Positions 1 through 64,000 of a stretch of DNA of 64,000 nucleotides are shown here, piece by piece. Under the pieces are notes generated by a model. The model was given only the letters and a program-made list of their open reading frames with translations. It was not told the DNA's origin and did not search any database. A program made the translations under genes and the position numbers. Source of the stretch: Asanoa ferruginea (GTDB lineage: Bacteria; Actinomycetota; Actinomycetes; Mycobacteriales; Micromonosporaceae); assembly GCF_003387075.1 (NCBI RefSeq), contig NZ_QUMQ01000001.1, positions 6,448,001-6,512,000 of the forward strand. The letters run 5' to 3'. Numbering within the stretch: position 1 is the first letter of the stretch; every line of letters starts with the position of its first letter.

Positions 1-220
1 CTGCCAGCGGACCCGACGCCGGCAGGCCCCGGCGCGCGGCCTCCGCGGCAAGGACGTCCCGAACAACCAGCACCTGAACCACCCACCGCCGAAGCTGCCG
101 CCCCTCGGCGGTTTCCGGCGTCGGCAACGCGTGCCCGCCCGGCCCTCGATAGAGCCGACCCAGCTCCGCGGCGACGGCATCCGAATGGATCGGCTCGCCG
201 TCGACCCACGCCACCGTCAT
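1..220 (-). CDS. N-terminal part of an unrecognised protein (runs off left edge)
   Basis: An open frame starts with ATG at 220 and continues past the left edge; 73 codons are visible. The protein begins MTVAWVDGEPIHSDAVAAEL and is rich in Ala, Arg and Glu, with no signal peptide or membrane segment. The opening V-D-G-E-P-I resembles the start of SurA/PpiC-type chaperone N-domains, but I cannot assign a family. Its ATG overlaps the stop of the last micro-ORF of the upstream repeat array as ATGA, so it is probably the distal gene of the operon containing the Gfo/Idh and GH38 genes. The coding call is fairly safe; the function is unknown. Confidence 0.6.
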   Translation of the reverse strand, partial: MTVAWVDGEPIHSDAVAAELGRLYRGPGGHALPTPETAEGRQLRRWVVQVLVVRDVLAAEAARRGLPASGPLA

Positions 221-282
221 ATTTCGACCGCTGGCCGTGGTGGCGCGGTAGTGGCGATCCGGCCGATGCATGCCGCCGTCAT
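217..282 (-). CDS. Repeat-derived micro-ORF c (21 aa)
   Basis: ATG at 282 to TGA at 217-219. The peptide starts MTAACIGRIATT and ends AVEI. Its start overlaps the stop of micro-ORF b (ATGA) and its stop overlaps the start of the 1-220 gene (ATGA). It has no ribosome site of its own, so if translated it would depend on coupling. It need not make a functional product. Confidence 0.35.
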   Translation of the reverse strand: MTAACIGRIATTAPPRPAVEI

Positions 283-407
283 GGTTCGACCGCTGGCCGT
301 GGTGGCGCGGTAGTGGCGATCCGGCCGATGCATGCCGCCGTCATGGTTCGACCGCTGGCCGTGGCGGCGCGGTGGTGGCGACCCTGGCGATCCCTGCCCG
401 CTGTCAT
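279..407 (-). CDS. Repeat-derived micro-ORF b (42 aa)
   Basis: ATG at 407 to TGA at 279-281. It spans two repeat units because its first unit is 63 bp, so the next ATG (344) is in frame and no stop intervenes. The peptide starts MTAGRDRQGRHHR and ends PPRPAVEP, echoing the VVEP end of the GH38 protein. It overlaps micro-ORFs a and c by ATGA on each side. Confidence 0.35.
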   Translation of the reverse strand: MTAGRDRQGRHHRAATASGRTMTAACIGRIATTAPPRPAVEP

Positions 408-466
408 GGTTCGACCGTCCGTGGCGGAATGGTGGTGGCGATTCCGCCGACCCATGCCGCCGTCAT
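404..466 (-). CDS. Repeat-derived micro-ORF a (20 aa)
   Basis: ATG at 466 to TGA at 404-406. The ATG overlaps the TGA of the GH38 gene (ATGA at 463-466). The peptide begins MTAAWVGGIATT and ends TVEP. Its N-terminus mirrors that of the 1-220 gene (MTVAWVDG) and its C-terminus mirrors that of the GH38 protein, as expected if the unit is a fusion of the two gene ends. Confidence 0.35.
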   Translation of the reverse strand: MTAAWVGGIATTIPPRTVEP

Positions 467-3400
467 GGCTCGACCACCAGCCGCACCGGGGCGGTGTAGG
501 CAACCCGGCCGAACCACATGACCTTGGCCAGTGCCCACCACGTGCCTGGGGTGGCGTCGGTCGGCACGGTTACCCCGAACGACACCGACGCCTTGCCGCC
601 GGCGTCGAGCGCGAAGCCCTGGGTGTGCGGCGCGAGCATGTCCCAGGTGCCCCACGGGCTGATCACCTGTGCCTCGCCGTGCACGGCATACCCGGCCGGG
701 TTGGCCAGCGACAACGTGATCGTCGCCCGCTGGCCGGCACGCAGCCGCAGTTCGTCGACGTCGAGTTCGGCCGACAGGGCCGGCCCGGCATCGCCGAGCG
801 CCAGCACGTCTTCGACCGTGCTGCCGGCATGTTCCAACTGGGCCGTGACGACACCGCCGGCGGCCGCGTCCGGACCGGGCACGAGGTCGACGCCGAACGA
901 CGTCCAGCCGCCCGGCTCCAAGCGGACCGGCCGCTCGGCCGGGTCAGCCGTCCAGCCGGCGGGAGCTTCGATCCACACCGTCCCGTCGAAGGGACCATCG
1001 ACGAGGTCGCTCGCCACGGTCACCGAAATCGCACCGGACGCCGCGCGGTGGAGGTGCACGCTCACCGGCTGGTTGCCCATCGGCGCGGGACCCTTGTTGT
1101 GTAGCCAGTAGCGGGCGTACACCGGCTGCACCGGCTCGCTCCGTGGCCCGAGTTCGACGGACGACGAGCCAGGCGCTGCGTTGAGCAACCACGTCTCGAT
1201 CTCGAACGGCTCGAGCACCGAAGGGTCACCCGGCCGTGGGCGCTCCACCACGTCGGCCCGGCCGGCAACCGTGAGACCTGGACCCGCCAGCCGAACGGTG
1301 GCGGTCCGGCCGTGTGGCTCGTAGACCCGGGCCGTGACCCCAGCGCGCTCAGCGGCCGGGCGGCCCGACGCGAGGGGATCACCGGTGGCCTTGAGCGCGG
1401 TGAGCACCGCACCCGGCGACACGGTCAACAACGCCGACGAGGCCGGCAACGACCCCGGGTGTGCCTCGGCCACCACAGCGACGAGCGGATGGTTGTAGTC
1501 GTGCGCCCGCGCCGTGATCCCGCCCGCGCGCCAGTCACCGTCGGAGGACGTGAGCGCGTACTCGAACGAGTGGGTCCAATGTTGGAGCGCGAACGGCGAA
1601 CCATCGGGCGCGGTCCGGCGCGGCGGGTCGATCCACACCCCGGTCGGCCAGCCGGTGCACGACCGCAACAGCGACAGGTGCAGCCCGCCGTCGGCGGTGA
1701 CCGCGAACCCGGGAACGCCCCGGTTGAGCACCGCGACAGTCCGGTCCTCGTAGGCCTCCGGCGAGAACGAGCCGGCCACCGGAACCGAGAACTCGGCCAG
1801 GTCGGCGACCAGCGCGGCGACCGCCGCCGCGTCGTCATCCGTCGACGCCACCAGCAGGACGGGCAGGTCGCGCAGGCCGGTGAGGTCGGCGCTCGGTTGC
1901 CAGACCTCGTCCAGCGGCCGCGCGGCGGGCAGCCACATGCGGACGGCGCCGGTGGCGGCGAGTTGCCGGTCGAACGCGGCCGCGTGGTCCGGACCGGCGG
2001 CGGCCAGCACAGCGGCGGTGAACGCGTTGCGAGCTGGACTCCCGACGGAGATCCGCACGTCGGGCAGGTTTGAGTCGATCTCCAGCCGGCCGTAGCGCGG
2101 CCCTGAGGCGGTGGTGGAGGTGGCGGTCACCCCGGCGCGCACCAGCGCCACCGCGAGCGGACGCCCCAGCTCGGCGGGCTCCGGCACGATCACCTCGGCC
2201 ACGCCGATGGCCCGATGACCAACAGAGTCGGGCGACGTCAGCGTGACCCGGGCCGTGGTCCCGGAGCCGAACCACCGGTAGGCCGGGTTGTCGAGCGTCC
2301 ACGGATGCCGCGCGCTGTCGACGTCGGGATGGGCGAACCCGCGCGCGACCACCGCGTTGGCCACTTCCGACAGCGGCAGCCCGCCGGGCACCCCGACCGG
2401 CCAGCGCAGCCGCACCAGGTGGTCGCTGCCGGTGAACTCGTCGACCCGGGTGACGCAGTCCACGTGGGACAGCCCGTGCCACAGCGTCAGCGTCTGCGTG
2501 TAGCGAACCGGGCCGACCGACCCCGTGACGACGATCCGTGAACCGACCGGGCTGTGCTCGACGCGCACCGACGACGCCGGCTGCGAACCGGACGCCACCA
2601 CCGGGCCGCCGGTCGGCAACAGATGCCACGGACCCTCGTGGAACTCGGGGTGTTCGGCGTACTCGTCGTACACCAGGATCTCGTTGCCCACCCGACCGGG
2701 CCGCAGCAGCTCTCGACCGGTGGCCAGCTCGACGAGCGAAGAGACCGTGCCGCCGCGCGCCGGGTCGACCGTGAGCCGGTAGGCGGAGTTGGCGATGCTC
2801 AGTCCCGCGCCGACGGACCAGCCAGGGGCAACGGGCGACGGGACCAACCGGTAGGCGCTCTGGCCCAGCGACGGCACGTCGCGCGCGAGAAACGTCAGCC
2901 GGTCGCCGCACCGCACGGAAGGCACCGCGTCGCCGGAGGAATCCACCACCTGCGCGGGAGACGGCACCGAAACGGTGACCACGTCTGTGCGTGACCACGA
3001 TGACGGGTTGAAGACCAGCACGGCCGAACCGGGCCCGGTGGTGTCGACCTGGTCGCCGAGGTGGCGCACCGCCGCGTCGTGCACTCCCCGGGCCAGGTCG
3101 TGCGCCTCCCGCCAGCCGGCCAGCAGATCGAGGTAGACCTGGTCCGACTCGGTCCCGGTGATGGCGTCATGATGCGCGCCGTAGATGAGCAGCCGCCACG
3201 CCCGGTCCAGCGCCTCGACCGGGTAGCGCGCGTCGCCGTGCACCGACGCCAGCGTCGCCCACTTCTCCGCGTCGACAACCAGGTTCTCCACGACCCGGTG
3301 CGCCTGCTTGGTGTCTATATAGGACACGTCTTTGCCCGTGTAGATCGGGTTCATGTCCCGGGTCTGCGGGCTCAGCGATGTCAGCGAGGCCCGCACCGCG

Positions 3401-4545
3401 GCGAAGAAGTCGCGGGGGAGCGAACACACCAGCCGGGGCCAGAGATAACGGCTGTTCCAGTCGCGGTGGATCTCGGTCAGCCATTTGTTCGGCGGCGAAT
3501 AGTCGGTGCCGACCGGCAGCATGATGTGGCGGGTGGCCGCGGCCGGCCGCATCAACCGCCACAGCCGCAGCACCGCCTCCTCCGCCTCGGCGAGCGTGGC
3601 GGCCGAGTCCATCCACCAGCCGGCGCTGTAGTGCGCGGGCATATAGCTGGTCAGCAACCCCTGCCCGCTCGGCGCGATCCACTCGAACTCGCTCGGGAAC
3701 TGCATCGCCGACGCGTCGGTGACCACGTCGCCGGCCACCCGCATCATCGGGCCCCACTGGTGGAACGGGCCGCGCGCCCACGAACTCGACGTGAGCCCGG
3801 CGTCGGCCATGATGCCGGGAAACTGCGGATCGTGCCCGAAGGCGTCGAGCTGCCATGCGGTCGCCGGGTCGCCGCCGAGCACGTCGCGCTGGAAACCGAG
3901 CCCGTGCACGACGTTGCGGATGGTCGTCTCGGCACCGGTCAGGTTGGTGTTGGGCTCGTTGTAGGTGCCGCCCATCAGCTCCAGCCGACCCTCGGCGAGC
4001 AGCCGCCGGATCAGGTCGCGGTCCTGCGGATAGCAGTCCCAGTAGGGCTTGAGATAGTCGACCTCGGCCAGCACGAACTTGTAGTCGGGATCCCGCCGGG
4101 CCAGTTCGAGATGCGTGCGAACGAGGTCGAATCCGGTGTGCTGATAGGCCGCGCGGTGCTCCTGTGCGGCGCCGGGCAGGGCATTCCATTCACTGGTGTA
4201 CGCGGCCTGCGTGTTCCACCACACCGGGTCGTAGTGGAAGTGCGACACCAGGTGGACGGTCCAGCCCGGCTCGGCGACGACGACCGTGCCCGCACCGTGC
4301 ACCGTCTCACCGCCGGCGCGGGCGGTGACGGTGACCGGCACCTCGGCGCCGGTAGGACCGCCAACGTCGACCGCCACCTCGACTACCGCGACACCCGTGG
4401 CGTCCGCGTCAGCGACGAAACCCTCGACCTCCACGGGTACGCCCGGGCGTGCACCCGCCACCGCGATCCGCACCACCTGGCGCGGCTCGTCGACCGTCCC
4501 GACGAACAGGTCGGTCGACGAGATCGACGTGATCCGGAGCGACAT
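463..4545 (-). CDS. GH38 alpha-mannosidase-like glycosidase, 1360 aa
   Basis: Predicted retaining alpha-mannosidase. After an N-terminal beta region the GH38 core carries HFHYDPVWW (about residues 102-110, metal-site His/Asp), QLDAFGHD (about 232-239, with the Asp expected to be the nucleophile) and HHDAITGT (about 456-463). All three are family signatures. The C-terminal part ends in a sandwich domain of the NEW3/NPCBM-associated type. No signal peptide is visible, so the enzyme is probably cytoplasmic. It is longer than a typical bacterial GH38 because of the flanking beta domains. The ATG overlaps the stop of the Gfo/Idh gene by one base (TGATG), implying one operon. The stop is part of the ATGA junction that seeds the 62-bp repeat array. 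The fold is secure; the exact linkage is not. Confidence 0.9.
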   Translation of the reverse strand: MSLRITSISSTDLFVGTVDEPRQVVRIAVAGARPGVPVEVEGFVADADATGVAVVEVAVDVGGPTGAEVPVTVTARAGGETVHGAGTVVVAEPGWTVHLVSHFHYDPVWWNTQAAYTSEWNALPGAAQEHRAAYQHTGFDLVRTHLELARRDPDYKFVLAEVDYLKPYWDCYPQDRDLIRRLLAEGRLELMGGTYNEPNTNLTGAETTIRNVVHGLGFQRDVLGGDPATAWQLDAFGHDPQFPGIMADAGLTSSSWARGPFHQWGPMMRVAGDVVTDASAMQFPSEFEWIAPSGQGLLTSYMPAHYSAGWWMDSAATLAEAEEAVLRLWRLMRPAAATRHIMLPVGTDYSPPNKWLTEIHRDWNSRYLWPRLVCSLPRDFFAAVRASLTSLSPQTRDMNPIYTGKDVSYIDTKQAHRVVENLVVDAEKWATLASVHGDARYPVEALDRAWRLLIYGAHHDAITGTESDQVYLDLLAGWREAHDLARGVHDAAVRHLGDQVDTTGPGSAVLVFNPSSWSRTDVVTVSVPSPAQVVDSSGDAVPSVRCGDRLTFLARDVPSLGQSAYRLVPSPVAPGWSVGAGLSIANSAYRLTVDPARGGTVSSLVELATGRELLRPGRVGNEILVYDEYAEHPEFHEGPWHLLPTGGPVVASGSQPASSVRVEHSPVGSRIVVTGSVGPVRYTQTLTLWHGLSHVDCVTRVDEFTGSDHLVRLRWPVGVPGGLPLSEVANAVVARGFAHPDVDSARHPWTLDNPAYRWFGSGTTARVTLTSPDSVGHRAIGVAEVIVPEPAELGRPLAVALVRAGVTATSTTASGPRYGRLEIDSNLPDVRISVGSPARNAFTAAVLAAAGPDHAAAFDRQLAATGAVRMWLPAARPLDEVWQPSADLTGLRDLPVLLVASTDDDAAAVAALVADLAEFSVPVAGSFSPEAYEDRTVAVLNRGVPGFAVTADGGLHLSLLRSCTGWPTGVWIDPPRRTAPDGSPFALQHWTHSFEYALTSSDGDWRAGGITARAHDYNHPLVAVVAEAHPGSLPASSALLTVSPGAVLTALKATGDPLASGRPAAERAGVTARVYEPHGRTATVRLAGPGLTVAGRADVVERPRPGDPSVLEPFEIETWLLNAAPGSSSVELGPRSEPVQPVYARYWLHNKGPAPMGNQPVSVHLHRAASGAISVTVASDLVDGPFDGTVWIEAPAGWTADPAERPVRLEPGGWTSFGVDLVPGPDAAAGGVVTAQLEHAGSTVEDVLALGDAGPALSAELDVDELRLRAGQRATITLSLANPAGYAVHGEAQVISPWGTWDMLAPHTQGFALDAGGKASVSFGVTVPTDATPGTWWALAKVMWFGRVAYTAPVRLVVEP

Positions 4546-5846
4546 CAGGCGTCGAGCAGCGTGGTGATGTCGACCGCGCGCCCGGTGCGGAACGACTCGT
4601 TGGCCCCCAGCCCCGGGAGCAACGCGAGCAGGCCGTCCTCGGCATTCGCACGGTCGGCCGCCTGGTCGCTGGTGCCGTCCAGCAGCGCGGCGAGCATCCG
4701 CTGGTCGCCACCGCCGTGCCCGCCGTGGTCGAACGCGGGAACCGTCACCTCTTCCGGCGGCTGCCAGAGCCGCCGCACCAGGATCCGGGCGCCGCCGGCC
4801 GTCTCCGCCGCGAGGTCACCGTGCACCGAGCCCTTGGCCGACTCGATCCGGGCCGCGGGCTGGGTCCAGAGCGCCTCCTCGACCTCGAGTTCGAGCCGGC
4901 CGCCGGTGCCGTTGAACATCACCCGGTAGCCCTCCCACGGGGAGTACGCGGTCAAGTGGTAGCTCATCGACGCGCCGGTGTCGTACCCGATGACCAGCGC
5001 CATGTCGTCTTCGATGGTGATGCCGTCGCCGAACACGTTCTGGTCGCGGAGATAGCCCGAGTCGACCTCCGCTTCGAGGTAGAGCGCGCGCAGGCTGGGG
5101 TTGTCGGCCAAGTGGATGGCGAACGGGTCGTCCTGCGCGGCCGGCGAGCCGTGCGCCCGGACGTAGTCGCGGGCGTAGCCGGTGCGCTTGCCGTTGGCGC
5201 CGTAGAAGGCCAGCCGGCCCTGCCCGTAGACGGACACCGGCCGGGCAGCGAGCCACCAGTTGACCAGATCGAAGTGGTGGCTGGCCTTGTGCACCATCAG
5301 CCCGCCGGAGTTGACCCGCTCGCGGTGCCAGCGACGGAAGTAGTCGGCACCGTGCCGCACGTCGAGCAGCCACTCGAAGTGCACCGAGAGCACGTCGCCG
5401 ATCGCGCCGGACCGGAGCAGGTCGCGCACCTTGGCATGCACCGGGTTGAACCGGTAGTTGAACGCGACCGTCAGGTCGCCGCCGGTGTCGCGCACGGCGG
5501 CCATGATGCGGCGGGCCTTCGTGGTGTCGGTCGTCATCGCCTTCTCGGTGATGACCCGGGCGCCAGCCCGCAGCGCGCGGACGATGTAGTCGTCGTGGGT
5601 GGCGTCGGGCGAGGTCACCACGACCAGGTCGGGAACGTCCTGAAGCAGCCGGTCGAAGTCGCCGGGCGCCCAGGTCCAGGCCGCCGGGCGACCGTGCTCG
5701 GCGAGCAGCTTGTTGTGGAACGCCATCCGGGTCGGGCTCGGGTCGCAGAGGCCGACGACGTCGTACGCGGGCCGGCTGGCGAGGCCCGCGGTGAAGAGCT
5801 GGGCACGATGGCCGGTGCCGACGATGGCGACCCGTGACGCTGGCAT
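4545..5846 (-). CDS. Gfo/Idh/MocA-family NAD(P)-dependent oxidoreductase, 433 aa
   Basis: The N-terminal Rossmann domain has VAIVGTGHRAQ (residues 6-16), and the second signature EKAMTTDTTKA holds the usual E-K pair. The C-terminal alpha/beta domain contains the family's FNYRFNP and HKASHHFDLVNWW motifs. Members oxidise or reduce a sugar hydroxyl, and some act as NAD-dependent glycosidases, so a role in processing the sugar released by the adjacent GH38 is likely. It is the first gene of the minus-strand operon, and its stop overlaps the GH38 start. Upstream lies a promoter with two identical palindromes, suggesting repression in the absence of inducer. The sugar substrate cannot be read from sequence. 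Confidence 0.9.
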   Translation of the reverse strand: MPASRVAIVGTGHRAQLFTAGLASRPAYDVVGLCDPSPTRMAFHNKLLAEHGRPAAWTWAPGDFDRLLQDVPDLVVVTSPDATHDDYIVRALRAGARVITEKAMTTDTTKARRIMAAVRDTGGDLTVAFNYRFNPVHAKVRDLLRSGAIGDVLSVHFEWLLDVRHGADYFRRWHRERVNSGGLMVHKASHHFDLVNWWLAARPVSVYGQGRLAFYGANGKRTGYARDYVRAHGSPAAQDDPFAIHLADNPSLRALYLEAEVDSGYLRDQNVFGDGITIEDDMALVIGYDTGASMSYHLTAYSPWEGYRVMFNGTGGRLELEVEEALWTQPAARIESAKGSVHGDLAAETAGGARILVRRLWQPPEEVTVPAFDHGGHGGGDQRMLAALLDGTSDQAADRANAEDGLLALLPGLGANESFRTGRAVDITTLLDA

Positions 5847-5879
5847 GACAGTTGCCTTTCGGTCTCGTGTGGACCGCGC

Positions 5880-5931
5880 TGGACCGGTCCACCGCGAAAG
5901 GGACGCTAACAGTGGACCGGTCCAACAACAA
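5880..5931 (-). promoter_or_regulatory. Promoter with twin TGGACCGGTCCA operators
   Basis: Two identical perfect 12-bp palindromes, TGGACCGGTCCA, lie at 5880-5891 and 5913-5924, 33 bp apart centre to centre (about three helical turns). On the minus strand a plausible -35 TTGTTG (5926-5931) and -10 TAGCGT (5903-5908) are separated by 17 bp. One palindrome is then in the spacer and the other just after the start point, a repression layout. The sequence resembles GntR/HutC-type sites (TGGTCT-AGACCA). No such regulator gene is in the window. Confidence 0.65.
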
Positions 5932-5939
5932 GCCGTACG

Positions 5940-6773
5940 CTACCCGGAATGTGGCGGGAACAGCTGCGGGCAGACCCGCGGATCGGCGTAGTCGGGCGCA
6001 CCGTCGCGGCGCCGGACGAGCCGGTCGTTGCCGTGTCGGGCCGGCTGGCCGTCCGGCCCGACATGCCGCCGCCACCGGTTGTCGGCGGGCTGGAGGTGGA
6101 TCGCCAGCGACCGGCGCGGTGCGCTGCCGTGGTTGGGCCCGCTGCCGTGCACCGTGCGGCAGTGGTGGAAGCTGACCTGGCCGCGCCGCATGGTCGTCGG
6201 CCTGACCTTCACCCGGAAGCCCTGCCGCTCGATCCGGTCGGTGAGCGCGTCCAGGTCCTGCGCGAAGAAGTCCAACCCCTCCACGTCCCAGTGGTGGCTG
6301 CCTTCCAGGAACGACACCGAACCGCTCGACTCGTCGACGTCGTGGAACGCGACCCAGGCCGTGAGCATGTTGTCCGACGAGCAGGTCTGCCAGTACTGCC
6401 GGTCGGTGTGCCAGCCGACGTTCGCGACCAGCCCGGCGCTGTCGACCGGCTTGTAGAGCAGTTGGTCGTGCCAGAGCCGGATCCCGGTGGCACCGGCGAG
6501 CCGCGCGGCGGTGGCGGCGATCGCCGGATAGCTGACCAGGTCGGCCAGTTCGCGCACCACCAGCGAGGCGTAGTCGTTCTTGCGCAGCCCCGGCCCGGCT
6601 GTCCAACCGGCGGGCACGGCGAGGTCGGCGTCCCGTTCCCTGGCGTAGAAGCGCCGCATACCACGCTCGGCGGCGTCGAGAACCGCGCCGGGCACGATGA
6701 CCGGCGAGACCCAGAAACCATGTTCGCGGTACGCCGCGACGTCGTCGGGTCCTGGCAAGAAGGAGTGATCCAT
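5940..6773 (-). CDS. Phytanoyl-CoA dioxygenase (PhyH) family protein, 277 aa
   Basis: Fe(II)/2-oxoglutarate-dependent oxygenase fold. GWHTDRQYW carries the H-x-D iron ligands, and the distal His lies near FHHCRTVHGSG, followed by RRSLAIHLQP with the Arg expected to bind 2-oxoglutarate. The start at 6773 (MDHSFLPGP) gives a family-typical length; a longer GTG start at 6863 would overlap the divergent hydrolase more deeply. The start lies one base inside the divergent hydrolase start, so both share a compact control region to the right. It sits just upstream of the twin-palindrome promoter. Relatives act on small metabolites or modified sugars; the substrate is unknown. Confidence 0.85.
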   Translation of the reverse strand: MDHSFLPGPDDVAAYREHGFWVSPVIVPGAVLDAAERGMRRFYARERDADLAVPAGWTAGPGLRKNDYASLVVRELADLVSYPAIAATAARLAGATGIRLWHDQLLYKPVDSAGLVANVGWHTDRQYWQTCSSDNMLTAWVAFHDVDESSGSVSFLEGSHHWDVEGLDFFAQDLDALTDRIERQGFRVKVRPTTMRRGQVSFHHCRTVHGSGPNHGSAPRRSLAIHLQPADNRWRRHVGPDGQPARHGNDRLVRRRDGAPDYADPRVCPQLFPPHSG

Positions 6774-7386
6774 GGTGTCGAACGTAGGTAGCGGAACCGA
6801 TGCGTTCGTGCCTGATCCGGCCGAGTTCGGTGCGAATCCGAACGCGCTGATCCTGCACGGCACTCCGGGCAGAGCGGAGTTCTACAACCCGGATGTGCCC
6901 TCGTCGAGCAACCACCACTGGCTGCCCTGGCTCGCCAAGCAGCTCATCGTGCGGGACATCCCGGCGCACACGCCGGAGATGCCGATGGCCTTCGCGCCGT
7001 ACTACCCGGCCTGGCGGCGCGAGTTCGAGCGCTACGACGTCGGCCCCCGCACGCTGTTCGCGGCGCACAGTTGCGGCGCGGGCTTCCTGCTGCGCTGGCT
7101 CAGCGAGCATCCGGACGTCTTCGTCGGCCGGGTGGTGCTGGTCGCGCCGTGGCTGGACCCGACCGATCGCGCACGTGGCTTCTGCGACTTCACGCTGGAT
7201 CCGCACCTGGCCGCGCGTACCGCTGGATTGACGGTCTTCCACTCCGCCGACGACTTCGACGACATCCAGGTGACAGTGCGCCGGATCCGCGACACGGTGC
7301 TCGACCTGCGATACCGGGAATTCGAGGGGTACGGACACTTCGCCCGGCTCACGTTTCCGGAACTGCTCGGCGCGCTGGTGGACTGA
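6772..7386 (+). CDS. Alpha/beta hydrolase of RBBP9/YdeN type, 204 aa
   Basis: Small serine hydrolase. ALILHG opens the fold, AHSCGAGF holds the nucleophile Ser in place of the usual G-x-S-x-G elbow, and EGYGHFAR near the C-terminus carries the catalytic His. An AAGGAG ribosome site at 6760-6765 precedes the ATG. The stop overlaps the start of the AraC gene (TGATG), so the two are co-translated. The family includes small esterases and aminopeptidase-like proteins of poorly known substrate; here it could deacylate a sugar, but that is inference. Confidence 0.8.
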   Translation: MVSNVGSGTDAFVPDPAEFGANPNALILHGTPGRAEFYNPDVPSSSNHHWLPWLAKQLIVRDIPAHTPEMPMAFAPYYPAWRREFERYDVGPRTLFAAHSCGAGFLLRWLSEHPDVFVGRVVLVAPWLDPTDRARGFCDFTLDPHLAARTAGLTVFHSADDFDDIQVTVRRIRDTVLDLRYREFEGYGHFARLTFPELLGALVD

Positions 7387-8294
7387 TGTCCGGAGTAGCG
7401 GTGTTCCGCCCGACCGGGGTCACGGCGGGGTTCCACGCCGACGTCCGCACCGACCCCGACGACGGCACCGGGCTCGTGCACGCCGGCGAGCAGTGGACGC
7501 CGGCCCGCTTCCGGATCGCGCCGCACACCCACCCGGTCTGGGAGTTCTACCTCCAGATGCACGGCGAGAGCACCTGGCAGGCCGGCGGCGAGTTGTTCGC
7601 GCTGCGCCCCGGTCACCTGCTCGGCGTCGGGCCCGGCGTGCCGCACCACATGCGCGACGAATCCTCGCGGCACAACCACTTCTGCTTCGCGGCCGTCGAC
7701 CTGTCGCCGGCGCTGGTCCGCCATCCCGACCTCGCGGCCGACTGGCGCGGGCAGCCGCCGGCCGTGCACCGGGCCGGCTCCGACGCATTGGCCGAGACGT
7801 TCCGGCAGATCGGCCGGGAGCTGACCGCGGTCCGCCGGCACGGCACCACGGGCCTGCTCTTGGCGGTCGACCGGCTGGTGCTCGAGGTGAGCCGGCAGCT
7901 ACGCGACACCCATCCGGTGCCGACGTTGGCGAGCCACCCGGCGGTGGCGGCCGCGAAGAACCTGCTCGACCGGGACAGCGCGCGGCGCTGGACGCTCGAC
8001 GAGCTGTCCCGGGCGATCGGGCTCGCGCCGGGCTATCTGGCCCGGCTGTTCGCGCAGGAGGTCGGGATGACGCCGCACCGCTATCTCAACGAGCGCCGGG
8101 TGGTGCAGGCGCGGCACCTGCTGGCCAGCGGCGACCTGCCGGTGACCAGCATCGCGTTCGAGGTGGGCTTCGGCTCCAGCCAGCATTTCGCCCGGGTCTT
8201 CCGGCAGCTCACCGGTCGGACGCCCCGGGAGCACCGGCGGGCGGCGCGCCCCAGGGTTCAGGACCAGGCTTTGGCGTCACGGAACGGGAAATGA
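7386..8294 (+). CDS. AraC-family transcriptional regulator, 302 aa
   Basis: An N-terminal cupin-type sensing domain (H-T-H-P-V-W-E-F near residue 45) is followed by a C-terminal double helix-turn-helix. The AraC signature is clear in RRWTLDELSRAIGLAPGYLA and then VTSIAFEVGFGSSQHFARVF. The ATG overlaps the hydrolase stop by one base. Its 3' end overlaps the convergent PhyH gene by 37 bp. It probably responds to a sugar or its derivative and controls the neighbouring dioxygenase or glycosidase genes. Confidence 0.92.
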   Translation: MSGVAVFRPTGVTAGFHADVRTDPDDGTGLVHAGEQWTPARFRIAPHTHPVWEFYLQMHGESTWQAGGELFALRPGHLLGVGPGVPHHMRDESSRHNHFCFAAVDLSPALVRHPDLAADWRGQPPAVHRAGSDALAETFRQIGRELTAVRRHGTTGLLLAVDRLVLEVSRQLRDTHPVPTLASHPAVAAAKNLLDRDSARRWTLDELSRAIGLAPGYLARLFAQEVGMTPHRYLNERRVVQARHLLASGDLPVTSIAFEVGFGSSQHFARVFRQLTGRTPREHRRAARPRVQDQALASRNGK

Positions 8295-9019
8295 CGCGCG
8301 GCGTCGAAGGTGGGCACGGGCTGGTAGCTGTTGACGCCTTTCTCGCCGCGCAGCCAGAAGGCGCTCGGGAACGGCTGCTCGTCGCCAAGGATGCGGGTCG
8401 ACGTCGGGATGTAACGGATGGTCAGCCCGCAGCGCCGGTTGGGGCTCGTGTTGGCGTTGCTGCCATGGATGATGTTGGGGTGGTGCACCTCGACGTCACC
8501 GGGGCGCAGCACGATGTCGACCGCGTCGGCCTCATCGACGTCGACGGCGATCTCCTGGCCCAGCACGTTGTCGACCTCGGTGTTGGTGCGCATCGCCGCG
8601 ATCTCCCGGGTGTGGCTGCCCGGCACCAGCCGCACACAGCCATTGTCCGGTGTGGAGTGATCGACGGCCAGCCACAGGGTGACCACCTCCATCGGCTCCA
8701 GCGGCCAGAAGGCGCTGTCCTGGTGCCAGAGCACCGGCTGGCCGGTGAACGGCGGCTTGCTGATGTAGTGCGAGGCGAACAGCGCGATGTCGGGCCCGAC
8801 GAAATTCGCGGCGATGTCGAGCAGCCGGTCGTCGCTGATCAGCCGGATCCAGAATGGATCGTCGCGCAGGAAGGTGTGCCCGAGTTGCTCCGGGCGGACG
8901 TCGGGGTGTCGCTGCTCCAGCCAGGCGACGTGCTCGCTGGCCTCGGCGATCAGATCGGCGTCGATGACGTCGCGGAAGATGACGTAGCCGTCGCGGGCGT
9001 ACGAGGTGGTAATCGACAT
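8258..9019 (-). CDS. Phytanoyl-CoA dioxygenase (PhyH) family protein, 253 aa
   Basis: A second Fe(II)/2-oxoglutarate oxygenase. LWHQDSAFWPLEP carries the H-x-D pair, and VEVHHPNIIHGSNANTS the distal His, followed by R-R-C-G-L-T-I-R with the Arg for 2-oxoglutarate. The start at 9019 (MSITTSYARDGY) matches the usual family N-terminus of a short strand followed by G-Y-V-I. The gene is divergent from an AraC gene that starts 70 bp away, the classic regulator/target arrangement. It is only distantly similar to the 5940-6773 protein, so a recent duplication is unlikely. Confidence 0.87.
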   Translation of the reverse strand: MSITTSYARDGYVIFRDVIDADLIAEASEHVAWLEQRHPDVRPEQLGHTFLRDDPFWIRLISDDRLLDIAANFVGPDIALFASHYISKPPFTGQPVLWHQDSAFWPLEPMEVVTLWLAVDHSTPDNGCVRLVPGSHTREIAAMRTNTEVDNVLGQEIAVDVDEADAVDIVLRPGDVEVHHPNIIHGSNANTSPNRRCGLTIRYIPTSTRILGDEQPFPSAFWLRGEKGVNSYQPVPTFDAARHFPFRDAKAWS

Positions 9020-9089
9020 GCCCTTCACCGTGTCACCGCCGGCGGGCGCGGGATACGCGGGCGGAAACCAGAACTTGTACGGTGTTGAT

Positions 9090-9914
9090 GTGTCCGAGCG
9101 GACGGAACGGTTCGAGGACCACGCGCTGGGCCGGCCCTTCCACGCGGCGCTGGTCGATCTGAAGACCCGGTCCAACCCACACAGCCACCGCGACTATTTC
9201 GAGGTGATGGCGGTGGTCGCCGGCACCGGTGAGCAGGTCATCGGCCAGGCCGGGGTCCAGCCGTTGCGTCCGGGCGACCTCGTGCTGGTTCGGCCACGCG
9301 ACCACCACACGATCGTCGGCCCGCTACGCTTCTTCAACATCGCGTTCCCGGCCACCGGCTGGCGCACCTTCGCCGGCCTCGCCGGCCTCGACCCGCGCTG
9401 GGGGACCGGTGCGCAGCCGCCGCTGGTGCACGACGACCGGGGCGCCGACCTGTGCGCGGCAGTCCTGCGGCTCTTCCACGACGGGCCGCGGCAGCCCGAC
9501 CTCGTTCGGTTCTGGTGCGACGTGGTCGACCTGCTGGTGCCGGCCACGCCACGGCCCGCGCCGCCGCCCGGCATCCCCGACTGGCTGCTGACCGCGACGG
9601 CGGCGATGAGCCGGGAAGACTACCTGCGCGAGGGGATCGTCCGGCTGCGGGCACTGGCCCACGTCAGCGACGCGCACCTGGCCCGCAGCGTGCGCCGCTA
9701 CTACGGCACCACGCCGACGGGGTTCGTCGCCGACCTGCGCCTGCGCCACGCGGCGACGCTGCTGGCCACGACGACCCGCACGATCTCCGACATCGCGTAC
9801 GCGTGCGGTTTCGCCAGCGCGTCGTATTTCAGCCGCCAGTTCCACGAGGCACACGGCTCCTCGCCCCGCACCTTCCGCGACGCGGCCCGCCACGCGTTCG
9901 TGCCACGCGGCTGA
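9090..9914 (+). CDS. AraC-family transcriptional regulator, 274 aa
   Basis: An N-terminal cupin sensing domain (HSHRDYFEVM, then GQAGVQPLRPGDLVLVRP) is followed by the AraC double helix-turn-helix, with the second motif TISDIAYACGFASASYFSRQ unmistakable. The GTG at 9090 is preferred: an upstream in-frame ATG at 9006 would run into the divergent PhyH gene. No clear ribosome site precedes it, so it may be leaderless. The likely target is the divergent dioxygenase. Confidence 0.88.
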   Translation: MSERTERFEDHALGRPFHAALVDLKTRSNPHSHRDYFEVMAVVAGTGEQVIGQAGVQPLRPGDLVLVRPRDHHTIVGPLRFFNIAFPATGWRTFAGLAGLDPRWGTGAQPPLVHDDRGADLCAAVLRLFHDGPRQPDLVRFWCDVVDLLVPATPRPAPPPGIPDWLLTATAAMSREDYLREGIVRLRALAHVSDAHLARSVRRYYGTTPTGFVADLRLRHAATLLATTTRTISDIAYACGFASASYFSRQFHEAHGSSPRTFRDAARHAFVPRG

Positions 9915-9943
9915 ACTCCTGCTCACGAACACCTACTAGACGA

Positions 9944-9968
9944 CACATAATACCGGCCGTATTATGTG
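9944..9968. promoter_or_regulatory. Perfect inverted repeat CACATAATAC-N5-GTATTATGTG
   Basis: Two perfect 10-bp arms flank CGGCC in an unusually AT-rich island 37 bp before the start of the 10005 gene. It has the shape of a PadR-type operator (ATAATAC/GTATTAT), and also contains -10-like hexamers (CATAAT, TATTAT). It could alternatively fold as a terminator for the AraC gene, although it lacks a T-run. Repressor binding is the better guess. Confidence 0.6.
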
Positions 9969-10004
9969 CTGCATGGTAGTGCCAGGCGAGATCAGGAGGC
10001 GACC

Positions 10005-10667
10005 ATGAGCACGTCGACGTCGGCTGTGGACACCCTTCTCGCCGCCGCGGACCAGGAGTGGCGTGGCCTCGGCATTCACCGTCGCGACCGGGAGGCTCTC
10101 GCGGCCGACCTGCGCGCCGAGCTCGAGGCCGCGGTCGCCGACGGGCTCGATCCCGCGGAGCTTCTCGGGACTACGGACCCAGGCGAGTTCGCCGTCAGGA
10201 TCGCCGAGGAAGCGGGCGTGCAGCGGGTCCCGCCGCGCTACGGCCAGATTGTCAGCGTTGCGAGCGCGGGCGCGGTGCTCGCCCTCGTCGTGGGATACGT
10301 CTTGGTCAACGGGCTGCACGAGGTAATCGTGGCGGCATTCGACCTGCCACGAAGCGTGCACGTGCCGGTGTGGCTCGCCGCTGGTGTCTTCTATGGCGGC
10401 GTCGCGGCGGTAGTCATCGCCGGGGCCGTCCTCGCCGTGCGGGTCGCCCTCCGCGACGCGCCCCGCATCCGGCACACCGCGGCCCGGATGACACTGCTGC
10501 TGCCGCCCGCCGTCGCAGCCGCGATAGTCGCTGCGGTCGGATTCGGCTCGGCGCTCGACTTCCCCTTCAGCCCACTGGCGATCGGGACCGAGGCGGCGAT
10601 CCTGCTCGTCGCCTTCGTCGCGGCAACGGCGCTGGCCCGCCGTTGGTCCGTGACCGCGGCGGGGTGA
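10005..10667 (+). CDS. HAAS/DUF1700-like membrane protein, 220 aa
   Basis: The first 75 residues are a soluble acidic helical segment (W-R-G-L...R-R-D-R-E-A-L-A-A-D-L-R-A-E-L-E-A-A) of the kind found in HAAS-signalling proteins. About four hydrophobic helices follow (near 80-100, 115-140, 155-180, 190-212). AGGAGG at 9994-9999 is 5 bp from the ATG. Such proteins are normally encoded beside a PadR repressor. None is present here, yet a PadR-like inverted repeat lies directly upstream. An 11-codon reading frame from 9973 (MVVPGEIRRRP) ends in an ATGA overlap with this start and may be a leader. It converges on the response regulator, 11 bp away. Function unknown. Confidence 0.75.
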   Translation: MSTSTSAVDTLLAAADQEWRGLGIHRRDREALAADLRAELEAAVADGLDPAELLGTTDPGEFAVRIAEEAGVQRVPPRYGQIVSVASAGAVLALVVGYVLVNGLHEVIVAAFDLPRSVHVPVWLAAGVFYGGVAAVVIAGAVLAVRVALRDAPRIRHTAARMTLLLPPAVAAAIVAAVGFGSALDFPFSPLAIGTEAAILLVAFVAATALARRWSVTAAG

Positions 10668-10678
10668 CGGCCGGCGCG

Positions 10679-11347
10679 CTAGAGCAGTTCGGCGTCGTGC
10701 ACCAGCAGGGCCACCTGCACGCGGTTGTTCAGGTCGAGCTTGGCCAGCAGCCGGGAGACGTGCCCCTTGACCGTCGGCACGCTCATCGACAGCCGCGCGC
10801 TGATCTCGGCGTTGGACCAGCCCTCGCCCAGCGCCACCGCCACCTCGCGCTCCCGGTCGGTGAGCTTGGCCAGCTTGGCCCGGGCGCGATCGCGGCGTGG
10901 TCCGGCCAGCGGGTCGGCGACGTGGTCGATCAGTTGCCGGATGACCGCCGGCGACAGTGTTGCCGACCCGGCGGCGACCGTGCGCACCGCCTCGATGATG
11001 TCGAGCGGCGGGGTGTCCTTGAGCAGGAAACCGCTCGCACCGGCCCGCAAGGCGTCAAGCACATGCTCGTCGGCGTTGAACGTCGTCAGCACGATCACCT
11101 GCGGCGGCGCCGGCCGCGACCGCAGCCGCCGGGTGGCGACAAGTCCGTCCACTTTGGGCATCCGCAGGTCCATCAGCACGACATCGGGCCAGTGCGCGTC
11201 GGCCAGCGCGTCGACCTCGGTGCCGTCGCGACCCTCGGCGACCACCTCGATGTCGGGCGAGCCACCCATCAGAATCCGCAGACCGGCCCGCACGAGCGGA
11301 TCGTCGTCGACGATGGCGAGCCGGATGACCGCCCGGGCCGCCGTCAC
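10679..11347 (-). CDS. NarL/LuxR-family response regulator, 222 aa
   Basis: The receiver domain shows the acidic triad D14-D15-D16, the phospho-acceptor D60 in VVLMDLRMP and the conserved Lys in FLLKDTPP. The C-terminal LuxR helix-turn-helix is LTDREREVAVALGEGWSNAE followed by PTVKGHVSRLLAKL. The GTG at 11347 is chosen because it gives the standard length and overlaps the stop of the preceding reading frame as GTGA. A longer ATG start at 11398 would run into the repeat array. It works with the DesK-like kinase encoded just upstream. The signal is unknown. Confidence 0.9.
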   Translation of the reverse strand: MTAARAVIRLAIVDDDPLVRAGLRILMGGSPDIEVVAEGRDGTEVDALADAHWPDVVLMDLRMPKVDGLVATRRLRSRPAPPQVIVLTTFNADEHVLDALRAGASGFLLKDTPPLDIIEAVRTVAAGSATLSPAVIRQLIDHVADPLAGPRRDRARAKLAKLTDREREVAVALGEGWSNAEISARLSMSVPTVKGHVSRLLAKLDLNNRVQVALLVHDAELL

Positions 11348-11673
11348 GCCGGCCACGGCAGCCACGCCTCGGCTGGGGCCGCGGTCGTGCTCGGCCATGG
11401 CACCCACGACTCGACCCGCGCCGCGGTCGTGCTCGGCCGCGGCGGCCGCGCCTCGACCCGCGCCGCGGTCGTGCTCGGCCGGGGCGGCCGCGCCTCGACC
11501 CGCGCCGCGGTCGTGCTCGGCCGGGGCGGCCGCGCCTCGACCCGCGCCGCGGTCGTGCTCGGCCGGGGCGGCCGCGCCTCGACCCGCGCCGCGCTCGTGC
11601 TCGGCCGGGGCGGCCGCGCCTCGACCTGCGCCGCGGTCATGCGCGGCCACACCTCGGCTGGGGCTGCGGTCAC
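11344..11673 (-). CDS. Repeat-encoded linking ORF between kinase and regulator, 109 aa
   Basis: A GTG at 11673 overlaps the kinase TGA (GTGA), and the TGA at 11344-11346 overlaps the regulator GTG (GTGA). The frame between is a tandem 14-residue repeat, VEARPPRPSTTAAR, about six copies, opening VTAAPAEVWPR and closing with AEAWLPWPA. That end is the same as the kinase C-terminus (VEAWLPWPA). The unit reads as a fusion of the kinase C-terminus with the regulator N-terminus (VTAAR), with GTGA mutated to ACGA so the stop is lost. Whether the Pro/Arg-rich peptide exists or does anything is unknown. Confidence 0.45.
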   Translation of the reverse strand: MTAAPAEVWPRMTAAQVEARPPRPSTSAARVEARPPRPSTTAARVEARPPRPSTTAARVEARPPRPSTTAARVEARPPRPSTTAARVESWVPWPSTTAAPAEAWLPWPA

Positions 11674-11700
11674 GCCGGCCATGGCAGCCATGCCTCGACC
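11367..11700 (-). repeat. 42-bp GC-rich minisatellite at the kinase/regulator junction
   Basis: The phase marker CCTCG (plus strand) recurs at 11367, then as ACTCG at 11409, then at 11451, 11493, 11535, 11577 and 11619, exactly 42 bp apart. Degenerate copies follow at 11652 and 11693, the last inside the kinase gene. Units from 11451 to 11618 are almost identical. The terminal copies at each side still hold the GTGA stop/start overlap. Confidence 0.92.
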
Positions 11701-12854
11701 CGGAAGCCCGCATCGTCGCGGCCGTGCTCGACCCGGCCGCCGACCAGCGCGACCCGCTCGCCAACGCCAACCAGACCCATGCCGGCGCTGGGGTCGGTGG
11801 GCGGGCGGACATCCGGCGGGCACGGGTTCGTGATCCGGACCCGGAGGTCGGCGCCCTCGGCCCCGTCGAGCAGCACCGCCACGGCGCTGCCGGGAGCGTG
11901 CTTGCGGGCGTTGGTCAGGCCCTCCTGCACGACCCGGTAGAGCGTGCGGCCGAGCACCACGGATGGGCCGGCCACCGGGACCAGGCAGGTGTAGGAAACA
12001 GTCATGCCGGTCGCCCGGGCGCACTCGACCAACTCCGGCAGGTCGGCCAGGCCGGGCTGCGGCGGCTCGGGCCGGCCCGCGGCGCCCTCGCGCAGGACAC
12101 CGATCACGGTGCGCAACTCCTGAAGGGCGTCGTGGACGCTGGTGCGGATCGCCCCGGCCGCGATCGCGACCTCCTCCGGCCGCGCGTCGGTGCGCACCTC
12201 CAAAGCTCCGGCGTGCAGGCTGACCAGCGACATCCGGTGGGCGAGCACGTCGTGCATCTCCCGCGCGATGCGGGCCCGCTCGGTCAGCCGGGCCTGGTCG
12301 ACCCGCAGGTGCTGCTCGGCCTCCAGCCGCGCCGCGCGTTCCCGCAGCGACCGGGTCAGCCGCCGGTTGCCCTGCACGAACAGGCCCCAGCCGATCGCCG
12401 CGGAACTCGGCCCGGCGCGGGCCACCAGGTCGACCCAGAGCGGGAACTCCGGCCGGTCGTGCAGCAGGAAGTAGACCGGCACGGCCGCGACGTAGGCGCC
12501 GGCGAGCAGCAGCGCGACCCTGGCCCGGCGATGCACCGCCACGGTGAAGAGCGCGACGATGGCCGCGCCCGTTGACAGCACCGACACCGCGGTCGCCGGG
12601 ATCACCGCAGCGGTGACGCCGACCGGCCACCGGCGCCGGGCCAGCAGGCCGAGACAGCACGCGACGCCGATCGCGGCGTCGACCGGCCAGGGCACCGCGG
12701 CACCGGGTTTGGTCGCGTCGCCGATCGCCATCATCAACGCGCCGTAGGCCAGGGCGCAGCCGATCGCGACGGCATCGGCGAGCCGGTCGCGGGTCGTGGA
12801 TCCGGGGCTGCCCGGCGGCTCGGGCACGAGCAGCGTGAAGGGCAGACCGGACAT
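11670..12854 (-). CDS. DesK/NarL-type sensor histidine kinase, 394 aa
   Basis: Four or more hydrophobic helices fill roughly residues 30-150 with very short loops. Then comes a HisKA_3 dimerisation domain with the phosphorylated His in ARIAREMHDVLAHRMSLV (about residue 200), and an ATPase domain ending GMGLVGVGERVALVGG. No large extracellular sensor domain is present, so it probably senses membrane state or a small ligand. The stop overlaps the linking ORF start (GTGA). The ATG at 12854 (MSGLPFTLL) is followed by a Pro-rich stretch before the first helix. Partner: the 10679-11347 regulator. Confidence 0.9.
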   Translation of the reverse strand: MSGLPFTLLVPEPPGSPGSTTRDRLADAVAIGCALAYGALMMAIGDATKPGAAVPWPVDAAIGVACCLGLLARRRWPVGVTAAVIPATAVSVLSTGAAIVALFTVAVHRRARVALLLAGAYVAAVPVYFLLHDRPEFPLWVDLVARAGPSSAAIGWGLFVQGNRRLTRSLRERAARLEAEQHLRVDQARLTERARIAREMHDVLAHRMSLVSLHAGALEVRTDARPEEVAIAAGAIRTSVHDALQELRTVIGVLREGAAGRPEPPQPGLADLPELVECARATGMTVSYTCLVPVAGPSVVLGRTLYRVVQEGLTNARKHAPGSAVAVLLDGAEGADLRVRITNPCPPDVRPPTDPSAGMGLVGVGERVALVGGRVEHGRDDAGFRVEAWLPWPA

Positions 12855-13010
12855 ACGCCGAGGGTACGGCCCGCGCCCGCCGATGGGCAGCGCCGGAAGT
12901 CCGCATCGGACCCCTACCAAAGTCGCGGGACCGACCGGATCCAACGAACCCGGGCCGGCGCGACCTCGGGCCGATGTCCGCCGCCAACCGCGCACCCGAT
13001 GCTCGAACCC

Positions 13011-14426
13011 ATGACGAAGAAGGTCGCAGCCGCAGTGCTGATAGTGGGGTGGGGGATCGCCGCGGGCCTGTGGATGCCACGCGGTCCGCTCACCGGAGCA
13101 CAAGCGCTCTGGTCGGTCGGGCTGAGCGCGGCGATAGGCGGCCTCGCGGGCTGGGCCAGCCGGTCGCGCTGGGCCATGCTGGTCGCGCCCGCCGCCTTCG
13201 TCGCCGCGCTGGAACTGGCGCGCTGGCCTGCCCACGGACCCTCCGTCGACGGCGTCCACCTCAGCACGTTCGGCATCGCGGCACTGGTCGCCGGTCGGGG
13301 CGTGCAGGGCGTGGTCTCGGTGCTGCCGATGGTGGTGGGCGCCGCGTACGGCGCCGCACGGGGCCGCCCACCCGGCCGGCGCATCTCGCGCTACCTGCGG
13401 CGCACCGGCGTCGCGGCGCTGGCCGCTCTCGTCGCCCTCGCCGCGGCCGCGGCGGCGGTCCCGGCCCGCACGGCGGCCATCCCCGGCGGCGTCGCCGAGC
13501 TGACCACCGTCGACGTCGGCGACTACCGGCTCGGCCTGATGATCCGCGGGCACGACACCTCCGCGCCGGTCCTGCTCTACGTGCCGGGCGCGCCGGGCGC
13601 CATGGAGATGGGCTCCGTGCGGCGCTACCTGGGCGCGCTCGAGGAGCAGTTCGTCGTCGTCACCCTGGACCGGCGTGGTGGCGGCAAGTCCTACGCCGCG
13701 CTCGACGGCAGCCCACCGGTGGGCCTGGAGAACGGGGTGGCCGACACGATCGCCGTCACCAACTACCTGCGGTCCAGGTTCGGGCAGGACCGGATCTACT
13801 TGATGGCCCACTCGGGCGGCTCGATTCTCGGCGCGCTCGCGGTGGCCCGGCACCCGGAGCTCTATCGGGCCTACGTCGGCGTGGGCCAGGCCGTCGACCT
13901 GCCCGAGACGGACCGCATCTTCTACGCCGACATCCTGGCGTGGGCCCGGGCCAACGGGAACACGTCGTTGGAGCGGACTCTCGTCGATCGCGGACCGCCG
14001 CCGTACCCCAACTTCTTTGATTATGAACCGATCATCACGAACACCACCGGGGTGTACGAATACGACCGCACTCGCAACGCCGAAGGGGAAGCCGGCCCGA
14101 CGGGCAACCTCGACGTCCCGGAATACACGTTGCTGGAGAAGGCGCACACGCTCAACTCCATGATGGACACCTGGCAGGCGCAGTATCCCGACATGCAGGG
14201 TGTCGACCTGCGCACCGACGTGCCGCGGCTGAGCGTGCCGGTCTACTTCATGGAGGGTGCGCACGAGATGCGCGGCCTCGCGGAGCCGTTCGCGCAGTGG
14301 TACGCCATGCTCGACGCACCCACCAAGCGACTCGTCGTCTTCGAGACGTCGGGACACCGGCCGATGTTCGAGCAGCCGGACCGGTTCGTCGACGCGATGA
14401 CCCAGCTGCGGGCGGAGACGGCCTAG
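13011..14426 (+). CDS. Membrane-anchored alpha/beta hydrolase, about 471 aa
   Basis: About five hydrophobic helices occupy residues 1-150. A proline iminopeptidase-like alpha/beta hydrolase domain follows: VLLYVPGAPGAMEM (oxyanion region), MAHSGGSILG with the nucleophile Ser, and a late His in ETSGHRPMFEQP. The start is uncertain: ATGs at 12999 and 13011 are both possible, neither with a good ribosome site; I prefer MTKKVAA because it opens directly into the first helix. Divergent from the kinase gene, so possibly its target. The stop codon overlaps that of the LOG gene on the other strand (CTAG). Confidence 0.82.
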   Translation: MTKKVAAAVLIVGWGIAAGLWMPRGPLTGAQALWSVGLSAAIGGLAGWASRSRWAMLVAPAAFVAALELARWPAHGPSVDGVHLSTFGIAALVAGRGVQGVVSVLPMVVGAAYGAARGRPPGRRISRYLRRTGVAALAALVALAAAAAAVPARTAAIPGGVAELTTVDVGDYRLGLMIRGHDTSAPVLLYVPGAPGAMEMGSVRRYLGALEEQFVVVTLDRRGGGKSYAALDGSPPVGLENGVADTIAVTNYLRSRFGQDRIYLMAHSGGSILGALAVARHPELYRAYVGVGQAVDLPETDRIFYADILAWARANGNTSLERTLVDRGPPPYPNFFDYEPIITNTTGVYEYDRTRNAEGEAGPTGNLDVPEYTLLEKAHTLNSMMDTWQAQYPDMQGVDLRTDVPRLSVPVYFMEGAHEMRGLAEPFAQWYAMLDAPTKRLVVFETSGHRPMFEQPDRFVDAMTQLRAETA

Positions 14427-14953
14427 ACAGCGCGCTCCAGGTAGGCCAGCACGCCGGCGCCGTCGTCGGCGACGTGGACCAGGTCGCCGAGGGGCACGGG
14501 CAGGAAGCCCTCCTCGTCCATCCGCCGGAGCTGGGTGATCAGCCCGTCGTAGAAGCCCGCGGTGTTGAGCAGCACCACCGGCTTGTCGTGCAGGCCGTGC
14601 TTGCGCAGCTCGAGGACCTCGGTCGCCTCGTCGAGCGTGCCCAGGCCGCCGGCCAGCACCACGATCGCGTCGGCCCGGGCGAGCAGCAGGGCCTTCCGGG
14701 CGGCGAGATCCTTGGCGATCACCAACTCGTCGGTGTCGGGCCGGGCCAGCTCGCGCAGGATCTCCACCGAGATGCCGACGAGCTTGCCGCCGGACCCGCG
14801 TACCCCGTCGGCGACGACCTTCATGAGTCCCGTGTCGGAGCCGCCCCACACGAGGGTGTGGCCGCCCTTGCCGAGCAGCTCGCCGAACTCGCGCGCCGGG
14901 CGGGTGTAGCGCTCGTCGAGGTCGGCGGCCGAGAGGAAGACGCAGATGTTCAT
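14423..14953 (-). CDS. LOG-family (TIGR00730-type) nucleoside-5'-monophosphate phosphoribohydrolase, 176 aa
   Basis: The Rossmann-like lysine-decarboxylase-type fold carries both LOG signatures: VWGGSDTGLMKVVADGV and AGGLGTLDEATEV, the latter matching P-G-G-x-G-T-x-x-E except for Ala in place of Pro. Family members cleave cytokinin riboside monophosphates or ordinary NMPs to base and ribose 5-phosphate. In a soil actinomycete this may be cytokinin activation or nucleotide salvage. Convergent with the hydrolase gene; 21 bp upstream of its start on the same strand lies the end of the MocR gene, so the two may be co-transcribed. Confidence 0.88.
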   Translation of the reverse strand: MNICVFLSAADLDERYTRPAREFGELLGKGGHTLVWGGSDTGLMKVVADGVRGSGGKLVGISVEILRELARPDTDELVIAKDLAARKALLLARADAIVVLAGGLGTLDEATEVLELRKHGLHDKPVVLLNTAGFYDGLITQLRRMDEEGFLPVPLGDLVHVADDGAGVLAYLERAV

Positions 14954-14974
14954 GGTGGAAAGTGTGCCCCGTGG

Positions 14975-16417
14975 CTACGGCATCACGTCACAGAGGATGT
15001 CGAGCGCGCCGGCCCACGCGTTGTCCAGCGGCGCCGCGTAGTTGATCACAAGCGCGTCCATCGCCGGTAGCTTCCAGCCGGAGTCGGCGGTCTCGTAGCG
15101 GAACTCGGCGATCCCGCTCACCTCCAGGCCGCGTGCGGCCGCCGCCGTGATGACCGACTGCTCGGTGCCGGGCGGCAGTTCGAGAACGACCTGGAGGCCG
15201 GCGGCCAGGCCGGTGACCTTGATGGCGGGCGCCCGGTCGGCCAGGGCGGTGACGAGTTGGTCGCGGCGGCGCCGGTAGCGCAGCCGCATCGCGCGGACGT
15301 GCCGGTCGTAGTCACCGGACGCGATGAACTCGGCCAGCGTCAACTGCTCCAGCGAGCTGGCCAGCCAGTCGAGATAGCCCTTGGCCGTGATGATCTCCGG
15401 AACCAGCCAGTCGGGGAGCACCATCCAGGCCAGCCGCAGCCCCGGCGCCAGCGACTTGCTGACGGTGCCGAAGTAGGCGATCCGGTCCGGATCTAGGCCC
15501 TGCAGCGCGCCCACCGGCTCACGGTCGTAGCGGAACTCGCCGTCGTAGTCGTCTTCCAGGATCAGCCCGCCGGTGGCGCGGGCCCAGTCGAGCACCGCCG
15601 CGCGCCGGGTCGGCGTCAGCGCGTGGCCGGTCGGGAACTGGTGCGCGGGGGTGATCAGCACCGCGCCCACGGTGGGCAGCCCGGCCAGGTCCTCGGTGCG
15701 CGCGCCGTGTTCGTCGACAAAGAGCGGTGGGATCCGCAGCCCGGCGTTGGACAGTTGCTCGCGGTAGATGTCCAGGCCGTAGGACTCGACGGCGACGGTG
15801 CGTACCCGCCGCGCTTTGAGGGCCTGAGCCATCAAACCCAGTGCGTGGTGGAAACCGGAGCTGATGACGATCCGTTCGGGGTCGGCGTAGACGCCGCGCG
15901 ACCGGGCGAGATAGTCGGCGAGCGCGGTGCGCAACTCGATCCGGCCGTGCGCGTCGCCCAGCGCGAAGGCGTCGTGCGGTGCCGCCGTGATCGCCCGCCG
16001 AGCCGCTGCCAGCCATTGCTTGCGGGGGAACTGCGCGAGGTTCGGCGAACCGGTCAGCAGGCTGTAGGTGGGCCGTTGCCCGGCCAGTTTCGGCCGCACG
16101 AGCGCGGCGGGCGCCGCCCGGCGTGGCTCGACCCGGCGGGCCACCCGGGTGCCGGAACCCTGCTGTGCGGTCAGCCAGCCCTCGGCGATCAGTTCGGCGT
16201 AGGCGTTGGCCACCGTGTTGCGGGCGACGCCGAGGTCGGCGGCCAGGGTGCGCGACGAGGGCAGCCGAGTGCCGGGGGCCAGCCGCTTGCTGCGCACCGC
16301 GTCGCGCAGGGCATCGGTCAACCCCTCGCGCAGCTTTGGCCCGGCCAGGTCCAGATGCAGGTCGACACCGGTTTCGGCCGGCTCGTCGCCCGCCGAAGTG
16401 GCCCACGATTCCGCCAT
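14975..16417 (-). CDS. MocR-type regulator (GntR helix-turn-helix fused to class I aminotransferase), 480 aa
   Basis: An N-terminal winged helix (LPSSRTLAADLGVARNTVAN, about residues 50-70) is joined to a fold-type I PLP domain. The Schiff-base Lys lies in FGTVSKSLAPGLRLAW, and a conserved Asp in ILEDDYDGEFRYD. Such proteins sense PLP or an amino-acid adduct. The divergent neighbours are an aquaporin and two NAD(P)-enzymes, which may be its targets. The 105-bp gap contains GGTGC-type direct repeats (CCGGTGCCACCCGGTGC, near 16434), a typical MocR site pattern. Confidence 0.9.
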   Translation of the reverse strand: MAESWATSAGDEPAETGVDLHLDLAGPKLREGLTDALRDAVRSKRLAPGTRLPSSRTLAADLGVARNTVANAYAELIAEGWLTAQQGSGTRVARRVEPRRAAPAALVRPKLAGQRPTYSLLTGSPNLAQFPRKQWLAAARRAITAAPHDAFALGDAHGRIELRTALADYLARSRGVYADPERIVISSGFHHALGLMAQALKARRVRTVAVESYGLDIYREQLSNAGLRIPPLFVDEHGARTEDLAGLPTVGAVLITPAHQFPTGHALTPTRRAAVLDWARATGGLILEDDYDGEFRYDREPVGALQGLDPDRIAYFGTVSKSLAPGLRLAWMVLPDWLVPEIITAKGYLDWLASSLEQLTLAEFIASGDYDRHVRAMRLRYRRRRDQLVTALADRAPAIKVTGLAAGLQVVLELPPGTEQSVITAAAARGLEVSGIAEFRYETADSGWKLPAMDALVINYAAPLDNAWAGALDILCDVMP

Positions 16418-16525
16418 GGAAATGGACCATACTCCGGTGCCACCCGGTGCGTAGCGTTGCCTTCAGCGCGGAGAACAAAACATCCGAATTCGCCATTAAG
16501 TGGCGCGACTGCCTGGGAGGTCATG

Positions 16526-17299
16526 ATGCGTATTTCGCTCCGCAGGCTCAATCCGGCAGGTGCCGCCGGCGAGTTCGTGCTCACCACGGTCCTGCTCTTC
16601 ATCGCCGTCACGGTCATCCGCTGGCTCCGGCATCCCGAGTCCCCGCTGTTCATCTCCGATCTGGGCAGCGCCCTCGTGGTGATCGGCGTCGTCAGCGGCG
16701 CCGTGCTCACCGCGCTGATCCTCAGCCCGCTCGGCAAGCGCAGCGGCGGCCACATGAACCCGGCCGTCACCGTCACCCTGTGGCTGATGGACGCCTTCCC
16801 GGGCCGCCGGGTCGTGCCCTACGTGCTCGCGCAACTCGCGGGTTCCGTGGCCGGTGCCGGTCTCGCGCGGCTCGCCTGGGGGAGTGCGGTCTCGCACCCG
16901 ATGGTCTCCTTCGGCGCGATCCGGCCCGCGGCCAGTTGGCAACCCGAGGCGGTCTTCCTCGCCGAAGCCGGCAGCATGGTCCTGTTCATGCTGGTCGTCG
17001 GGTTCTTCCTGGTCCGGCGGCGGCTGGCGGGCCTGCTGCCCTACCTGATCGGGCTCGGTGTCGGCCTGGTGATCGCGGTGTTCGGCCCGCTCAGCGGCGG
17101 CTCGATCAACCCGGCCCGCCAACTCGGCCCCGCCCTGCTCGCCGGGCAGACCACCGACCTGTGGATCTACCTGGTCGCGCCGATGCTCGGTGCGGTCGTC
17201 GGCTCCCTGATCCACCGCCGGCTCGTCCGGCGGACCCCACCGCGGCAGCACCCGTGCGCCGGACTCACCACCCGCGCGCCGGCGGCCTCGCGGTCATGA
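16526..17299 (+). CDS. MIP-family aquaporin / glycerol facilitator, 257 aa
   Basis: Six hydrophobic helices plus both half-helix signatures: HMNPAVTV and SINPARQLGPA. Such channels carry water, glycerol or small uncharged solutes across the membrane. GGGAGG at 16515-16520 favours the second of two adjacent ATGs (16526 over 16523). It is the first of three closely spaced plus-strand genes (gaps of about 22 bp), divergent from MocR. Selectivity residues were not resolved, so water versus glycerol is open. Confidence 0.92.
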   Translation: MRISLRRLNPAGAAGEFVLTTVLLFIAVTVIRWLRHPESPLFISDLGSALVVIGVVSGAVLTALILSPLGKRSGGHMNPAVTVTLWLMDAFPGRRVVPYVLAQLAGSVAGAGLARLAWGSAVSHPMVSFGAIRPAASWQPEAVFLAEAGSMVLFMLVVGFFLVRRRLAGLLPYLIGLGVGLVIAVFGPLSGGSINPARQLGPALLAGQTTDLWIYLVAPMLGAVVGSLIHRRLVRRTPPRQHPCAGLTTRAPAASRS

Positions 17300-17321
17300 A
17301 CAAGCGAAAGGACTGATTCCC

Positions 17322-18194
17322 ATGCGTATCTTCGTTGCTGGCGCCACCGGCGTGGTCGGCCGGCTGCTCGTGCCCATGCTGCTCGAGTCGGGGCACCAGG
17401 TCACCGGAATGTCCCGCTCTTCGGGCGGCGCCGACCGGGTCCGCCGCCAGGGCGCCGACGCCGTCCAGGGCGACGTGCTCGACCGCGGCAGCCTGCGCGA
17501 AGCAGTGCTGGCCGCCGCCCCGGACGCGATCATCCACCAACTCACCGACCTGGCCGGTGCCGACGGTGAGGCGACCAACCGGCTTCGCGTCGAAGGCACC
17601 CGGAACCTGGTCGACGCGGCCAGGGCCGCCGGCACCGACCGGATCGTCATCCAGTCGGTTGGCTTCGGCTACGCGCCGGGCGACAAGCCGGCCGACGAGA
17701 CCGAACCGCTCGACGTCGGTGCCGAACCGCCGCGCCGCGGACTGGTCGACGGCATCCGGGCGATGGAGGCCACGGCGTCCGAAGTGGACACCGCAGTGCT
17801 GCTGCGGTTCGGCATCCTCTACGGCCCGGGCACCTGGTATGCCCCGGGCGGCGCCGCCGCCGCGGTGCTGTCGGGTGACACCGGCGCGCCGTTCCTCGGC
17901 AGCCTGGTCGCCGACCAGTCGGTGACGTCGTTCCTGCACGTCGCGGACGCCGCCCGGGCCGCACGGGAGGCCCTCGGCTGGCCGGGCGGCGTGGTCAACA
18001 TCGCCGACGACGACCCCGCCGAAGGCCGCGAGTGGGTGCCGGTCCTGGCCGCCGCGCTCGGCGTGCCCGCACCTCGACCCACATCCGGGCAGCTCGACTG
18101 GGCCCGCGGCGTGTCCAACAGCTTGGCGCGCTCGCGTGGGTGGGACCTGTCCTACCCGACCTGGCGCACCGGGTTCGCCACTCAAATGATCTAG
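17322..18194 (+). CDS. NAD(P)-dependent epimerase/dehydratase-like protein, 290 aa
   Basis: An extended SDR fold opens MRIFVAGATGVVGRLLVPML with the G-x-x-G-x-x-G nucleotide loop. The usual catalytic Tyr-x-x-x-Lys is not evident (LRFGILYGPG is present, but no YxxxK), so this is probably an atypical SDR binding cofactor as a reductase or regulator, like many plasmid-like actinobacterial paralogues. Second gene in the aquaporin group, 22 bp after it and 23 bp before the next. Confidence 0.82.
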   Translation: MRIFVAGATGVVGRLLVPMLLESGHQVTGMSRSSGGADRVRRQGADAVQGDVLDRGSLREAVLAAAPDAIIHQLTDLAGADGEATNRLRVEGTRNLVDAARAAGTDRIVIQSVGFGYAPGDKPADETEPLDVGAEPPRRGLVDGIRAMEATASEVDTAVLLRFGILYGPGTWYAPGGAAAAVLSGDTGAPFLGSLVADQSVTSFLHVADAARAAREALGWPGGVVNIADDDPAEGREWVPVLAAALGVPAPRPTSGQLDWARGVSNSLARSRGWDLSYPTWRTGFATQMI

Positions 18195-18217
18195 CTGTTG
18201 TGCAGAGAGGCAAGACG

Positions 18218-18973
18218 ATGAACCAACCCCTGATCGGCAAGGTAGCCCTGGTCACCGGTGGATCGCGCGGTCTCGGGGCCGCGACCGTCCGGATGCTGGC
18301 CGCGCAGGGCGCCGACGTCGCGTTCACCTATGTCAGTTCCGCCGCGAAGGCGCAGGCCGTGGTCGACGAGGTGTCGGCCCTGGGCGCCAAGGCCGTCGCC
18401 CTCCAGTCCGACCAGGCCGACACGAGCGGGGCACCGGCACTGATCGACGCGGTGGTCGCGCAGTTCGGCGGGCTGGACATCCTGGTCAACAACGCGGCGA
18501 TCTCGCCGGAGCAGGGCCGCACGGTCGACGACCCGGACGCCGACACCGCCGCGCTCGACCGGATGCACGCCACCAACTACCTCGGCGTGATCGCCATCAT
18601 CCGGGCCGCGTCGCGGGTGCTGCGGCCCAACGGCCGGATCATCACGGTCAGCTCGGGGCTCGGCACCCGGGTCGGCGTGCCGGGCCTGGCCGACTATTCG
18701 GCCACCAAGTCGGGGGTCGAGCGCTACACCATGGGCGTCGCCCGCGACCTCGGGCACCGCGGCATCACCGCCAACGTGGTCGAGGCCGGGCTGATGGAGA
18801 GCGGCACGGAGCCGCCGGATCCGGAGACCCTCAAGGCGATCGTCGGCGCGCTGTCGATCCAACGGATGGGGCACCCCGACGAGATCGCCGCCGCGATCGC
18901 GTTCCTGGCGAGCCCGGCCGCGTCCTACGTGACCGGCGCCGTGCTCGACGCGCACGGCGGCTACAACGCCTGA
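18218..18973 (+). CDS. Short-chain dehydrogenase/reductase, 251 aa
   Basis: Classical SDR: TGGSRGLGAA cofactor loop, NNAAIS, catalytic Ser in ITVSSGLG and YSATKSG holding the catalytic Tyr and Lys. The C-terminus SYVTGAVLDAHGGYNA is typical of FabG-like enzymes. The ATG at 18218 has a GAGAGG-like ribosome site. An in-frame extension back to 18032 lies inside the previous gene and is not used. Third gene of the MocR-divergent group; substrate unknown. Confidence 0.9.
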   Translation: MNQPLIGKVALVTGGSRGLGAATVRMLAAQGADVAFTYVSSAAKAQAVVDEVSALGAKAVALQSDQADTSGAPALIDAVVAQFGGLDILVNNAAISPEQGRTVDDPDADTAALDRMHATNYLGVIAIIRAASRVLRPNGRIITVSSGLGTRVGVPGLADYSATKSGVERYTMGVARDLGHRGITANVVEAGLMESGTEPPDPETLKAIVGALSIQRMGHPDEIAAAIAFLASPAASYVTGAVLDAHGGYNA

Positions 18974-19018
18974 GGCGTACTCACGTATTTAGACCGATCA
19001 GGCTGTTCTGACCCCATC

Positions 19019-19035
19019 TCGCACAAGATGTGCGA
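19019..19035. promoter_or_regulatory. Inverted repeat TCGCACA-AGA-TGTGCGA before flavohaemoglobin
   Basis: Perfect 7-bp arms, overlapping a second small inverted repeat, GATGTGCGACATC. It lies 46 bp after the SDR stop and about 60 bp before the small ORF that precedes the flavohaemoglobin. It could be a weak terminator, or an operator for nitric-oxide control (AAGATG-type half sites occur at NsrR operators). I cannot choose between them. Confidence 0.4.
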
Positions 19036-19093
19036 CATCGTCTCCCACCCGATGCGACCGTCTTGACGGCGGTTTGAGCGGGTGGGAGGCGAA

Positions 19094-19219
19094 ATGGACG
19101 GGCCGGTTGGGGCCGAAATGTTGGCGGGTTCGGTCGATGAGCGCATGTTGCAGGAGGCCTACGGCACGTGGAGGCGGGTGCGGCGGCGTTGGTGGCAGCG
19201 CCGGCCGGCGGGGCGGTGA
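19094..19219 (+). CDS. Small basic ORF (41 aa) coupled to flavohaemoglobin
   Basis: An ATG at 19094 has a strong ribosome site (GGGAGG at 19084-19089), better than the one before the flavohaemoglobin. The peptide starts MDGPVGAEML and ends in the very basic WRRVRRRWWQRRPAGR. Its TGA overlaps a GTG at 19216 as GTGA, which is a possible start of the flavohaemoglobin. It may be a leader that feeds ribosomes to hmp, or a real small protein. No homologue is recognised. Confidence 0.4.
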   Translation: MDGPVGAEMLAGSVDERMLQEAYGTWRRVRRRWWQRRPAGR

Positions 19220-20334
19220 ACGGGATGCGCAGCAATCTGTCAACGCTGCTCAAGGAGAGTTGGACACTGGTCGAGGACCGGCAGGACAAGGTGGCCGGCT
19301 ATTTCTACGCCCGGTTGTTCCTGTCCTACCCGCACCTGCGGCACATGTTCCCGGTGCAGATGGACACCCAGCGGGCCCGGCTGCTCGGCGCGATCGTCAC
19401 CGCGATCCAGCACTTCGACGATCCCGAGCGGGCCGACGAATACCTGCGCGCCCTCGGCCGCGACCACCGCAAGTTCGACGTGCAGCCCGAGCACTACACG
19501 ATGGTCAAGTCCGCGCTGGTCGACGCGTTGCGCCAATACGCCGGCGAGCACTGGCGGCTGGAATACGAGCAGGCGTGGGGCGACGTCTACGACCACATCG
19601 CCAAGCGGATGATGGCCGGCGCCGAGGAGGAAGAAGGGCCGCCGTTCTGGTACGCCGACGTGGTCAGCCACGAGCGGCGCGGGCCCGACGTCGCCGTGTT
19701 CACCTGCCGGCCGCTGGAGCCGATGCCGTTCCGGGCCGGGCAATACGTCAGCATCGAGTGCGTCTACCAGCCCCGGCTCTGGCGCACCTACTCGATGGCC
19801 AACGCGCCGCGCGACGACGGCACGCTGGAGTTCCACATCCGCGCCGTCCGCGGCGGCCAGGTCTCCGGCGCGCTCGTCCGCCGGCTCAAGAAGGGCGACC
19901 TGCTCAAGATCGCCGCGCCGATGGGCGCCATGACGCTCGACCGCGACTCCCGCCGCGACATCGTCTGCGTGGCCGGCGGCACCGGGCTCGCGCCGGTCAA
20001 GGCGCTGATCGACGAACTGTCCCGCTACAACCGCACCCGGTTCGTGCACCTCTTCCGCGGCGTACGCCGGCGCGAGGACCTCTACGACGGCGAGGAACTC
20101 GACGACCTGGCCGCCCGGCACGCCTGGCTGACCCTCACCCGCACGGTCAGCGACGACCCGGCCTACCCGGACGCCGTCCACGGGGATGTCGAAGACGTGC
20201 TGGCCGACCACGGACCGTGGGACGACCACGACTTCTACGTCGCCGGCTCGCCGACCATGGTGACCTCGACGCTGACCACGCTCAACCGGCTACAGGTCCC
20301 GACGACCCGGATCAAATACGACGCGTTCAACTGA
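19216..20334 (+). CDS. hmp: Flavohaemoglobin (nitric oxide dioxygenase), about 372 aa
   Basis: Globin domain (KESWTLVEDRQDKVAGYFYA; proximal His in QPEHYTMVKSAL) joined to a ferredoxin-NADP reductase-type module: RTYSMAN for FAD and VCVAGGTGLAPVKAL for NAD(P)H. The enzyme turns NO and O2 into nitrate using NAD(P)H, so it is nitrosative-stress defence. Possible starts are GTG 19168, GTG 19216 and ATG 19225. I take 19216 because it overlaps the small ORF stop as GTGA and gives a normal globin N-terminus. The 3' end overlaps the convergent transporter gene by 8 bp. Confidence 0.9.
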   Translation: MNGMRSNLSTLLKESWTLVEDRQDKVAGYFYARLFLSYPHLRHMFPVQMDTQRARLLGAIVTAIQHFDDPERADEYLRALGRDHRKFDVQPEHYTMVKSALVDALRQYAGEHWRLEYEQAWGDVYDHIAKRMMAGAEEEEGPPFWYADVVSHERRGPDVAVFTCRPLEPMPFRAGQYVSIECVYQPRLWRTYSMANAPRDDGTLEFHIRAVRGGQVSGALVRRLKKGDLLKIAAPMGAMTLDRDSRRDIVCVAGGTGLAPVKALIDELSRYNRTRFVHLFRGVRRREDLYDGEELDDLAARHAWLTLTRTVSDDPAYPDAVHGDVEDVLADHGPWDDHDFYVAGSPTMVTSTLTTLNRLQVPTTRIKYDAFN

Positions 20335-21238
20335 GCGCGGGTTCGCCCGCCCGCACGAGAGGAGAGTGCGCCAGCCCGACCGCGCCGAGGGAGATCAGCG
20401 CGCCGGCCACCGCGAGCCCGAGGAGCGCGGTGGGTGTCTCCGGCGGGGCGACCTTGAACGCGTAGACGCCCAGCAGGTAGCTGGCGACCGGGTTGGTGAT
20501 CGACATGGCGGCGACGGCCGAGGCCAACGAACCGGCCGCGAACGCACCTTGCCCGAGGAGCAGGCCGCCCAGCGTGGAGGCGGCCAGGACATAGCCGGGC
20601 CAGTCGCGGGCGGTGGCCAGGACGCCGCGTACCAGCAGATCTTCGGTCGTGACCTTGATCATGGCGGCGCTCACGGCGAAGCAGATCCCGGCCGCGATCG
20701 CGAGCGTGGTCGCCCGCACCAGGGTGGGCATGCCGTCGCTGAACGGCAGGATCAGCAGCACGACTGCCGCGGCGACGATGCAGCCGAGCAGCAGGTGCAG
20801 CCGGTTGGCTTCGCCGTCGACCGGGGCGACGCCGCGCACGGCGAAGAAGGCCACGAGCCCGCCGCAGATCAGCGCGGCCGACAGCCAGTCGCGCCCGCTC
20901 GGCCGCCGCTGCCGCCAGGCGGCCGCCATCGGCAGGGCGAAGAGCAGTTGGGTGACCAGCAGCGGCTGGACCAGGGCGACCGACCCGAACCGAAGGGCGA
21001 GCGCCTGCGCGCCGAAGCCGACCAGGTTGGTTGACCAGCCGATCAGCCACAGCGGCTCGCGCACGAGTCGCCGGATGAGCCGCCACAGACCCACGAATAC
21101 GGCTGTGCGCCGTGGCGGGCCATCCCCATCGACCACGGCAGGTGGGTGGCGGTGTGCCGCCCGCTGCTGCAGCGATGCCGCGGCGGCGAACAGGAACGCC
21201 GCCAGCAGGCCGAAGCCCACGGCAACAGTCACGATCAT
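20327..21238 (-). CDS. DMT/EamA-like membrane transporter, 303 aa
   Basis: Ten hydrophobic helices in the two-repeat arrangement of drug/metabolite transporters, opening MIVTVAVGFGLLAAFLFAAA with no signal peptide. The TM2-TM3 region holds LVGFGAQALALRFGSVALVQ, close to a family of actinobacterial EamA-like proteins (formerly DUF-type DMT). The substrate is unknown. Convergent with the flavohaemoglobin gene; an upstream gap of 157 bp (21239-21395) separates it from the divergent MFS gene and shows no clear operator. Confidence 0.85.
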   Translation of the reverse strand: MIVTVAVGFGLLAAFLFAAAASLQQRAAHRHPPAVVDGDGPPRRTAVFVGLWRLIRRLVREPLWLIGWSTNLVGFGAQALALRFGSVALVQPLLVTQLLFALPMAAAWRQRRPSGRDWLSAALICGGLVAFFAVRGVAPVDGEANRLHLLLGCIVAAAVVLLILPFSDGMPTLVRATTLAIAAGICFAVSAAMIKVTTEDLLVRGVLATARDWPGYVLAASTLGGLLLGQGAFAAGSLASAVAAMSITNPVASYLLGVYAFKVAPPETPTALLGLAVAGALISLGAVGLAHSPLVRAGEPALS

Positions 21239-21395
21239 CCCCCGGCGCCACCGGATCGGTACGCGGCGCCGCCCGACTCTACGGTGCCGCGGTGCGCACC
21301 GACCACCTGGCCGCCCGTTGGTGGTCGATCGTCACAGCGACTGATGCCAATGGGACGCCAGGGGCAATCGGGACATTCTCACCACCTACCGCCAC

Positions 21396-23024
21396 TTGCC
21401 CCGCTACTTTGTCTTCATCGCAGCAACGAGTGATTCCGTCTCGTGGCGGCCGCTGACCGTGCTGGGTCTGGCGCAGTTCCTGATGGTCCTCGACACGTCG
21501 GTGATGAACGTGTCGATCAGCCAACTCGTCGACGACTTCGACACCGACGTGACCGCGATCCAGTCCACGATCACGCTCTACACGCTGGTGATGGCCGCGT
21601 TCATGATCACCGGAGGGAAGCTCGGCGACCTCTGGGGGCGGCGCCGCGCGTTCACGATAGGCATGATCGTGTACGGCGTCGGCACGACGCTCACCGCCGT
21701 CGCGCCCAAGCTGTGGGTGTTGGTGCTCGGCTGGTCGGTCATCGAAGGGCTCGGCGCGGTCCTGGTGCTGCCGTCGCTGGCCGCGCTGGTCGGCGCCAAC
21801 TACACCGGACGGTCGCGGGCCACCGCCTACGGGGTGATCGGCGGCGTCGCGGGCGCCGGCATCGCGGTCGGCCCGCTCCTCGGCGGCTGGGTCACCACCT
21901 ATCTCACCTGGCGTCTGGTGTTCGCCGGCGAGGCCGTGCTGGTCGTGGTCATCCTCCTGCTCACGCCCTGGGTCCGCGACGTCGCCGGCGCGGCGCGGCG
22001 AACCCGGCTGGACGGTGTCGGTGCGGCACTCTCGGTCGCCGGCATGGCGCTGGTCGTGCTCGGTGTGTTGCAGAGCAGCACGTGGGGCTGGCTGGCACCG
22101 CGCAACACGCCCGTCGAGATCTTCGGCTTCGCACCGACCCTCTTCGTCGTGGCGGCGGGTGCCGCCCTGCTCGCGTGCTTCGTGGAGTGGGAGCGGCACC
22201 GGGAAACGGTCGGCCGGGTTCCGTTGGTCCGGCCGGAGTTGATGGCCGCGCCACCGTTGCGCGCCGGCCTCTCGATGCTGTTCGTGCAGAATCTCGTCCT
22301 GCTCGGCATCTTCTTCGCCATCCCGCTCTACGTGCAGGTCGTGCTCGGACTCAACGCTTTCGAGACGGGGCTCCGGCTGCTGCCGGCCTCGGTCGGAATG
22401 CTGGTCGCGGCTTTGGGCGGGTCGCTCCTCGGCCGGATCTCGGGCCCGCGCCGGATCGTCCGGGTCGCCGTCGTGATCGTGGTGGCCGCGGTGCTCTGGC
22501 TGGCGACCACCGTGCAGCCGAATCTCGACGAGGTTTCGTTCGCCCTGTCGATGGCGCTGCTCGGGATCGGCATGGGACTGCTCGCGTCGCAGTTGGGCTA
22601 CGTGGTGCAGGGCAGCGTCGGCGACGACGCGCGCAGCGAGGTGGGCGCGCTGCAATACACCGCGCAGAACCTCGGGTCGTCGCTGGGCACCGCGCTGGTC
22701 GGCGCCGTGCTGATCGCCGCTCTGACCGGGACTTTCACCGACCGGATCGCCGCCGACCCGCGAATCTCGGACGCGGTCGAGCAGCAGGCCACGGTGCGGA
22801 TCAACGCCGGGATCACGTTCGTCTCGACGACCGACCTGCGGACCGCGCTGGAGCGCACGACGGTGCCGCCGGCCGAGGTGGACGCGATCGTCGACGGCTA
22901 TGCCGAGGCGCAGTTGCGCAGCCTCCGCGCGGCGCTGCTCGCGGCGGCCGTGTTCGCCGCGGCCGGGCTGCTCGCCACCCGCCGCCTACCGACGGGCGCC
23001 CCGAAGCCAACCACGGTCGCGTAG
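21396..23024 (+). CDS. MFS drug exporter, 14-helix DHA2 type, 542 aa
   Basis: Fourteen predicted helices with the MFS motif A in GGKLGDLWGRRRAF and the DHA2 motif LDTSVMNVSISQL in helix 1. GGVAGAGIAVGPLLGGW matches antiporter motif C. The start is the TTG at 21396; no ATG or GTG lies in frame before WRPLTVLGLAQF, so the true start could be a few codons either side. Convergent with the 23028 gene, 3 bp between stops. Probably an efflux pump; substrate unknown. Confidence 0.88.
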   Translation: MPRYFVFIAATSDSVSWRPLTVLGLAQFLMVLDTSVMNVSISQLVDDFDTDVTAIQSTITLYTLVMAAFMITGGKLGDLWGRRRAFTIGMIVYGVGTTLTAVAPKLWVLVLGWSVIEGLGAVLVLPSLAALVGANYTGRSRATAYGVIGGVAGAGIAVGPLLGGWVTTYLTWRLVFAGEAVLVVVILLLTPWVRDVAGAARRTRLDGVGAALSVAGMALVVLGVLQSSTWGWLAPRNTPVEIFGFAPTLFVVAAGAALLACFVEWERHRETVGRVPLVRPELMAAPPLRAGLSMLFVQNLVLLGIFFAIPLYVQVVLGLNAFETGLRLLPASVGMLVAALGGSLLGRISGPRRIVRVAVVIVVAAVLWLATTVQPNLDEVSFALSMALLGIGMGLLASQLGYVVQGSVGDDARSEVGALQYTAQNLGSSLGTALVGAVLIAALTGTFTDRIAADPRISDAVEQQATVRINAGITFVSTTDLRTALERTTVPPAEVDAIVDGYAEAQLRSLRAALLAAAVFAAAGLLATRRLPTGAPKPTTVA

Positions 23025-23027
23025 TGC

Positions 23028-23522
23028 CTAGTGCAGGGCCACCTTGAGGGCGACCACGACGAGCCCGAGGACACCGGAGAAGGCCGTCGCCGCCCACCGT
23101 AGCCAGCCGGTGAGGCCCGCGCTGCGGGCTGCCAGCCAGCCGAGCACCACCAGCAGCAGCACCGTGTAGGCGACGGCCGCGTCGAGGGCCGTCTCGTTGC
23201 TCGCGCCGGCCAGCCGGGCCAGCAGCAGCACGAGCAGCGGGGTGATCGAGGCCTGGATCATCGCCCAGCCCGCGGTCAGCACCCCGAGCACCTCGGCCCG
23301 GGTCACCGATGGCCGGCCGTCGCCGCGCGCGGCCAGGCCGAGCAACTCCGCATAGCGTTCGGCCAGCCAATAGACCAGTAGCGTGACCAACACCGTGGCG
23401 GCCACCCGGCCCGCCGGTTCCACCCCCGACGAGGCGAGGGTCGCCGCGCAGATGACCGTCCCGTAGATGCCCGCCGGCACCCACGGCGCGGCGACCCACA
23501 TCCGGTCTCGGCCCATCGGCAC
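23028..23522 (-). CDS. Small integral membrane protein of unknown function, 164 aa
   Basis: About four hydrophobic helices (near residues 12-30, 38-55, 80-105 and 118-160), with a conserved-looking ERYAELLGLAARG loop between helices 2 and 3. No recognised catalytic motif. ATG at 23522 (MPMGRDRMW). Similar four-helix proteins are common in actinobacteria as hypothetical proteins. The left neighbour is convergent and the next minus-strand gene upstream begins 600 bp away, so it is probably a single-gene unit. Confidence 0.7.
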   Translation of the reverse strand: MPMGRDRMWVAAPWVPAGIYGTVICAATLASSGVEPAGRVAATVLVTLLVYWLAERYAELLGLAARGDGRPSVTRAEVLGVLTAGWAMIQASITPLLVLLLARLAGASNETALDAAVAYTVLLLVVLGWLAARSAGLTGWLRWAATAFSGVLGLVVVALKVALH

Positions 23523-23569
23523 CGATTATCGCCGGTCAAACCGACCCAAGCGGACAAATGCCAACAGCG

Positions 23570-24142
23570 CTACAACCGGGCGTGCTCCAGCCACAGCTTC
23601 GCGAGCAACTCGTGGCCCCACGCGCTCGGGTGGATGCCGTCTGGTGCGACGTCGGCCGCCGCACCCGCGGCCGCCAGGGCCGTGTCCGCCGGCACCAGCA
23701 CGGCGCCGAACTCCGCCGCCAGGGCGCGCACCACCGCCACCTTCGGGTCCAGATCTTCGCGCCAGGCCACCTGCTCGTCCCGCACGGGAAGGAGGAAAGG
23801 CTCGATCAGCACGATCCGGACCCCGGCCAGCGAGGTGAGCAGCGCGCGGTAGTTGGACTCGAACTCCGCCGCCGTCGTGACCGTCCCGCTGTCATAGCGC
23901 CGCCAGGTGTCGTTGATCCCGACCAGCACGCTTACCAGCGAAGGCTGCTCGGCCAGCACGTCGGTCTTCCACCGATCGCGCAGGTCCCGCGCGCTGTTGC
24001 CGCTGATGCCGACGTTGACCACCCGGGCCGCGCCGCCCAGCGCGTCGGCGACCAGCCGGACGTAGCCGTCGCCGAGGCCGGCCGGGTCAGCGCGCCGGTC
24101 GCAGTCGGTGATGCTGTCGCCGGCGAAGACGATGGTGTTCAT
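23570..24142 (-). CDS. SGNH/GDSL hydrolase, 190 aa
   Basis: All SGNH blocks are visible: FAGDSITD (nucleophile Ser), NVGISGNSARDL, VGINDTW (the block III Asn) and DGIHPSAWGH (catalytic Asp/His). No signal peptide, so cytoplasmic. The ATG overlaps the stop of the GH36 gene (ATGA), so it belongs to that operon and is a likely carbohydrate esterase that removes acetyl groups from imported oligosaccharides. Confidence 0.9.
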   Translation of the reverse strand: MNTIVFAGDSITDCDRRADPAGLGDGYVRLVADALGGAARVVNVGISGNSARDLRDRWKTDVLAEQPSLVSVLVGINDTWRRYDSGTVTTAAEFESNYRALLTSLAGVRIVLIEPFLLPVRDEQVAWREDLDPKVAVVRALAAEFGAVLVPADTALAAAGAAADVAPDGIHPSAWGHELLAKLWLEHARL

Positions 24143-26307
24143 GGGATCCTCTCGATGTCGATCAGCATGGCCTGCTGCGGGTTGAGCGTGGGTAGCGGCA
24201 CCCCGGTCCCGGCCAGCACGGCGCCCGACAGTTCTACCGGGCCGCGGGTCGCGCGGGCGACCCACTCCGGGTCGTGCCCCTGGTGCCGGCTGGCGGCGCC
24301 GAGTTCCTCGCGGATCGTGACCCGGTAGCGGCTGGCGCGGTCGAGGCCCGGGAAGCGCACCCGCCCGGACTGGCCGGCCGCCGAGGTCTGAAACCGCAGC
24401 CAGGTGAACAGCGCCCGCGAACCGTCCTGGGCGACCGTCCCGTAGAGCGCGGTCGCGTCGTCGGCCACGTCGGCGTTGACCACCCGGCCGGTGTGCAGCA
24501 GCGGCCGCACCTCGCGGTAGAGCGCGGACCACGCCGCGATCGTCGCCAGGTCGGCGTCGCTGGTCAAGGTCAGGTCCTGTTCGATGCCCGCGTGCGCGGT
24601 CAGCGACGCGACCAGCCGAAAAGACAGGTCGGTGGTCCGGGAGGTGGTGTGCGCACGGTCCGCGCCAAGATGCGACCCCACCAGCTCCGGGGGTACGAGC
24701 ACCCGCGTCCACCGCTCGATCCGCACCCGCTCGACCGGGTCGTTGCAGTCGGAGGCCCAGACCCGGTCGGTGCGGTCGAGGATGCCGAGGTCGACCCGCC
24801 CGCCGCCGCCCGAGCACGACTCGATCTCGAGCGCCGGGTGCCGGGCGCGCAACTCGTCGAGCAGCCGGTAGAGCGCCACCGTCTGGCGCCGCACGCTCGG
24901 CCGTTCGCCGCTGACCGCCTCGAGCAGGTCACGGTTGTGGTCCCACTTGAGATAGTCGATCTCGTGGGTTCGGACCAGGTCGGAGATCCGTTCCAGCAGG
25001 TAGTCGTAGGCCGCCGGGCGGGCGATGTCGAGCACGTACTGTCCCCGCGCGCTCGGCCCGAGCCCGGCCGCCGGCCCGAGGATCCAGTCCGGGTGGGCGC
25101 GGGCCAGTTCCGAGTCGAGGTTGACCATCTCGGGCTCGAACCAGAGCCCGAACTGCATCCCGTGCGACCGCACCACCTTGACGAACGGGTCGAGCCCGGC
25201 CGGCCAGACGTCGGAGTCGACGAACCAGTCGCCCAGCCCGGCGTCGGCGTCGCGGCGCCGGTGGAACCAGCCGTCGTCGAGCACGATCCGCTCGACGCCG
25301 ACCGCCGCGGCCCGCTCGGCCAGCCGGGTCAGCCGGTCGAGGTCGTGGTCGAAGTAGACCGCCTCCCAGGTGTTCAGCACGAGCGGCCGTGGGGTGCGCG
25401 GATGGCTCGGCCGGGCGCGCAGCCGGCGGTGCAGCCGGTCGGCGACCCCGTCGGTGCCGGCGTCGGACCAGACGAACAGCACCGGCGGCGCCTCGTAGCG
25501 CTCGCCGTCCGCGAGGATGACCTCGCCCGAGCGCAGTGACTCGCCCGCGCCGAGGACGGCCGCGAACGTGCCGGCACCCTCCGGGAGGCGCTCGGCCAGG
25601 TAGCGCTGCTCGCCGCTCCAGGCCAGGTGCGCGGCCCAGACCTCGCCGTGGCCGAAGCCGAACGACGCCGTGCCGGCCACCAGCAGGTAGGGGGAGTCGT
25701 GCCCGGGCTTGCCCCGCCGGGTCGCCCGCAAGTGGGTGCCGAAGCCGAACGGCGCCCGCTGCGGAGCCCTTTCCCGGCACCATTTCCCGGTGAAGTCGAG
25801 CAGTTCGACGGCCCGCTCCGGCACCGGCAGCAGTGCCAACAGACCATCCACAGTGTACGGAGCAGCGCCGGGATTGAGCCCCAGGTCCCGCACCACGCTC
25901 ATCGTCACCGCGAGCACCCCGAACCGGTCGAGTTCGTAGACCACGGCCGACCGGAGCGCGCTGACCCGGTCGACGAAGCGGAACTCGATCCGCCCACCGA
26001 CACCGTCATCCGGCACGTCGATCGACCGCGCCGCCAACTCGGGCCGCGGCGTCGTGCCGAAGCCGGCCGCGTTGCCCGACTGCGCGGGCGTGCCGGACCA
26101 GCCGTCGCGTTCGGTCGGCCAGACCGACAGCACCCGGGGCACGTCGGGCGAGTTGTTGAGCACGGCGGGTGCGGCGGTGAGCCGAAGATCGTCGTCCCAG
26201 CCGGGCCCCGGGTCCGCGCCCCAATGCAGCACCCGGGGAACGGGATGGCCCACCTCGACGATGAAGGCGGTGCCTCCGGCCCGCAGGGCGAAGACCTCGG
26301 AAAGCAT
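24139..26307 (-). CDS. GH36 alpha-galactosidase, 722 aa
   Basis: N-terminal beta-supersandwich followed by a TIM barrel with the GH36 signatures: VLNTWEAVYFDHD, IVLDDGWFHRRRD, GLWFEPEMVN, YLKWDHNRDL (nucleophile Asp near residue 454), ESCSGGGGRVDLG and WASDCNDPVER (acid/base Asp near 519). It releases terminal alpha-galactose from oligosaccharides. There is no signal peptide. First gene of a two-gene operon with the esterase. The promoter region is shared with the divergent ABC transporter operon. GGAGG lies about 9 bp before the ATG. Confidence 0.95.
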   Translation of the reverse strand: MLSEVFALRAGGTAFIVEVGHPVPRVLHWGADPGPGWDDDLRLTAAPAVLNNSPDVPRVLSVWPTERDGWSGTPAQSGNAAGFGTTPRPELAARSIDVPDDGVGGRIEFRFVDRVSALRSAVVYELDRFGVLAVTMSVVRDLGLNPGAAPYTVDGLLALLPVPERAVELLDFTGKWCRERAPQRAPFGFGTHLRATRRGKPGHDSPYLLVAGTASFGFGHGEVWAAHLAWSGEQRYLAERLPEGAGTFAAVLGAGESLRSGEVILADGERYEAPPVLFVWSDAGTDGVADRLHRRLRARPSHPRTPRPLVLNTWEAVYFDHDLDRLTRLAERAAAVGVERIVLDDGWFHRRRDADAGLGDWFVDSDVWPAGLDPFVKVVRSHGMQFGLWFEPEMVNLDSELARAHPDWILGPAAGLGPSARGQYVLDIARPAAYDYLLERISDLVRTHEIDYLKWDHNRDLLEAVSGERPSVRRQTVALYRLLDELRARHPALEIESCSGGGGRVDLGILDRTDRVWASDCNDPVERVRIERWTRVLVPPELVGSHLGADRAHTTSRTTDLSFRLVASLTAHAGIEQDLTLTSDADLATIAAWSALYREVRPLLHTGRVVNADVADDATALYGTVAQDGSRALFTWLRFQTSAAGQSGRVRFPGLDRASRYRVTIREELGAASRHQGHDPEWVARATRGPVELSGAVLAGTGVPLPTLNPQQAMLIDIERIP

Positions 26308-26343
26308 GTGTCGCAGCCTCCGTGAACGTTACGACAGGGTTAC

Positions 26344-26373
26344 TTGACGGCGTTAATTAACCATGCTTAGTCT
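26344..26373 (+). promoter_or_regulatory. Promoter of the ABC/GH95 operon with GTTAATTAAC palindrome
   Basis: TTGACG (26344-26349) and TAGTCT (26368-26373) are 18 bp apart. Between them is the perfect 10-bp palindrome GTTAATTAAC (26352-26361), striking in DNA this GC-rich. A repressor bound there would block the promoter. ROK regulators commonly use AT-rich palindromes, and one is encoded at the end of this operon. A second element is the direct repeat GTTAC flanking GACAGG (near 26327-26342), on the GH36 side. Confidence 0.6.
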
Positions 26374-26482
26374 GTCGCCGCAAGCGGCACGACAGGTCGG
26401 AGACGTGCGGAAGCAGGCAGAAACCAATGACCGGAAGGCAGCTCGGCGCGGAGCGGCGAGCCGGCTGAGGACGGGTGGAGGC

Positions 26483-27454
26483 ATGGCGGTCCTTGAGTCA
26501 ACGGCTCGCGAACAGCGGGCAGCACCACCGGCGAAGCGGCGTCGACGCGACGCCCGGCAGGCGCTCAACGCGCACTCGCCGGCGCATCGCGGTGACGGCA
26601 AGCTGGCCTGGGTGCTCATCGCCCCGGCACTGGTCGGGTTCCTGGTCTTCGCGGCCTACCCGACGCTGCGCGGGATCTACCTGAGCTTCACCGACTTCAA
26701 GGTGCTCAGCCCGCCGGAGTGGATCGGCTTCGACAACTACGTGCAACTCGCACACGACGAGGTTTTCTGGTCGGCGCTCGGCGTCACGGTCTACTTCGTG
26801 GTGCTGTCGGTGAGCATCAGCCTGGTCGTCTCGGTCGCGACCGCGGCGGTGCTGCACCGGCTCACCTCGTCGACCGTGATCCGCGGCCTGATCATCCTGC
26901 CGTTCCTCATCTCCGCGGTGGTCGCCGGCACGGTGTGGTCGTGGATGCTCGACACCCAACTCGGCGTCGTCAACATCGTCATCAAGGCGCTCGGCGGCGA
27001 CGGGGTGCAGTTCCTGACCTCGCGGACCTGGGCGATCCCGTCGATCGCGCTGATCAGCGTGTGGAAGCAGATGGGCTACACGTCGATCATCATCTTCGCC
27101 GGGCTACAGACGATCCCGCCGACCATCTACGAGGCCGGCCGCGTCGACGGCGCCAGCGAGCTGAGGATGTTTCGCCGGCTGACGCTGCCGCTGTTGCGGC
27201 CTATCCTCGCGCTGGTCATCGTGCTCAACATCATCGGCGCGTTCCAGGTGTTCGACATCGTGCAGGTGACCACCAAGGGCGGGCCGGCCAACGCCTCCAA
27301 CGTGCTCCAGATGTATATCTACAGCAAGGCATTCGGGCAGTTCGACTTCGGGTACGCCGCCGCCATGTCACTGTCCCTCTTCGCCGTGCTGATCGTCATC
27401 ACCTTCCTGCAGATGCGCCTGCTGCGGGCGAGCGAATCGGACACGAACCAATGA
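26483..27454 (+). CDS. Sugar ABC transporter permease (MalF-type), 323 aa
   Basis: A basic Ala/Arg-rich N-tail of about 45 residues, then six helices. The EAA loop is visible as YEAGRVDGASELRMFRRLTL, where the ATPase docks. ATG 26483 is chosen for its GTGGAGG ribosome site; an in-frame start at 26363 would lie within the promoter. The stop overlaps the next permease start (ATGA). With the second permease and the 30824 binding protein it forms one importer. The ATPase gene is missing. Confidence 0.93.
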   Translation: MAVLESTAREQRAAPPAKRRRRDARQALNAHSPAHRGDGKLAWVLIAPALVGFLVFAAYPTLRGIYLSFTDFKVLSPPEWIGFDNYVQLAHDEVFWSALGVTVYFVVLSVSISLVVSVATAAVLHRLTSSTVIRGLIILPFLISAVVAGTVWSWMLDTQLGVVNIVIKALGGDGVQFLTSRTWAIPSIALISVWKQMGYTSIIIFAGLQTIPPTIYEAGRVDGASELRMFRRLTLPLLRPILALVIVLNIIGAFQVFDIVQVTTKGGPANASNVLQMYIYSKAFGQFDFGYAAAMSLSLFAVLIVITFLQMRLLRASESDTNQ

Positions 27455-28353
27455 CCGCAACAGTCATTCGCCGGCCCCGCAGGTTCACCGTCGGACGCGG
27501 GCTCGCCTGGGCGTACCTCGTCGGTGTGCTCTTCGTGACGATCTTCCCGTTCTACTGGATCCTGCGCACCGCGCTGTCCAACAACTACGCGCTGAGCGCC
27601 CATCCGGCCTCCCTGCTGCCGGCCGGCTTCACCTGGGGACCCTTCCAGCGCGTGCTGGGCCTCGCGACCACCGAGGAGTCGATCGCCGAGGGCGGCTCCG
27701 GCGCGTCGATCCACATCGGACACTTTCTGCTGAACTCCGTCGTCTACGCGACGGTCTCGACGGTGCTGATCGTGTTCTGCTCGACGCTCGCGGCGTACGC
27801 CTTCGCGAGACTGCACTGGCGTGGCCGCGACTTCATGTTCAGCCTGTTCCTGACCGCGCTGATGGTGCCGGGCATCCTGACCCTGCTGCCCAACTTCGTG
27901 CTGATCAAGGAACTCGGGCTGCTCAACTCGTTCGCCGGCATGATCCTGCCCGGTGCGCTGTTCTCGGCCTTCAACATCTTCTTCCTGCGCCAGTTCATGC
28001 TCGGCCTGTCCACCGAGGTCGAGGAGGCGGCGCTGCTCGACGGCGCCGGCCGGCTGCGGATGCTGTTCCGGGTCACCCTGCCGATGACCAGCGGCCCGAT
28101 CATCACGCTGTCGATCCTGGGCTTCATCGGGATGTGGAACGACTATTTCTGGCCGCTGCTGGTGACCAGCGACGACTCCGTACAGCCGCTGACGCTCGCG
28201 CTCGCGGTGTTCAAGCAGTCGTCGCCGCAGGCGCAACCCGACTGGGCCGGCCTGATGGCGGCGACGCTGGTCGCGGCCCTGCCGATGCTGCTGCTGTTCA
28301 TGGTGTTCGGCCGGCGCATCGTCAACTCCATCGGCTTCTCGGGGATCAAATGA
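27451..28353 (+). CDS. Sugar ABC transporter permease (MalG-type), 300 aa
   Basis: Six predicted helices; the EAA motif is EEAALLDGAGRLRMLFRVTL and the C-terminus VNSIGFSGIK is typical of MalG/carbohydrate uptake family 1 proteins. Start and stop overlap both neighbours by ATGA, so translation is coupled from the first permease through to GH95. Paralogue-level similarity to the 42693-43547 permease, but clearly a different system. Confidence 0.94.
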   Translation: MTATVIRRPRRFTVGRGLAWAYLVGVLFVTIFPFYWILRTALSNNYALSAHPASLLPAGFTWGPFQRVLGLATTEESIAEGGSGASIHIGHFLLNSVVYATVSTVLIVFCSTLAAYAFARLHWRGRDFMFSLFLTALMVPGILTLLPNFVLIKELGLLNSFAGMILPGALFSAFNIFFLRQFMLGLSTEVEEAALLDGAGRLRMLFRVTLPMTSGPIITLSILGFIGMWNDYFWPLLVTSDDSVQPLTLALAVFKQSSPQAQPDWAGLMAATLVAALPMLLLFMVFGRRIVNSIGFSGIK

Positions 28354-30716
28354 CACTGCGACTCTCCTGGGCCGGCCCCGCCCGCGAGTGGGTCGAGGCC
28401 ACCCCGCTCGGCAACGGCCGCATCGGCGCGATGGTCTTCGGCGGCGCCGACGCCCGCATCCAGGTCAACGACGCGACGATCTGGTCGGGCCACCCGGCCG
28501 GGCCGGCCGACGCCCTCGACGCGCTGGTGGCGGTCGGCGCCGGGCCCGAGCGGCTCGCCGAGGTCCGCGCGGCCATCGACGCCGGCGACCTGCGCCGCGC
28601 CGAGGCCCTGCTGATGAGCTTCGAAGGGTCGTACTCACAGGAGTTCCTGCCCTTCGTCGACCTGTCGGTGCACACCAGCGGGGTGCGGGGTAACGGCCCC
28701 GCCCGGATCCTCGACCTCGACGAGTCGCACCTGACCGAGCGCCTCGACATCGACGGCACCCCGGCCACCCGGCGCACCTTCGTCTCCGCGCCCGCCGGCT
28801 GCCTGTTCGTCGAGTACGCCGCCGACGGACCGGTGCTCGACGTCGACCTGCGCCTGTCGACCCCGCTGCGCGAGGCGGGCCGGCGCACCGAGCCGGGGGA
28901 GCTCGTGCTGGACGTGCTCGTGCCGGTCGACGGTGCACCGCTGCACGAGCCCACGGTCGCCGCGCACCGTTACGCCGACGACGGCTTCGACCACTTCGCG
29001 ACCGCGGCACTCGCGGCGCACAGCGACGGAACACAGGGTCGGGACGGCGACTTCCTGTGGATCCGTGGGGCGAGCCGGCTGCTGATCGCACTGTCGACGT
29101 CGAGCCGGGCCGCACTGTGGTGGGGCGACCCGGACGGCGCCGGCTGGCGGACCTCCTCCCGCGAGGAGATCCGGGAGCGTGCCCGCGGGGCCGCACGGGC
29201 TGCCCTCGGGCAGACCGCGGCCGAGCGGTTCGCCGAGCACGTGGCCGACGTTCGTGACCACGTCTCGGGAGCGCGTTTCGCGATCGGTGGCCGGCGCGCC
29301 GGAACCTGGGACGTCGAGCGCGACATCCGGCACGGCACCGACGAGGGACTGCGGGCCACGGTCGTCGCCGAGTACGGCCGCTACCTGCTCGGCGCCTCGT
29401 CGCGAGCCGGCAACCCGGCGGCCAACCTCCAGGGCATCTGGAACGCCGACGTCCGGCCGCCGTGGTCGTCCAACTACACCATCAACATCAACACGCAGAT
29501 GAACTACTGGCCGGCGCCGGTGCTAGGGCTCGACGAGTCCGCCGAGCCGCTGACCGCGCTGGTGCGCCGGATGGCCCGGACCGGCGAGGCCGTGGCGGAG
29601 CGGCTCTACGGCGCGCGCGGCTGGGTGGCGCACCACAACAGCGACCTCTGGGGCTGGAGCCTGCCGGTCGGCATGGGGCACGGCGCGCCGAGCTGGGCGA
29701 TCTGGATGATGGGCGGCGTCTGGCTCACCCACAACCTCTGGGACCGCTACGAGTTCAGCGGCGACCGCAAGCTGCTCGCCGAGACGGTCTGGCCACTGCT
29801 CCGCGGCGCCGCCCAGTTCTGCCTCGACTGGCTGGTCGACGACCCGGCCACCGGTCGGCTGCGGACCATCCCGTCGACCTCACCGGAGAACCTCTACATC
29901 GGACCGGACGGGCAGCCCGAGTCCCTTGGCGCTTCGACGGCGGCGGACATCGCGCTGATCCGGTCGCTGTTCGTCCGCGCCCGCACGGCGATCGCGGAAC
30001 TCGGCCTGGCCGACCCGCTGGACACCGAGCTGGCTGCCGCCCTCGACCGCCTCCCAGACCTCACGGTCGGCCCCGACGGCCGGCTGCGCGAATGGTCGAC
30101 GGACCTGGCCGACGCGGACCCCCACCACCGGCACCTGTCCCCGATGGTCGCCCTCTACCCGTTGGACCTGATCACCACGCCGGAGCTGGAAGACGGTGCC
30201 CGGCGGTTCCTGGACGGCCGCGGCCCGGGCGCGATGGGCTGGTCGTGGGCCTGGAAGATCGCGCTGCGGGCCCGTCTCGGGGACGCCGCGCAGGCCCGGT
30301 CGCTCCTGCTGGAGGCGATCACCCCGTTCGACCGCGACCACCGCGAGCACGCACCCGTCGACGGATCCGACTGGGGCGGGCTGCTGCCGAACCTGTTCAG
30401 CACCCACCCGCCGGTGCAGCTCGACGGCAACTACGGGCTTGCCGCGGCGATCGCGGAGATGCTCGTGCAGAGCCACGGCGGCGTCGTCCGGCTGCTGCCC
30501 GCGCTACCGGCCGAGTGGCCGACGGGCCAGGTGACCGGGCTGCGCGTCCGCGGCGGCCTGACGCTCGACCTCGACTGGAAGGGCGGCGCGGTCCACGAAG
30601 CCGTGTTCCACGACGTGCGTGGCGCTCCACACCGGATCGTCGTGACCGACGGCCGCGCCCGGCACACCCTCGACGTCCCCGCGCACGGGGAAGCCCGCCT
30701 GACAGACCAGAACTGA
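28350..30716 (+). CDS. GH95-type glycoside hydrolase (alpha-L-fucosidase/galactosidase), 788 aa
   Basis: The N-terminal beta domain opens PAREWVEATPLGNGRIGAMV, a GH95 hallmark. The (alpha/alpha)6 barrel contains NLQGIWNADVRPPWSSNYTI and NINTQMNYWPAP, the core catalytic Asn/Asp region, with FQLDGNYG-like LDGNYGLAAAIAEM near the end. GH95 enzymes invert, releasing alpha-L-fucose or alpha-L-galactose from side chains. No signal peptide, so it acts on imported oligosaccharide. Translationally coupled to the permeases. Fucosidase versus galactosidase activity is not decidable here. Confidence 0.93.
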   Translation: MTLRLSWAGPAREWVEATPLGNGRIGAMVFGGADARIQVNDATIWSGHPAGPADALDALVAVGAGPERLAEVRAAIDAGDLRRAEALLMSFEGSYSQEFLPFVDLSVHTSGVRGNGPARILDLDESHLTERLDIDGTPATRRTFVSAPAGCLFVEYAADGPVLDVDLRLSTPLREAGRRTEPGELVLDVLVPVDGAPLHEPTVAAHRYADDGFDHFATAALAAHSDGTQGRDGDFLWIRGASRLLIALSTSSRAALWWGDPDGAGWRTSSREEIRERARGAARAALGQTAAERFAEHVADVRDHVSGARFAIGGRRAGTWDVERDIRHGTDEGLRATVVAEYGRYLLGASSRAGNPAANLQGIWNADVRPPWSSNYTININTQMNYWPAPVLGLDESAEPLTALVRRMARTGEAVAERLYGARGWVAHHNSDLWGWSLPVGMGHGAPSWAIWMMGGVWLTHNLWDRYEFSGDRKLLAETVWPLLRGAAQFCLDWLVDDPATGRLRTIPSTSPENLYIGPDGQPESLGASTAADIALIRSLFVRARTAIAELGLADPLDTELAAALDRLPDLTVGPDGRLREWSTDLADADPHHRHLSPMVALYPLDLITTPELEDGARRFLDGRGPGAMGWSWAWKIALRARLGDAAQARSLLLEAITPFDRDHREHAPVDGSDWGGLLPNLFSTHPPVQLDGNYGLAAAIAEMLVQSHGGVVRLLPALPAEWPTGQVTGLRVRGGLTLDLDWKGGAVHEAVFHDVRGAPHRIVVTDGRARHTLDVPAHGEARLTDQN

Positions 30717-30823
30717 ACACCCGCCGGCCATCGTGACGCCGCCAGCGTCCGATGTGGATACCTCATGCCCGGCGACCCCTTGACCCACCACACCCCCAAC
30801 CACACCCCACAAGTGAGGAACGG

Positions 30824-32170
30824 ATGAAAGCACAGCGAATCGCGTCGGCGATCGCGCTCGCCGTCGTGGCGACCGCGGCGCTCGCCGCCTGCTCCAGCGA
30901 TAACGGCAGTGACAGCGGCGACGCGGGCGGCAAGACCGTCAACTGGTGGACGTGGGACGAGCGGCAGGCCGCCTCGTACAAGAAATGTCTGCCCGGTTTC
31001 GAGGCGGCGAACCCTGGCATCACCGTGACCATCTCGCAGTACGCCGTCGACGACTACTTCACGAAGCTGACCGCCGGCTTCGTCTCCGGCTCGGCGCCGG
31101 ACGCGTTCCAGAACAGCGTGCCGCTGCTCGGCGCGTACGCCGGTCAGCACCAGATCCTGGCCCTTGACGACCAGATCAAGAAGACCAACTACGACATGTC
31201 GATCTTCGACATCGGTGCCGACTCGTGGAAGTTCACCGACGGGAAGCAATACGGGATCCCGCTCGACTGGGCCGGCGCGGCGATCTACTTCAACGAGGAC
31301 AAGGCGAAGGAAGCCGGCATCACCGCCGACCAGATCACCAACATGACCTGGAACCCCGACGACGGTGGCACCTTCGACAAGATCGTCTCGCACCTCACGG
31401 TCGACAAGAACGGCAAGCGCGGCGACGAGGCCGGGTTCGACAAGTCGAAGGTCGCCACCTACGGCATCGCGAGCCTGGCGTCCGGCGACTTCAACGGCCA
31501 GACCTCGTGGAACTCGTTCGTCTCCACGCTCGGCTGGCGGCTCGGCGACAAGCCGGCGTGGCCGACCAAGTTCCAGTACGACGACCCCAACTTCATCAAG
31601 ACGCTCGAATACATCAAGGGCCTGGGCGACCGCGGCCTGATGCCGAAGTTCGGCCAGTTCACCGTCGCCGGCAGCCAGCAGATCGGGTCCGGCCAGGTCG
31701 CGATGGCCGAGGGCGGCACCTGGGACGCGACCTCGATGACCAAGATCCCCGGCGTCAAGGTGGGCGTCGCGCCGACCGTCAAGGGTCCGCAGGGCCGCTC
31801 GATGATCAGCAACTCGAACGCCAACAACATCTACGCGGGTACGAAGAACCTCGACTCCACCTGGAAGTGGGTCACCTACATGGGTTCCGAGGCCTGCCAG
31901 TCGACCGCCGGCGCAGACGCCACGTTCCTCCCGTCGATCGCCAAGTCGCTCCAGGTCGCGGTCGACGCGCAGAAGAAGGAGGGGCTCGACCTGTCGGGCT
32001 TCGTCAACGCGCTCAACAACGGCGAGCTCTACCCGGCTCCGCCGACGACCAACGGGCAGGAGGTCACGGACACGATCCAGCCGCTGTTCGAGGCCTACTT
32101 CAGCGGTGAGAAGGACAAGAGCGTGTTCCCGGAGATGGCCGCCAAGACCGCGGAGATCTTCGCCAAGTAA
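30824..32170 (+). CDS. ABC transporter sugar-binding lipoprotein, 448 aa
   Basis: Signal peptide with lipobox LAAC (Cys about residue 24), then a Ser/Asp/Gly-rich linker and a type-1 extracellular solute-binding fold (NWWTWDERQAASYKKCLPGF). GAGG ribosome site precedes ATG 30824. It is separated from GH95 by 107 bp, so it may have extra transcription of its own, matching the usual need for excess binding protein. It delivers sugar to the 26483/27451 permeases. A hairpin terminator follows. Confidence 0.94.
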   Translation: MKAQRIASAIALAVVATAALAACSSDNGSDSGDAGGKTVNWWTWDERQAASYKKCLPGFEAANPGITVTISQYAVDDYFTKLTAGFVSGSAPDAFQNSVPLLGAYAGQHQILALDDQIKKTNYDMSIFDIGADSWKFTDGKQYGIPLDWAGAAIYFNEDKAKEAGITADQITNMTWNPDDGGTFDKIVSHLTVDKNGKRGDEAGFDKSKVATYGIASLASGDFNGQTSWNSFVSTLGWRLGDKPAWPTKFQYDDPNFIKTLEYIKGLGDRGLMPKFGQFTVAGSQQIGSGQVAMAEGGTWDATSMTKIPGVKVGVAPTVKGPQGRSMISNSNANNIYAGTKNLDSTWKWVTYMGSEACQSTAGADATFLPSIAKSLQVAVDAQKKEGLDLSGFVNALNNGELYPAPPTTNGQEVTDTIQPLFEAYFSGEKDKSVFPEMAAKTAEIFAK

Positions 32171-32180
32171 TCCGACGGTG

Positions 32181-32202
32181 CCGGGGCGGGTTTCCGCCCC
32201 GG
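32181..32202 (+). terminator. Hairpin terminator after the binding protein gene
   Basis: CCGGGGCGG-GTTT-CCGCCCCGG, a perfect 9-bp stem with a 4-base loop, 10 bp after the stop. There is no T-run, as is usual in high-GC actinobacteria. It may only partly stop transcription into the ROK gene. Confidence 0.8.
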
Positions 32203-32267
32203 CTACCGTATCGTCCGGAACCACGCGGGATCCGCGCCGGCCGGTCGAACCACAAAGGAATCCAGCG

Positions 32268-33437
32268 ATGCATGACGCAGACGCCGCGATCGCGCTCCTC
32301 AAAGGAGCCTCCGCGGCCGCGGCCGACGTCTTCAAGACCATCCTCACCCGGGGCCCGATCAGCCGGATCGACGTCGCGCGGCTGCTCGGCCTGTCCCAGG
32401 CGGCGGTCACCAAGGCGGTCGGCCCGCTGATCGAGGTGGGCCTGGTCTCCGACCAGCTCGAGCTGCCCCGCGACGGCCAGCCCGGCCGCCCGGCCAACCC
32501 CGTGATGGTCGTCGCCGACGCGCTCGTCTCGATCGGCGTCAAGGTCAACGCCGACGAGATCGTCGGCGTGGCGACCGACCTGACCACGCGGATCCTCGCC
32601 GTCGACCGGCGCCCGCTCAAGGTCACCGACCGCGACGTGGTGGTCGACGCGATCGAGGCCACCACGGCCCGGCTCGGCGCGCTGCTCGGCGCCCGGGCCG
32701 ACCGGCTCTGCGCGGTCGGCGTCAGCGTCTCCGGCGACGTCGACACCGAGCGCGGCATCGTCCGCGAATCCGCGATCATGGGCTGGACCGACGTGCCGCT
32801 CGGCCAGATCCTGTCCGGCCGCCTCGGCCGCGACGTGCTGGTCGAGAACGACGTGCGCGCGCTGACGATCGGCGAGCACTGGTTCGGCGTCGGGGTCGGC
32901 ACTGACCTGTTCGCGATCGTCACCATCGGCCGCGGCATCGGCAGCGGGCTGCACATCAACGGCGACGTCGTCGAGGGCGCCTACGGGGTCGCGGGCGAGA
33001 TCGGCCACCTGCCGCTGACCTCACCCGACCGCATCTGCCCGTGCGGCCGGCGCGGCTGCGTCGAGGCGGTCGCCGCCACACCGGCCATCGTCGCCGAGGT
33101 CTCCCGCGGCCACGGCCGAAACCTGACCATCGGCGAGGTCGTCGACCTGGCCCACCACGGCGACCCGATCGCCGTCAGCACGTTCGAGCAGGCGGCGACC
33201 GTGATCGGCACCGCGATCGCGGTGCTGGCCAACCTGACCGGCCCCGAACTCGTCATCATCGGCGGCGAGGCCGTCAGCAATTTCGACCTCTTCGAGACCC
33301 ACCTGCGCGCGTCGTTCGCTGAGCACGCCTTCGGCGCCGCCGGCCGCTGCCAGATCGTCACCCGGCCACACACCTTCGAAGACTGGGCCCGCGGCGCCTC
33401 CGCGTCGGCCATCCGCCGGCTGGCGGAAAACCGTTAG
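32268..33437 (+). CDS. ROK-family transcriptional regulator, 389 aa
   Basis: An N-terminal winged helix (RGPISRIDVARLLGLSQAAV) is fused to a sugar-kinase-like domain. It has the ROK zinc motif CPCGRRGCVE (about residues 257-266), and GEIGHLPL with the usual His ligand. The phosphate loops are partly kept, so binding of a sugar is expected. AAAGGAA lies 7 bp before the ATG at 32268. Probably controls the ABC/GH95 and perhaps GH36 operons through the AT-rich palindrome near 26356. Stops converge with the Gfo/Idh gene (overlap at 33434-33437). Confidence 0.92.
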   Translation: MHDADAAIALLKGASAAAADVFKTILTRGPISRIDVARLLGLSQAAVTKAVGPLIEVGLVSDQLELPRDGQPGRPANPVMVVADALVSIGVKVNADEIVGVATDLTTRILAVDRRPLKVTDRDVVVDAIEATTARLGALLGARADRLCAVGVSVSGDVDTERGIVRESAIMGWTDVPLGQILSGRLGRDVLVENDVRALTIGEHWFGVGVGTDLFAIVTIGRGIGSGLHINGDVVEGAYGVAGEIGHLPLTSPDRICPCGRRGCVEAVAATPAIVAEVSRGHGRNLTIGEVVDLAHHGDPIAVSTFEQAATVIGTAIAVLANLTGPELVIIGGEAVSNFDLFETHLRASFAEHAFGAAGRCQIVTRPHTFEDWARGASASAIRRLAENR

Positions 33438-34570
33438 AGGCCGACCTGGTCGAGCAGCGCTTCGAGCTCGATCGGGGCGCCGCCGGCCAGGGCCGACCGG
33501 CGGACGGCCTCCATCAGGCAGAACGTCTCGATGCCCTCGACGAGGTCGGGGGAGTGGTCGGCACCCGAGGTCAGCGCCTCGGCGAAGTGCTCGAGGTAGT
33601 TGGCGAACTCCCCGTAGTGCATGCCGTGCACCTCGTTGTTGAAGTGGTAGTGCCGATACTCGTAGAGCATGTCCTCGACGACCTCGGTGCCGTCCGGCGC
33701 CGTGTGGACGTAGCGCATGTCGTGATACTGCGCCATCGAGGTGCCGCCCGATCCATAGAGGAGACACTCGATCGAGTTGCGGGCCCGGGGCAGCTCGTGC
33801 ATCCCGTAGTGGCCGAACACCCGGCCCAGCCGGCCGTCCGCGGCGACGGCGTTGACCGAGTAGATGTCGAAGGACGGCATGCCGTGTGCCCGCGCCAGCG
33901 CCGAGCGGGCGCCGACGGCCGACACCGATGCGATCGGTCCGAGATACCAGCGCAACAGGTCGAGCGGGTGGCTCAGGCCCAGGTAGACCCAGTCGGTGCC
34001 CTCGACGATCCACGGCGCCCGGTCGTAGTACCAGTCCATCCGGTGCGTGTAGTGCGCCTCGACCACCTCGACGTCGCCGACCTCACCGCGCTCGAACGCG
34101 GCCCGCTGCCGGCGGAACGACTCGAAGAACCGGGTGGACTGGCCGACCAGCAGCCGCCGCCCGGTGCGCCGGGCCGCGGCCAGCACCTCGCGGGCGGCGG
34201 CGAAGTCGTTGACGATCGGCTTGGTGCACACCACGTCCTTGCCGGCCTCGAAGGCGGCGATGATGTGCTCGGCGTGCAGGTGGTCCGGCGTGTAGACGCC
34301 GACGATCCGGACGTCGTCGCGGGCCAGCAGGTCGGCGTAGGAGCCGGTCATCGCCACGTCGGGCACCTCGGCGCCGACCTCGGCCCGGGTCGCCGCGTCG
34401 AGGTCGCAGCCGGCCACCGGCCGCACGTTGCGGGTGCGGTAAGCGGCCAGCAGCGCCGTGCGCCCCTCGTGCAGGCCGACCACCCCGAGCCCGAGCCGGT
34501 CGGCGGCCGGCACCGACTCGTCGCGGGGGTAGGAGTGCGTCCCGCGGGCGACGCGCGGGAAGTAGCTCAC
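33434..34570 (-). CDS. Gfo/Idh/MocA-family oxidoreductase, 378 aa
   Basis: Rossmann domain LGLGVVGLHEGRTALLAAY, then VYTPDHLHAEHI and the CTKPIVNDF region with the E/K-type Lys. The C-terminal domain contains DWVYLGLSHPLDLLRWYLG. A GTG start at 34570 follows GAGGAGG and overlaps the GH38-like stop (GTGA), so it is the last gene of the GH127/GH38-like/Gfo operon. A second Gfo/Idh gene paired with a GH38-type gene (compare 463-5846) suggests an oxidised or NAD-processed sugar intermediate. Confidence 0.9.
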   Translation of the reverse strand: MSYFPRVARGTHSYPRDESVPAADRLGLGVVGLHEGRTALLAAYRTRNVRPVAGCDLDAATRAEVGAEVPDVAMTGSYADLLARDDVRIVGVYTPDHLHAEHIIAAFEAGKDVVCTKPIVNDFAAAREVLAAARRTGRRLLVGQSTRFFESFRRQRAAFERGEVGDVEVVEAHYTHRMDWYYDRAPWIVEGTDWVYLGLSHPLDLLRWYLGPIASVSAVGARSALARAHGMPSFDIYSVNAVAADGRLGRVFGHYGMHELPRARNSIECLLYGSGGTSMAQYHDMRYVHTAPDGTEVVEDMLYEYRHYHFNNEVHGMHYGEFANYLEHFAEALTSGADHSPDLVEGIETFCLMEAVRRSALAGGAPIELEALLDQVGL

Positions 34571-36984
34571 GATTCCTCCTCTGTGCGGTGCACGGTGGCC
34601 CACACCTCGCGGTGGGCATCGAGGTCGCGGGGCTGCTTGCGGGCCTCGACGAGGTCGAGCACGACGGTGGTGATCTCGAACGGCCGCAGCGCGACGGTGA
34701 CCCGGGAGGTCCCGTCCACCGGCAGCGGCTCGCGCACCTCGCCGAGGGTGCTGGCCCGCCAGGCGCCGGCGACCGTGCCGTCCACCACCAGGTCGGCCAC
34801 GCCACCCACCCCGTCGAACTCGACCAACCGGACCAGCACGGGCCGGTCCAGGGTCGCGGTGGCGTGTCCGGGCAGGCCCGTGCCGGCGTACCCGGTCTCC
34901 CGGTAGACCGCGGTGACGGCCGCGCCCGGGAGGCCGTCGAGCCGGAGCAGCGCGAACGTCTCGTCGGGTTGGTCGTGGCCCGCGCGCGAGGGCCGGGCGA
35001 CCAGGACAGGGCGGGTGAACTCCTGCGCGAGCCGCCAGCGGGTGGCGGCGGTCAGGCCCCGGTGCGCGACGACCCGCATCCGGGCGTGCAGCGCCGCCGT
35101 GAACTGCTCCTCGTCCCACGGGTCGCGCATCGACAGCACGTTCCAGAATCCCGACGTGGCGCGCAGGAAGCCCTGGCTGCCGTCGTGCAGCCAGAGCAGC
35201 CCGGCACCGTCCTGGTCGAGCAGGTCGACCAGTTGCAGCCCGGTGAACGGGTCGACGACCTCCTCGAACTCCTGCGGCGAGGTCATCCAGTCACCGGTCG
35301 GGTATTTGCGCGGGTAGCGCCCGCGGCCGGTGACCGGCGTGACCGCGTAGGGCGTGTCGTGCAGCACGGTCCGCACGTCGAGGTCGGGCTCGACGAGGGT
35401 CATCAGGCTCGCGTGGTGCCGCCCGTCGGGTGGGGCCAGCGCGTCGGCGTCGAAGGACAGGTCGACGGCGTCGAGTTCCAGCGCGAGTGCCACCGTCAAC
35501 CGGATCTCGTCGCCGGCGGGAGAGCCGAGCAACACCACGACCCGATCACCATCGACGTGTACGGCAGTCGGTGCGTAACGCTGCTCGGCGCCATCCCGTT
35601 CGCAGCGCAACCCGCCGAGCCCTGCCGGCCCGTAGTCCAGTCCGTTGATCGTGGCAACCACCCCGCGCCGCCGATCGACGGTGACCGCGAAGTCGCCCCG
35701 GCGCAGCGTGATGGTGTCGCCATCGTCGTCGACCAGCACCGCCGGCACGGCCTCCCCGGCGGTGTGCACCGTCCACCCCAGCGAGGGCACTTCGACCCGG
35801 CGGCCGTCGACCACTGCTGACCGGGCCCAGCCGAGCGGGTTGACCACCACCGTCCGGCCGGCCGGGCCGGGCGTCCGCTCGGCGAGCGATGCCACGGTCC
35901 GGTCCAGCACCGCGCGGGCCAGGGCGTGGCCCCGGTCGAGGCCGGCGTAGCCGACGTGCCCGCACAGCCCTTCGCACTCGTCGTTGTCGTGGTGCTGGAA
36001 GGCCAGCAGCTCACGCCAGCCCTCCTCCAGCTCCCAGACGGGATAGACGTCCCAGTGCGGATAGGGCCGGCCGAGCCGCCCGGCGAGCACGCTCAACGAC
36101 TCGGCGGCCAGCAGCGCCTGCTCGGTCTCCCGGCTGCGCCGGTGGCCGCGGTCGCCGTTCTTGCCCAGGCTCATCCCGTGGAAGACGTCGTCCATTGTGT
36201 AGCGACGCACCGGCGCGTGTTCGCCGACCGCGTCGAGCACCTCGGAAAGGGTGCCGAACCGGATGTCGAGCCCCGGTGTGGACAGCAGCTCCTTCATCCC
36301 GTCGATCAGCAACTCGGAACGGCACATCCAGTCGGTCGACGGCAGCAGCTCGAGCCACTGCTGGATCACCGGTGCCGGCGAGTCGGCCAGCAGCGGGTGC
36401 GCCCGCAGCGCGGCGAAGTCTTCCGGCCACTGATGCAGGTTGAGCGGGCCGCGTGGGGTGCTCAGGATGCGGGTGCCGTCCAGGCCCTCCCACCGGATCG
36501 CCGGCGCGTCCTCGACCGGCACGTGCGGCGTGTGCCAGGTCCATTGGAAGAACAGCGAGGCGTAGCGGTAGCCCGTGTCGGCGAGAAGCTGCGGCAACTG
36601 CGGGTAGAAGGAGAACTCCTCCTCCCAGTAGCTGACCGGACGGACGCCGAGCAGCCGCTGGACCGCGCGGACGCCGTAGGTGAGCTGGCGGACCGCCGAC
36701 TCGCCGTGGTGGAACAGCGGGTAGGGCTGCCCGTAGCTGGCGCCGACGATCTCGACCGTGCCCTCGGCCACCGCGGCCCGCAGCGTGGCGAGGGCCTCCG
36801 GCTCCTCGGCGGCCATCCGCTCGTAGCCGACGCCGTCGAAGTTCAGGTTGCCCCGCGCGCCGGTGGCGCCGGTGAAGTCGAGCATGTCGCGCACGGAGGC
36901 GCCGAGCACGCCGTAGCCCCACAGCCACTGCATGTCGACCCAGTGGAAGTGGTTGCCGAAGGTGTACCAGACCGGCCGGCTCAC
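34567..36984 (-). CDS. Divergent GH38-like glycosidase, 805 aa
   Basis: The N-terminal domain has a GH38-like metal site, NHFHWVDMQW (residues 11-20), and HHDNDECEG in place of HHDAITGT. At the nucleophile position it reads W-E-E-E-F (E123) where GH38 has W-x-x-D-x-F-G, so the Asp is replaced by Glu. C-terminal beta domains (VVVNPLGWARSAVVDGRRVE) follow in the GH38 order. Start GTG 36984 overlaps the GH127 stop as GTGA. The fold is GH38-like; activity may differ from mannosidase because of the substitution, and assignment to a separate family is possible. Confidence 0.75.
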   Translation of the reverse strand: MSRPVWYTFGNHFHWVDMQWLWGYGVLGASVRDMLDFTGATGARGNLNFDGVGYERMAAEEPEALATLRAAVAEGTVEIVGASYGQPYPLFHHGESAVRQLTYGVRAVQRLLGVRPVSYWEEEFSFYPQLPQLLADTGYRYASLFFQWTWHTPHVPVEDAPAIRWEGLDGTRILSTPRGPLNLHQWPEDFAALRAHPLLADSPAPVIQQWLELLPSTDWMCRSELLIDGMKELLSTPGLDIRFGTLSEVLDAVGEHAPVRRYTMDDVFHGMSLGKNGDRGHRRSRETEQALLAAESLSVLAGRLGRPYPHWDVYPVWELEEGWRELLAFQHHDNDECEGLCGHVGYAGLDRGHALARAVLDRTVASLAERTPGPAGRTVVVNPLGWARSAVVDGRRVEVPSLGWTVHTAGEAVPAVLVDDDGDTITLRRGDFAVTVDRRRGVVATINGLDYGPAGLGGLRCERDGAEQRYAPTAVHVDGDRVVVLLGSPAGDEIRLTVALALELDAVDLSFDADALAPPDGRHHASLMTLVEPDLDVRTVLHDTPYAVTPVTGRGRYPRKYPTGDWMTSPQEFEEVVDPFTGLQLVDLLDQDGAGLLWLHDGSQGFLRATSGFWNVLSMRDPWDEEQFTAALHARMRVVAHRGLTAATRWRLAQEFTRPVLVARPSRAGHDQPDETFALLRLDGLPGAAVTAVYRETGYAGTGLPGHATATLDRPVLVRLVEFDGVGGVADLVVDGTVAGAWRASTLGEVREPLPVDGTSRVTVALRPFEITTVVLDLVEARKQPRDLDAHREVWATVHRTEEES

Positions 36985-38858
36985 CGGGCCGCCAGCGGAA
37001 TGAACACCCGCATCGCGCCGGGCTCGCGGTTGGCCCAGGCGTAGTAGGGGATGGCCGTGACCTGAGCCTTTGCCACGGCGACCGGTCCATTGTGGAACGG
37101 TCGATAGAGCGGCCCGTCGTCGGCACCGAGAGCTGAGGCCTCGGCGGTCAGCGTGGTGACCCCGCCGAGCAGCTCGGGCCGGTGCTCGGCGGTCCACGGC
37201 TCGGCGCCGGTCAGCCGGATGTCGGCGACCGGGGTGTCGCCCTGGTCGGCCTGCTCGACGCAGTAGACCAGCGGCCCGCGGGCCAGCGCGACGCGGTGGT
37301 GTGCGGCCGCGACCCGGGGGTGCGCCGCGAGGGCCCGCACCTCGGTGCCGAAGGTCAGCTCCACGGTGTCGCCAGGCGCCCAGGTGCGCGGCAACGCGAC
37401 CCGGGCCGCGTCGGTGGCCACGGTCACCGGTTCACCGTTGACCTTCACCGACACGTCGGCGCCGGCCCAGCCGGGCACCGGGAGGAACAGGGTGAACTCG
37501 GTGGGTGCTTCCGGCGTGACGGTCAGCCGGACCGTGCCTTCCCACGGCAGCTCCGTGGCCAGGTCGACGTGCACCGGCGTGCCGTCGGCCAGCCGCAGGT
37601 CGGCCTCGTTGCCGATGTAGAGCTGCACCCACAGCCCTTCGTCGCTGGTGGTGTAGAGGTAGCCGGGCAGCGAGGCGAGCAGCCGGGCGATGTTGGGCGG
37701 GCAGCAGGCGCAGCTGAACCACTCTTCCCGGCGGTGCCGGCCGGCGTCGGCCAGCGGGTTCTGGTAGAAGAACTCGGTGCCGGACTGGGAGAGGCCGGGC
37801 AGCACGCCGTTGTGCAGGGCCGTCTCCACGACGTCGCGATACTCCGGCTCGCCGGTCAGCAGCAGCATCCGCCAGGCCAGGAAGATGTGCGCGATCGCCG
37901 CGCAGGTCTCGTTGTAGGCCCGGTCCGGCAGCTCGTACGCGTCGCCGAACGCCTCTCCGTCCCACCGCGCGCCCACGCCTCCCGTGACGGCCGTCTTGCC
38001 GCCGGACAGGTCGGCCCAGAGCTGCTCCAGGGCGGTGCGCAGCTCCTCGTCGCCGGTCTCCAGCACCACGTCGGCCATCCCGGCGTAGAGGTAGAGCGCC
38101 CGCACCGCGTGCCCGGTCACCCGCGACTGCTTGCGGACCGGTTCGTGGTCGATCAGGTATTCGCTGCCGTCCAGCACCCCGGCGCCGCGCGAGTCGAGCT
38201 GCCAGGCGGCCAGGGTCAGCCAGCGCTCGTCGCCGGTGGTCCGGTAGAGCTCGACCAGCGCCATCTCCAGGCCGGGATGCCCACACGTGCCGGGCACCTC
38301 ACCGGGTGCGAACCGCTCGGCGATGTGGGTGCAGGCGCGCAGCGCGACGTCGAGCAGGGCGGTCTGGCCGGTGGCCCGGACGTGCGCCACGGCCGCGGCC
38401 ACCAGGTGCCCGATGCAATACATCTCGTGCCGGACCACGAGGTCGGTCCAGCGCTCGCCGACCCGGTCGACGGAGAAGTAGGTGTTGAGGTAGCCGTCGT
38501 CGTCCTGGGCGCCGGCCACCAGCTTGATCACCGAGTCGAGCCGGTCGGTCAGCTCCGGCGACGGGTCGGTGGCGAGGCTCCACGACGCCGCCTCGATCCA
38601 CTTGTAGACGTCGGAGTCGGAGTAGTAGCGGCCACTGAAGTCGCCGCCGACGCTGCCGGCCGCCCGCTGGAAGTTGCGCAGCGCACCGGTCGTCTCGCAC
38701 TGCGCGTGCTGGGCCGGGATCGTCACCTCCCGGTTGCGGCGCAGCCGGGGCGCCCAGAAGTCGTCCGTGATCCGGACGTCTCGCGGCGCGACCGGCCGGA
38801 GCCGGGCATGCCGGCTGGCGGAGGTGTCGACGACGGGTCCTGGGCGGTTTTCAGACAT
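36981..38858 (-). CDS. GH127 beta-L-arabinofuranosidase-like enzyme, 625 aa
   Basis: DUF1680/GH127 signatures: ITDDFWAPRLRRNREV at the N-terminus, YNETCAAIAH (catalytic Glu and a zinc Cys near residue 315) and CACCPPNIARLL (zinc and nucleophile Cys near 381-384). These enzymes remove beta-1,2-L-arabinofuranose from hydroxyproline-linked plant glycans. ATG 38858 (MSENRPGP), no signal peptide. It heads a three-gene operon with GH38-like and Gfo/Idh. A very long hairpin lies just upstream. Confidence 0.93.
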   Translation of the reverse strand: MSENRPGPVVDTSASRHARLRPVAPRDVRITDDFWAPRLRRNREVTIPAQHAQCETTGALRNFQRAAGSVGGDFSGRYYSDSDVYKWIEAASWSLATDPSPELTDRLDSVIKLVAGAQDDDGYLNTYFSVDRVGERWTDLVVRHEMYCIGHLVAAAVAHVRATGQTALLDVALRACTHIAERFAPGEVPGTCGHPGLEMALVELYRTTGDERWLTLAAWQLDSRGAGVLDGSEYLIDHEPVRKQSRVTGHAVRALYLYAGMADVVLETGDEELRTALEQLWADLSGGKTAVTGGVGARWDGEAFGDAYELPDRAYNETCAAIAHIFLAWRMLLLTGEPEYRDVVETALHNGVLPGLSQSGTEFFYQNPLADAGRHRREEWFSCACCPPNIARLLASLPGYLYTTSDEGLWVQLYIGNEADLRLADGTPVHVDLATELPWEGTVRLTVTPEAPTEFTLFLPVPGWAGADVSVKVNGEPVTVATDAARVALPRTWAPGDTVELTFGTEVRALAAHPRVAAAHHRVALARGPLVYCVEQADQGDTPVADIRLTGAEPWTAEHRPELLGGVTTLTAEASALGADDGPLYRPFHNGPVAVAKAQVTAIPYYAWANREPGAMRVFIPLAAR

Positions 38859-38916
38859 GCGGAAGCTCCAGCGCGGTGAGATGGCACCGGGCCCTGCGGG
38901 CCGGCGGTGATGTACT

Positions 38917-38988
38917 GGCTTTGCTCTGCACCCCTGTGGGAAGCGCCCCAGTTGGGTGGTGCTTCCTACAGGGGTGCAGAGCAAAGCC
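38917..38988. terminator. 72-bp hairpin with 28-bp arms between lacI and GH127
   Basis: Left arm 38917-38944 (GGCTTTGCTCTGCACCCCTG...), right arm 38961-38988, with one G:U-compatible mismatch. The 16-base loop itself can form CCCA/TGGG. It sits 15 bp after the LacI stop on the minus strand and 58 bp before the GH127 start. Best read as a strong terminator for lacI that insulates the GH127 operon. Its length suggests it may also be a dispersed palindromic element. Confidence 0.7.
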
Positions 38989-39002
38989 TGACGAACAGGG
39001 GG

Positions 39003-40049
39003 TCAGGCGTCGGGTACGAGCGGGCTGTCGTCGAGCCACTCGGTGCTGTCGGTGATCGGGGCGGGGCAGGAGGCGCGGATCGCCAGCGAGCAGGGCAGCC
39101 GGCGGATGCCGGGCTCGGGCGTGCCGTCGATGGCGCGCAGCAGGCTCTCGGCGGCCAGCCGGCCGAGCCGGTAGAGGTTCATGTCGACCGACGTCAGCGG
39201 CGGTCGGGTGGCCGCGGCCAGCAGGGTCCAGTTGTCGAAGCCGACCAGCGCCACGTCGTCGGGGATCCGCACGCCCTGCCCACTGAGCGCGTCGGCGACG
39301 CCGCGGCCGATCTGGTCGCTGCCGCAGAAGATGCCGTCGACCTGCCGGCCCGCCAGCAACCCCTGCGCGGCGTGGAAGCCGGTCCGCTCGGTGAACGGAC
39401 CGTAAGTGATCAGGTCGTCGGGCAGCTCCAGGCCGGCCTCGGCGAGCGCCCGCCGGGCACCCGCGATCCGCTCCCGGACGGCGAGCACCGAGACCGGGCC
39501 GGTGATGTGCGCGATCCGGCGGCAGCCCTGGCGCAGCAGTTGCCGGGCGGCCAGCCAGCCGCCGTGCTCGTCGTCGACGGTGATGCTGCTGTCGTCGGGG
39601 TTGCTCGAGGTCGTGTAGGCGTAGAGCACCGGGAACGGCAGGCTGCGCGGCAGCGGCGGGGCCGGGTCGGTGGCGCGACCGGTCACGATCAGCCCGTCGA
39701 CCCGGCGGGCCGCGAGCACGTCGAGGTAGTGCCGTTCCCGGACTGCGTCGCGCCGGGCGTCGCAGAGCAGCAGGCTCGCGGTGTCGACGGAGAGCGCGTC
39801 TTCGACTCCGCCGAGCAACGGAGGCGTGAACCGTCCGTAGCCGTCGCGGGTGAGCAGACCGACCGTGTAGGTGCGGCCGGTGGTCAGCGAACTGGCATTG
39901 CGGTTGGGCCGGAAGTCGAGATCGCGAGCGGTGTCGAGGATGCGTTGCCGGGTCTCCGGGCGCATCCGGCCCTTGCCGTTTAGGCCCTTGGAGGCGGTGG
40001 CGACGGATACGCCGGCAGCGCGGGCGATATCGCGAATCGTAGGTGCCAC
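39003..40049 (-). CDS. LacI-family transcriptional repressor, 348 aa
   Basis: The helix-turn-helix and hinge are clear: PTIRDIARAAGVSVATASKG and RPNRNASSLTTGRTYTVGLL. A periplasmic-binding-type sensor follows, with ALVGFDNWTLLAAATRPPLT in the usual C-terminal position. GTG 40049 is preceded by AAGGGGTGG. Divergent from the second ABC operon with several GGGAAAC/GTTTCCC half-sites in between, so it most likely represses that operon and itself until a sugar is bound. Confidence 0.94.
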   Translation of the reverse strand: MAPTIRDIARAAGVSVATASKGLNGKGRMRPETRQRILDTARDLDFRPNRNASSLTTGRTYTVGLLTRDGYGRFTPPLLGGVEDALSVDTASLLLCDARRDAVRERHYLDVLAARRVDGLIVTGRATDPAPPLPRSLPFPVLYAYTTSSNPDDSSITVDDEHGGWLAARQLLRQGCRRIAHITGPVSVLAVRERIAGARRALAEAGLELPDDLITYGPFTERTGFHAAQGLLAGRQVDGIFCGSDQIGRGVADALSGQGVRIPDDVALVGFDNWTLLAAATRPPLTSVDMNLYRLGRLAAESLLRAIDGTPEPGIRRLPCSLAIRASCPAPITDSTEWLDDSPLVPDA

Positions 40050-40071
40050 TAACCACCCCTTCGGGCCAGGT

Positions 40072-40255
40072 TGGGAAACCGCTTGCGCACGCTCGGCATC
40101 GGTTGGCTATCGAAAGTAGACGGGCCGGGCGAAGAAAAGCTAGGGGTCGAGGGCAACCCAATTTGGTTCACGCTGAGAAACTGGTTTCCCACAGCTAGAC
40201 CATTGACGACGTTTCCCAGTCGCGGTTACGTTCCCTGCCAAGTTTCCGGCGGAAC
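40072..40255. promoter_or_regulatory. LacI-type operator cluster
   Basis: Three palindrome-like sites share GGGAAAC/GTTTCCC half-sites: TGGGAAACCGCTTGCGCA (40072-40089), TGAGAAACTGGTTTCCCA (40175-40192, one mismatch in an 18-bp dyad) and GTTTCCGGCGGAAC (40242-40255). A free half-site GTTTCCCA lies at 40211-40218. The position between lacI and the binding-protein gene fits looping repression. Binding is inferred. Confidence 0.7.
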
Positions 40256-40291
40256 GCTGCTCTGCAACCCCATCCCCATGGCAGGAGCGAG

Positions 40292-41728
40292 ATGAACGAC
40301 AACGACATACCGCCCGCCACCCTCGGTGCGATCGCCCGTGGCACCTCGGTGAACCGACGGACGATGTTGCGCTGGGGGCTCGGCGCCGCGGCCGCGGTGA
40401 CCGCTGGCCCCCTGCTGGCCGCCTGCGGGTCCGGCGACGACGAGGTGTCGGCCGACGGCGAGGTCACGCTCAAGGTGGTCGGCTTCCAGGTGCCGCCCGA
40501 GGAGAAGGGCTCCGAGCTCGACAAGGCGTACCAGAAGTTCCTTGCCGATTTTCAGACCCAGAACCCCAAGATCAAGATTGACTCGATCCAGGCGCCGCCG
40601 AACTTCGACACCCAGATCATCGTCGACCTGGCCTCGGGCAGCGCACCGGACCTGTGGTCGCAGGACGCCTCCAGCCTGGCCCCGCTGATCCAGCGCAAGC
40701 TGCTGCTCGACATGCGCAAGGTGACCGAGCAACTGCCGTCGCTGACGACCGACCGCTTCTTCCCGCAGGTGCTCGAGATCCACAAGGGCGAGGACGGCGG
40801 CATCTACGGGCTGCCCAACGACTTCACCCCGATGGTCGTCTACTACAACCCGACGCTGTTCACCAAGGCCGGCATCCCGGTGCCGCAGGCCGGCTGGACC
40901 TGGGACGACCAACTCGCCGCCGCTCAGAAGCTCACCCTCGACAAGAACGGGCGCAACCGGCTCGACCCGGGCTTCGACGAGGCCAACGTGGTGCAGTGGG
41001 GCTACCGGCACAGCCAGTACGCCTACCAGTGGGTCTACCGGGTCTGGCAGAACGGTGGGGACGTGGTCTCGCCGGACCACACCACCGCGACCGGCTTCCT
41101 GGACGCGCCGGCGGCCATCGAGGCGATCCAGTGGTACGCAGACCTGGTGCTCAAGCACAAGGTCGCGCCGTCACCATCCACTCTGGAGAAGCTGACCAAC
41201 GCGTCGGACGCCAACGCGCTCTTCGTCGACGGCAAGTTCGCGATGTTCGACAGCGGCCACTGGTCGCTGGTCGGCCTGACCGGTGCCAAGGGCTACACGC
41301 CGGAGAAGCTGGCCGTGGTGCCGCAGCCCAAGCGGGCCACCGAGGCGACCGCGCTCTACGAGTCGAGCTTCGTGCTCCGGCACGACCTGCCCAAGGAGAA
41401 GTTCAAGGCCGCGGCGCAGTTCATCGACGCGGCCACCAGCCGCGGCTACCAGGACACCAAGGCGATCACCGGCATCGCCATCTCGGCGAACTCCGAGGCC
41501 GCCAGCGGCTCGCTGACCAGCGCCCAGGCCAAGTTCGCCAAGCTCGACAAGGTGTTCGTCGACGCCACGGCCAGCGGCCGACCCCCCTACGGCTCGAAGA
41601 TCGGTGTCTACCCGACGATCGAGAAGGCGCTCGACGGGATGATGGAGAAGATCCTCCGCGGGGAGCCCGTGCAGGCCCAGGTCGCCGAAACCATCACCGC
41701 GATCAACCGCGAGCTGGCCAAGCGATGA
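40292..41728 (+). CDS. ABC transporter sugar-binding lipoprotein with Tat-type signal, 478 aa
   Basis: The N-terminus has twin arginines (VNRRTMLRWG) before a hydrophobic stretch and a lipobox LLAAC near residue 45, so it is likely exported folded by Tat and then lipidated. The mature part is a type-1 extracellular sugar-binding fold (LWSQDASSLAPLIQRKLLLD; GIYGLPNDFTPMVVYYNP). AGGAG precedes ATG 40292. First gene of the LacI-controlled operon; the stop overlaps the next start (ATGA). Confidence 0.94.
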   Translation: MNDNDIPPATLGAIARGTSVNRRTMLRWGLGAAAAVTAGPLLAACGSGDDEVSADGEVTLKVVGFQVPPEEKGSELDKAYQKFLADFQTQNPKIKIDSIQAPPNFDTQIIVDLASGSAPDLWSQDASSLAPLIQRKLLLDMRKVTEQLPSLTTDRFFPQVLEIHKGEDGGIYGLPNDFTPMVVYYNPTLFTKAGIPVPQAGWTWDDQLAAAQKLTLDKNGRNRLDPGFDEANVVQWGYRHSQYAYQWVYRVWQNGGDVVSPDHTTATGFLDAPAAIEAIQWYADLVLKHKVAPSPSTLEKLTNASDANALFVDGKFAMFDSGHWSLVGLTGAKGYTPEKLAVVPQPKRATEATALYESSFVLRHDLPKEKFKAAAQFIDAATSRGYQDTKAITGIAISANSEAASGSLTSAQAKFAKLDKVFVDATASGRPPYGSKIGVYPTIEKALDGMMEKILRGEPVQAQVAETITAINRELAKR

Positions 41729-42681
41729 GTTCCGCCGTTCAGGCCGGCGCCGTGCTGGAAGGTCGTGCCCCCGCGGGCGACCGTCCGGCCCGGCGCCGCC
41801 GGCGCCGGCGCTCGGAACGGGTCGGCTGGCTGTTCATCCTGCCGGCCACCGCCCACCTCCTGCTGTTCGCACTGGTGCCGATCGGGTTCAGCCTCTACCT
41901 GTCGTTCCACGAGTGGACCTCGCCCAGCTTCCTCGGCGCGCCGTTCGTGGGGTTCGACAACTACATCTCGCTGTTCAGCGACGACCCGTTCTGGCACGCG
42001 ATGTGGAACACCGCCTACTACACGGTGCTGTCGGTGCCGATCGGGATGGCGGTCAGCCTCGCGCTGGCGGTCGTGGTCAACCAGAAGCTGCGCGGGATGA
42101 ACGTGTTCCGCGCCGTGTTCTTCATGCCGGTGATCACCTCCTGGGTGGCCGTCTCGGTCATCTGGATCACGCTGCTGTCGCCGGACGCGGGCCTGGTCAA
42201 CTACCTGTTCGACGTGCTGCACCTGCCCGCGCAGAACTGGCTGGACGACCCGCACGCGGCGATGTTCGCGATCGTGCTGATCAACACCTGGAAGACCGCC
42301 GGGTTCAGCATGGTGATCTGGCTGGCCGGGCTCCAGGCGGTTCCCCGCGAGCTGCTGGAGGCCGCCTCGATCGACGGCGCCGGCAAGTGGCGGCAGTTCC
42401 GCAGCGTGACGCTGCCCCTGCTGGCACCCACGACCATCTTCCTGGTCATCACCGGCGTCATCGGCGGCTTCCAGGTGTTCACCCCGATGTATGTGATCAC
42501 CGAGGGTGGCCCGCTTGGCAGCACCGACGTCGCGGTCTACCACATCTACCAGCGGGCCTTCGAGGAGTTCTCGATGGGCTACGCGTCCGCGCAAGCCTGG
42601 GTGCTGTTCGCCGTGATCTTCGTGGTCACGCTCATCCAGCTGTGGTTCATCCGCCGGCGCGGCGAGTCGAACCTGATCTGA
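41725..42681 (+). CDS. Sugar ABC transporter permease (MalF-type), 318 aa
   Basis: An Arg-rich N-tail (R-P-A-R-R-R-R-R-R-R-S-E-R) precedes six helices; EAA loop LEAASIDGAGKWRQFRSVTL. Coupled to the binding protein by ATGA. A second permease starts 11 bp downstream. It parallels the 26483 permease, but sequence differs enough that it is an independent uptake system. No ATPase gene nearby. Confidence 0.94.
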   Translation: MSSAVQAGAVLEGRAPAGDRPARRRRRRRSERVGWLFILPATAHLLLFALVPIGFSLYLSFHEWTSPSFLGAPFVGFDNYISLFSDDPFWHAMWNTAYYTVLSVPIGMAVSLALAVVVNQKLRGMNVFRAVFFMPVITSWVAVSVIWITLLSPDAGLVNYLFDVLHLPAQNWLDDPHAAMFAIVLINTWKTAGFSMVIWLAGLQAVPRELLEAASIDGAGKWRQFRSVTLPLLAPTTIFLVITGVIGGFQVFTPMYVITEGGPLGSTDVAVYHIYQRAFEEFSMGYASAQAWVLFAVIFVVTLIQLWFIRRRGESNLI

Positions 42682-42692
42682 CGGAGAGCCTG

Positions 42693-43547
42693 ATGTCCCG
42701 ACGCAAGACGACGGTGCTCGGCCTGCTGCGTGCCGCGCCGACCTACGCGATCCTGACCCTCCTCGGCGCCTTCATGCTGGTGCCGTTCCTGTGGATGGTC
42801 ACGACGTCGCTCAAGCCTTCCGGCACGACGTTCTCGTATCCGCCGGACCTGATCCCGGACACGTTCGACTTCGGCAACTACGTCAACCTGTTCACCCTGG
42901 CGCCGTTCGCCAAGTATGTGCTGAACAGCGTCGTGGTCACGGTGTTGACCGTGGTCGGCCAACTCGCGTTCTGCGCCAGCGCGGCCTACGGCTTCGCCCG
43001 GTTGAGCTTCACGGGCTCGAAGTCGGTCTTCGTGCTCTTCCTGGCCACCATGATGATCCCGTTCCAGGTCACGATGATCCCGCTGTTCCTGATCGTCTTC
43101 AAACTCAACTGGGTCAACACCTACCAGGGGCTGATCGTGCCGGGCATCTCCAGCGCGTTCGCCATCTTCCTGCTCCGGCAGGCGTTCCTGACCATCCCGC
43201 GCGACTATCAGGACGCCGCCCGGATCGACGGCGCCAACGAGTTCACGGTCTTCTTCCGGATCTTCCTGCCGCTGGTGAAGCCGGCCCTGGCGACGGTCGC
43301 GGTGTTCGCGTTCATGGGCACCTGGAACGACCTGCTCTGGCCGCTGCTGATCGCCCGCGACGAGAAGATGCGCACGGTCGAGTTGGGCCTGGCCTACTTC
43401 AACGTCACATCATCGGCGTACGAGCAGCCGAACTGGCCGCTGATGATGGCCGCCTCGGTGGTCTCCCTGCTGCCGGTGGTGCTGGTCTACATCTGCGCGC
43501 AGCGCTACTTCGTGGCCGGCATCTCGCTGTCCGGCGTGAAGGGCTGA
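42693..43547 (+). CDS. Sugar ABC transporter permease (MalG-type), 284 aa
   Basis: Six helices; EAA motif DAARIDGANEFTVFFRIFLP, where the shared ATPase should dock; C-terminus VAGISLSGVKG typical of the family. ATG 42693 is preceded by GGAGAG. Followed 4 bp later by the GH63-like gene, so transport and hydrolysis are encoded in one transcript. Confidence 0.94.
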   Translation: MSRRKTTVLGLLRAAPTYAILTLLGAFMLVPFLWMVTTSLKPSGTTFSYPPDLIPDTFDFGNYVNLFTLAPFAKYVLNSVVVTVLTVVGQLAFCASAAYGFARLSFTGSKSVFVLFLATMMIPFQVTMIPLFLIVFKLNWVNTYQGLIVPGISSAFAIFLLRQAFLTIPRDYQDAARIDGANEFTVFFRIFLPLVKPALATVAVFAFMGTWNDLLWPLLIARDEKMRTVELGLAYFNVTSSAYEQPNWPLMMAASVVSLLPVVLVYICAQRYFVAGISLSGVKG

Positions 43548-43551
43548 CGCC

Positions 43552-45633
43552 GTGGAGGGCTTTCCGCTCGACGACTACACGCCGCACGGCTACCTCGACA
43601 TCCCGGCGCACACCCGGCGGCTCACCCCGCACGGTGTGGTCCGCTCGCACGACCTCGGTTTCCGCTGGCATTTCCCGGCGTACGCGCGGGCCTACGGCGG
43701 TCGCCGCGAGGTCTACCGGGCCGGTGTGCGGATCGCCGTCGACGGGGCGTCCGCCGTCGCCGGGGCGACCGCGCCCTACCACTCGAAGGACCTGGTCGAG
43801 TTCCGGTCCGGCGCGCTGACCGTCGAGTTCCATCTGGCCGGCCCTGACGTGCTGGTGGCGCGGGTGCGCGGCCGGGTCGGCGAGCGGCTGACCGTGCGGG
43901 CCGACTACACCCGGCAGATCGGCGCCGACCTGGGTTGGGGCGAGTCCGGCCTGGTCGGCCGCCGCGACGGCGACGTGGTGCTCCTGCAAGGTTTCGAAGA
44001 CGGCGAGGCGTTCGCGCTGTGGGTCTCCGACCCGGGCGGCATGGTCGCGGTCACCACCGACGCCGGCGCCGCTGACCGATGGACCGCCGCCGGGCTGCCT
44101 TTATCTGTGCCCGGTCCCGTCACGGCGCTGGGGGAGAAGGGCGACCGGGTCGACCTGTCGGCCGTGGTCGAGTTCGCCGGCGCGCGGGAGCACGACCTGA
44201 CCGTGCTGCTGGCCCGCGGCCGGACCGCAGCCGAGGCCCGCGAGCAACTGGCAGCCGCGCGCGATGGGCACCGCACGGTGCGGGCCGCCCTGGTCGAGGA
44301 GGACCGCCGGTTCTGGGCCACCGCGCCGCGGCTGTCCGGTGACTGGCCCGCGCACTGGCGGCGCGGCCTGGTCTACGACCTGGAGACGCTGCGGATGATG
44401 GTCAAGCCACCGGTGGGCATCTACCGCCTGCCGTGGGACGCCATGCAGATCCAGGCGCCCCGGGTGGTGCTCGGCGAGGCCGCCATCGACGCGCTGCTGC
44501 TCGGCTACGCCGACCCGGCATTGGCCCAACGCCTGCTGCTGGGCACGTTCGCGGACGCGCCGGAACCCCAGGTGCCGTGCTCGCGCGAGGACGGCAGCTT
44601 CAACATGGTCGCCGCCGACGGCAGCGTGTGCGGCACCGGTCCACAGTGGGGTTACCCGTGGCTGGTGCTCGGCCACCTCTGGGACGCCAACCCCGACCGC
44701 GACTGGCTCGAGCGGATCTATCCGCACCTGGGCGCCTACCTCGACTGGTGGCTCGCACACCGCGCCGACGCCGACGGCTGGCTCGGGCACGCGTGCAGTT
44801 GGGAGTCCGGGCAGGACCTGTCGCCGCGCTTCGGTGACCAGCCGCTCGGCGGTGGGCACCCGACCTACCACCTGCGCCCGGTCGACCTGCACGCCGCCGT
44901 CGCGCACGCCGCCCGGACGATGGCCCGCTTCGCCTGGATCCTGGGCCGCGACCGCGACGTGCCCGGCTGGAACGCGCTGGCCGACCGTTACACAGACAAC
45001 ACCGCCAAGCTTTTCACCGGTACGCGCTACGCCGACGTGGACGCCGGCACCGGCACGCCGACCGAGGTCGACGACGTGATGCTGCTGGCGCCGCTGGCCC
45101 TGGGGCTGGCCGGCCCGGCCGAGACCGACGCGTTGCGCGCCGCGGTCCGGGCCACCGACCCGGCCGACCTGGTGTGGCCGATGTTCGCGTGGACCGCCGT
45201 CGACGCCGCCCGCGCCGCCGGGGAGCACGGCACCGCGGCGACGGTGGCGGCCGACATCGTCGACCGGGCCTACCGGTTCTGGGACGCCCGGACGGCCGAC
45301 GACGAGCGGACGCTGCCCGGGATCGCCTGCGAATACTGGCCGCTGTCCGGCCGGTGCGGTGGCGAGGGCTACGGGTGGGGCGCGTTCGGCGTACACCTGC
45401 TGCTCGGTGTTCTCGTCGGTGCGCGATTCGTCGACGGGAAGCTGCTGGTGCGCCCCAACCTGCCGCCCGAGTTGCGGGTGCCGGGCCGGTCCTACGAGGT
45501 CTCGCTCAACCACCGCGGCCGGCCCGTGCCGGTGACGCTGCGGCCGCGGGCCGACGGGTGCGACGTGGAGGTGGCCGGCCGCTCCGTCGCGCTGGCCTGG
45601 GCGCAAGAGGGCAGTTGGGAGCTGGACGGGTGA
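43552..45633 (+). CDS. GH63/clan GH-G-like (alpha/alpha)6 glycosidase, 693 aa
   Basis: An N-terminal beta region of about 230 residues precedes an (alpha/alpha)6 barrel. WESGQDLSPRFGD matches the clan GH-G E-S-G-x-D motif with the catalytic Asp, and EYWPLSGRCGGEGYGWGAF matches the C-terminal catalytic region (E-Y-x-x-x-x-G...G-Y-G-W). GH63, GH37 and mannosylglycerate hydrolases share these, so the sugar (glucose or mannose type) is open. GTG start at 43552, 4 bp after the permease stop. No signal peptide. Confidence 0.8.
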   Translation: MEGFPLDDYTPHGYLDIPAHTRRLTPHGVVRSHDLGFRWHFPAYARAYGGRREVYRAGVRIAVDGASAVAGATAPYHSKDLVEFRSGALTVEFHLAGPDVLVARVRGRVGERLTVRADYTRQIGADLGWGESGLVGRRDGDVVLLQGFEDGEAFALWVSDPGGMVAVTTDAGAADRWTAAGLPLSVPGPVTALGEKGDRVDLSAVVEFAGAREHDLTVLLARGRTAAEAREQLAAARDGHRTVRAALVEEDRRFWATAPRLSGDWPAHWRRGLVYDLETLRMMVKPPVGIYRLPWDAMQIQAPRVVLGEAAIDALLLGYADPALAQRLLLGTFADAPEPQVPCSREDGSFNMVAADGSVCGTGPQWGYPWLVLGHLWDANPDRDWLERIYPHLGAYLDWWLAHRADADGWLGHACSWESGQDLSPRFGDQPLGGGHPTYHLRPVDLHAAVAHAARTMARFAWILGRDRDVPGWNALADRYTDNTAKLFTGTRYADVDAGTGTPTEVDDVMLLAPLALGLAGPAETDALRAAVRATDPADLVWPMFAWTAVDAARAAGEHGTAATVAADIVDRAYRFWDARTADDERTLPGIACEYWPLSGRCGGEGYGWGAFGVHLLLGVLVGARFVDGKLLVRPNLPPELRVPGRSYEVSLNHRGRPVPVTLRPRADGCDVEVAGRSVALAWAQEGSWELDG

Positions 45634-48362
45634 GCACGGTCGAGGGCTGGGAGTGCCGGCTGGTCGGCACCGACGACTGGCGACCGGTGCCGGTGCCCGG
45701 GTCGTGGGAGCAGACCGGGATTCCCTTGGACCATCCCGGTCCGGTGGACTATCGCGCGACGTTCGACGTGCCGGTCGGCGGCGCCCGCTTGCGGTTGCGG
45801 TTCGGCGCCGTCAGCTATGCCTGCGAGGTGCTGGTCAACGGCCGCGTGGCCGGGCAGCACGTCGGGATGTGGGACGCGTTCGAGGTCGACATCACCGGTC
45901 TCGTCACCCCGGGTCAGCCCGCCGAGGTGCTGGTGCGGGCCGAGAAACCGGCCAGCCTGACCGGTGGGCCCGACGCGCCGCCGGTGCCCGGCCGCTATCC
46001 CGCCCGGGAGACGCTGGCCGGCTTCCTGCCCTACGTCTGGGGGCACTCGCACGGCGGTGTCTGGCGGCCGGTCGAGTTGCTGGTCACCGGCGAGTGCGCG
46101 CTCGGCGACGTCGACGTTTCCGGCACCGCCGACGGCCGGTTGTCGGTCGCGGCCACGCTGCTCGGGCCGGGCGAGCTGACCGTCTCGGTGCGCGATCCTT
46201 CCGGGGTGGTGGTCGCGCGATCGGTCGGGAACGGAACGCTGACGATCCCCGATCCGCGGCCCTGGTCGCCGCACGACCCGGCGCTCTACGCGGTCACCGT
46301 GCACACCTCCGGCGGCGACTCGAAGACTGTCTACACCGGACTGCGCACGCTCGAGGCCGACGGGTCGCTGCTGCGGCTCAACGGCGAACCGCTCTATCCC
46401 CGGATGATCCTCTCCTGGGGCTGGTATCCGGACCAGCTGCACCCCGACCCGGGCCCCGAGCGGGTCCGGGCCGACCTGATCGAGCTGCGCCGGCTCGGCT
46501 TCAACGGCGTCAAGCTCTGCCTCTGGTTCCCGCCCGACTACTACTTCGCGATCGCCGACGAGCTGGGCATGCTGCTCTGGGTCGAGCTGCCGATGTGGCT
46601 GCCGCACCCCACACCGCACTTCCGGACGCAGCTCTTCGCCGAGGCGTCACGGTTGGTCCGCGCCGCCGCCAACCATCCGTCGGTCATCCTGCTCACGCTC
46701 GGCTGCGAGCTGTCCTCGGCCGTCGGCGCCGACGTGCTGGGGCCGCTCTACGACCTCGTGAAGCGGCTCGCGCCGGGCACGCTGGTGCGCGACAACAGCG
46801 GCTCGGGGGAGGCCTACGGCGGGCTGCTCGACGAGTTCGCCGACTTCGACGACCACCACTTCTACTGCGAACCCGCCTACTTCCGGGGCACCCTCGACCA
46901 CTTCGCGCCCCGCTGGCGGGCGGCCCGGCCGTGGCTGTTCGGCGAGTTCTGCGACCTCGACACCTTCCGCGACCTGCGCCGGCTGGACTCTCCGTGGTGG
47001 ACCAGCGCGGACCCGGCGGTCAACCCGCAGGGTGCCCGCTGGCAATACGACGTGCCCGACCAGGAGAAGACGTTGCGGGGCAACGGCTTCTGGGACCGTG
47101 GTGCCGAGCTGGAACGGATCTCCGCCCGACAGGCGGTGTTGCACCGCAAGGTGACCCTGGAGGCGGTCCGGGTCCGCGCCGACACTAGCGGCTACGTCAT
47201 CACCGGCGAGCGGGACACCCCGATCAGCACGGCCGGGCTCTTCGACGACTCCGGCGCGCTGAAGGTCGACGCGGCATCGTTCGCGCAGTTCAACGCCGAC
47301 CTCGTGGTCGGGTTGGACTGGGACCGCCGACGCGCGTGGACCGCCGGCGGCGACCGGCCGGCGCCCTGGGACACCTGGTGCCATCCGGCCGGTGCCTTGG
47401 TTCGCCCCCACCTGGTGCTGGCCCACCACGGCCGCACCGGCGGCCGGGCGGAGGTCCGCTGGCGGGTCGACCTGGCCGACGGCGGCGAGGCCGAGTCCGC
47501 GGCGGTCGAGCCCGGCGCGGTCGAGCCCGGTTTGGTCAAGCCCGGCGCGGACGCGTCCGGTTTGGTCGAGCCCGGTTTGGTCGAGGCCGGCCCGGTCGAG
47601 CCCGGCCCGGACGCGTCCGGTTTGGTCGCCTCGGGCTCGTTGGCCGCCGACATCGCGGCCGGCGCCGTCGCCGGGTTGGGCATCGCGGCGTTCACCGTGC
47701 CCGCGGTCGACCGTCCCCGCCGGGCGGTGCTGCGCGTCGAGGTCGACTGTGCCGGTCAGCGCACCAGCAACAGTTGGTCGTTCTGGTTCCTGCCCGACCG
47801 CGGTTGGCCCGGGCCGGTCGCCGTCGTGGATCCGGCCGGTCGACTGACCGACCTGGCCGCGCTCGGGGCTCAGGTGGTCCCGGTGGAGACACCCGGCGCG
47901 GTTCTGCTGGCCACCGCCTGGACCGAGCCGGTCCGCCAGCACCTGCGCGCCGGCGGCAACGCCGTGCTGCTGGTCGACGCGGCCTGCGTCGACCCGCCGC
48001 TGCCGGTCGCGGCCATGCCGTTCTGGCGCGAGGCGGTCAAGGTGATCGAGCCGCACGAGGCCTGGGGCGACTTCCCGCACGACGGCTGGACCGACCTCCA
48101 GTTCGCCGGGATGGCGCCGGACCTGGCCCTCGACGTCACCGCCCTGCCGATCGGCGGCCGGCCGCTGCTACGCCGGGTGGACACCCGGACCAGCCAGGTG
48201 CACGACTACGCGGTCGAGGTGCCCTGGTCCGCCGGCCGGCTGATCGTCAGCACGCTGCGCTTCGACGGCTCCGGCGGCGACCAGCCGCTCGGCCTGCGCC
48301 GCAACACCAGCGCCGCCTACCTGCTCGGGCAGTGGGTGCGGGCCCTGGGGAAGGAGAGCTGA
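45630..48362 (+). CDS. GH2-family glycosidase with an in-frame repeat insert, 910 aa
   Basis: GH2 order: sugar-binding beta-sandwich (VPVPGSWEQTG), immunoglobulin-like domain, then a TIM barrel (LNGEPLYPRMILSWGWYPDQ). The nucleophile Glu is in WLFGEFCD (near 438). The acid/base Glu is in LTLGCELSS (near 358), where GH2 enzymes usually have N-E; here the Asn is Cys. Residues 626-670 are nine pentapeptide repeats (VEPGA/VEPGL/DASGL) inside a C-terminal beta domain. GTG 45630 overlaps the previous stop (GTGA). Beta-mannosidase, galactosidase or glucuronidase-type specificity cannot be settled. Confidence 0.85.
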   Translation: MSTVEGWECRLVGTDDWRPVPVPGSWEQTGIPLDHPGPVDYRATFDVPVGGARLRLRFGAVSYACEVLVNGRVAGQHVGMWDAFEVDITGLVTPGQPAEVLVRAEKPASLTGGPDAPPVPGRYPARETLAGFLPYVWGHSHGGVWRPVELLVTGECALGDVDVSGTADGRLSVAATLLGPGELTVSVRDPSGVVVARSVGNGTLTIPDPRPWSPHDPALYAVTVHTSGGDSKTVYTGLRTLEADGSLLRLNGEPLYPRMILSWGWYPDQLHPDPGPERVRADLIELRRLGFNGVKLCLWFPPDYYFAIADELGMLLWVELPMWLPHPTPHFRTQLFAEASRLVRAAANHPSVILLTLGCELSSAVGADVLGPLYDLVKRLAPGTLVRDNSGSGEAYGGLLDEFADFDDHHFYCEPAYFRGTLDHFAPRWRAARPWLFGEFCDLDTFRDLRRLDSPWWTSADPAVNPQGARWQYDVPDQEKTLRGNGFWDRGAELERISARQAVLHRKVTLEAVRVRADTSGYVITGERDTPISTAGLFDDSGALKVDAASFAQFNADLVVGLDWDRRRAWTAGGDRPAPWDTWCHPAGALVRPHLVLAHHGRTGGRAEVRWRVDLADGGEAESAAVEPGAVEPGLVKPGADASGLVEPGLVEAGPVEPGPDASGLVASGSLAADIAAGAVAGLGIAAFTVPAVDRPRRAVLRVEVDCAGQRTSNSWSFWFLPDRGWPGPVAVVDPAGRLTDLAALGAQVVPVETPGAVLLATAWTEPVRQHLRAGGNAVLLVDAACVDPPLPVAAMPFWREAVKVIEPHEAWGDFPHDGWTDLQFAGMAPDLALDVTALPIGGRPLLRRVDTRTSQVHDYAVEVPWSAGRLIVSTLRFDGSGGDQPLGLRRNTSAAYLLGQWVRALGKES
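47505..47639 (+). repeat. 15-bp in-frame minisatellite inside the GH2 gene
   Basis: Nine consecutive 15-bp units based on GTCGAGCCCGGTTTG, encoding VEPGA, VEPGL, VKPGA, DASGL, VEPGL, VEAGP, VEPGP, DASGL, VASGS. The reuse of DASGL shows that blocks of units have also been duplicated. The insert lies between two beta strands and keeps the reading frame. Confidence 0.9.
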
Positions 48363-49414
48363 TGCTGGGCACGTCGCTGTTGACGGCCGGCCGGAGCCGG
48401 TCGATCAGCCCGGAGAACGTCACTGGCGCCAAAGGCGCCGGAGGCGCGGCGACCACCGGCACCGGCACGGCCGCCGCCCGCGACCTCGGCCCGGGCTGGA
48501 AGATCTCGCCGAGCGTCGAGGTGCCGGCCGGCGGCACGCACCTGCTCGGCGAGCTGACCGGCCCCGGCGTGATCCGGCACCTCTGGTGCACCACGCATCC
48601 TCGGCACTGGCGCTCGCTGATCCTGCGGATCCACTGGGACGGCGCGCCGGACCCGGCGGTCGCCGTGCCGCTCGGCGATTTCTTCTGCTCGGGGTGGGGC
48701 GAGTTCGCCCAGGTCAGCTCCGTGCCCGTGGCGGTCAACCCGCGCGGCGGGTTCAACGCCTACTGGGAGATGCCCTACCGGGTCGGCGCCCGGCTGACCG
48801 TCGAGAACCTCGGGCCGGAGCCGGCGCTGCTGTTCTACCAGATCGACTACGAGCTGACCGAGGTGCCGGAGGGCGCGGCCTATCTGCACGCGGCATGGCG
48901 GCGCAGCAACCCGGTCGGCGACCGGGAGCCGCACACGATCCTCGAGGGCGTGGCCGGGCCGGGCCACTACGTCGGCACCTACCTGGCCTGGGGCGTCAAC
49001 AACGCCGGCTGGTGGGGCGAGGGCGAGGTGAAGTTCTACCTCGACGGCGACGACGAGCTACCGACGATCTGCGGCACCGGCACGGAAGACTATTTCGGCG
49101 GCGCCTGGAACTTCGACGTCCCCGGTGAGGGCTACACCGCGTTCACCACGCCCTATCTCGGGCTGCCGCAGGTGCTCCGGCCGGACGGCCTTTACCGCAG
49201 CCAGCAGCGGTTCGGGATGTATCGGTGGCACCTGCCGGACCCGATCCGGTTCGCCACCGACCTGCGGGTCACCGTGCAGGCGCTCGGCTGGCGGTCCGGC
49301 GGGCGCTACCTGCCCCTGCGCGACGACATCGCGTCGACCGCGTGGTGGTATGCCGCCCCGCCGGACCACGGCCCGGTGCCCGACTTCGACCCGGACCACC
49401 TCGAGGTCATCTGA
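48362..49414 (+). CDS. GH172 (DUF2961) furanosidase, 350 aa
   Basis: DUF2961 signatures: GPGVIRHLWCTT near residue 60, VPLGDFFCSGWGEF, FNAYWEMPY and GTGTEDYFGGAWNF. The family is now GH172: difructose dianhydride synthase/alpha-D-fructofuranosidase and alpha-D-arabinofuranosidases; the Asp/Glu in P-L-G-D-F-F and G-T-E-D-Y are the usual active-site acids. The ATG overlaps the GH2 stop by one base. Last gene of the LacI-controlled operon. Acts inside the cell, as no signal peptide is seen. Confidence 0.92.
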   Translation: MLGTSLLTAGRSRSISPENVTGAKGAGGAATTGTGTAAARDLGPGWKISPSVEVPAGGTHLLGELTGPGVIRHLWCTTHPRHWRSLILRIHWDGAPDPAVAVPLGDFFCSGWGEFAQVSSVPVAVNPRGGFNAYWEMPYRVGARLTVENLGPEPALLFYQIDYELTEVPEGAAYLHAAWRRSNPVGDREPHTILEGVAGPGHYVGTYLAWGVNNAGWWGEGEVKFYLDGDDELPTICGTGTEDYFGGAWNFDVPGEGYTAFTTPYLGLPQVLRPDGLYRSQQRFGMYRWHLPDPIRFATDLRVTVQALGWRSGGRYLPLRDDIASTAWWYAAPPDHGPVPDFDPDHLEVI

Positions 49415-49419
49415 CCCGG

Positions 49420-50244
49420 TCACATCCGCTGGTATTCCTCCCAGGTGCGCTTCGGCGTGACCGCCGGGCCGTCGTCGGCGCCGCGGTTGGCCAGGCCGTT
49501 CTGGCCCAGGTAGTAGTCGCCGGCCTGGTGCTGGGCACCGGTCGACTGGTCGGTGTCGGAGATCGCGATCGCGTGGATGTGGTAGGGCCAGTCGCCCTGG
49601 GAAGGGTTGCGCAGCCAGGCCGCGAACCCGACGGTGCGCAACTGGCGCACCACCGTCGTGCGGGTGGCGGTGGACAGGCCGGTCACCGAGATGTCGAGGG
49701 CCCCGCCGCCGTCATGGGTGCCGGCCGACGCCGCGGTGCCGGTGTTGTAGCTGCCCTGGGTCAGCGTCAGCGTGCTGCCGATCAGGCGCTCGGCCTCCAG
49801 CAGCATCGTCCGGGTGCGGGTGTTCACCTGCACGCCGCGCAGCGTGACGATGCTGCCGGGGGAGATCGCCCGGACGACGGTGTAGCGGTTGGTGCCGAGC
49901 GACCGCAGCGAGGTCGGGCCGGGCAGGCCGGTGGCGTCGAGGCCGGTGTAGCCGAGCGAGCGTTGATAGGCCGCGTACGCCGAGATCGTGCTCGTCCCGA
50001 AGTGACCATCCACATAGGTCGAGGCGAGCAGGCCGCGCGCCTGGAGGGCGCGCTCCACCTCGAGCACGCTGGCCTTGGCGCCCGGCGTCAGCGCGGTGTC
50101 CGGCCGGCGCGGGTCGATCTGGGCGGCCTTGATGACCGCCTCCATGTCGACCTCCGGCAGGGCCGCGTGGGCGGCGCCGCCCGGCAACACGGCGGCGGCG
50201 GTCGCGGCCGCGGCGGTGGCGATCAGGCGCCTTCGGGTCAGCAT
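49420..50244 (-). CDS. Secreted protein with peptidoglycan-binding and M15-like peptidase domains, 274 aa
   Basis: Tat-like signal TRRRLIATAAAATAAAV ending near A-H-A-A. Then a peptidoglycan-binding-1-type domain (AYAAYQRSLGYTG) and a C-terminal domain with THDGGGALDISV and WPYHIHAIAI, the H-x-x-G-x-A-x-D and H-x-H pattern of zinc DD-peptidases (M15). It probably trims or binds cell wall. ATG 50244; in-frame upstream starts would precede the signal. The gap to the next gene (177 bp) holds an AT-rich stretch that may be its promoter. Confidence 0.78.
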   Translation of the reverse strand: MLTRRRLIATAAAATAAAVLPGGAAHAALPEVDMEAVIKAAQIDPRRPDTALTPGAKASVLEVERALQARGLLASTYVDGHFGTSTISAYAAYQRSLGYTGLDATGLPGPTSLRSLGTNRYTVVRAISPGSIVTLRGVQVNTRTRTMLLEAERLIGSTLTLTQGSYNTGTAASAGTHDGGGALDISVTGLSTATRTTVVRQLRTVGFAAWLRNPSQGDWPYHIHAIAISDTDQSTGAQHQAGDYYLGQNGLANRGADDGPAVTPKRTWEEYQRM

Positions 50245-50383
50245 TCTGCGTGCCTCCTGGTCGTCGAGGAACCCCGGAGCCCGCAGCATAGATCGGCCGA
50301 CGTCGACGTTTGAAGGCCTGATCGCCAATATTTTGCAGAACATTGATGATCTCGGTAGCTTTTTGCCACGACCGGCATCCGTG

Positions 50384-50415
50384 GGGCTGGCCCTGGGCGA
50401 ACCCGGGGCCAGCCC
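50384..50415 (-). terminator. Hairpin terminator after the secreted SGNH gene
   Basis: GGGCTGGCCC (50384-50393) pairs perfectly with GGGCCAGCCC (50406-50415) around a 12-base loop that contains a further GGG/CCC pairing. It lies 6 bp after the stop of the 50422-51669 gene on the minus strand. Confidence 0.8.
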
Positions 50416-50421
50416 GCTGGC

Positions 50422-51669
50422 TCAACTGGCGACGATGCGGCCGTCCGGTTGGCGTACACAGGAAACGGTTCTGTTGGTTGCCGTTGCCGCCGCGGCCAGG
50501 CACTGGCCGAGCACCTGGTGGCCCGCGACGTTGGGATGCCACGACTCCTGGCAGGTCTGGAAATAGGTCGCGCAGGCGTTGGCGATCCGCTGGATGGCGA
50601 TCTTGTCCTTGCCGGCCAGGCTGGTCACCGGCACGCCGGTCGGGCCGTCCTGCAAGCGGATCGGGGTGGCCAGCGCCCCGGTCGGGCTGGCGTCGAACTC
50701 GCAGAGCCGCGCGCCGTCGAACGCCCGCTGCACGTTGAGGTAGACGATGTCCTCACCGGGGAACTCAGCGGACAACGTGGACTGTCCGGTGCGGACGATG
50801 GTGCCGAGCCCGCCGGAGAACCAGTGCCCGGCCGCCAGGCTGGCGCGGTGGATCGGGCACCCAGCCGCGTAGCGCTCGGCGCCCAGGTCGCGGAACTTGT
50901 CGCGATCGTCGGCGCGGCCGTCTTCGGTGTAGAAGCGCGGTGCCACGTCCAACGGCAGCGGGTTGGTGTAGTCCTGGAGCACGATCCGGTGCTGCCCGTC
51001 GGGGTCGATCTGGCGCAGCGTGGTCACGATCTGCCGCACGGCGGCGACGGTCTCCTGGGTGGCGGCGGTCAGTTGGGCGTCGGTGGCCAGGTCGCTGGTC
51101 GCGCACGGTGCCTGCTCGACCGGGCCGTTGATGTAGGCCCAGAACTCCCACCAGCCGGTCCACGCGTCGGCGATGAAGCGGTTGGCGCACTTCTCCGCGA
51201 CGCTGCCGAAGGTGAACTGGCTGTTGTTGGAACCCAGGCCGACCAGCACCAGGTCGATGTCGTGGGTCTGGCTGACCGCGCGTAGCTGGTCGAGTTGGGC
51301 CGCGACGGTCCGGCCGTTGGTGCGCGACGACGACGCGGCGGCGATGTCGTGTGGTTGGCCGCCCGAGCAGGCGAGGTTGAAGCGGGCGGCGATGCCGGGC
51401 AGGGCCGCCTGCTGGATCGACGCGTTCGCCGAGCGGTGGCAGAAGAACGCGTTGTTGTTGGGCGCTGACCAGCCCGGGAAGGCCTGCGCCACCCCATTGA
51501 GGTCGGTCACCGGCTGATAGCTGCCGGCACCCTCGCCGCTGACGAAGCTGTCGCCGAGCGCGACGGCGGCGGTCGGCAGCGCGGCCGACGCGGGGCTGCC
51601 GCCGAGCACGGCGACGCCACCCGCGGCGAGGGCGATGAGGGTGGCGGCCAGGAACGCGGGACGACGCAT
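50422..51669 (-). CDS. Secreted SGNH/GDSL-type lipase/esterase, 415 aa
   Basis: Signal peptide MRRPAFLAATLIALAAGGVA ending near A-S-A-A. Catalytic blocks: VALGDSFVSGEGAG (nucleophile Ser), ACSGGQPHD, VGLGSNNSQF (Asn) and ESWHPNVAGHQ (His). Several paired Cys suggest disulphides, as in the Streptomyces secreted SGNH lipases. Longer than a simple SGNH enzyme, with an insert of about 150 residues between blocks. Its own transcript, closed by a hairpin terminator. Confidence 0.9.
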   Translation of the reverse strand: MRRPAFLAATLIALAAGGVAVLGGSPASAALPTAAVALGDSFVSGEGAGSYQPVTDLNGVAQAFPGWSAPNNNAFFCHRSANASIQQAALPGIAARFNLACSGGQPHDIAAASSSRTNGRTVAAQLDQLRAVSQTHDIDLVLVGLGSNNSQFTFGSVAEKCANRFIADAWTGWWEFWAYINGPVEQAPCATSDLATDAQLTAATQETVAAVRQIVTTLRQIDPDGQHRIVLQDYTNPLPLDVAPRFYTEDGRADDRDKFRDLGAERYAAGCPIHRASLAAGHWFSGGLGTIVRTGQSTLSAEFPGEDIVYLNVQRAFDGARLCEFDASPTGALATPIRLQDGPTGVPVTSLAGKDKIAIQRIANACATYFQTCQESWHPNVAGHQVLGQCLAAAATATNRTVSCVRQPDGRIVAS

Positions 51670-51732
51670 GCGACCTCCAGAACATGAGAAATACTCTGAG
51701 ATCGCGATCAGATCATCGTCGTACGACGTTCG

Positions 51733-52511
51733 TCAATGTCTGGGTCTGCTCCCGACAACGAGCAGCGCGTGCCCGAGCACCTTCGGATGCCGCAGCGGGA
51801 ACGGCAGCGGCAGGGCGTCGGCCAGCCCGCCGAACTCCTCGATCGTGCCGCCCGCCCCTTCGATCGCCTCCCGGACGCCGTCCGGCGACGGGTAGTGGCC
51901 CGGGTCGCCGAACAGGTCGAGGAAGGCGAACCGCCCACCCGGGCCGACCACCCGCAGCGCCGCGACCAGCGCGCCGGTGGCGCTCTCCAGGTCGCCGACC
52001 TCGTGGAACGTCAGGCAGCTCACGACCACGTCGAAGCTGCCGTCGACGGCGGCCGCGCTCTGCTGGTGGAACGCCGTCCGGTCGGCGACCCCCTCGATCC
52101 GGGCGTTCTCCGCGCACTGCCGCTGCGAGTATTCCCAGTCGCGTCCCCACGAGTCGACGCCGGTCACGAAGCTGTCCGGCGCCGCCTTGGCGAGCTTGAC
52201 GACCAGGCTGCCGCTGCCGCATCCGATGTCGAGCATCCGGGCGCCCGCCGGGACTGGCTGGGCCTTGGTGACGATGAGGTCGTGGATCCGGCGCTGGAGG
52301 TCGTCGCCGCGTGGCGCGAAGCGGTAGACGGTGAGCGCCAGGACCGTCGTGATGTAGCGAAGATCGCGAGCGGTGCGAGGAACAGCAGGAACCACGGCGA
52401 CCACAGGGCCAGCAGGCTCCCGGCGAGACAGACGGCGGTCACCGCCGCGAACCCGACCAGCCGCCCGGTGCGGATCCAGGTGCCGTAGCGCGGGGTGCCG
52501 CCGCCGGGCAT
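51733..52511 (-). pseudogene. SAM-dependent methyltransferase with a frameshift
   Basis: The N-terminal part starts at ATG 52511 (MPGGGTPRYGTWIRTGRLVG) with two hydrophobic helices, then loses frame near 52350-52370, after LLFLAPLAIFA. Another frame carries on with YITTVLALTVYRFA and a complete class I methyltransferase domain: ARMLDIGCGSGSLVVKLA, GVDSWGRDWEYS and VVVSCLTFHEVGD, ending at 51733. The two halves fit the normal order of this membrane-anchored family, and a one-base loss restores it. It may be a broken gene, a sequencing error, or restarted translation from a GTG near 52394. Confidence 0.75.
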
Positions 52512-52514
52512 CGG

Positions 52515-55277
52515 TCAGCCCAGCCGGGCCAGTTCGGCCCGGGCCCGGTCGGCAAGGTGCTCGTCGCCCAGCTCGCCGGCGATCGTCAACGCCTCCTCGA
52601 GCGGCTTTCCGGCCTCGGCCCGCCGCCCGGCCATGATCAGCGTCGTGCCGATCTCGACCAGCGTGCGCGCCTCGTAGTGCCGGTTGCCCGCACCCCGGCG
52701 CAGGGCCAACGCCTCGGCGAAGGCCTCCAGCGCCGGGTCGAGCGTCCCCGTGCTGCGGTGCGTCTCGCCGATGCCGTGCTGGATCGCCGCCTCGAGCCGC
52801 CGGTCGTTGGCGTCGCGGGCCAGCCGCAGCCCGCGGCGCAGGTGGTGCAGGCTCTGCTCGGGTTGCCCGACCCGGGCGTAGAGGTGGCCGAGGTTGTTGA
52901 GCGCCAGGATCGCGCCGAGCGTGTGCGCGTTGGCGACGTGCACGGCGTGAGCCTGCTCGCACGCGACGATCGCCTCGTCGAACCGGCCCAGTTCGCCGAG
53001 GGCCGCGGCGAGGTTGTTGTAGGCGTGCCCGACCCCGCGCTGGTCGCCGGCCGCCGCCATCAGCCGCAACGCCTCGCGCAGCTCGCCGAGGGCGTCTTCG
53101 TAGCGGCGTGCGGCGATGAGCGCGACACCGAGCCCGCTGTGCATCAGCCCCTCGACCACCGGGTCGGCGCCGCGCCGGGCCGCCTCCAGCCCGAGCCGGT
53201 GGATCGCGATCCGGCTGTCGGCGTAGCCCCGGGACTCGAAGTAGCCGCTGGTCAGGTAGGCGAGCTGGCAGACGGTGCGGTGGTGGCCGTGGCGCAGCGC
53301 GAACCCCGCGACCGGCACCAGGTTGTCGCGCTCGCCGTCGAGGAAGGCGAGCACCTCGTCGGGGTCGGTGCCGAACGGCAGCTCGCGCGGCGGCTGCCGG
53401 GGCGTCGCGACCACCCGGTCGCGGGCCGGGTCGAGGACGCGGTTCGCGGCGGATGCGACGGCCAGATACCAGTCGAGCAGGCGGCCGACGGCGTCGTCCC
53501 GCGCGGCGCCTTCCTCGTCGCGCTCCGCGCGCTCGACCGCGTAGAGCCGCATCAGGTCGTGGAACCGGTAGCGGCCGACCGCGACCTCGCTGAGCAGGTG
53601 CGCCGCGGCCAACTCGTCGATGCCGCGCCGGCCGCGCCCGTGCGTGTCGCCGGTGACGGCGGCGGCCAACCAGGACGAGACGTTGCCGCTCGGATGCAGC
53701 CCGAGCAGCCGGAACATCCGCGCCGCCGGGTCGCTGAGGACCTCGTAGGCGCTCGCGAACACCGTCCGGACGCTGTGCGTGTCGCCGTCGACCGACAGCG
53801 CGTCGAGGCGGCCCTCGTCGGACAGGTCGGCCACGAGTTCGGCCATCGGCTGGCGCGGGCGGCCGGACAGCCGCGCCGCGGCGACCCGCAGCGCGATCGG
53901 GATCCGCCCGCACAGCTCGGCGAGCCGGGCCGTCGCCTCCGGCTCGGCGGCCACCCGCGCGCGGCCCAGGACCCGCGCCAGCAGGGTGTGCGCGTCATCA
54001 GGCCCGAGGGCGTCGAGCTCGACATGCCGAACCACGTGGTACGCCGAGACGGCGGCCAGCCGGTGCCTGCTGGTGACCAGCACCCGGCTGTTGGCCGAGT
54101 TGGGCACCAGCGGCAGCACATGGTCGGCCGTGCCGGCGTTGTCGAGCACGACCAGCGTGCGCCGCCCGTGGATCAGCGACCGGTAGACGGCCGTCCGCTG
54201 CTCGGCCGAGGCCGGCAGCCGGTCCCGCGGCAGGCCGAGGGCGTCGAGCACGTGCGCCAGCACCTCGCCCGGGGTCAGCGCCGTCTCCGGGTCGTGCCCG
54301 CGCAGGTCGACGAACACGATGCCGTCCGGGAACCGCGCGGCGACCTCGTGCGCCCAGCGCACCACCAGCGCGGTCTTGCCGATGCCGGCGGAACCGCGGA
54401 CGACCATGACCTGGGTCTCCGGGCTCGGCTCGGCCAGCCACCGGGACAACGCGCCCAGCTCGTCGACCCGGCCGGCGAAATGCCCGACCCGGGCGGGGAG
54501 TTGGGTGGCGACGGTGCGGTCCGGCACCGCCAGGTCGCCGCGCAGGATCGCCGCGTGCAGCTCCCGGACCCGCGACCCGGGATCGACACCGAACTCGTCG
54601 GCCAGATGCGCGCTCAGCCGGCGATAGCGGTCGAGCGCGTCGACGTGGCGTCCACAGTGGAAGAGGGCGAGCATGAGCAGCCCGACCAGCCGTTCGCGGG
54701 TCGGGTGGGCGGCCGCGAGTCGTTCCAGCTCGGGCACCGCCTCGGCGTGGCGGTCGAGGTGGAGCCGCGCGTCCCACAGGTCTTCGGTGGCGGCGAGCCG
54801 GATCTCGGTGAGCCGGTCGGCCTCGGCGCGGCCCCACCCGTCGGGCGCGCCGTCGGCGAGCGCATCGCCGCGCCACCAGGCCAGGCCCTCGTCGAGCAGG
54901 GCCGCGGCCCGGTCCGGCGAGCCGCCGTCGAGGCACGCCCGGGCCTCCCTGACGGCGTCTTCGAACCGGTGCGCGTCGACCTGGTCGCGGGGAAGGCCGA
55001 GCAGATAGCCGGGGTCACGGGTGAGCAGCACGCCGGGCAGCCCGCAGGCCTCCAGAGCCTGTCGGACCCGGGAGACGTGGCTGTGCAGGGTCCGCACGGC
55101 CGTCCTGGGTGGATCATCGCCCCAGAGCGCGTCGACCAGGCGGGCGCACGGGACGACCGTGCCGGCGTTGAGCGCGAGCAGCGCCAGCAGCGTCCGTTGC
55201 CGCGCGCCGACCAGCGTGGCCGGGCCGCCGGGCCCGACGACGCCGACCGGGCCGAGCACCCGCACGCGCACCGACAC
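52515..55277 (-). CDS. SARP/AfsR-type regulator (HTH-BTAD-NB-ARC-TPR), 920 aa
   Basis: Domains in order: winged helix (VRVLGPVGVVG, then RTLLALLALNAG), BTAD to about residue 245, an NB-ARC ATPase with P-loop GSAGIGKTALVV and RVLVTSRHRLAAVSAYHVV, and C-terminal TPR repeats from about 630 (EALRLMAAAGDQRGVGHAYN). Such proteins activate secondary-metabolism or differentiation operons in actinobacteria. GTG 55277. The stop is 3 bp before the frameshifted methyltransferase, possibly the same transcript. No biosynthetic cluster adjoins it, so the target is unknown. Confidence 0.93.
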   Translation of the reverse strand: MSVRVRVLGPVGVVGPGGPATLVGARQRTLLALLALNAGTVVPCARLVDALWGDDPPRTAVRTLHSHVSRVRQALEACGLPGVLLTRDPGYLLGLPRDQVDAHRFEDAVREARACLDGGSPDRAAALLDEGLAWWRGDALADGAPDGWGRAEADRLTEIRLAATEDLWDARLHLDRHAEAVPELERLAAAHPTRERLVGLLMLALFHCGRHVDALDRYRRLSAHLADEFGVDPGSRVRELHAAILRGDLAVPDRTVATQLPARVGHFAGRVDELGALSRWLAEPSPETQVMVVRGSAGIGKTALVVRWAHEVAARFPDGIVFVDLRGHDPETALTPGEVLAHVLDALGLPRDRLPASAEQRTAVYRSLIHGRRTLVVLDNAGTADHVLPLVPNSANSRVLVTSRHRLAAVSAYHVVRHVELDALGPDDAHTLLARVLGRARVAAEPEATARLAELCGRIPIALRVAAARLSGRPRQPMAELVADLSDEGRLDALSVDGDTHSVRTVFASAYEVLSDPAARMFRLLGLHPSGNVSSWLAAAVTGDTHGRGRRGIDELAAAHLLSEVAVGRYRFHDLMRLYAVERAERDEEGAARDDAVGRLLDWYLAVASAANRVLDPARDRVVATPRQPPRELPFGTDPDEVLAFLDGERDNLVPVAGFALRHGHHRTVCQLAYLTSGYFESRGYADSRIAIHRLGLEAARRGADPVVEGLMHSGLGVALIAARRYEDALGELREALRLMAAAGDQRGVGHAYNNLAAALGELGRFDEAIVACEQAHAVHVANAHTLGAILALNNLGHLYARVGQPEQSLHHLRRGLRLARDANDRRLEAAIQHGIGETHRSTGTLDPALEAFAEALALRRGAGNRHYEARTLVEIGTTLIMAGRRAEAGKPLEEALTIAGELGDEHLADRARAELARLG

Positions 55278-55362
55278 CGCGCACCACCTGCCCTTCCGCG
55301 GTCAGTTGCCGGGCCACAACAGTTGCACAACGTCGGCGCATCCTGACCACAACTGCATGCGA

Positions 55363-55398
55363 ATAGACACATGTCCGCGCGTCTATGTCGGTTATGAT
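55363..55398 (+). promoter_or_regulatory. Promoter region with TATGAT and ATAGAC-N12-GTCTAT dyad
   Basis: TATGAT (55393-55398) ends 6 bp before the GTG of the next gene, implying transcription starts at or beside the start codon (leaderless mRNA). Just upstream is an inverted repeat ATAGAC (55363-55368) and GTCTAT (55381-55386), a possible regulator site shared with the divergent SARP gene. Confidence 0.55.
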
Positions 55399-55404
55399 CG
55401 TGCG

Positions 55405-55926
55405 GTGTCAGGCAGGCGGGTCGTCGCGGGCCTGGCCCTTTCTTTCGCCCTGGCCGGGTGCCTGGCCGGTGTGGTCGGCGGGATCGCCGGTTGGTTCGGC
55501 TCGTGGTGGTGGGCGATCGCTGTCGTCGCCGGCGCGTTCGTCGTCGCCTGGTTCGCGGCCCGCGCGGCCGCGGGTGCGACCGTCCACGAGATCCGGGCGC
55601 TGCTGACCGAGTTCCTGGCCGCCGCCACCAGCGGCGACCACGAGGCCGCGCACCGACGGATCTACCATGGATCCGCGGCGCGGCTGCTGCCCGGTGATTT
55701 CTCCGTGGGCCTGGCGGGCCTCGACATAGTCCGCCTCCAGATCACCCGCAATCTCAACCGCGGCAGCGACGTGCGCAACGTGGCCAAGGTGGGTGTCCGG
55801 CTGCGGCTGGCCGACGGAGACAGCGCCGACTATCTCTTCCTGCTCGTGCGGGAAGGCCGCACCTGGACGGTCGACCAGTGGCTGCTCGACGGCGAGTTCG
55901 ACATGGTCGACTATTCGCCCGAATAG
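55405..55926 (+). CDS. Small membrane protein with extracytoplasmic NTF2-like domain, 173 aa
   Basis: Two hydrophobic helices near residues 5-50 (ALSFALAGCLAGVVGG and WWWAIAVVAGAFVVAW) are followed by a domain of about 120 residues ending DQWLLDGEFDMVDYSPE, rather like NTF2-type folds. The GTG at 55405 follows a TATGAT box at leaderless spacing. In-frame upstream codons cross the promoter and are rejected. Function unknown. Convergent with the Hsp70-like gene, 13 bp between stops. Confidence 0.72.
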   Translation: MSGRRVVAGLALSFALAGCLAGVVGGIAGWFGSWWWAIAVVAGAFVVAWFAARAAAGATVHEIRALLTEFLAAATSGDHEAAHRRIYHGSAARLLPGDFSVGLAGLDIVRLQITRNLNRGSDVRNVAKVGVRLRLADGDSADYLFLLVREGRTWTVDQWLLDGEFDMVDYSPE

Positions 55927-55939
55927 CGGCTCCGCCTGG

Positions 55940-57742
55940 TCACAGTTTGGGCCGCGGCGCCGGGGTGGGGGAGACCCGCTTGTATTCGCGCCGCGAGCCG
56001 TCGTCGTCCTGCACGGTCAGGACGGTGGTGGTGCAGAAGTATTCCTCCGGTGAGGTCGTGGCCGCGAACGCCACGTTGTTGCGCACACTTCCGTCGACCT
56101 TGGTGACGATACGGCCCTTCGTCCTGGCGTTCTGGAAGAAGGCGCGCCCTCTTGACGTGCCGGTCTGCGGGAACGCGGGATCGCCCTGGGAGCGATAGCC
56201 CCAGACGGTGAACCCGTTGAAGACCTGCTGGTAGGTGCGGCCGCCCTTCTTCCCCTGCCGCACCACGCCATCGCGCAGGTCTTCCCACACCGTGCCCTTG
56301 CCGTCGTAGTGGCGCATCAGCTTGGTGCCGACCAGGTTGACCGTGACGTCGACGCCGCCGATCGTCGCCGGACCCTCCCATAGGGTGGCCTGCCATGCGC
56401 CGATCAGGCATTGGTCGATGAGGGGGTTGTATGCCTTCGGACTTGGCGTCGGTGTCGGCGTCGCGCTCGCCGAGGGCGTGGTGGTCGACGGTGTCGTCGA
56501 ACCCACGAGCGACCGCGGATCGGCTGGGTTGTCGGGGTTGTCCGGCCGCAGCGCCAGGGCCACCGCGCCCGCGATGGTGATGGTCGCGACGCCGGCGGCC
56601 AGCACCGCGGCCCGGCGGGAGAACCGTCGACCGCGCGGCGCGGCACCGGCCGGCAACACCCGGGTCGGTGGTGTGCCGTCGCTCGCGCCGGGCCCGGCAG
56701 CACCCTCGGCCACCGCGAGTTCGGGCTGCTCGACCGTGGTCGGGGTGACGCCGAACGCCTGGTGCAGCAGAGTGGCCACGAGGGGGTAGCGGCTCGCGCC
56801 GCCCACCAGGTAGACGCCGGCCAGGTCGGCCGCCGGGATCCGGGCCGTGGCGAGGGCCGCCCGGCTGGCGGCGACGGTGCGGTCGAGCAGCGGCCGGGCG
56901 AGGCTGTCGAGTTGCTCGCGGCCCAGTGGCGCGTCGTCTTCGAGAAGCGGCACCTCGATCTTCGTCGCGGTACGGCGCGACAGCGTCTCCTTGGCGTTGC
57001 GCACCGCGTCCCAGAGTTGCCGGCTGGCCCGCCGGTCGGCGTCGGTCGCCGGTGAGGTCAGCCGCTGCCAGGCATCGGGATCGCGGGAGCCGTAGGTCGC
57101 ACCCAAGTGGGCCACGATCGTCGCGTCGAGGTCGAGGCCGCCCGCGTTGACGATGCCTTCCTCGGCCAGCACGCTGAACCCGTCGGCGGTGCGGCGCACG
57201 ACGGAGGCGTCGAACGTGCCGGCGCCGAGGTCGTAGACGAGGGCACACGACCCGACGGCGAGCGGGGCCACTGTGACGAACGAGGCCGCGGCGGCGACGG
57301 GCTCGGCGACCAGCTCACACGACGCCATGACGGTGGTCGCCGCCGCCAGCAACGTCTCCCGGCGATGCGCGCCCCAGGCGGCCGGGCAGCCGAGCACCAT
57401 CCTGGTCGGTGGCGTCCCGGCCGACCGGGTCGCCTCGTCGACGACCCGGCGCAGCACGGCCACGATCAGGTCGGCGACCGGGTATTCCGTCCCCGACAGC
57501 AACACCGTGCCGTCGTCGATCCGCTGCTTGGGATGGAACTCCGCGCCGGCCGGGTGGAAGGTGGCGGCCTGGATGGCATCGCGCCCGACCAGCAGGGTGC
57601 TGCCGTCGACGCAGACCGCCGACGGGAGCAGCGGCGACCCGTCGAACAGCACGGAGCGGGTGCGCCCGTCGGCGAAAACCAGGCTGGCGGCGGTGTTGGA
57701 CGTGCCGAAATCGACGCCCAGAACGACGTCCCCCGATCGCAT
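55940..57742 (-). CDS. Hsp70-like ATPase with membrane anchor and C-terminal sensor-like domain, 600 aa
   Basis: An actin-fold ATPase domain opens VVLGVDFGTSNTAASLVFAD (phosphate 1 loop), continues ALVYDLGAGTFDASVVR and has VYLVGGASRYPLVATLL (adenosine loop). Instead of a substrate-binding domain there is a basic stretch, one helix (AVLAAGVATITIAGAVALAL, about 390-410), a Thr/Ser/Pro-rich linker, and a folded C-terminal domain of about 150 residues (CLIGAWQATLWEGPATIGGV) outside the membrane. Start ATG 57742 (MRSGDVVLG). A transmembrane Hsp70-like signalling protein; function unknown. Confidence 0.85.
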   Translation of the reverse strand: MRSGDVVLGVDFGTSNTAASLVFADGRTRSVLFDGSPLLPSAVCVDGSTLLVGRDAIQAATFHPAGAEFHPKQRIDDGTVLLSGTEYPVADLIVAVLRRVVDEATRSAGTPPTRMVLGCPAAWGAHRRETLLAAATTVMASCELVAEPVAAAASFVTVAPLAVGSCALVYDLGAGTFDASVVRRTADGFSVLAEEGIVNAGGLDLDATIVAHLGATYGSRDPDAWQRLTSPATDADRRASRQLWDAVRNAKETLSRRTATKIEVPLLEDDAPLGREQLDSLARPLLDRTVAASRAALATARIPAADLAGVYLVGGASRYPLVATLLHQAFGVTPTTVEQPELAVAEGAAGPGASDGTPPTRVLPAGAAPRGRRFSRRAAVLAAGVATITIAGAVALALRPDNPDNPADPRSLVGSTTPSTTTPSASATPTPTPSPKAYNPLIDQCLIGAWQATLWEGPATIGGVDVTVNLVGTKLMRHYDGKGTVWEDLRDGVVRQGKKGGRTYQQVFNGFTVWGYRSQGDPAFPQTGTSRGRAFFQNARTKGRIVTKVDGSVRNNVAFAATTSPEEYFCTTTVLTVQDDDGSRREYKRVSPTPAPRPKL

Positions 57743-57894
57743 GGACCTAACCGTATCTCTGTGGGCGGGTTCGACCCTCATCGCTCCCTTGTGGAACAGG
57801 CGACCCGGGCGGCCGGCTGGCTGGCCGATCGCAGGCCAGGCCGGCTAGGGTTGTCGGGTTCGCCGCCGCAGTGACTTTCCCTGGGGGTGAGCCG

Positions 57895-58518
57895 GTGGCA
57901 CGGATTTCGCTGGCTGGCGCGACCGACGAGGTCGCCGCTCGAGACCGGGCATTTGCCGATCTCGTGGCCAAGGTAGGCCCGATCCGCTATCTGCCGCGGT
58001 TTCCGGACGGACCGTTCGGCATGCTGGTCCGCTCGATCATCTCGCAGCAGATCTCCGCGGCCGCGGCGCAGGCCATCATCGGCCGCACGGCCGCGACGGT
58101 CGGCGGATCGTTCACGGCGCAGGGCATCGCCGCGGCGTCCGACGACGACCTTCGAACGGCCGGGCTGTCCCGCAACAAGGTGGCCTCGCTGCGCGACCTG
58201 TCGGCCAAGGTCCTAAACGGCACCGTCGACGTCAACCCATCGACGCGGCTGAGCGACGAAGAGGTCGTGCGCCGGCTGACCCAGGTGCGTGGCATCGGCC
58301 GCTGGAGCGCGGAGATGTATCTGATGCACTGCCTGCGCCGGCTCGATGTCTGGCCGGTCGGCGACCTCGACGTCCGGGAGGGCTACGCGCTCGCGTGGGA
58401 CGTCGACCCGGCGCCGACGGCCAGGGAACTCGACCCGCTCGGTGAGCCGTTCCGGCCCTACCGGTCGGTGGTCGCCCGCTACTGCCAGGAGGCGGTTTTC
58501 CTGGACCGCGCCCCATAG
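57895..58518 (+). CDS. DNA-3-methyladenine glycosylase-like HhH-GPD protein, 207 aa
   Basis: All-helical HhH-GPD fold; the helix-hairpin-helix LTQVRGIGRWSAEMYLMHCL is followed by the catalytic Asp in WPVGDLDVREGYAL. Such enzymes remove alkylated purines in base-excision repair. The GTG at 57895 is preceded by GGGGGTGA; a GTG at 57871 is an alternative giving 8 more residues. Divergent from the Hsp70-like gene across a 152-bp gap containing an imperfect GGCCAGCC-type inverted repeat. Confidence 0.88.
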   Translation: MARISLAGATDEVAARDRAFADLVAKVGPIRYLPRFPDGPFGMLVRSIISQQISAAAAQAIIGRTAATVGGSFTAQGIAAASDDDLRTAGLSRNKVASLRDLSAKVLNGTVDVNPSTRLSDEEVVRRLTQVRGIGRWSAEMYLMHCLRRLDVWPVGDLDVREGYALAWDVDPAPTARELDPLGEPFRPYRSVVARYCQEAVFLDRAP

Positions 58519-58583
58519 GCCCCACCCGTCCCAAAGCGGGCACGTAGCACGGTTCTGTCCGTAAAGCCCCCTTTAATGAAGCA

Positions 58584-58650
58584 TTCCGATCAATCGGAAC
58601 AGAACGCCCAAATGGGTTTAATCTCGGTCATGGCTCGACCTCCGTCGAGC
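58584..58650. promoter_or_regulatory. TTCCGAT-CA-ATCGGAA palindrome and leader hairpin before the sortase pair
   Basis: A 16-bp palindrome at 58584-58599 in an AT-richer stretch, then a perfect hairpin GCTCGAC-CTCC-GTCGAGC (58633-58650) 37 bp before the start of the surface-protein gene. The first looks like an operator; the second may shape the 5' leader. Nothing matches a riboswitch I know. Confidence 0.5.
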
Positions 58651-58686
58651 GGGGAGTGCTTCGGGGCAAGGAAAGGGACACGAGTC

Positions 58687-59112
58687 ATGTCGAAGAAGTT
58701 CCTGGGCAAGGTCATCGCTGGCGCCGCGTTGGGCGGCGCGATGCTGTTCATCGCGCCGGGCGTCGCACTGGCAGACGGTGCCCCCAGCGGTGACTGGTCG
58801 CACGCACAGGACGACAAGGGCGCCTCGCACTGTGCGCCCAGTTGGGGAGAGGACGCCAAGAAGGACGGCGCCCCCTGGAGTGAGGACAAGAAGGACGAGA
58901 AGGGCGAGAAGCCCGAACTGGCCAAGCCGGAGGCCGCCAAGGCGGCACCCGACGGCGAGTGCGAGGCGCCCAAGGGTTGGGTCGACGGTGGTGACGCGGG
59001 TTCGAGCGTCGACGGCACGCTGGCGACTGCGGGCGGCACCCTGCTGGGCGCGGCTGCCCTCGGTGGGATCGTTCTCATGCGCCGTCGCCGGACCGATGGC
59101 TCTCTGGCCTAG
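58687..59112 (+). CDS. Small surface protein with sortase-like C-terminal signal, 141 aa
   Basis: Signal peptide SKKFLGKVIAGAALGGAMLF ending near A-L-A-D. Mature part of about 80 residues is very charged (Asp/Glu/Lys/Pro-rich, with two Cys). The C-terminus has LATAG, a hydrophobic helix (GTLLGAAALGGIVLM) and RRRR, the layout of a sortase sorting signal, although LATAG differs from the usual LAxTG. The next gene, overlapping by 17 bp, is a class F sortase. It is likely its anchored partner. Confidence 0.82.
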   Translation: MSKKFLGKVIAGAALGGAMLFIAPGVALADGAPSGDWSHAQDDKGASHCAPSWGEDAKKDGAPWSEDKKDEKGEKPELAKPEAAKAAPDGECEAPKGWVDGGDAGSSVDGTLATAGGTLLGAAALGGIVLMRRRRTDGSLA

Positions 59113-59770
59113 GGTTTCGGCGGGGCAAGCTGGCGGCCGCCACGGAACTCCGTGGCGCGCCGCCGGCGTCGCTCTCGTCGCCGTCACCGCGATGAGCGGG
59201 GTGGGCCTGGTGCGCGCCTCGGTCAAGGAAACACCGCCACCGCCGCAGCCGGCCGTCGAGGCCGCACCCGATCCCGAACCCACCTCGGCGCCGAGCGCCG
59301 TCGTGCCCAAACACCTGCCACGGTCGGCACCCACGGACATCACGATCAGCCCGATCGGCGTACGCGCGAAAATCATGAATCTTGGTGTCAACGCCGACAA
59401 GACGTTGCAGGTGCCGCCGCTGAACAAGGCGACCCTCGCCGGCTGGTATTCACTGGGGCCGTCGCCGGGCGAGATCGGCAACGCGGTCATCGTCGGGCAC
59501 GTCTCGACGGCCGAACTCGGGCCGACCGTGTTCTTCAAGCTCGGTTCGCTGCGCAAGAAGGACGTCATCACGATCAAACGCAAAGACGGCACCAACGCCC
59601 AGTTCCGGGTCGACGGCGTCAAGGCCTACCCGAAGAAGACCTTCCCGACCGATCTGGTGTACGGACCGAACAGCAGACCGGGCCTACGGCTGGTGACCTG
59701 TGGCGGCAAGTTCGACGAGAAGGCACACAGCTACGTCGACAACGTCGTCGTCTTCGCGACCGGCATCTGA
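59096..59770 (+). CDS. Class F sortase, 224 aa
   Basis: N-terminal membrane anchor (WRAAGVALVAVTAMSGVGLV), Pro/Glu/Ala-rich linker, then the sortase barrel: catalytic His in AVIVGHVST, Cys in LRLVTCGG, and the Arg in the late strand region expected for transpeptidation. It cleaves a surface protein at its sorting motif and joins it to cell wall. ATG 59096 overlaps the end of the small surface-protein gene, so the two are coupled. Stop is 5 bp from the convergent LtrA gene. Confidence 0.92.
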   Translation: MALWPRVSAGQAGGRHGTPWRAAGVALVAVTAMSGVGLVRASVKETPPPPQPAVEAAPDPEPTSAPSAVVPKHLPRSAPTDITISPIGVRAKIMNLGVNADKTLQVPPLNKATLAGWYSLGPSPGEIGNAVIVGHVSTAELGPTVFFKLGSLRKKDVITIKRKDGTNAQFRVDGVKAYPKKTFPTDLVYGPNSRPGLRLVTCGGKFDEKAHSYVDNVVVFATGI

Positions 59771-59775
59771 TCCAC

Positions 59776-60963
59776 TCAGGACAGAGCGCCGCGGAGGCGC
59801 TGGCGGATCTCCGCGTGCTGGCCGGTCTCCACCACGATCAGTCCGATAAGGATGACCACCAGGCCGGCCAGCCCGGCGAGCGGTGGGAGGACGGCGGCGG
59901 CCGGCGCGACGAGCAGGAGCGCGCAGGCGGTCAGCAGCCGCGGAAGGCTGCGCGTGCGGTGCATCCGGTGCTCGAACACCAGATGCCCGGCGAGGTAGAG
60001 CGCCAGGCCGCCGAAGAGCGCGAGCGCGGAGAACAGGCCCAGCGGCTCGCTCTCGCCGGCGTGCGCCAACACGCCCTCGACACCGAGCGCGGCGAGCACG
60101 ATGCCGGCGACGATGGGGAAGTGGCCGTAGGTGTAGGCCTCGATGGCCAGGTCGACCCGGGCCCGGCCCGGCTCCTGGTCGAGCCGCCGCTCAGCCGCGA
60201 GCGACACCACGTCGAAGTAGAGCCACCACAGGCAGATCGCCGTCGCGACCCCGAGCACGGCCGCGACCAGCAATGACACGCTGACCGGCTGATCGGCGGC
60301 GCCGACACCGATGGCGACGACCGACTCGCCGATGGCCAGGATGATGAACAGGCCGTGTCGCTCGGTCAGGTGTGCCGGGCTGTGCAGCCGCCACTCCCCG
60401 CGCCGGGCGGTCAGGTAGATGCCGACCCAGTCGACCAGCACGGCGATGCCGAAGAGCGCGAGTTGCGCCGCGCCGCCCAGCAACGCGCCGGAGACCAGCA
60501 ACGCGGCCGCCACCGTTATCGGCAGCCAGCTGATCGCGATCTGATGCCGCAGTGGTGCGTCACCGGCGGCGGCCACGGTGTAGACCGCGAGGTGCACGCC
60601 GCGGACCAGCAGGTAGGCGCAGACCAGAACGAGTGGGCCGTCGAGCCCGCCGGGCGCGTCGTGCCAGGCCTCGGGGATGGCCAGCGCGACCACGAACATC
60701 GCCACCATCGCGACAACCATGCCGGTGCGCAGAATCCCTTCGTCGGCCCGTGAATGGTTGCCCAGCCACGTGTAGCCGGACCAGGTGCCCCACAGCAACG
60801 CCAGCGTCAAGAGCCCTTGCAGGACTCCGGTCGCGGTGTGCTCGTGCGCCATGTAGCCGGTGATCTGGGTGACCGCGAAGACGTAGACGAGGTCGAAGAA
60901 CAACTCGAACGGGGTCGCCCGATGCTCTTCGGTGACGGGTCGGACCCGCGCCTGGATCGCCAT
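59776..60963 (-). CDS. LtrA-family membrane protein (low-temperature-requirement type), 395 aa
   Basis: About eleven hydrophobic helices. The LtrA signature FELFFDLVYVFAVTQITG lies near residues 18-35, and HGLFIILAIGESVVAIGVG and EAYTYGHFPIVAGIVL are conserved regions. The family was named from a Listeria low-temperature mutant; the biochemical role is unknown. ATG 60963. No operon partner on the same strand. Confidence 0.9.
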   Translation of the reverse strand: MAIQARVRPVTEEHRATPFELFFDLVYVFAVTQITGYMAHEHTATGVLQGLLTLALLWGTWSGYTWLGNHSRADEGILRTGMVVAMVAMFVVALAIPEAWHDAPGGLDGPLVLVCAYLLVRGVHLAVYTVAAAGDAPLRHQIAISWLPITVAAALLVSGALLGGAAQLALFGIAVLVDWVGIYLTARRGEWRLHSPAHLTERHGLFIILAIGESVVAIGVGAADQPVSVSLLVAAVLGVATAICLWWLYFDVVSLAAERRLDQEPGRARVDLAIEAYTYGHFPIVAGIVLAALGVEGVLAHAGESEPLGLFSALALFGGLALYLAGHLVFEHRMHRTRSLPRLLTACALLLVAPAAAVLPPLAGLAGLVVILIGLIVVETGQHAEIRQRLRGALS

Positions 60964-60973
60964 GGCCGGGACC

Positions 60974-61562
60974 TTACCGAAGCCGGTCCCACCCGCCCGG
61001 GTGCGCGATCCGGAACTCTTTGTTCCAGGTCATGGCCGGGAGCAGCGACGCCACCGGCATGAGGCCGGCCAGGAGGTCGCCGTCGTAGTCGGTGATGTAG
61101 CGGCAGTCGCTGCGGTCACCTGCTGCGACGCTCTCCCACAGCACCATCTCGACCAGGCTGATCGAGAACCGGTCGACGTAGGGCTCGTCGAAGTGGGGAT
61201 CGATGTAGACGGCCGGGTCGTCACCACGGTCGCAGGCGCACCATGAACTCGGCGGTGGCCTGGTGGGTGCAGCGGAAGGCAAGCATTCCGTCGGCGGGGT
61301 AGTACTCCAGGTCCTCGAGTTCGTAGAGGTCGCCGTTGCGGCTGGTCAGGTCGGGATGGCGGCCGATGAGTTGGTAGCCCTGCCGGACCACGTCGGGAAG
61401 CCGCACCCCGAGTTCCTCTTCGGCCGCGTCGAGTTCGGCGTCGCTGACGTCGTTGGACTCTCTGATCGGCTCGGCCCACCCGGCGGCGAAGCCGTAATGG
61501 AAGTCCCAGACGTCTTCGCAGGTGTCGAGGTCGCGCAATCCCGCGACGATGTCGAAGCTCAC
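60974..61562 (-). pseudogene. SMI1/KNR4-like protein gene with a frameshift
   Basis: The N-terminal frame starts GTG 61562 (VSFDIVAGLRDLDTCEDVWD) and contains ELGVRLPDVVRQGYQLIGRH and YYPADGMLAFRCTHQATAEF, then hits a stop at 61221. The following residues CDRGDDPAVYID and FSISLVEMVLWESVAAGD continue in another frame to 60974. The joint at about 61235-61245 is repaired by removing one T (TTCATGG). SMI1/KNR4 proteins often serve as toxin-immunity proteins; no toxin gene is next to it. A sequencing error is possible. Confidence 0.7.
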
Positions 61563-61594
61563 GGCGCGCAAGCATAGGGCGCCGGCTGGGTCGG

Positions 61595-61957
61595 TCAGCG
61601 GCGGCGGGCGTAGTCGGCGAGCTCGCCGAAGTCGAGGGTCACGCAGGCCTCGTCGCCGAGGACCTCGGCGTCGTGGCCTGGCTGGACGGCGAACACGTCG
61701 CCCGGGCCGAGTTCCATCGTCGGTCCGTCGTCCATCATGACCCGCATCCGTCCAGACAGGACGTAGCCCAGGTGGGCGGTCTGGCAGGTGGGCGTGCCGG
61801 CGATCGGTTGGACGTTGGTGGTCCACCGCCAGCCCGGCTCGAACGTCACCCGGCCGATGGGGTGCCCCGAGAGCGTCACCATCTCGGCGAAGCCCTTGCC
61901 CTGGAACGTTCGGGTCTCATCGGGTGTGTTGAATGTCTTGCGTTCCAACGATTCCAT
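61595..61957 (-). CDS. Small cupin-domain protein, 120 aa
   Basis: Single cupin barrel: GRVTFEPGWRWTTNVQPIAG and TAHLGYVLSGRMRVMMDDGP then GPGDVFAVQPGHDAEVLGDE, with the usual His/Glu-type metal-site region partly changed. GGAGG lies 6 bp before the ATG at 61957. Function unknown; such proteins bind small ligands or act as isomerases. On the same strand as, and 19 bp downstream of, the maleylpyruvate isomerase-like gene, so possibly co-transcribed with the TetR module. Confidence 0.8.
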   Translation of the reverse strand: MESLERKTFNTPDETRTFQGKGFAEMVTLSGHPIGRVTFEPGWRWTTNVQPIAGTPTCQTAHLGYVLSGRMRVMMDDGPTMELGPGDVFAVQPGHDAEVLGDEACVTLDFGELADYARRR

Positions 61958-61976
61958 GACGGCCTCCACTCCGACG

Positions 61977-62624
61977 TTACGCCGGAGCCGCGCCCGGGGT
62001 GGTCGGTTGGCTCAGCGCGGCCGCACCAGGGCCGGACAGCTGCCCCAGCAGTGCGCGGCGGCCGGTCAGAAGCAGCAGGATCGCGAGGATCGGGCCCTCG
62101 ATCACGGGGCCGTCGCCGGCGCGGAAGTTGGCGTCGGTGCTGACGAATGCGTACCCCCGCAGCTCTTTCATCGCGGGGAAGAGGAAGGGGCGCGACCAGA
62201 TCCGGGCGGCGGCGGCCGCGGCCGCGTGCGGCGGGACGTCGTGGCGGCGGCCGAGCGGCGCCATGATGTCCTGGCCGTGCACCAGCACGTCGATGAGCGC
62301 CTCGTTGGCGGTCACGAACGGCACATGCCGGCGCGAGCCGATGTGGCCGCGGATCTCGGCGATCAGCTCTTCCGTGGGCATCGCGGCCTTGGCGCACGCC
62401 GCCTCGCGGGTGGCCCGGAAGACGTCGAAGCGGTAGCGGGCCAGGCCGCGCAACGCTTCGCCGGCGCCGACGTGCTGGAGGGTGAGGTGGGCGGTGACGT
62501 CGCGCACCGTCCATCCGGCACAGAGCGACGGTTGCCGCCACTCGTCGTCGGTCAGCTCCGCGAGTTGGTCGGTCAGGGTGCGGCGCTGGTCGTCGATGAC
62601 GCGCCACAGCTCGTCACGGTGCAT
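61977..62624 (-). CDS. Maleylpyruvate isomerase/DinB-like (TIGR03083-type) protein, 215 aa
   Basis: Opens with a DinB-like helical bundle: DDEWRQPSLCAGWTVRDVTA followed by HLTLQHVG, with the conserved His/Trp; ANEALIDVLVHGQDIMAPLG carries the second metal His pair. The family covers mycothiol-dependent enzymes of actinobacteria, most with unknown substrates. Its start overlaps the TetR stop region by 11 bp, so it is the direct operon partner of the repressor. Confidence 0.85.
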   Translation of the reverse strand: MHRDELWRVIDDQRRTLTDQLAELTDDEWRQPSLCAGWTVRDVTAHLTLQHVGAGEALRGLARYRFDVFRATREAACAKAAMPTEELIAEIRGHIGSRRHVPFVTANEALIDVLVHGQDIMAPLGRRHDVPPHAAAAAAARIWSRPFLFPAMKELRGYAFVSTDANFRAGDGPVIEGPILAILLLLTGRRALLGQLSGPGAAALSQPTTPGAAPA

Positions 62625-63180
62625 CGGTGCCTCCCATCAGCGCCTCGACGAGCGGGGTCAGCCGCCCGGCGGGGTCGAAGGCCGGATCCGGGTTGGCCAG
62701 CTCGTGCAGGATCAGCCCGGAATAGGCGTTCATCAGGATGGGCGCGTCGCGCTCGGGGTCGGCCGACCCGGCGACCCGCAGCCACATCGTGAACCAGGCG
62801 TCGACCCGGCTGCCGGCGGCCAGCAGCGCCGCGCGCAGGGCCGGATGGTGTGCGGCCTCGACGAGGATCACGTAGCGGGCCAGTGTCAGCGTCCGGTGTG
62901 GACCGACGGCGTCGCGGGCGACCGTGGCGAGCACGGCGGTCAGCTCGGCCGGAGTGGTGGGCGTGGTCCGGGCGGCGAGGTCGTCCCAGTTGGCCTTCTC
63001 GCGGGCGGCGAACCGCTCCACCACCCCGTCGAGGAGCGCGTCGCGGGTGCGGAACAGGTTGGAGGTGGCGCCGGCGGGCAGGCCGGCCTCGGCGTCGACC
63101 GCGCGGTGGGTCACCGCGCGCACCCCGTCCGTGCCGAGCAGGGTGATCGCGGCGTCGAGAACGTCTTCGCGGCGGCCCAT
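62614..63180 (-). CDS. TetR-family transcriptional regulator, 188 aa
   Basis: N-terminal helix-turn-helix: REDVLDAAITLLGTDGVRAV then THRAVDAEAGLPAGATSNLF, followed by a helical ligand-binding domain (about 60-188). ATG 63180. Two identical-type dyads, ACTAC-N4-GTAGT, lie just upstream, indicating autoregulation. It should control the maleylpyruvate isomerase-like and perhaps the cupin gene downstream. Confidence 0.92.
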   Translation of the reverse strand: MGRREDVLDAAITLLGTDGVRAVTHRAVDAEAGLPAGATSNLFRTRDALLDGVVERFAAREKANWDDLAARTTPTTPAELTAVLATVARDAVGPHRTLTLARYVILVEAAHHPALRAALLAAGSRVDAWFTMWLRVAGSADPERDAPILMNAYSGLILHELANPDPAFDPAGRLTPLVEALMGGTDAP

Positions 63181-63189
63181 GCCGCCGAG

Positions 63190-63224
63190 ACTACATCCGT
63201 AGTGTGATCGACTACAAGTGTAGT
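63190..63224. promoter_or_regulatory. Two TetR-type dyads ACTAC-N4-GTAGT
   Basis: ACTACATCCGTAGT (63190-63203) and ACTACAAGTGTAGT (63211-63224) share both arms and are 21 bp apart, two helical turns, 10 bp upstream of the TetR start. This is a strong candidate for cooperative binding and autorepression. Confidence 0.8.
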
Positions 63225-64000
63225 TAGAACCGCGGGTCGTTGCCGGCCGAGGTGTCGATCCGCAGGTTCAGCGCCCGGGCGATCGCGCCGAACGAGACGT
63301 AGGAGAAGTTGGTCGCGTCGCGCGACTCGTCGACGCCCGGGCCGGTCTCCGGCTCGTCGTGGGTCACCAGCAGGCCCTCGCGGTAGTCGCCGACCGGGCG
63401 GTTGGTCACCGCGAGCCCGTCGGAGCCGTTGACGTCGTCGACCCCGCGCACGCCACGGACCCGGAAGGTGCCGAGCGGGCGGTTGCGGCCTTCCCGGTCG
63501 TACACCGTGTAAGTGTCGTCGCCCTGGCTCGAGACGATGACGTAGCCGCGCCCGCCGTGTCCGTAGTAGACGTCGACCCCCTCGGCGTCGGCGGTGAGGT
63601 GAGTGCCGCCAAAGCCCGTGTCGCTGGGGTCGATCGGCGCGCACTCCTCGGTCTCGGGGTCGTAGGCGTCGTGGATGCCGAAGTCGCGCACCCGGTCGAC
63701 CAGCCGCGGCGCGACCCGCCCGGTGAGCGGGAGCTGGATCCGCCAGACGCCGACGTCTTCCTGCGCGGCGTAGAGCGCGCCGGAGGCCTGGTCGACCGCG
63801 ACGCCTTCGAGCTGCGGCAGGGCGCCGGGCTCGTCGCACGGCGTCCAGGTGGTGCCGTCCGGCAGCGGGAAGCTGCGCGGCATGGTGATCGTCCGGACGC
63901 CGGTGTAGCCGAGCTTGCCACCGACCTCGACGATCCGCGCGGTCGCGACCGTGGTCGCGCCCTCCTGCGTGATCACCGCGTAGGTCTCGCCCCGCTTCGG
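63224..64000 (-). CDS. C-terminal part of a beta-propeller phytase (runs off right edge)
   Basis: The frame is open from the right edge to the stop at 63224. It contains repeated propeller blades: LEGVAVDQASGALYAAQEDV, THLTADAEGVDVYYGHGGRG and YVIVSSQGDDTYTVYDREG, with DVNGSDGLAVTN near the end. These match calcium-dependent 3-phytases, which remove phosphates from inositol hexakisphosphate. The start and probably a signal peptide lie outside the window. The last bases overlap the outer TetR dyad. Confidence 0.88.
   Translation of the reverse strand, partial: PKRGETYAVITQEGATTVATARIVEVGGKLGYTGVRTITMPRSFPLPDGTTWTPCDEPGALPQLEGVAVDQASGALYAAQEDVGVWRIQLPLTGRVAPRLVDRVRDFGIHDAYDPETEECAPIDPSDTGFGGTHLTADAEGVDVYYGHGGRGYVIVSSQGDDTYTVYDREGRNRPLGTFRVRGVRGVDDVNGSDGLAVTNRPVGDYREGLLVTHDEPETGPGVDESRDATNFSYVSFGAIARALNLRIDTSAGNDPRF

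Follow-up and report, generated by a model that had tools for sequence, protein, structure and literature searches.

Tandem repeats that separate a two-component kinase from its regulator have been described for MIRU at senX3-regX3, where the units measure 77 and 53 bp and promoter activity is reported (PMC4213456); by our own arithmetic both lengths are 2 modulo 3. The ORF contained in MIRU is reported to be coupled at -4 nt, the element being apparently mobile and inserted at start codons (PMC12548453), and it has been suggested that MIRU may influence translation downstream of it (PMC7884335). Here we describe an array with the same layout, which together with two further arrays (GH38 and cob) appears, by geometry, to share the MIRU-type -4 ORF coupling. 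Unlike MIRU, these arrays are each pieced together from the two genes on either side, and neither the GH38 nor the cob unit recurs elsewhere in the genome. The NTGA joint is also common to ordinary -4 overlap coupling; there the coupling takes one step, whereas the duplicated joint here would take two or more. In E. coli gene pairs, reinitiation is reported to fall by 40-80% at +14 nt and to be nearly gone at +38 nt, with the last 15 nt of gene 1 sufficient for reinitiation (PMC10666635). The two-codon minigene of axe-txe resembles the linker described below in being a cis-acting mini-ORF for which distance and frame are important, and differs from it in having no tandem repeat and, in the part of that report available to us, no described origin from flanking genes (PMC8708949). 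Bacterial minisatellites (VNTR), whose defining unit size of 10-100 bp includes that of the array, likewise consist of head-to-tail units with near-identical inner copies; in contrast to VNTR in general, the array was seeded at a stop-start overlap and is frame-compatible at both ends. A search of the open-access literature found no paper describing home-grown relay arrays.

The first array lies between a histidine kinase gene and a response regulator gene in the window, the whole 64,000-nucleotide stretch of Asanoa ferruginea DNA that was analysed. The features of this locus are as follows.

11670..12854, minus strand: histidine kinase gene (HisKA_3 and HATPase_c; from the ORF and Pfam), protein C-terminus EAWLPWPA*
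11670..11673, minus strand: first GTGA, overlap of the kinase stop and the linker start (direct reading)
11344..11673, minus strand: linker ORF of 109 aa plus stop with 14-residue repeats, a putative relay mini-cistron (ORF reading)
11348..11673, minus strand: tandem array with units of 33 + 6x42 + 41 bp, regulator-start/kinase-end chimeras (Tandem Repeats Finder, register spacing and chimera fit)
11641..11673, minus strand: first unit of the array, 33 bp, 8-9 bp shorter, 25 of 33 bases identical to the chimera with a gap
11348..11388, minus strand: last unit of the array, 41 bp, nearest to the inferred seed length, 33 of 41 bases equal to the predicted chimera
11344..11347, minus strand: second GTGA, overlap of the linker stop and the regulator start (direct reading)
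10679..11347, minus strand: response regulator gene, NarL-type, with receiver and LuxR-type domains (Pfam), sequence VTAARAVIRLAIVDDDP

The kinase, the linker ORF and the regulator lie in three different reading frames, and the linker ORF is bounded precisely by the first GTG and the last TGA, with an NTGA shared between a stop and a start at each of its ends. The two GTGA overlaps and the 109-codon ORF exactly between them, as claimed in an earlier sequence-only reading of this DNA, were confirmed by direct inspection of sequence and frames. The linker ORF matched no Pfam family, and no Shine-Dalgarno-like site was seen directly upstream of the regulator GTG.

Tandem Repeats Finder returned the array as 7.6 copies of 42 bp with a score of 466, the highest of three loci in the window scoring above 150. 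The register spacings were 33, 42 (six times) and 41 bp, which sum to 326 bp, a total of 2 modulo 3 that is expected by chance one time in three. The kinase end and the regulator start, joined at their common CCGGG, give a 41-bp chimera that by itself would encode a mini-ORF flanked by GTGA at both ends; the CCGGG microhomology at this breakpoint was not significant (P = 0.08). The inner units matched the predicted chimera at 32-34 of 42 bases. Five of the eight units were tested against it; for each of the five, 1000 shuffles failed to reach the score of the unit, in agreement with the earlier proposal that the array arose from copies of the junction. The seed duplication was most likely 41 bp. 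A separate third frame ending on the regulator GTG exists only because the array total is 2 modulo 3, and a plain 42-bp duplication was rejected as the seed since its first GTG would fall in the regulator's own frame and merely extend the regulator.

Among the inner registers, the first (11640) reads ATGA and the remaining six read ACGA. The inner 42-bp units are near-identical and all have one extra base and a lost GTGA; these common changes point to the amplification of one altered unit, by which the 42-bp/ACGA state probably arose, rather than by many separate decays. The sequence-only reading had described a pure 42-bp array, which holds for the inner six units and not for the end units of 33 and 41 bp. 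Its argument that a multiple of three keeps one frame open applies to the inner units, the third frame itself needing a seed of 2 modulo 3, and its proposal that the inner GTGA copies decayed to ACGA and were homogenised is refined by the likely amplification of one altered unit. The 42-bp unit is free of stops in all six frames, so the openness of the 109 codons is not evidence of coding, and it was rejected as such. The array RNA folds strongly (z -3.5), which could tie the regulator start still more tightly to linker translation.

We consider it likely that duplicated stop-start overlaps persist where the frame still permits termination-reinitiation, the insert being a putative relay mini-cistron. 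At the ancestral NTGA overlap, a ribosome finishing the kinase could restart at the regulator. Some 41 bp would then have been duplicated in tandem, a stretch that took in the closing codons of the kinase, the GTGA and the opening codons of the regulator; as 41 equals 2 modulo 3, the copy would begin in the regulator frame with the first GTG, cross into the kinase frame and end in a TGA overlapping the regulator GTG, producing a mini-cistron with one coupling site at each end. A unit with one base gained and its NTGA lost (42 bp, 0 modulo 3) would then have been amplified inside to give the 109-codon linker, and gain or loss of 42-bp units would leave the relay unbroken. The predicted order is kinase stop, restart on the linker, linker stop and restart on the regulator. 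Since a gap of +38 nt nearly abolishes reinitiation in the E. coli pairs, the 326-nt gap would need a bridge, and because each unit consists of a gene 1 end and a gene 2 start, a copied joint would bring its own bridge if its length is 2 modulo 3. A single NTGA overlap by itself moves the frame by one step, so a duplication by a multiple of three would only extend the regulator and give no separate linker. We infer that ribosomes translate the relay and pass from it to the regulator, that duplications are sifted by selection for coupling, and that every relay step reduces regulator supply. The linker peptide is probably a by-product without a function of its own.

The same junction was analysed at 213 kinase/regulator loci, six of them without a downstream regulator. 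The remaining 207 junctions comprised 197 distinct junctions, which a list of our own divided into 138 taken as family-level and 59 that were set aside; one genome was taken per species, gene calls were our own, and related sequences are counted as independent. Comparison of six genomes of the genus revealed the array only in G000, the genome to which the window belongs. The regulator starts at the kinase-stop GTGA in G001, G002, G003 and G005, and the G004 junction reads TTGA, 11 codons, TTGA. A simple overlap had been predicted for relatives, and this prediction was borne out: in 123 of the 138 distinct family-level junctions the regulator is in the frame of the start that overlaps the kinase stop. 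The kinase stops at these 138 junctions were GTGA (80), ATGA (27), CTGA (21), TTGA (4) and others (6). All 45 family-level junctions with spacers of up to 30 nt were in the coupled frame, and those with spacers above 30 nt were distributed 78:12:3 for 2:1:0 modulo 3 (78 coupled, 12 one step off and 3 two steps off).

The other 15 of the 138 junctions were off-frame. One relay ORF bridges L009, L012, L021, L125, L127, L151, L184 and L186, and two bridge L166. Judged by eye, bridging at L105 depends on the use of an ATG located 10 nt ahead of its TAA, and at L155 it takes place through an 8-nt overlap. An AAGGAG-like site precedes the GTG at L207, L212 and L219, where the regulators may be independently started and the relay is perhaps dispensable. 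No bridging relay was found at the off-frame junction L141. Several relays depend on CTG starts, and individual relay junctions were weakly improbable under shuffling (P mostly 0.03-0.17).

When the linker peptide was compared with 48 other family-level spacers longer than 60 nt, no match better than E 0.038 was obtained; its best matches, of 7-29 residues, were to L105 and L166, each of which has its own junction copies. Replacement of a conserved gene by repeats was rejected, as the linker has no homologue among these 48 spacers, and the conserved, non-repetitive intervening gene that the earlier reading had named as its refuting case was not seen among the family-level spacers, all of which are at most 439 nt. 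Among the 48 spacers only L207, L212 and L219, which are related, match each other over their full length, and four other pairs have 46-66 bp in common at 76-86% identity. At four non-family junctions (Streptomyces) the matched regulator lies 586-1223 nt away. Regulator-frame extensions from the kinase stop to the receiver domain were also noted in L133 (134 codons), L146 (112), L016 (101) and L161 (100), the L016 extension being of low complexity where read.

We also searched all 207 junctions for repeats between the kinase end and the spacer, with 621 spacer shuffles giving a maximum score of 14. Scores of at least 25 were found at six junctions: L105 (50 bp), L164 (50 bp), L166 (35 bp), L072 (96 bp), L181 (15 bp) and the array locus, where the kinase-end/regulator-start repeat scored 25. 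L105 has three copies at a spacing of exactly 50 bp. L164 reads CTGA-17 codons-CTGA-17-CTGA-17-CTGA-regulator, for which CTG starts are needed, and L166 reads GTGA-12-GTGA-12-GTGA-regulator (in codons); such NTGA-chain junctions resemble the intermediate postulated earlier for the array. The unit lengths and breakpoints differ, which argues that the duplications at L105, L164, L166 and the array locus are separate in origin. The kinase end of L072 (Streptomyces actinomycinicus) is duplicated at an offset of 96, or 0 modulo 3, and its regulator is distant, and in L080 (Streptomyces sp. NRRL S-340) the kinase end is likewise duplicated and no regulator was seen. The duplication at L181 is in frame, and other, shorter in-frame repeats occur in regulator N-termini. 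None of the six strong junction repeats is 1 modulo 3.

The phenomenon extends beyond the kinase locus, to other gene pairs and to relatives. A second junction array is present in the window, and a third was identified by an array scan that covered 1.664 Mb of the 9.07-Mb genome (about 18%) and 1420 stops, using our own gene caller.

463..4545, minus strand: GH38 alpha-mannosidase gene, upstream partner of the second array
217..466, minus strand: second junction array, with ATGA at 466, 407, 344, 282 and 220
L312:14885-15205 = G000:C1:4494885-4495205, minus strand: third array, at the cobL/cbiG-cobJ joint (scan)

ORFs of 20, 42 and 21 codons connect the ATGAs of the GH38 array, and the final ATGA opens a DUF7158 gene that extends off the window. 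Of 30 GH38 loci in relatives, 23 were walked. Eight of the relatives walked (L263-L270) have a next gene that is homologous, and there the two genes meet in a simple ATGA or GTGA; the remaining 14 have no such direct start. No GH38 homologues were found in the five other genus members. At the cob array, CobL is followed by ATGA, four 27-codon ATGA-joined ORFs at 80-bp spacing and then a CbiG-CobJ fusion. A search for this joint, with 14 of 21 rows walked (six weaker matches were omitted, as was G002, which is truncated at the end of a contig), revealed no units in G001, G003 and G004, one in G005 and four in G000. Nine loci beyond the genus comprised six plain overlaps, two joints without a usable overlap, and G008, which reads GTGA-26 codons-GTGA. 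In G005, 74 of the 80 bases of the unit agree with a chimera built from its own flanking sequences, and the breakpoint shows an 11-base identity (0 of 500 shuffles); breakpoint microhomology was significant at the cob joint only. The G005 unit matches the G000 units at 59-61 of 80 bases; being closer to its own flanks than to the G000 units, it is recent or homogenised.

Within the genome, the cob unit gave four matches, all inside its own array, and the GH38 array matched only itself. The kinase array matched itself, the kinase tail and 14 partial sequences elsewhere at 67-85% identity. A dispersed element was rejected for the GH38 and cob arrays, which have no other copies in the genome, and the kinase array is less clear in this respect. 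Two other repeats were noted. The window has a further tandem repeat at 47483-47628, whose periods (15, 30, 45 and 60 bp) are each divisible by three. A 17-bp CTGA tandem array lies directly after a gene end at L322:16342-16457, with the next gene 178 bp on and unreached by the chain.

Stop-spanning duplications (score of at least 18) were found at 14 of 502 convergent ends, 5 of 593 near same-strand stops, 1 of 32 far stops, 1 of 5 stops beside a sequence end and none of 288 overlapping stops; relay arrays count as near or sequence-end stops because the array itself separates the genes. Offsets of the convergent-end duplications were 5, 4 and 5 for 0, 1 and 2 modulo 3, where some convergent neighbours have one repeat in common. 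In comparison, the seed units at coupled joints (41, 50, 50, 35, 62 and 80) were 2 modulo 3 in six of six cases versus 5 of 14 at convergent ends (P = 0.014), and in six of seven when the 15-bp in-frame duplication at L181 was included (P = 0.063). The frame bias among the duplications themselves is supported by few cases. A loose relay search that accepted CTG and internal starts returned 264 of 836 pairs and was discarded as non-specific. A stricter look at 2.06 Mb of G000 and G008, with our own calls, gave 175 of 504 near pairs with gene 2 starting at NTGA. Among these 175 pairs, distances of 2:0:1 modulo 3 were distributed 29:26:10 where the gene 1 stop overlaps ATG, GTG or TTG, and 40:34:36 otherwise; the comparison of class 2, which is compatible with a relay, with the incompatible class 1 gave P = 0.028, and is post hoc and dependent on our own start calls.

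Three other explanations were weighed. The array could be a neutral minisatellite, grown by slippage at a tolerant site, with a self-promoted or self-started regulator and a frame relation that is a one-in-three accident. We consider this unlikely: longer spacers are biased 78:12:3, NTGA linkage is kept in the three arrays of the genome and in chains in relatives, and the regulator GTG has no Shine-Dalgarno-like site directly before it. These observations have to be set against the finding that a duplication across the stop is nothing unusual where genes converge (14 of 502 stops), the distant and apparently separately started regulators of some Streptomyces relatives, and the promoter activity reported for the senX3-regX3 repeat region (PMC4213456). 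Selection of the array as a copy-number rheostat, in which each relay step or unit cuts regulator supply, would agree with the variation at the cob joint across sister species (0, 0, 0, 1 and 4 units) and with the strong folding of the array RNA; as changing the unit number leaves the geometry the same, this appears quite unlikely.

A functional small protein, or a regulator extended N-terminally through the array in its own frame (377 aa from 11812), seems very improbable, even though both frames are open and an extension has precedent in the regulator-frame extensions of L133, L146, L016 and L161. The linker belongs to no Pfam family and has no homologue among the 48 other spacers, the repeat unit is stop-free in every frame, and the five other genus members have no array. 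Persistence of duplicated overlaps as relays is the reading that we prefer. Under it, living relatives with intermediates would illustrate how an operon joint can become a new ORF with the path of the ribosome intact, and the repeats tolerated in operons would depend on their length modulo three, a prediction that can be counted. A natural series for measuring the cost per termination-reinitiation step would be provided by the sister species, which differ at the cob joint (0, 1 and 4 units). A possible origin for MIRU-like elements would also follow. A broader and more tentative reading, which we regard as possible rather than probable, is that stop-start overlaps in actinobacteria recurrently become relay mini-cistrons, with units of 2 modulo 3 and coupling sites at either end, giving frame-protected new ORFs and copy-number tuning within operons, and that MIRU is possibly a home-grown junction unit of this kind that dispersed later.

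Two positions 9 nt apart are candidates for the regulator start, as an in-frame ATG or GTG also lies 9 nt upstream of the NTGA; either start leaves the frame argument unchanged. At about 11682-11684 of the window, and at orthologous kinase ends, a C-terminal Pro codon precedes Trp, and the codon CCA at this position creates an ATG in the regulator frame. This analysis revealed CCA at that Pro in 24 of 137 family kinases compared with 111 of 2766 other Pro codons (P = 6e-9, uncorrected for relatedness), and regulator translation may begin at the NTG nine bases upstream of the NTGA.
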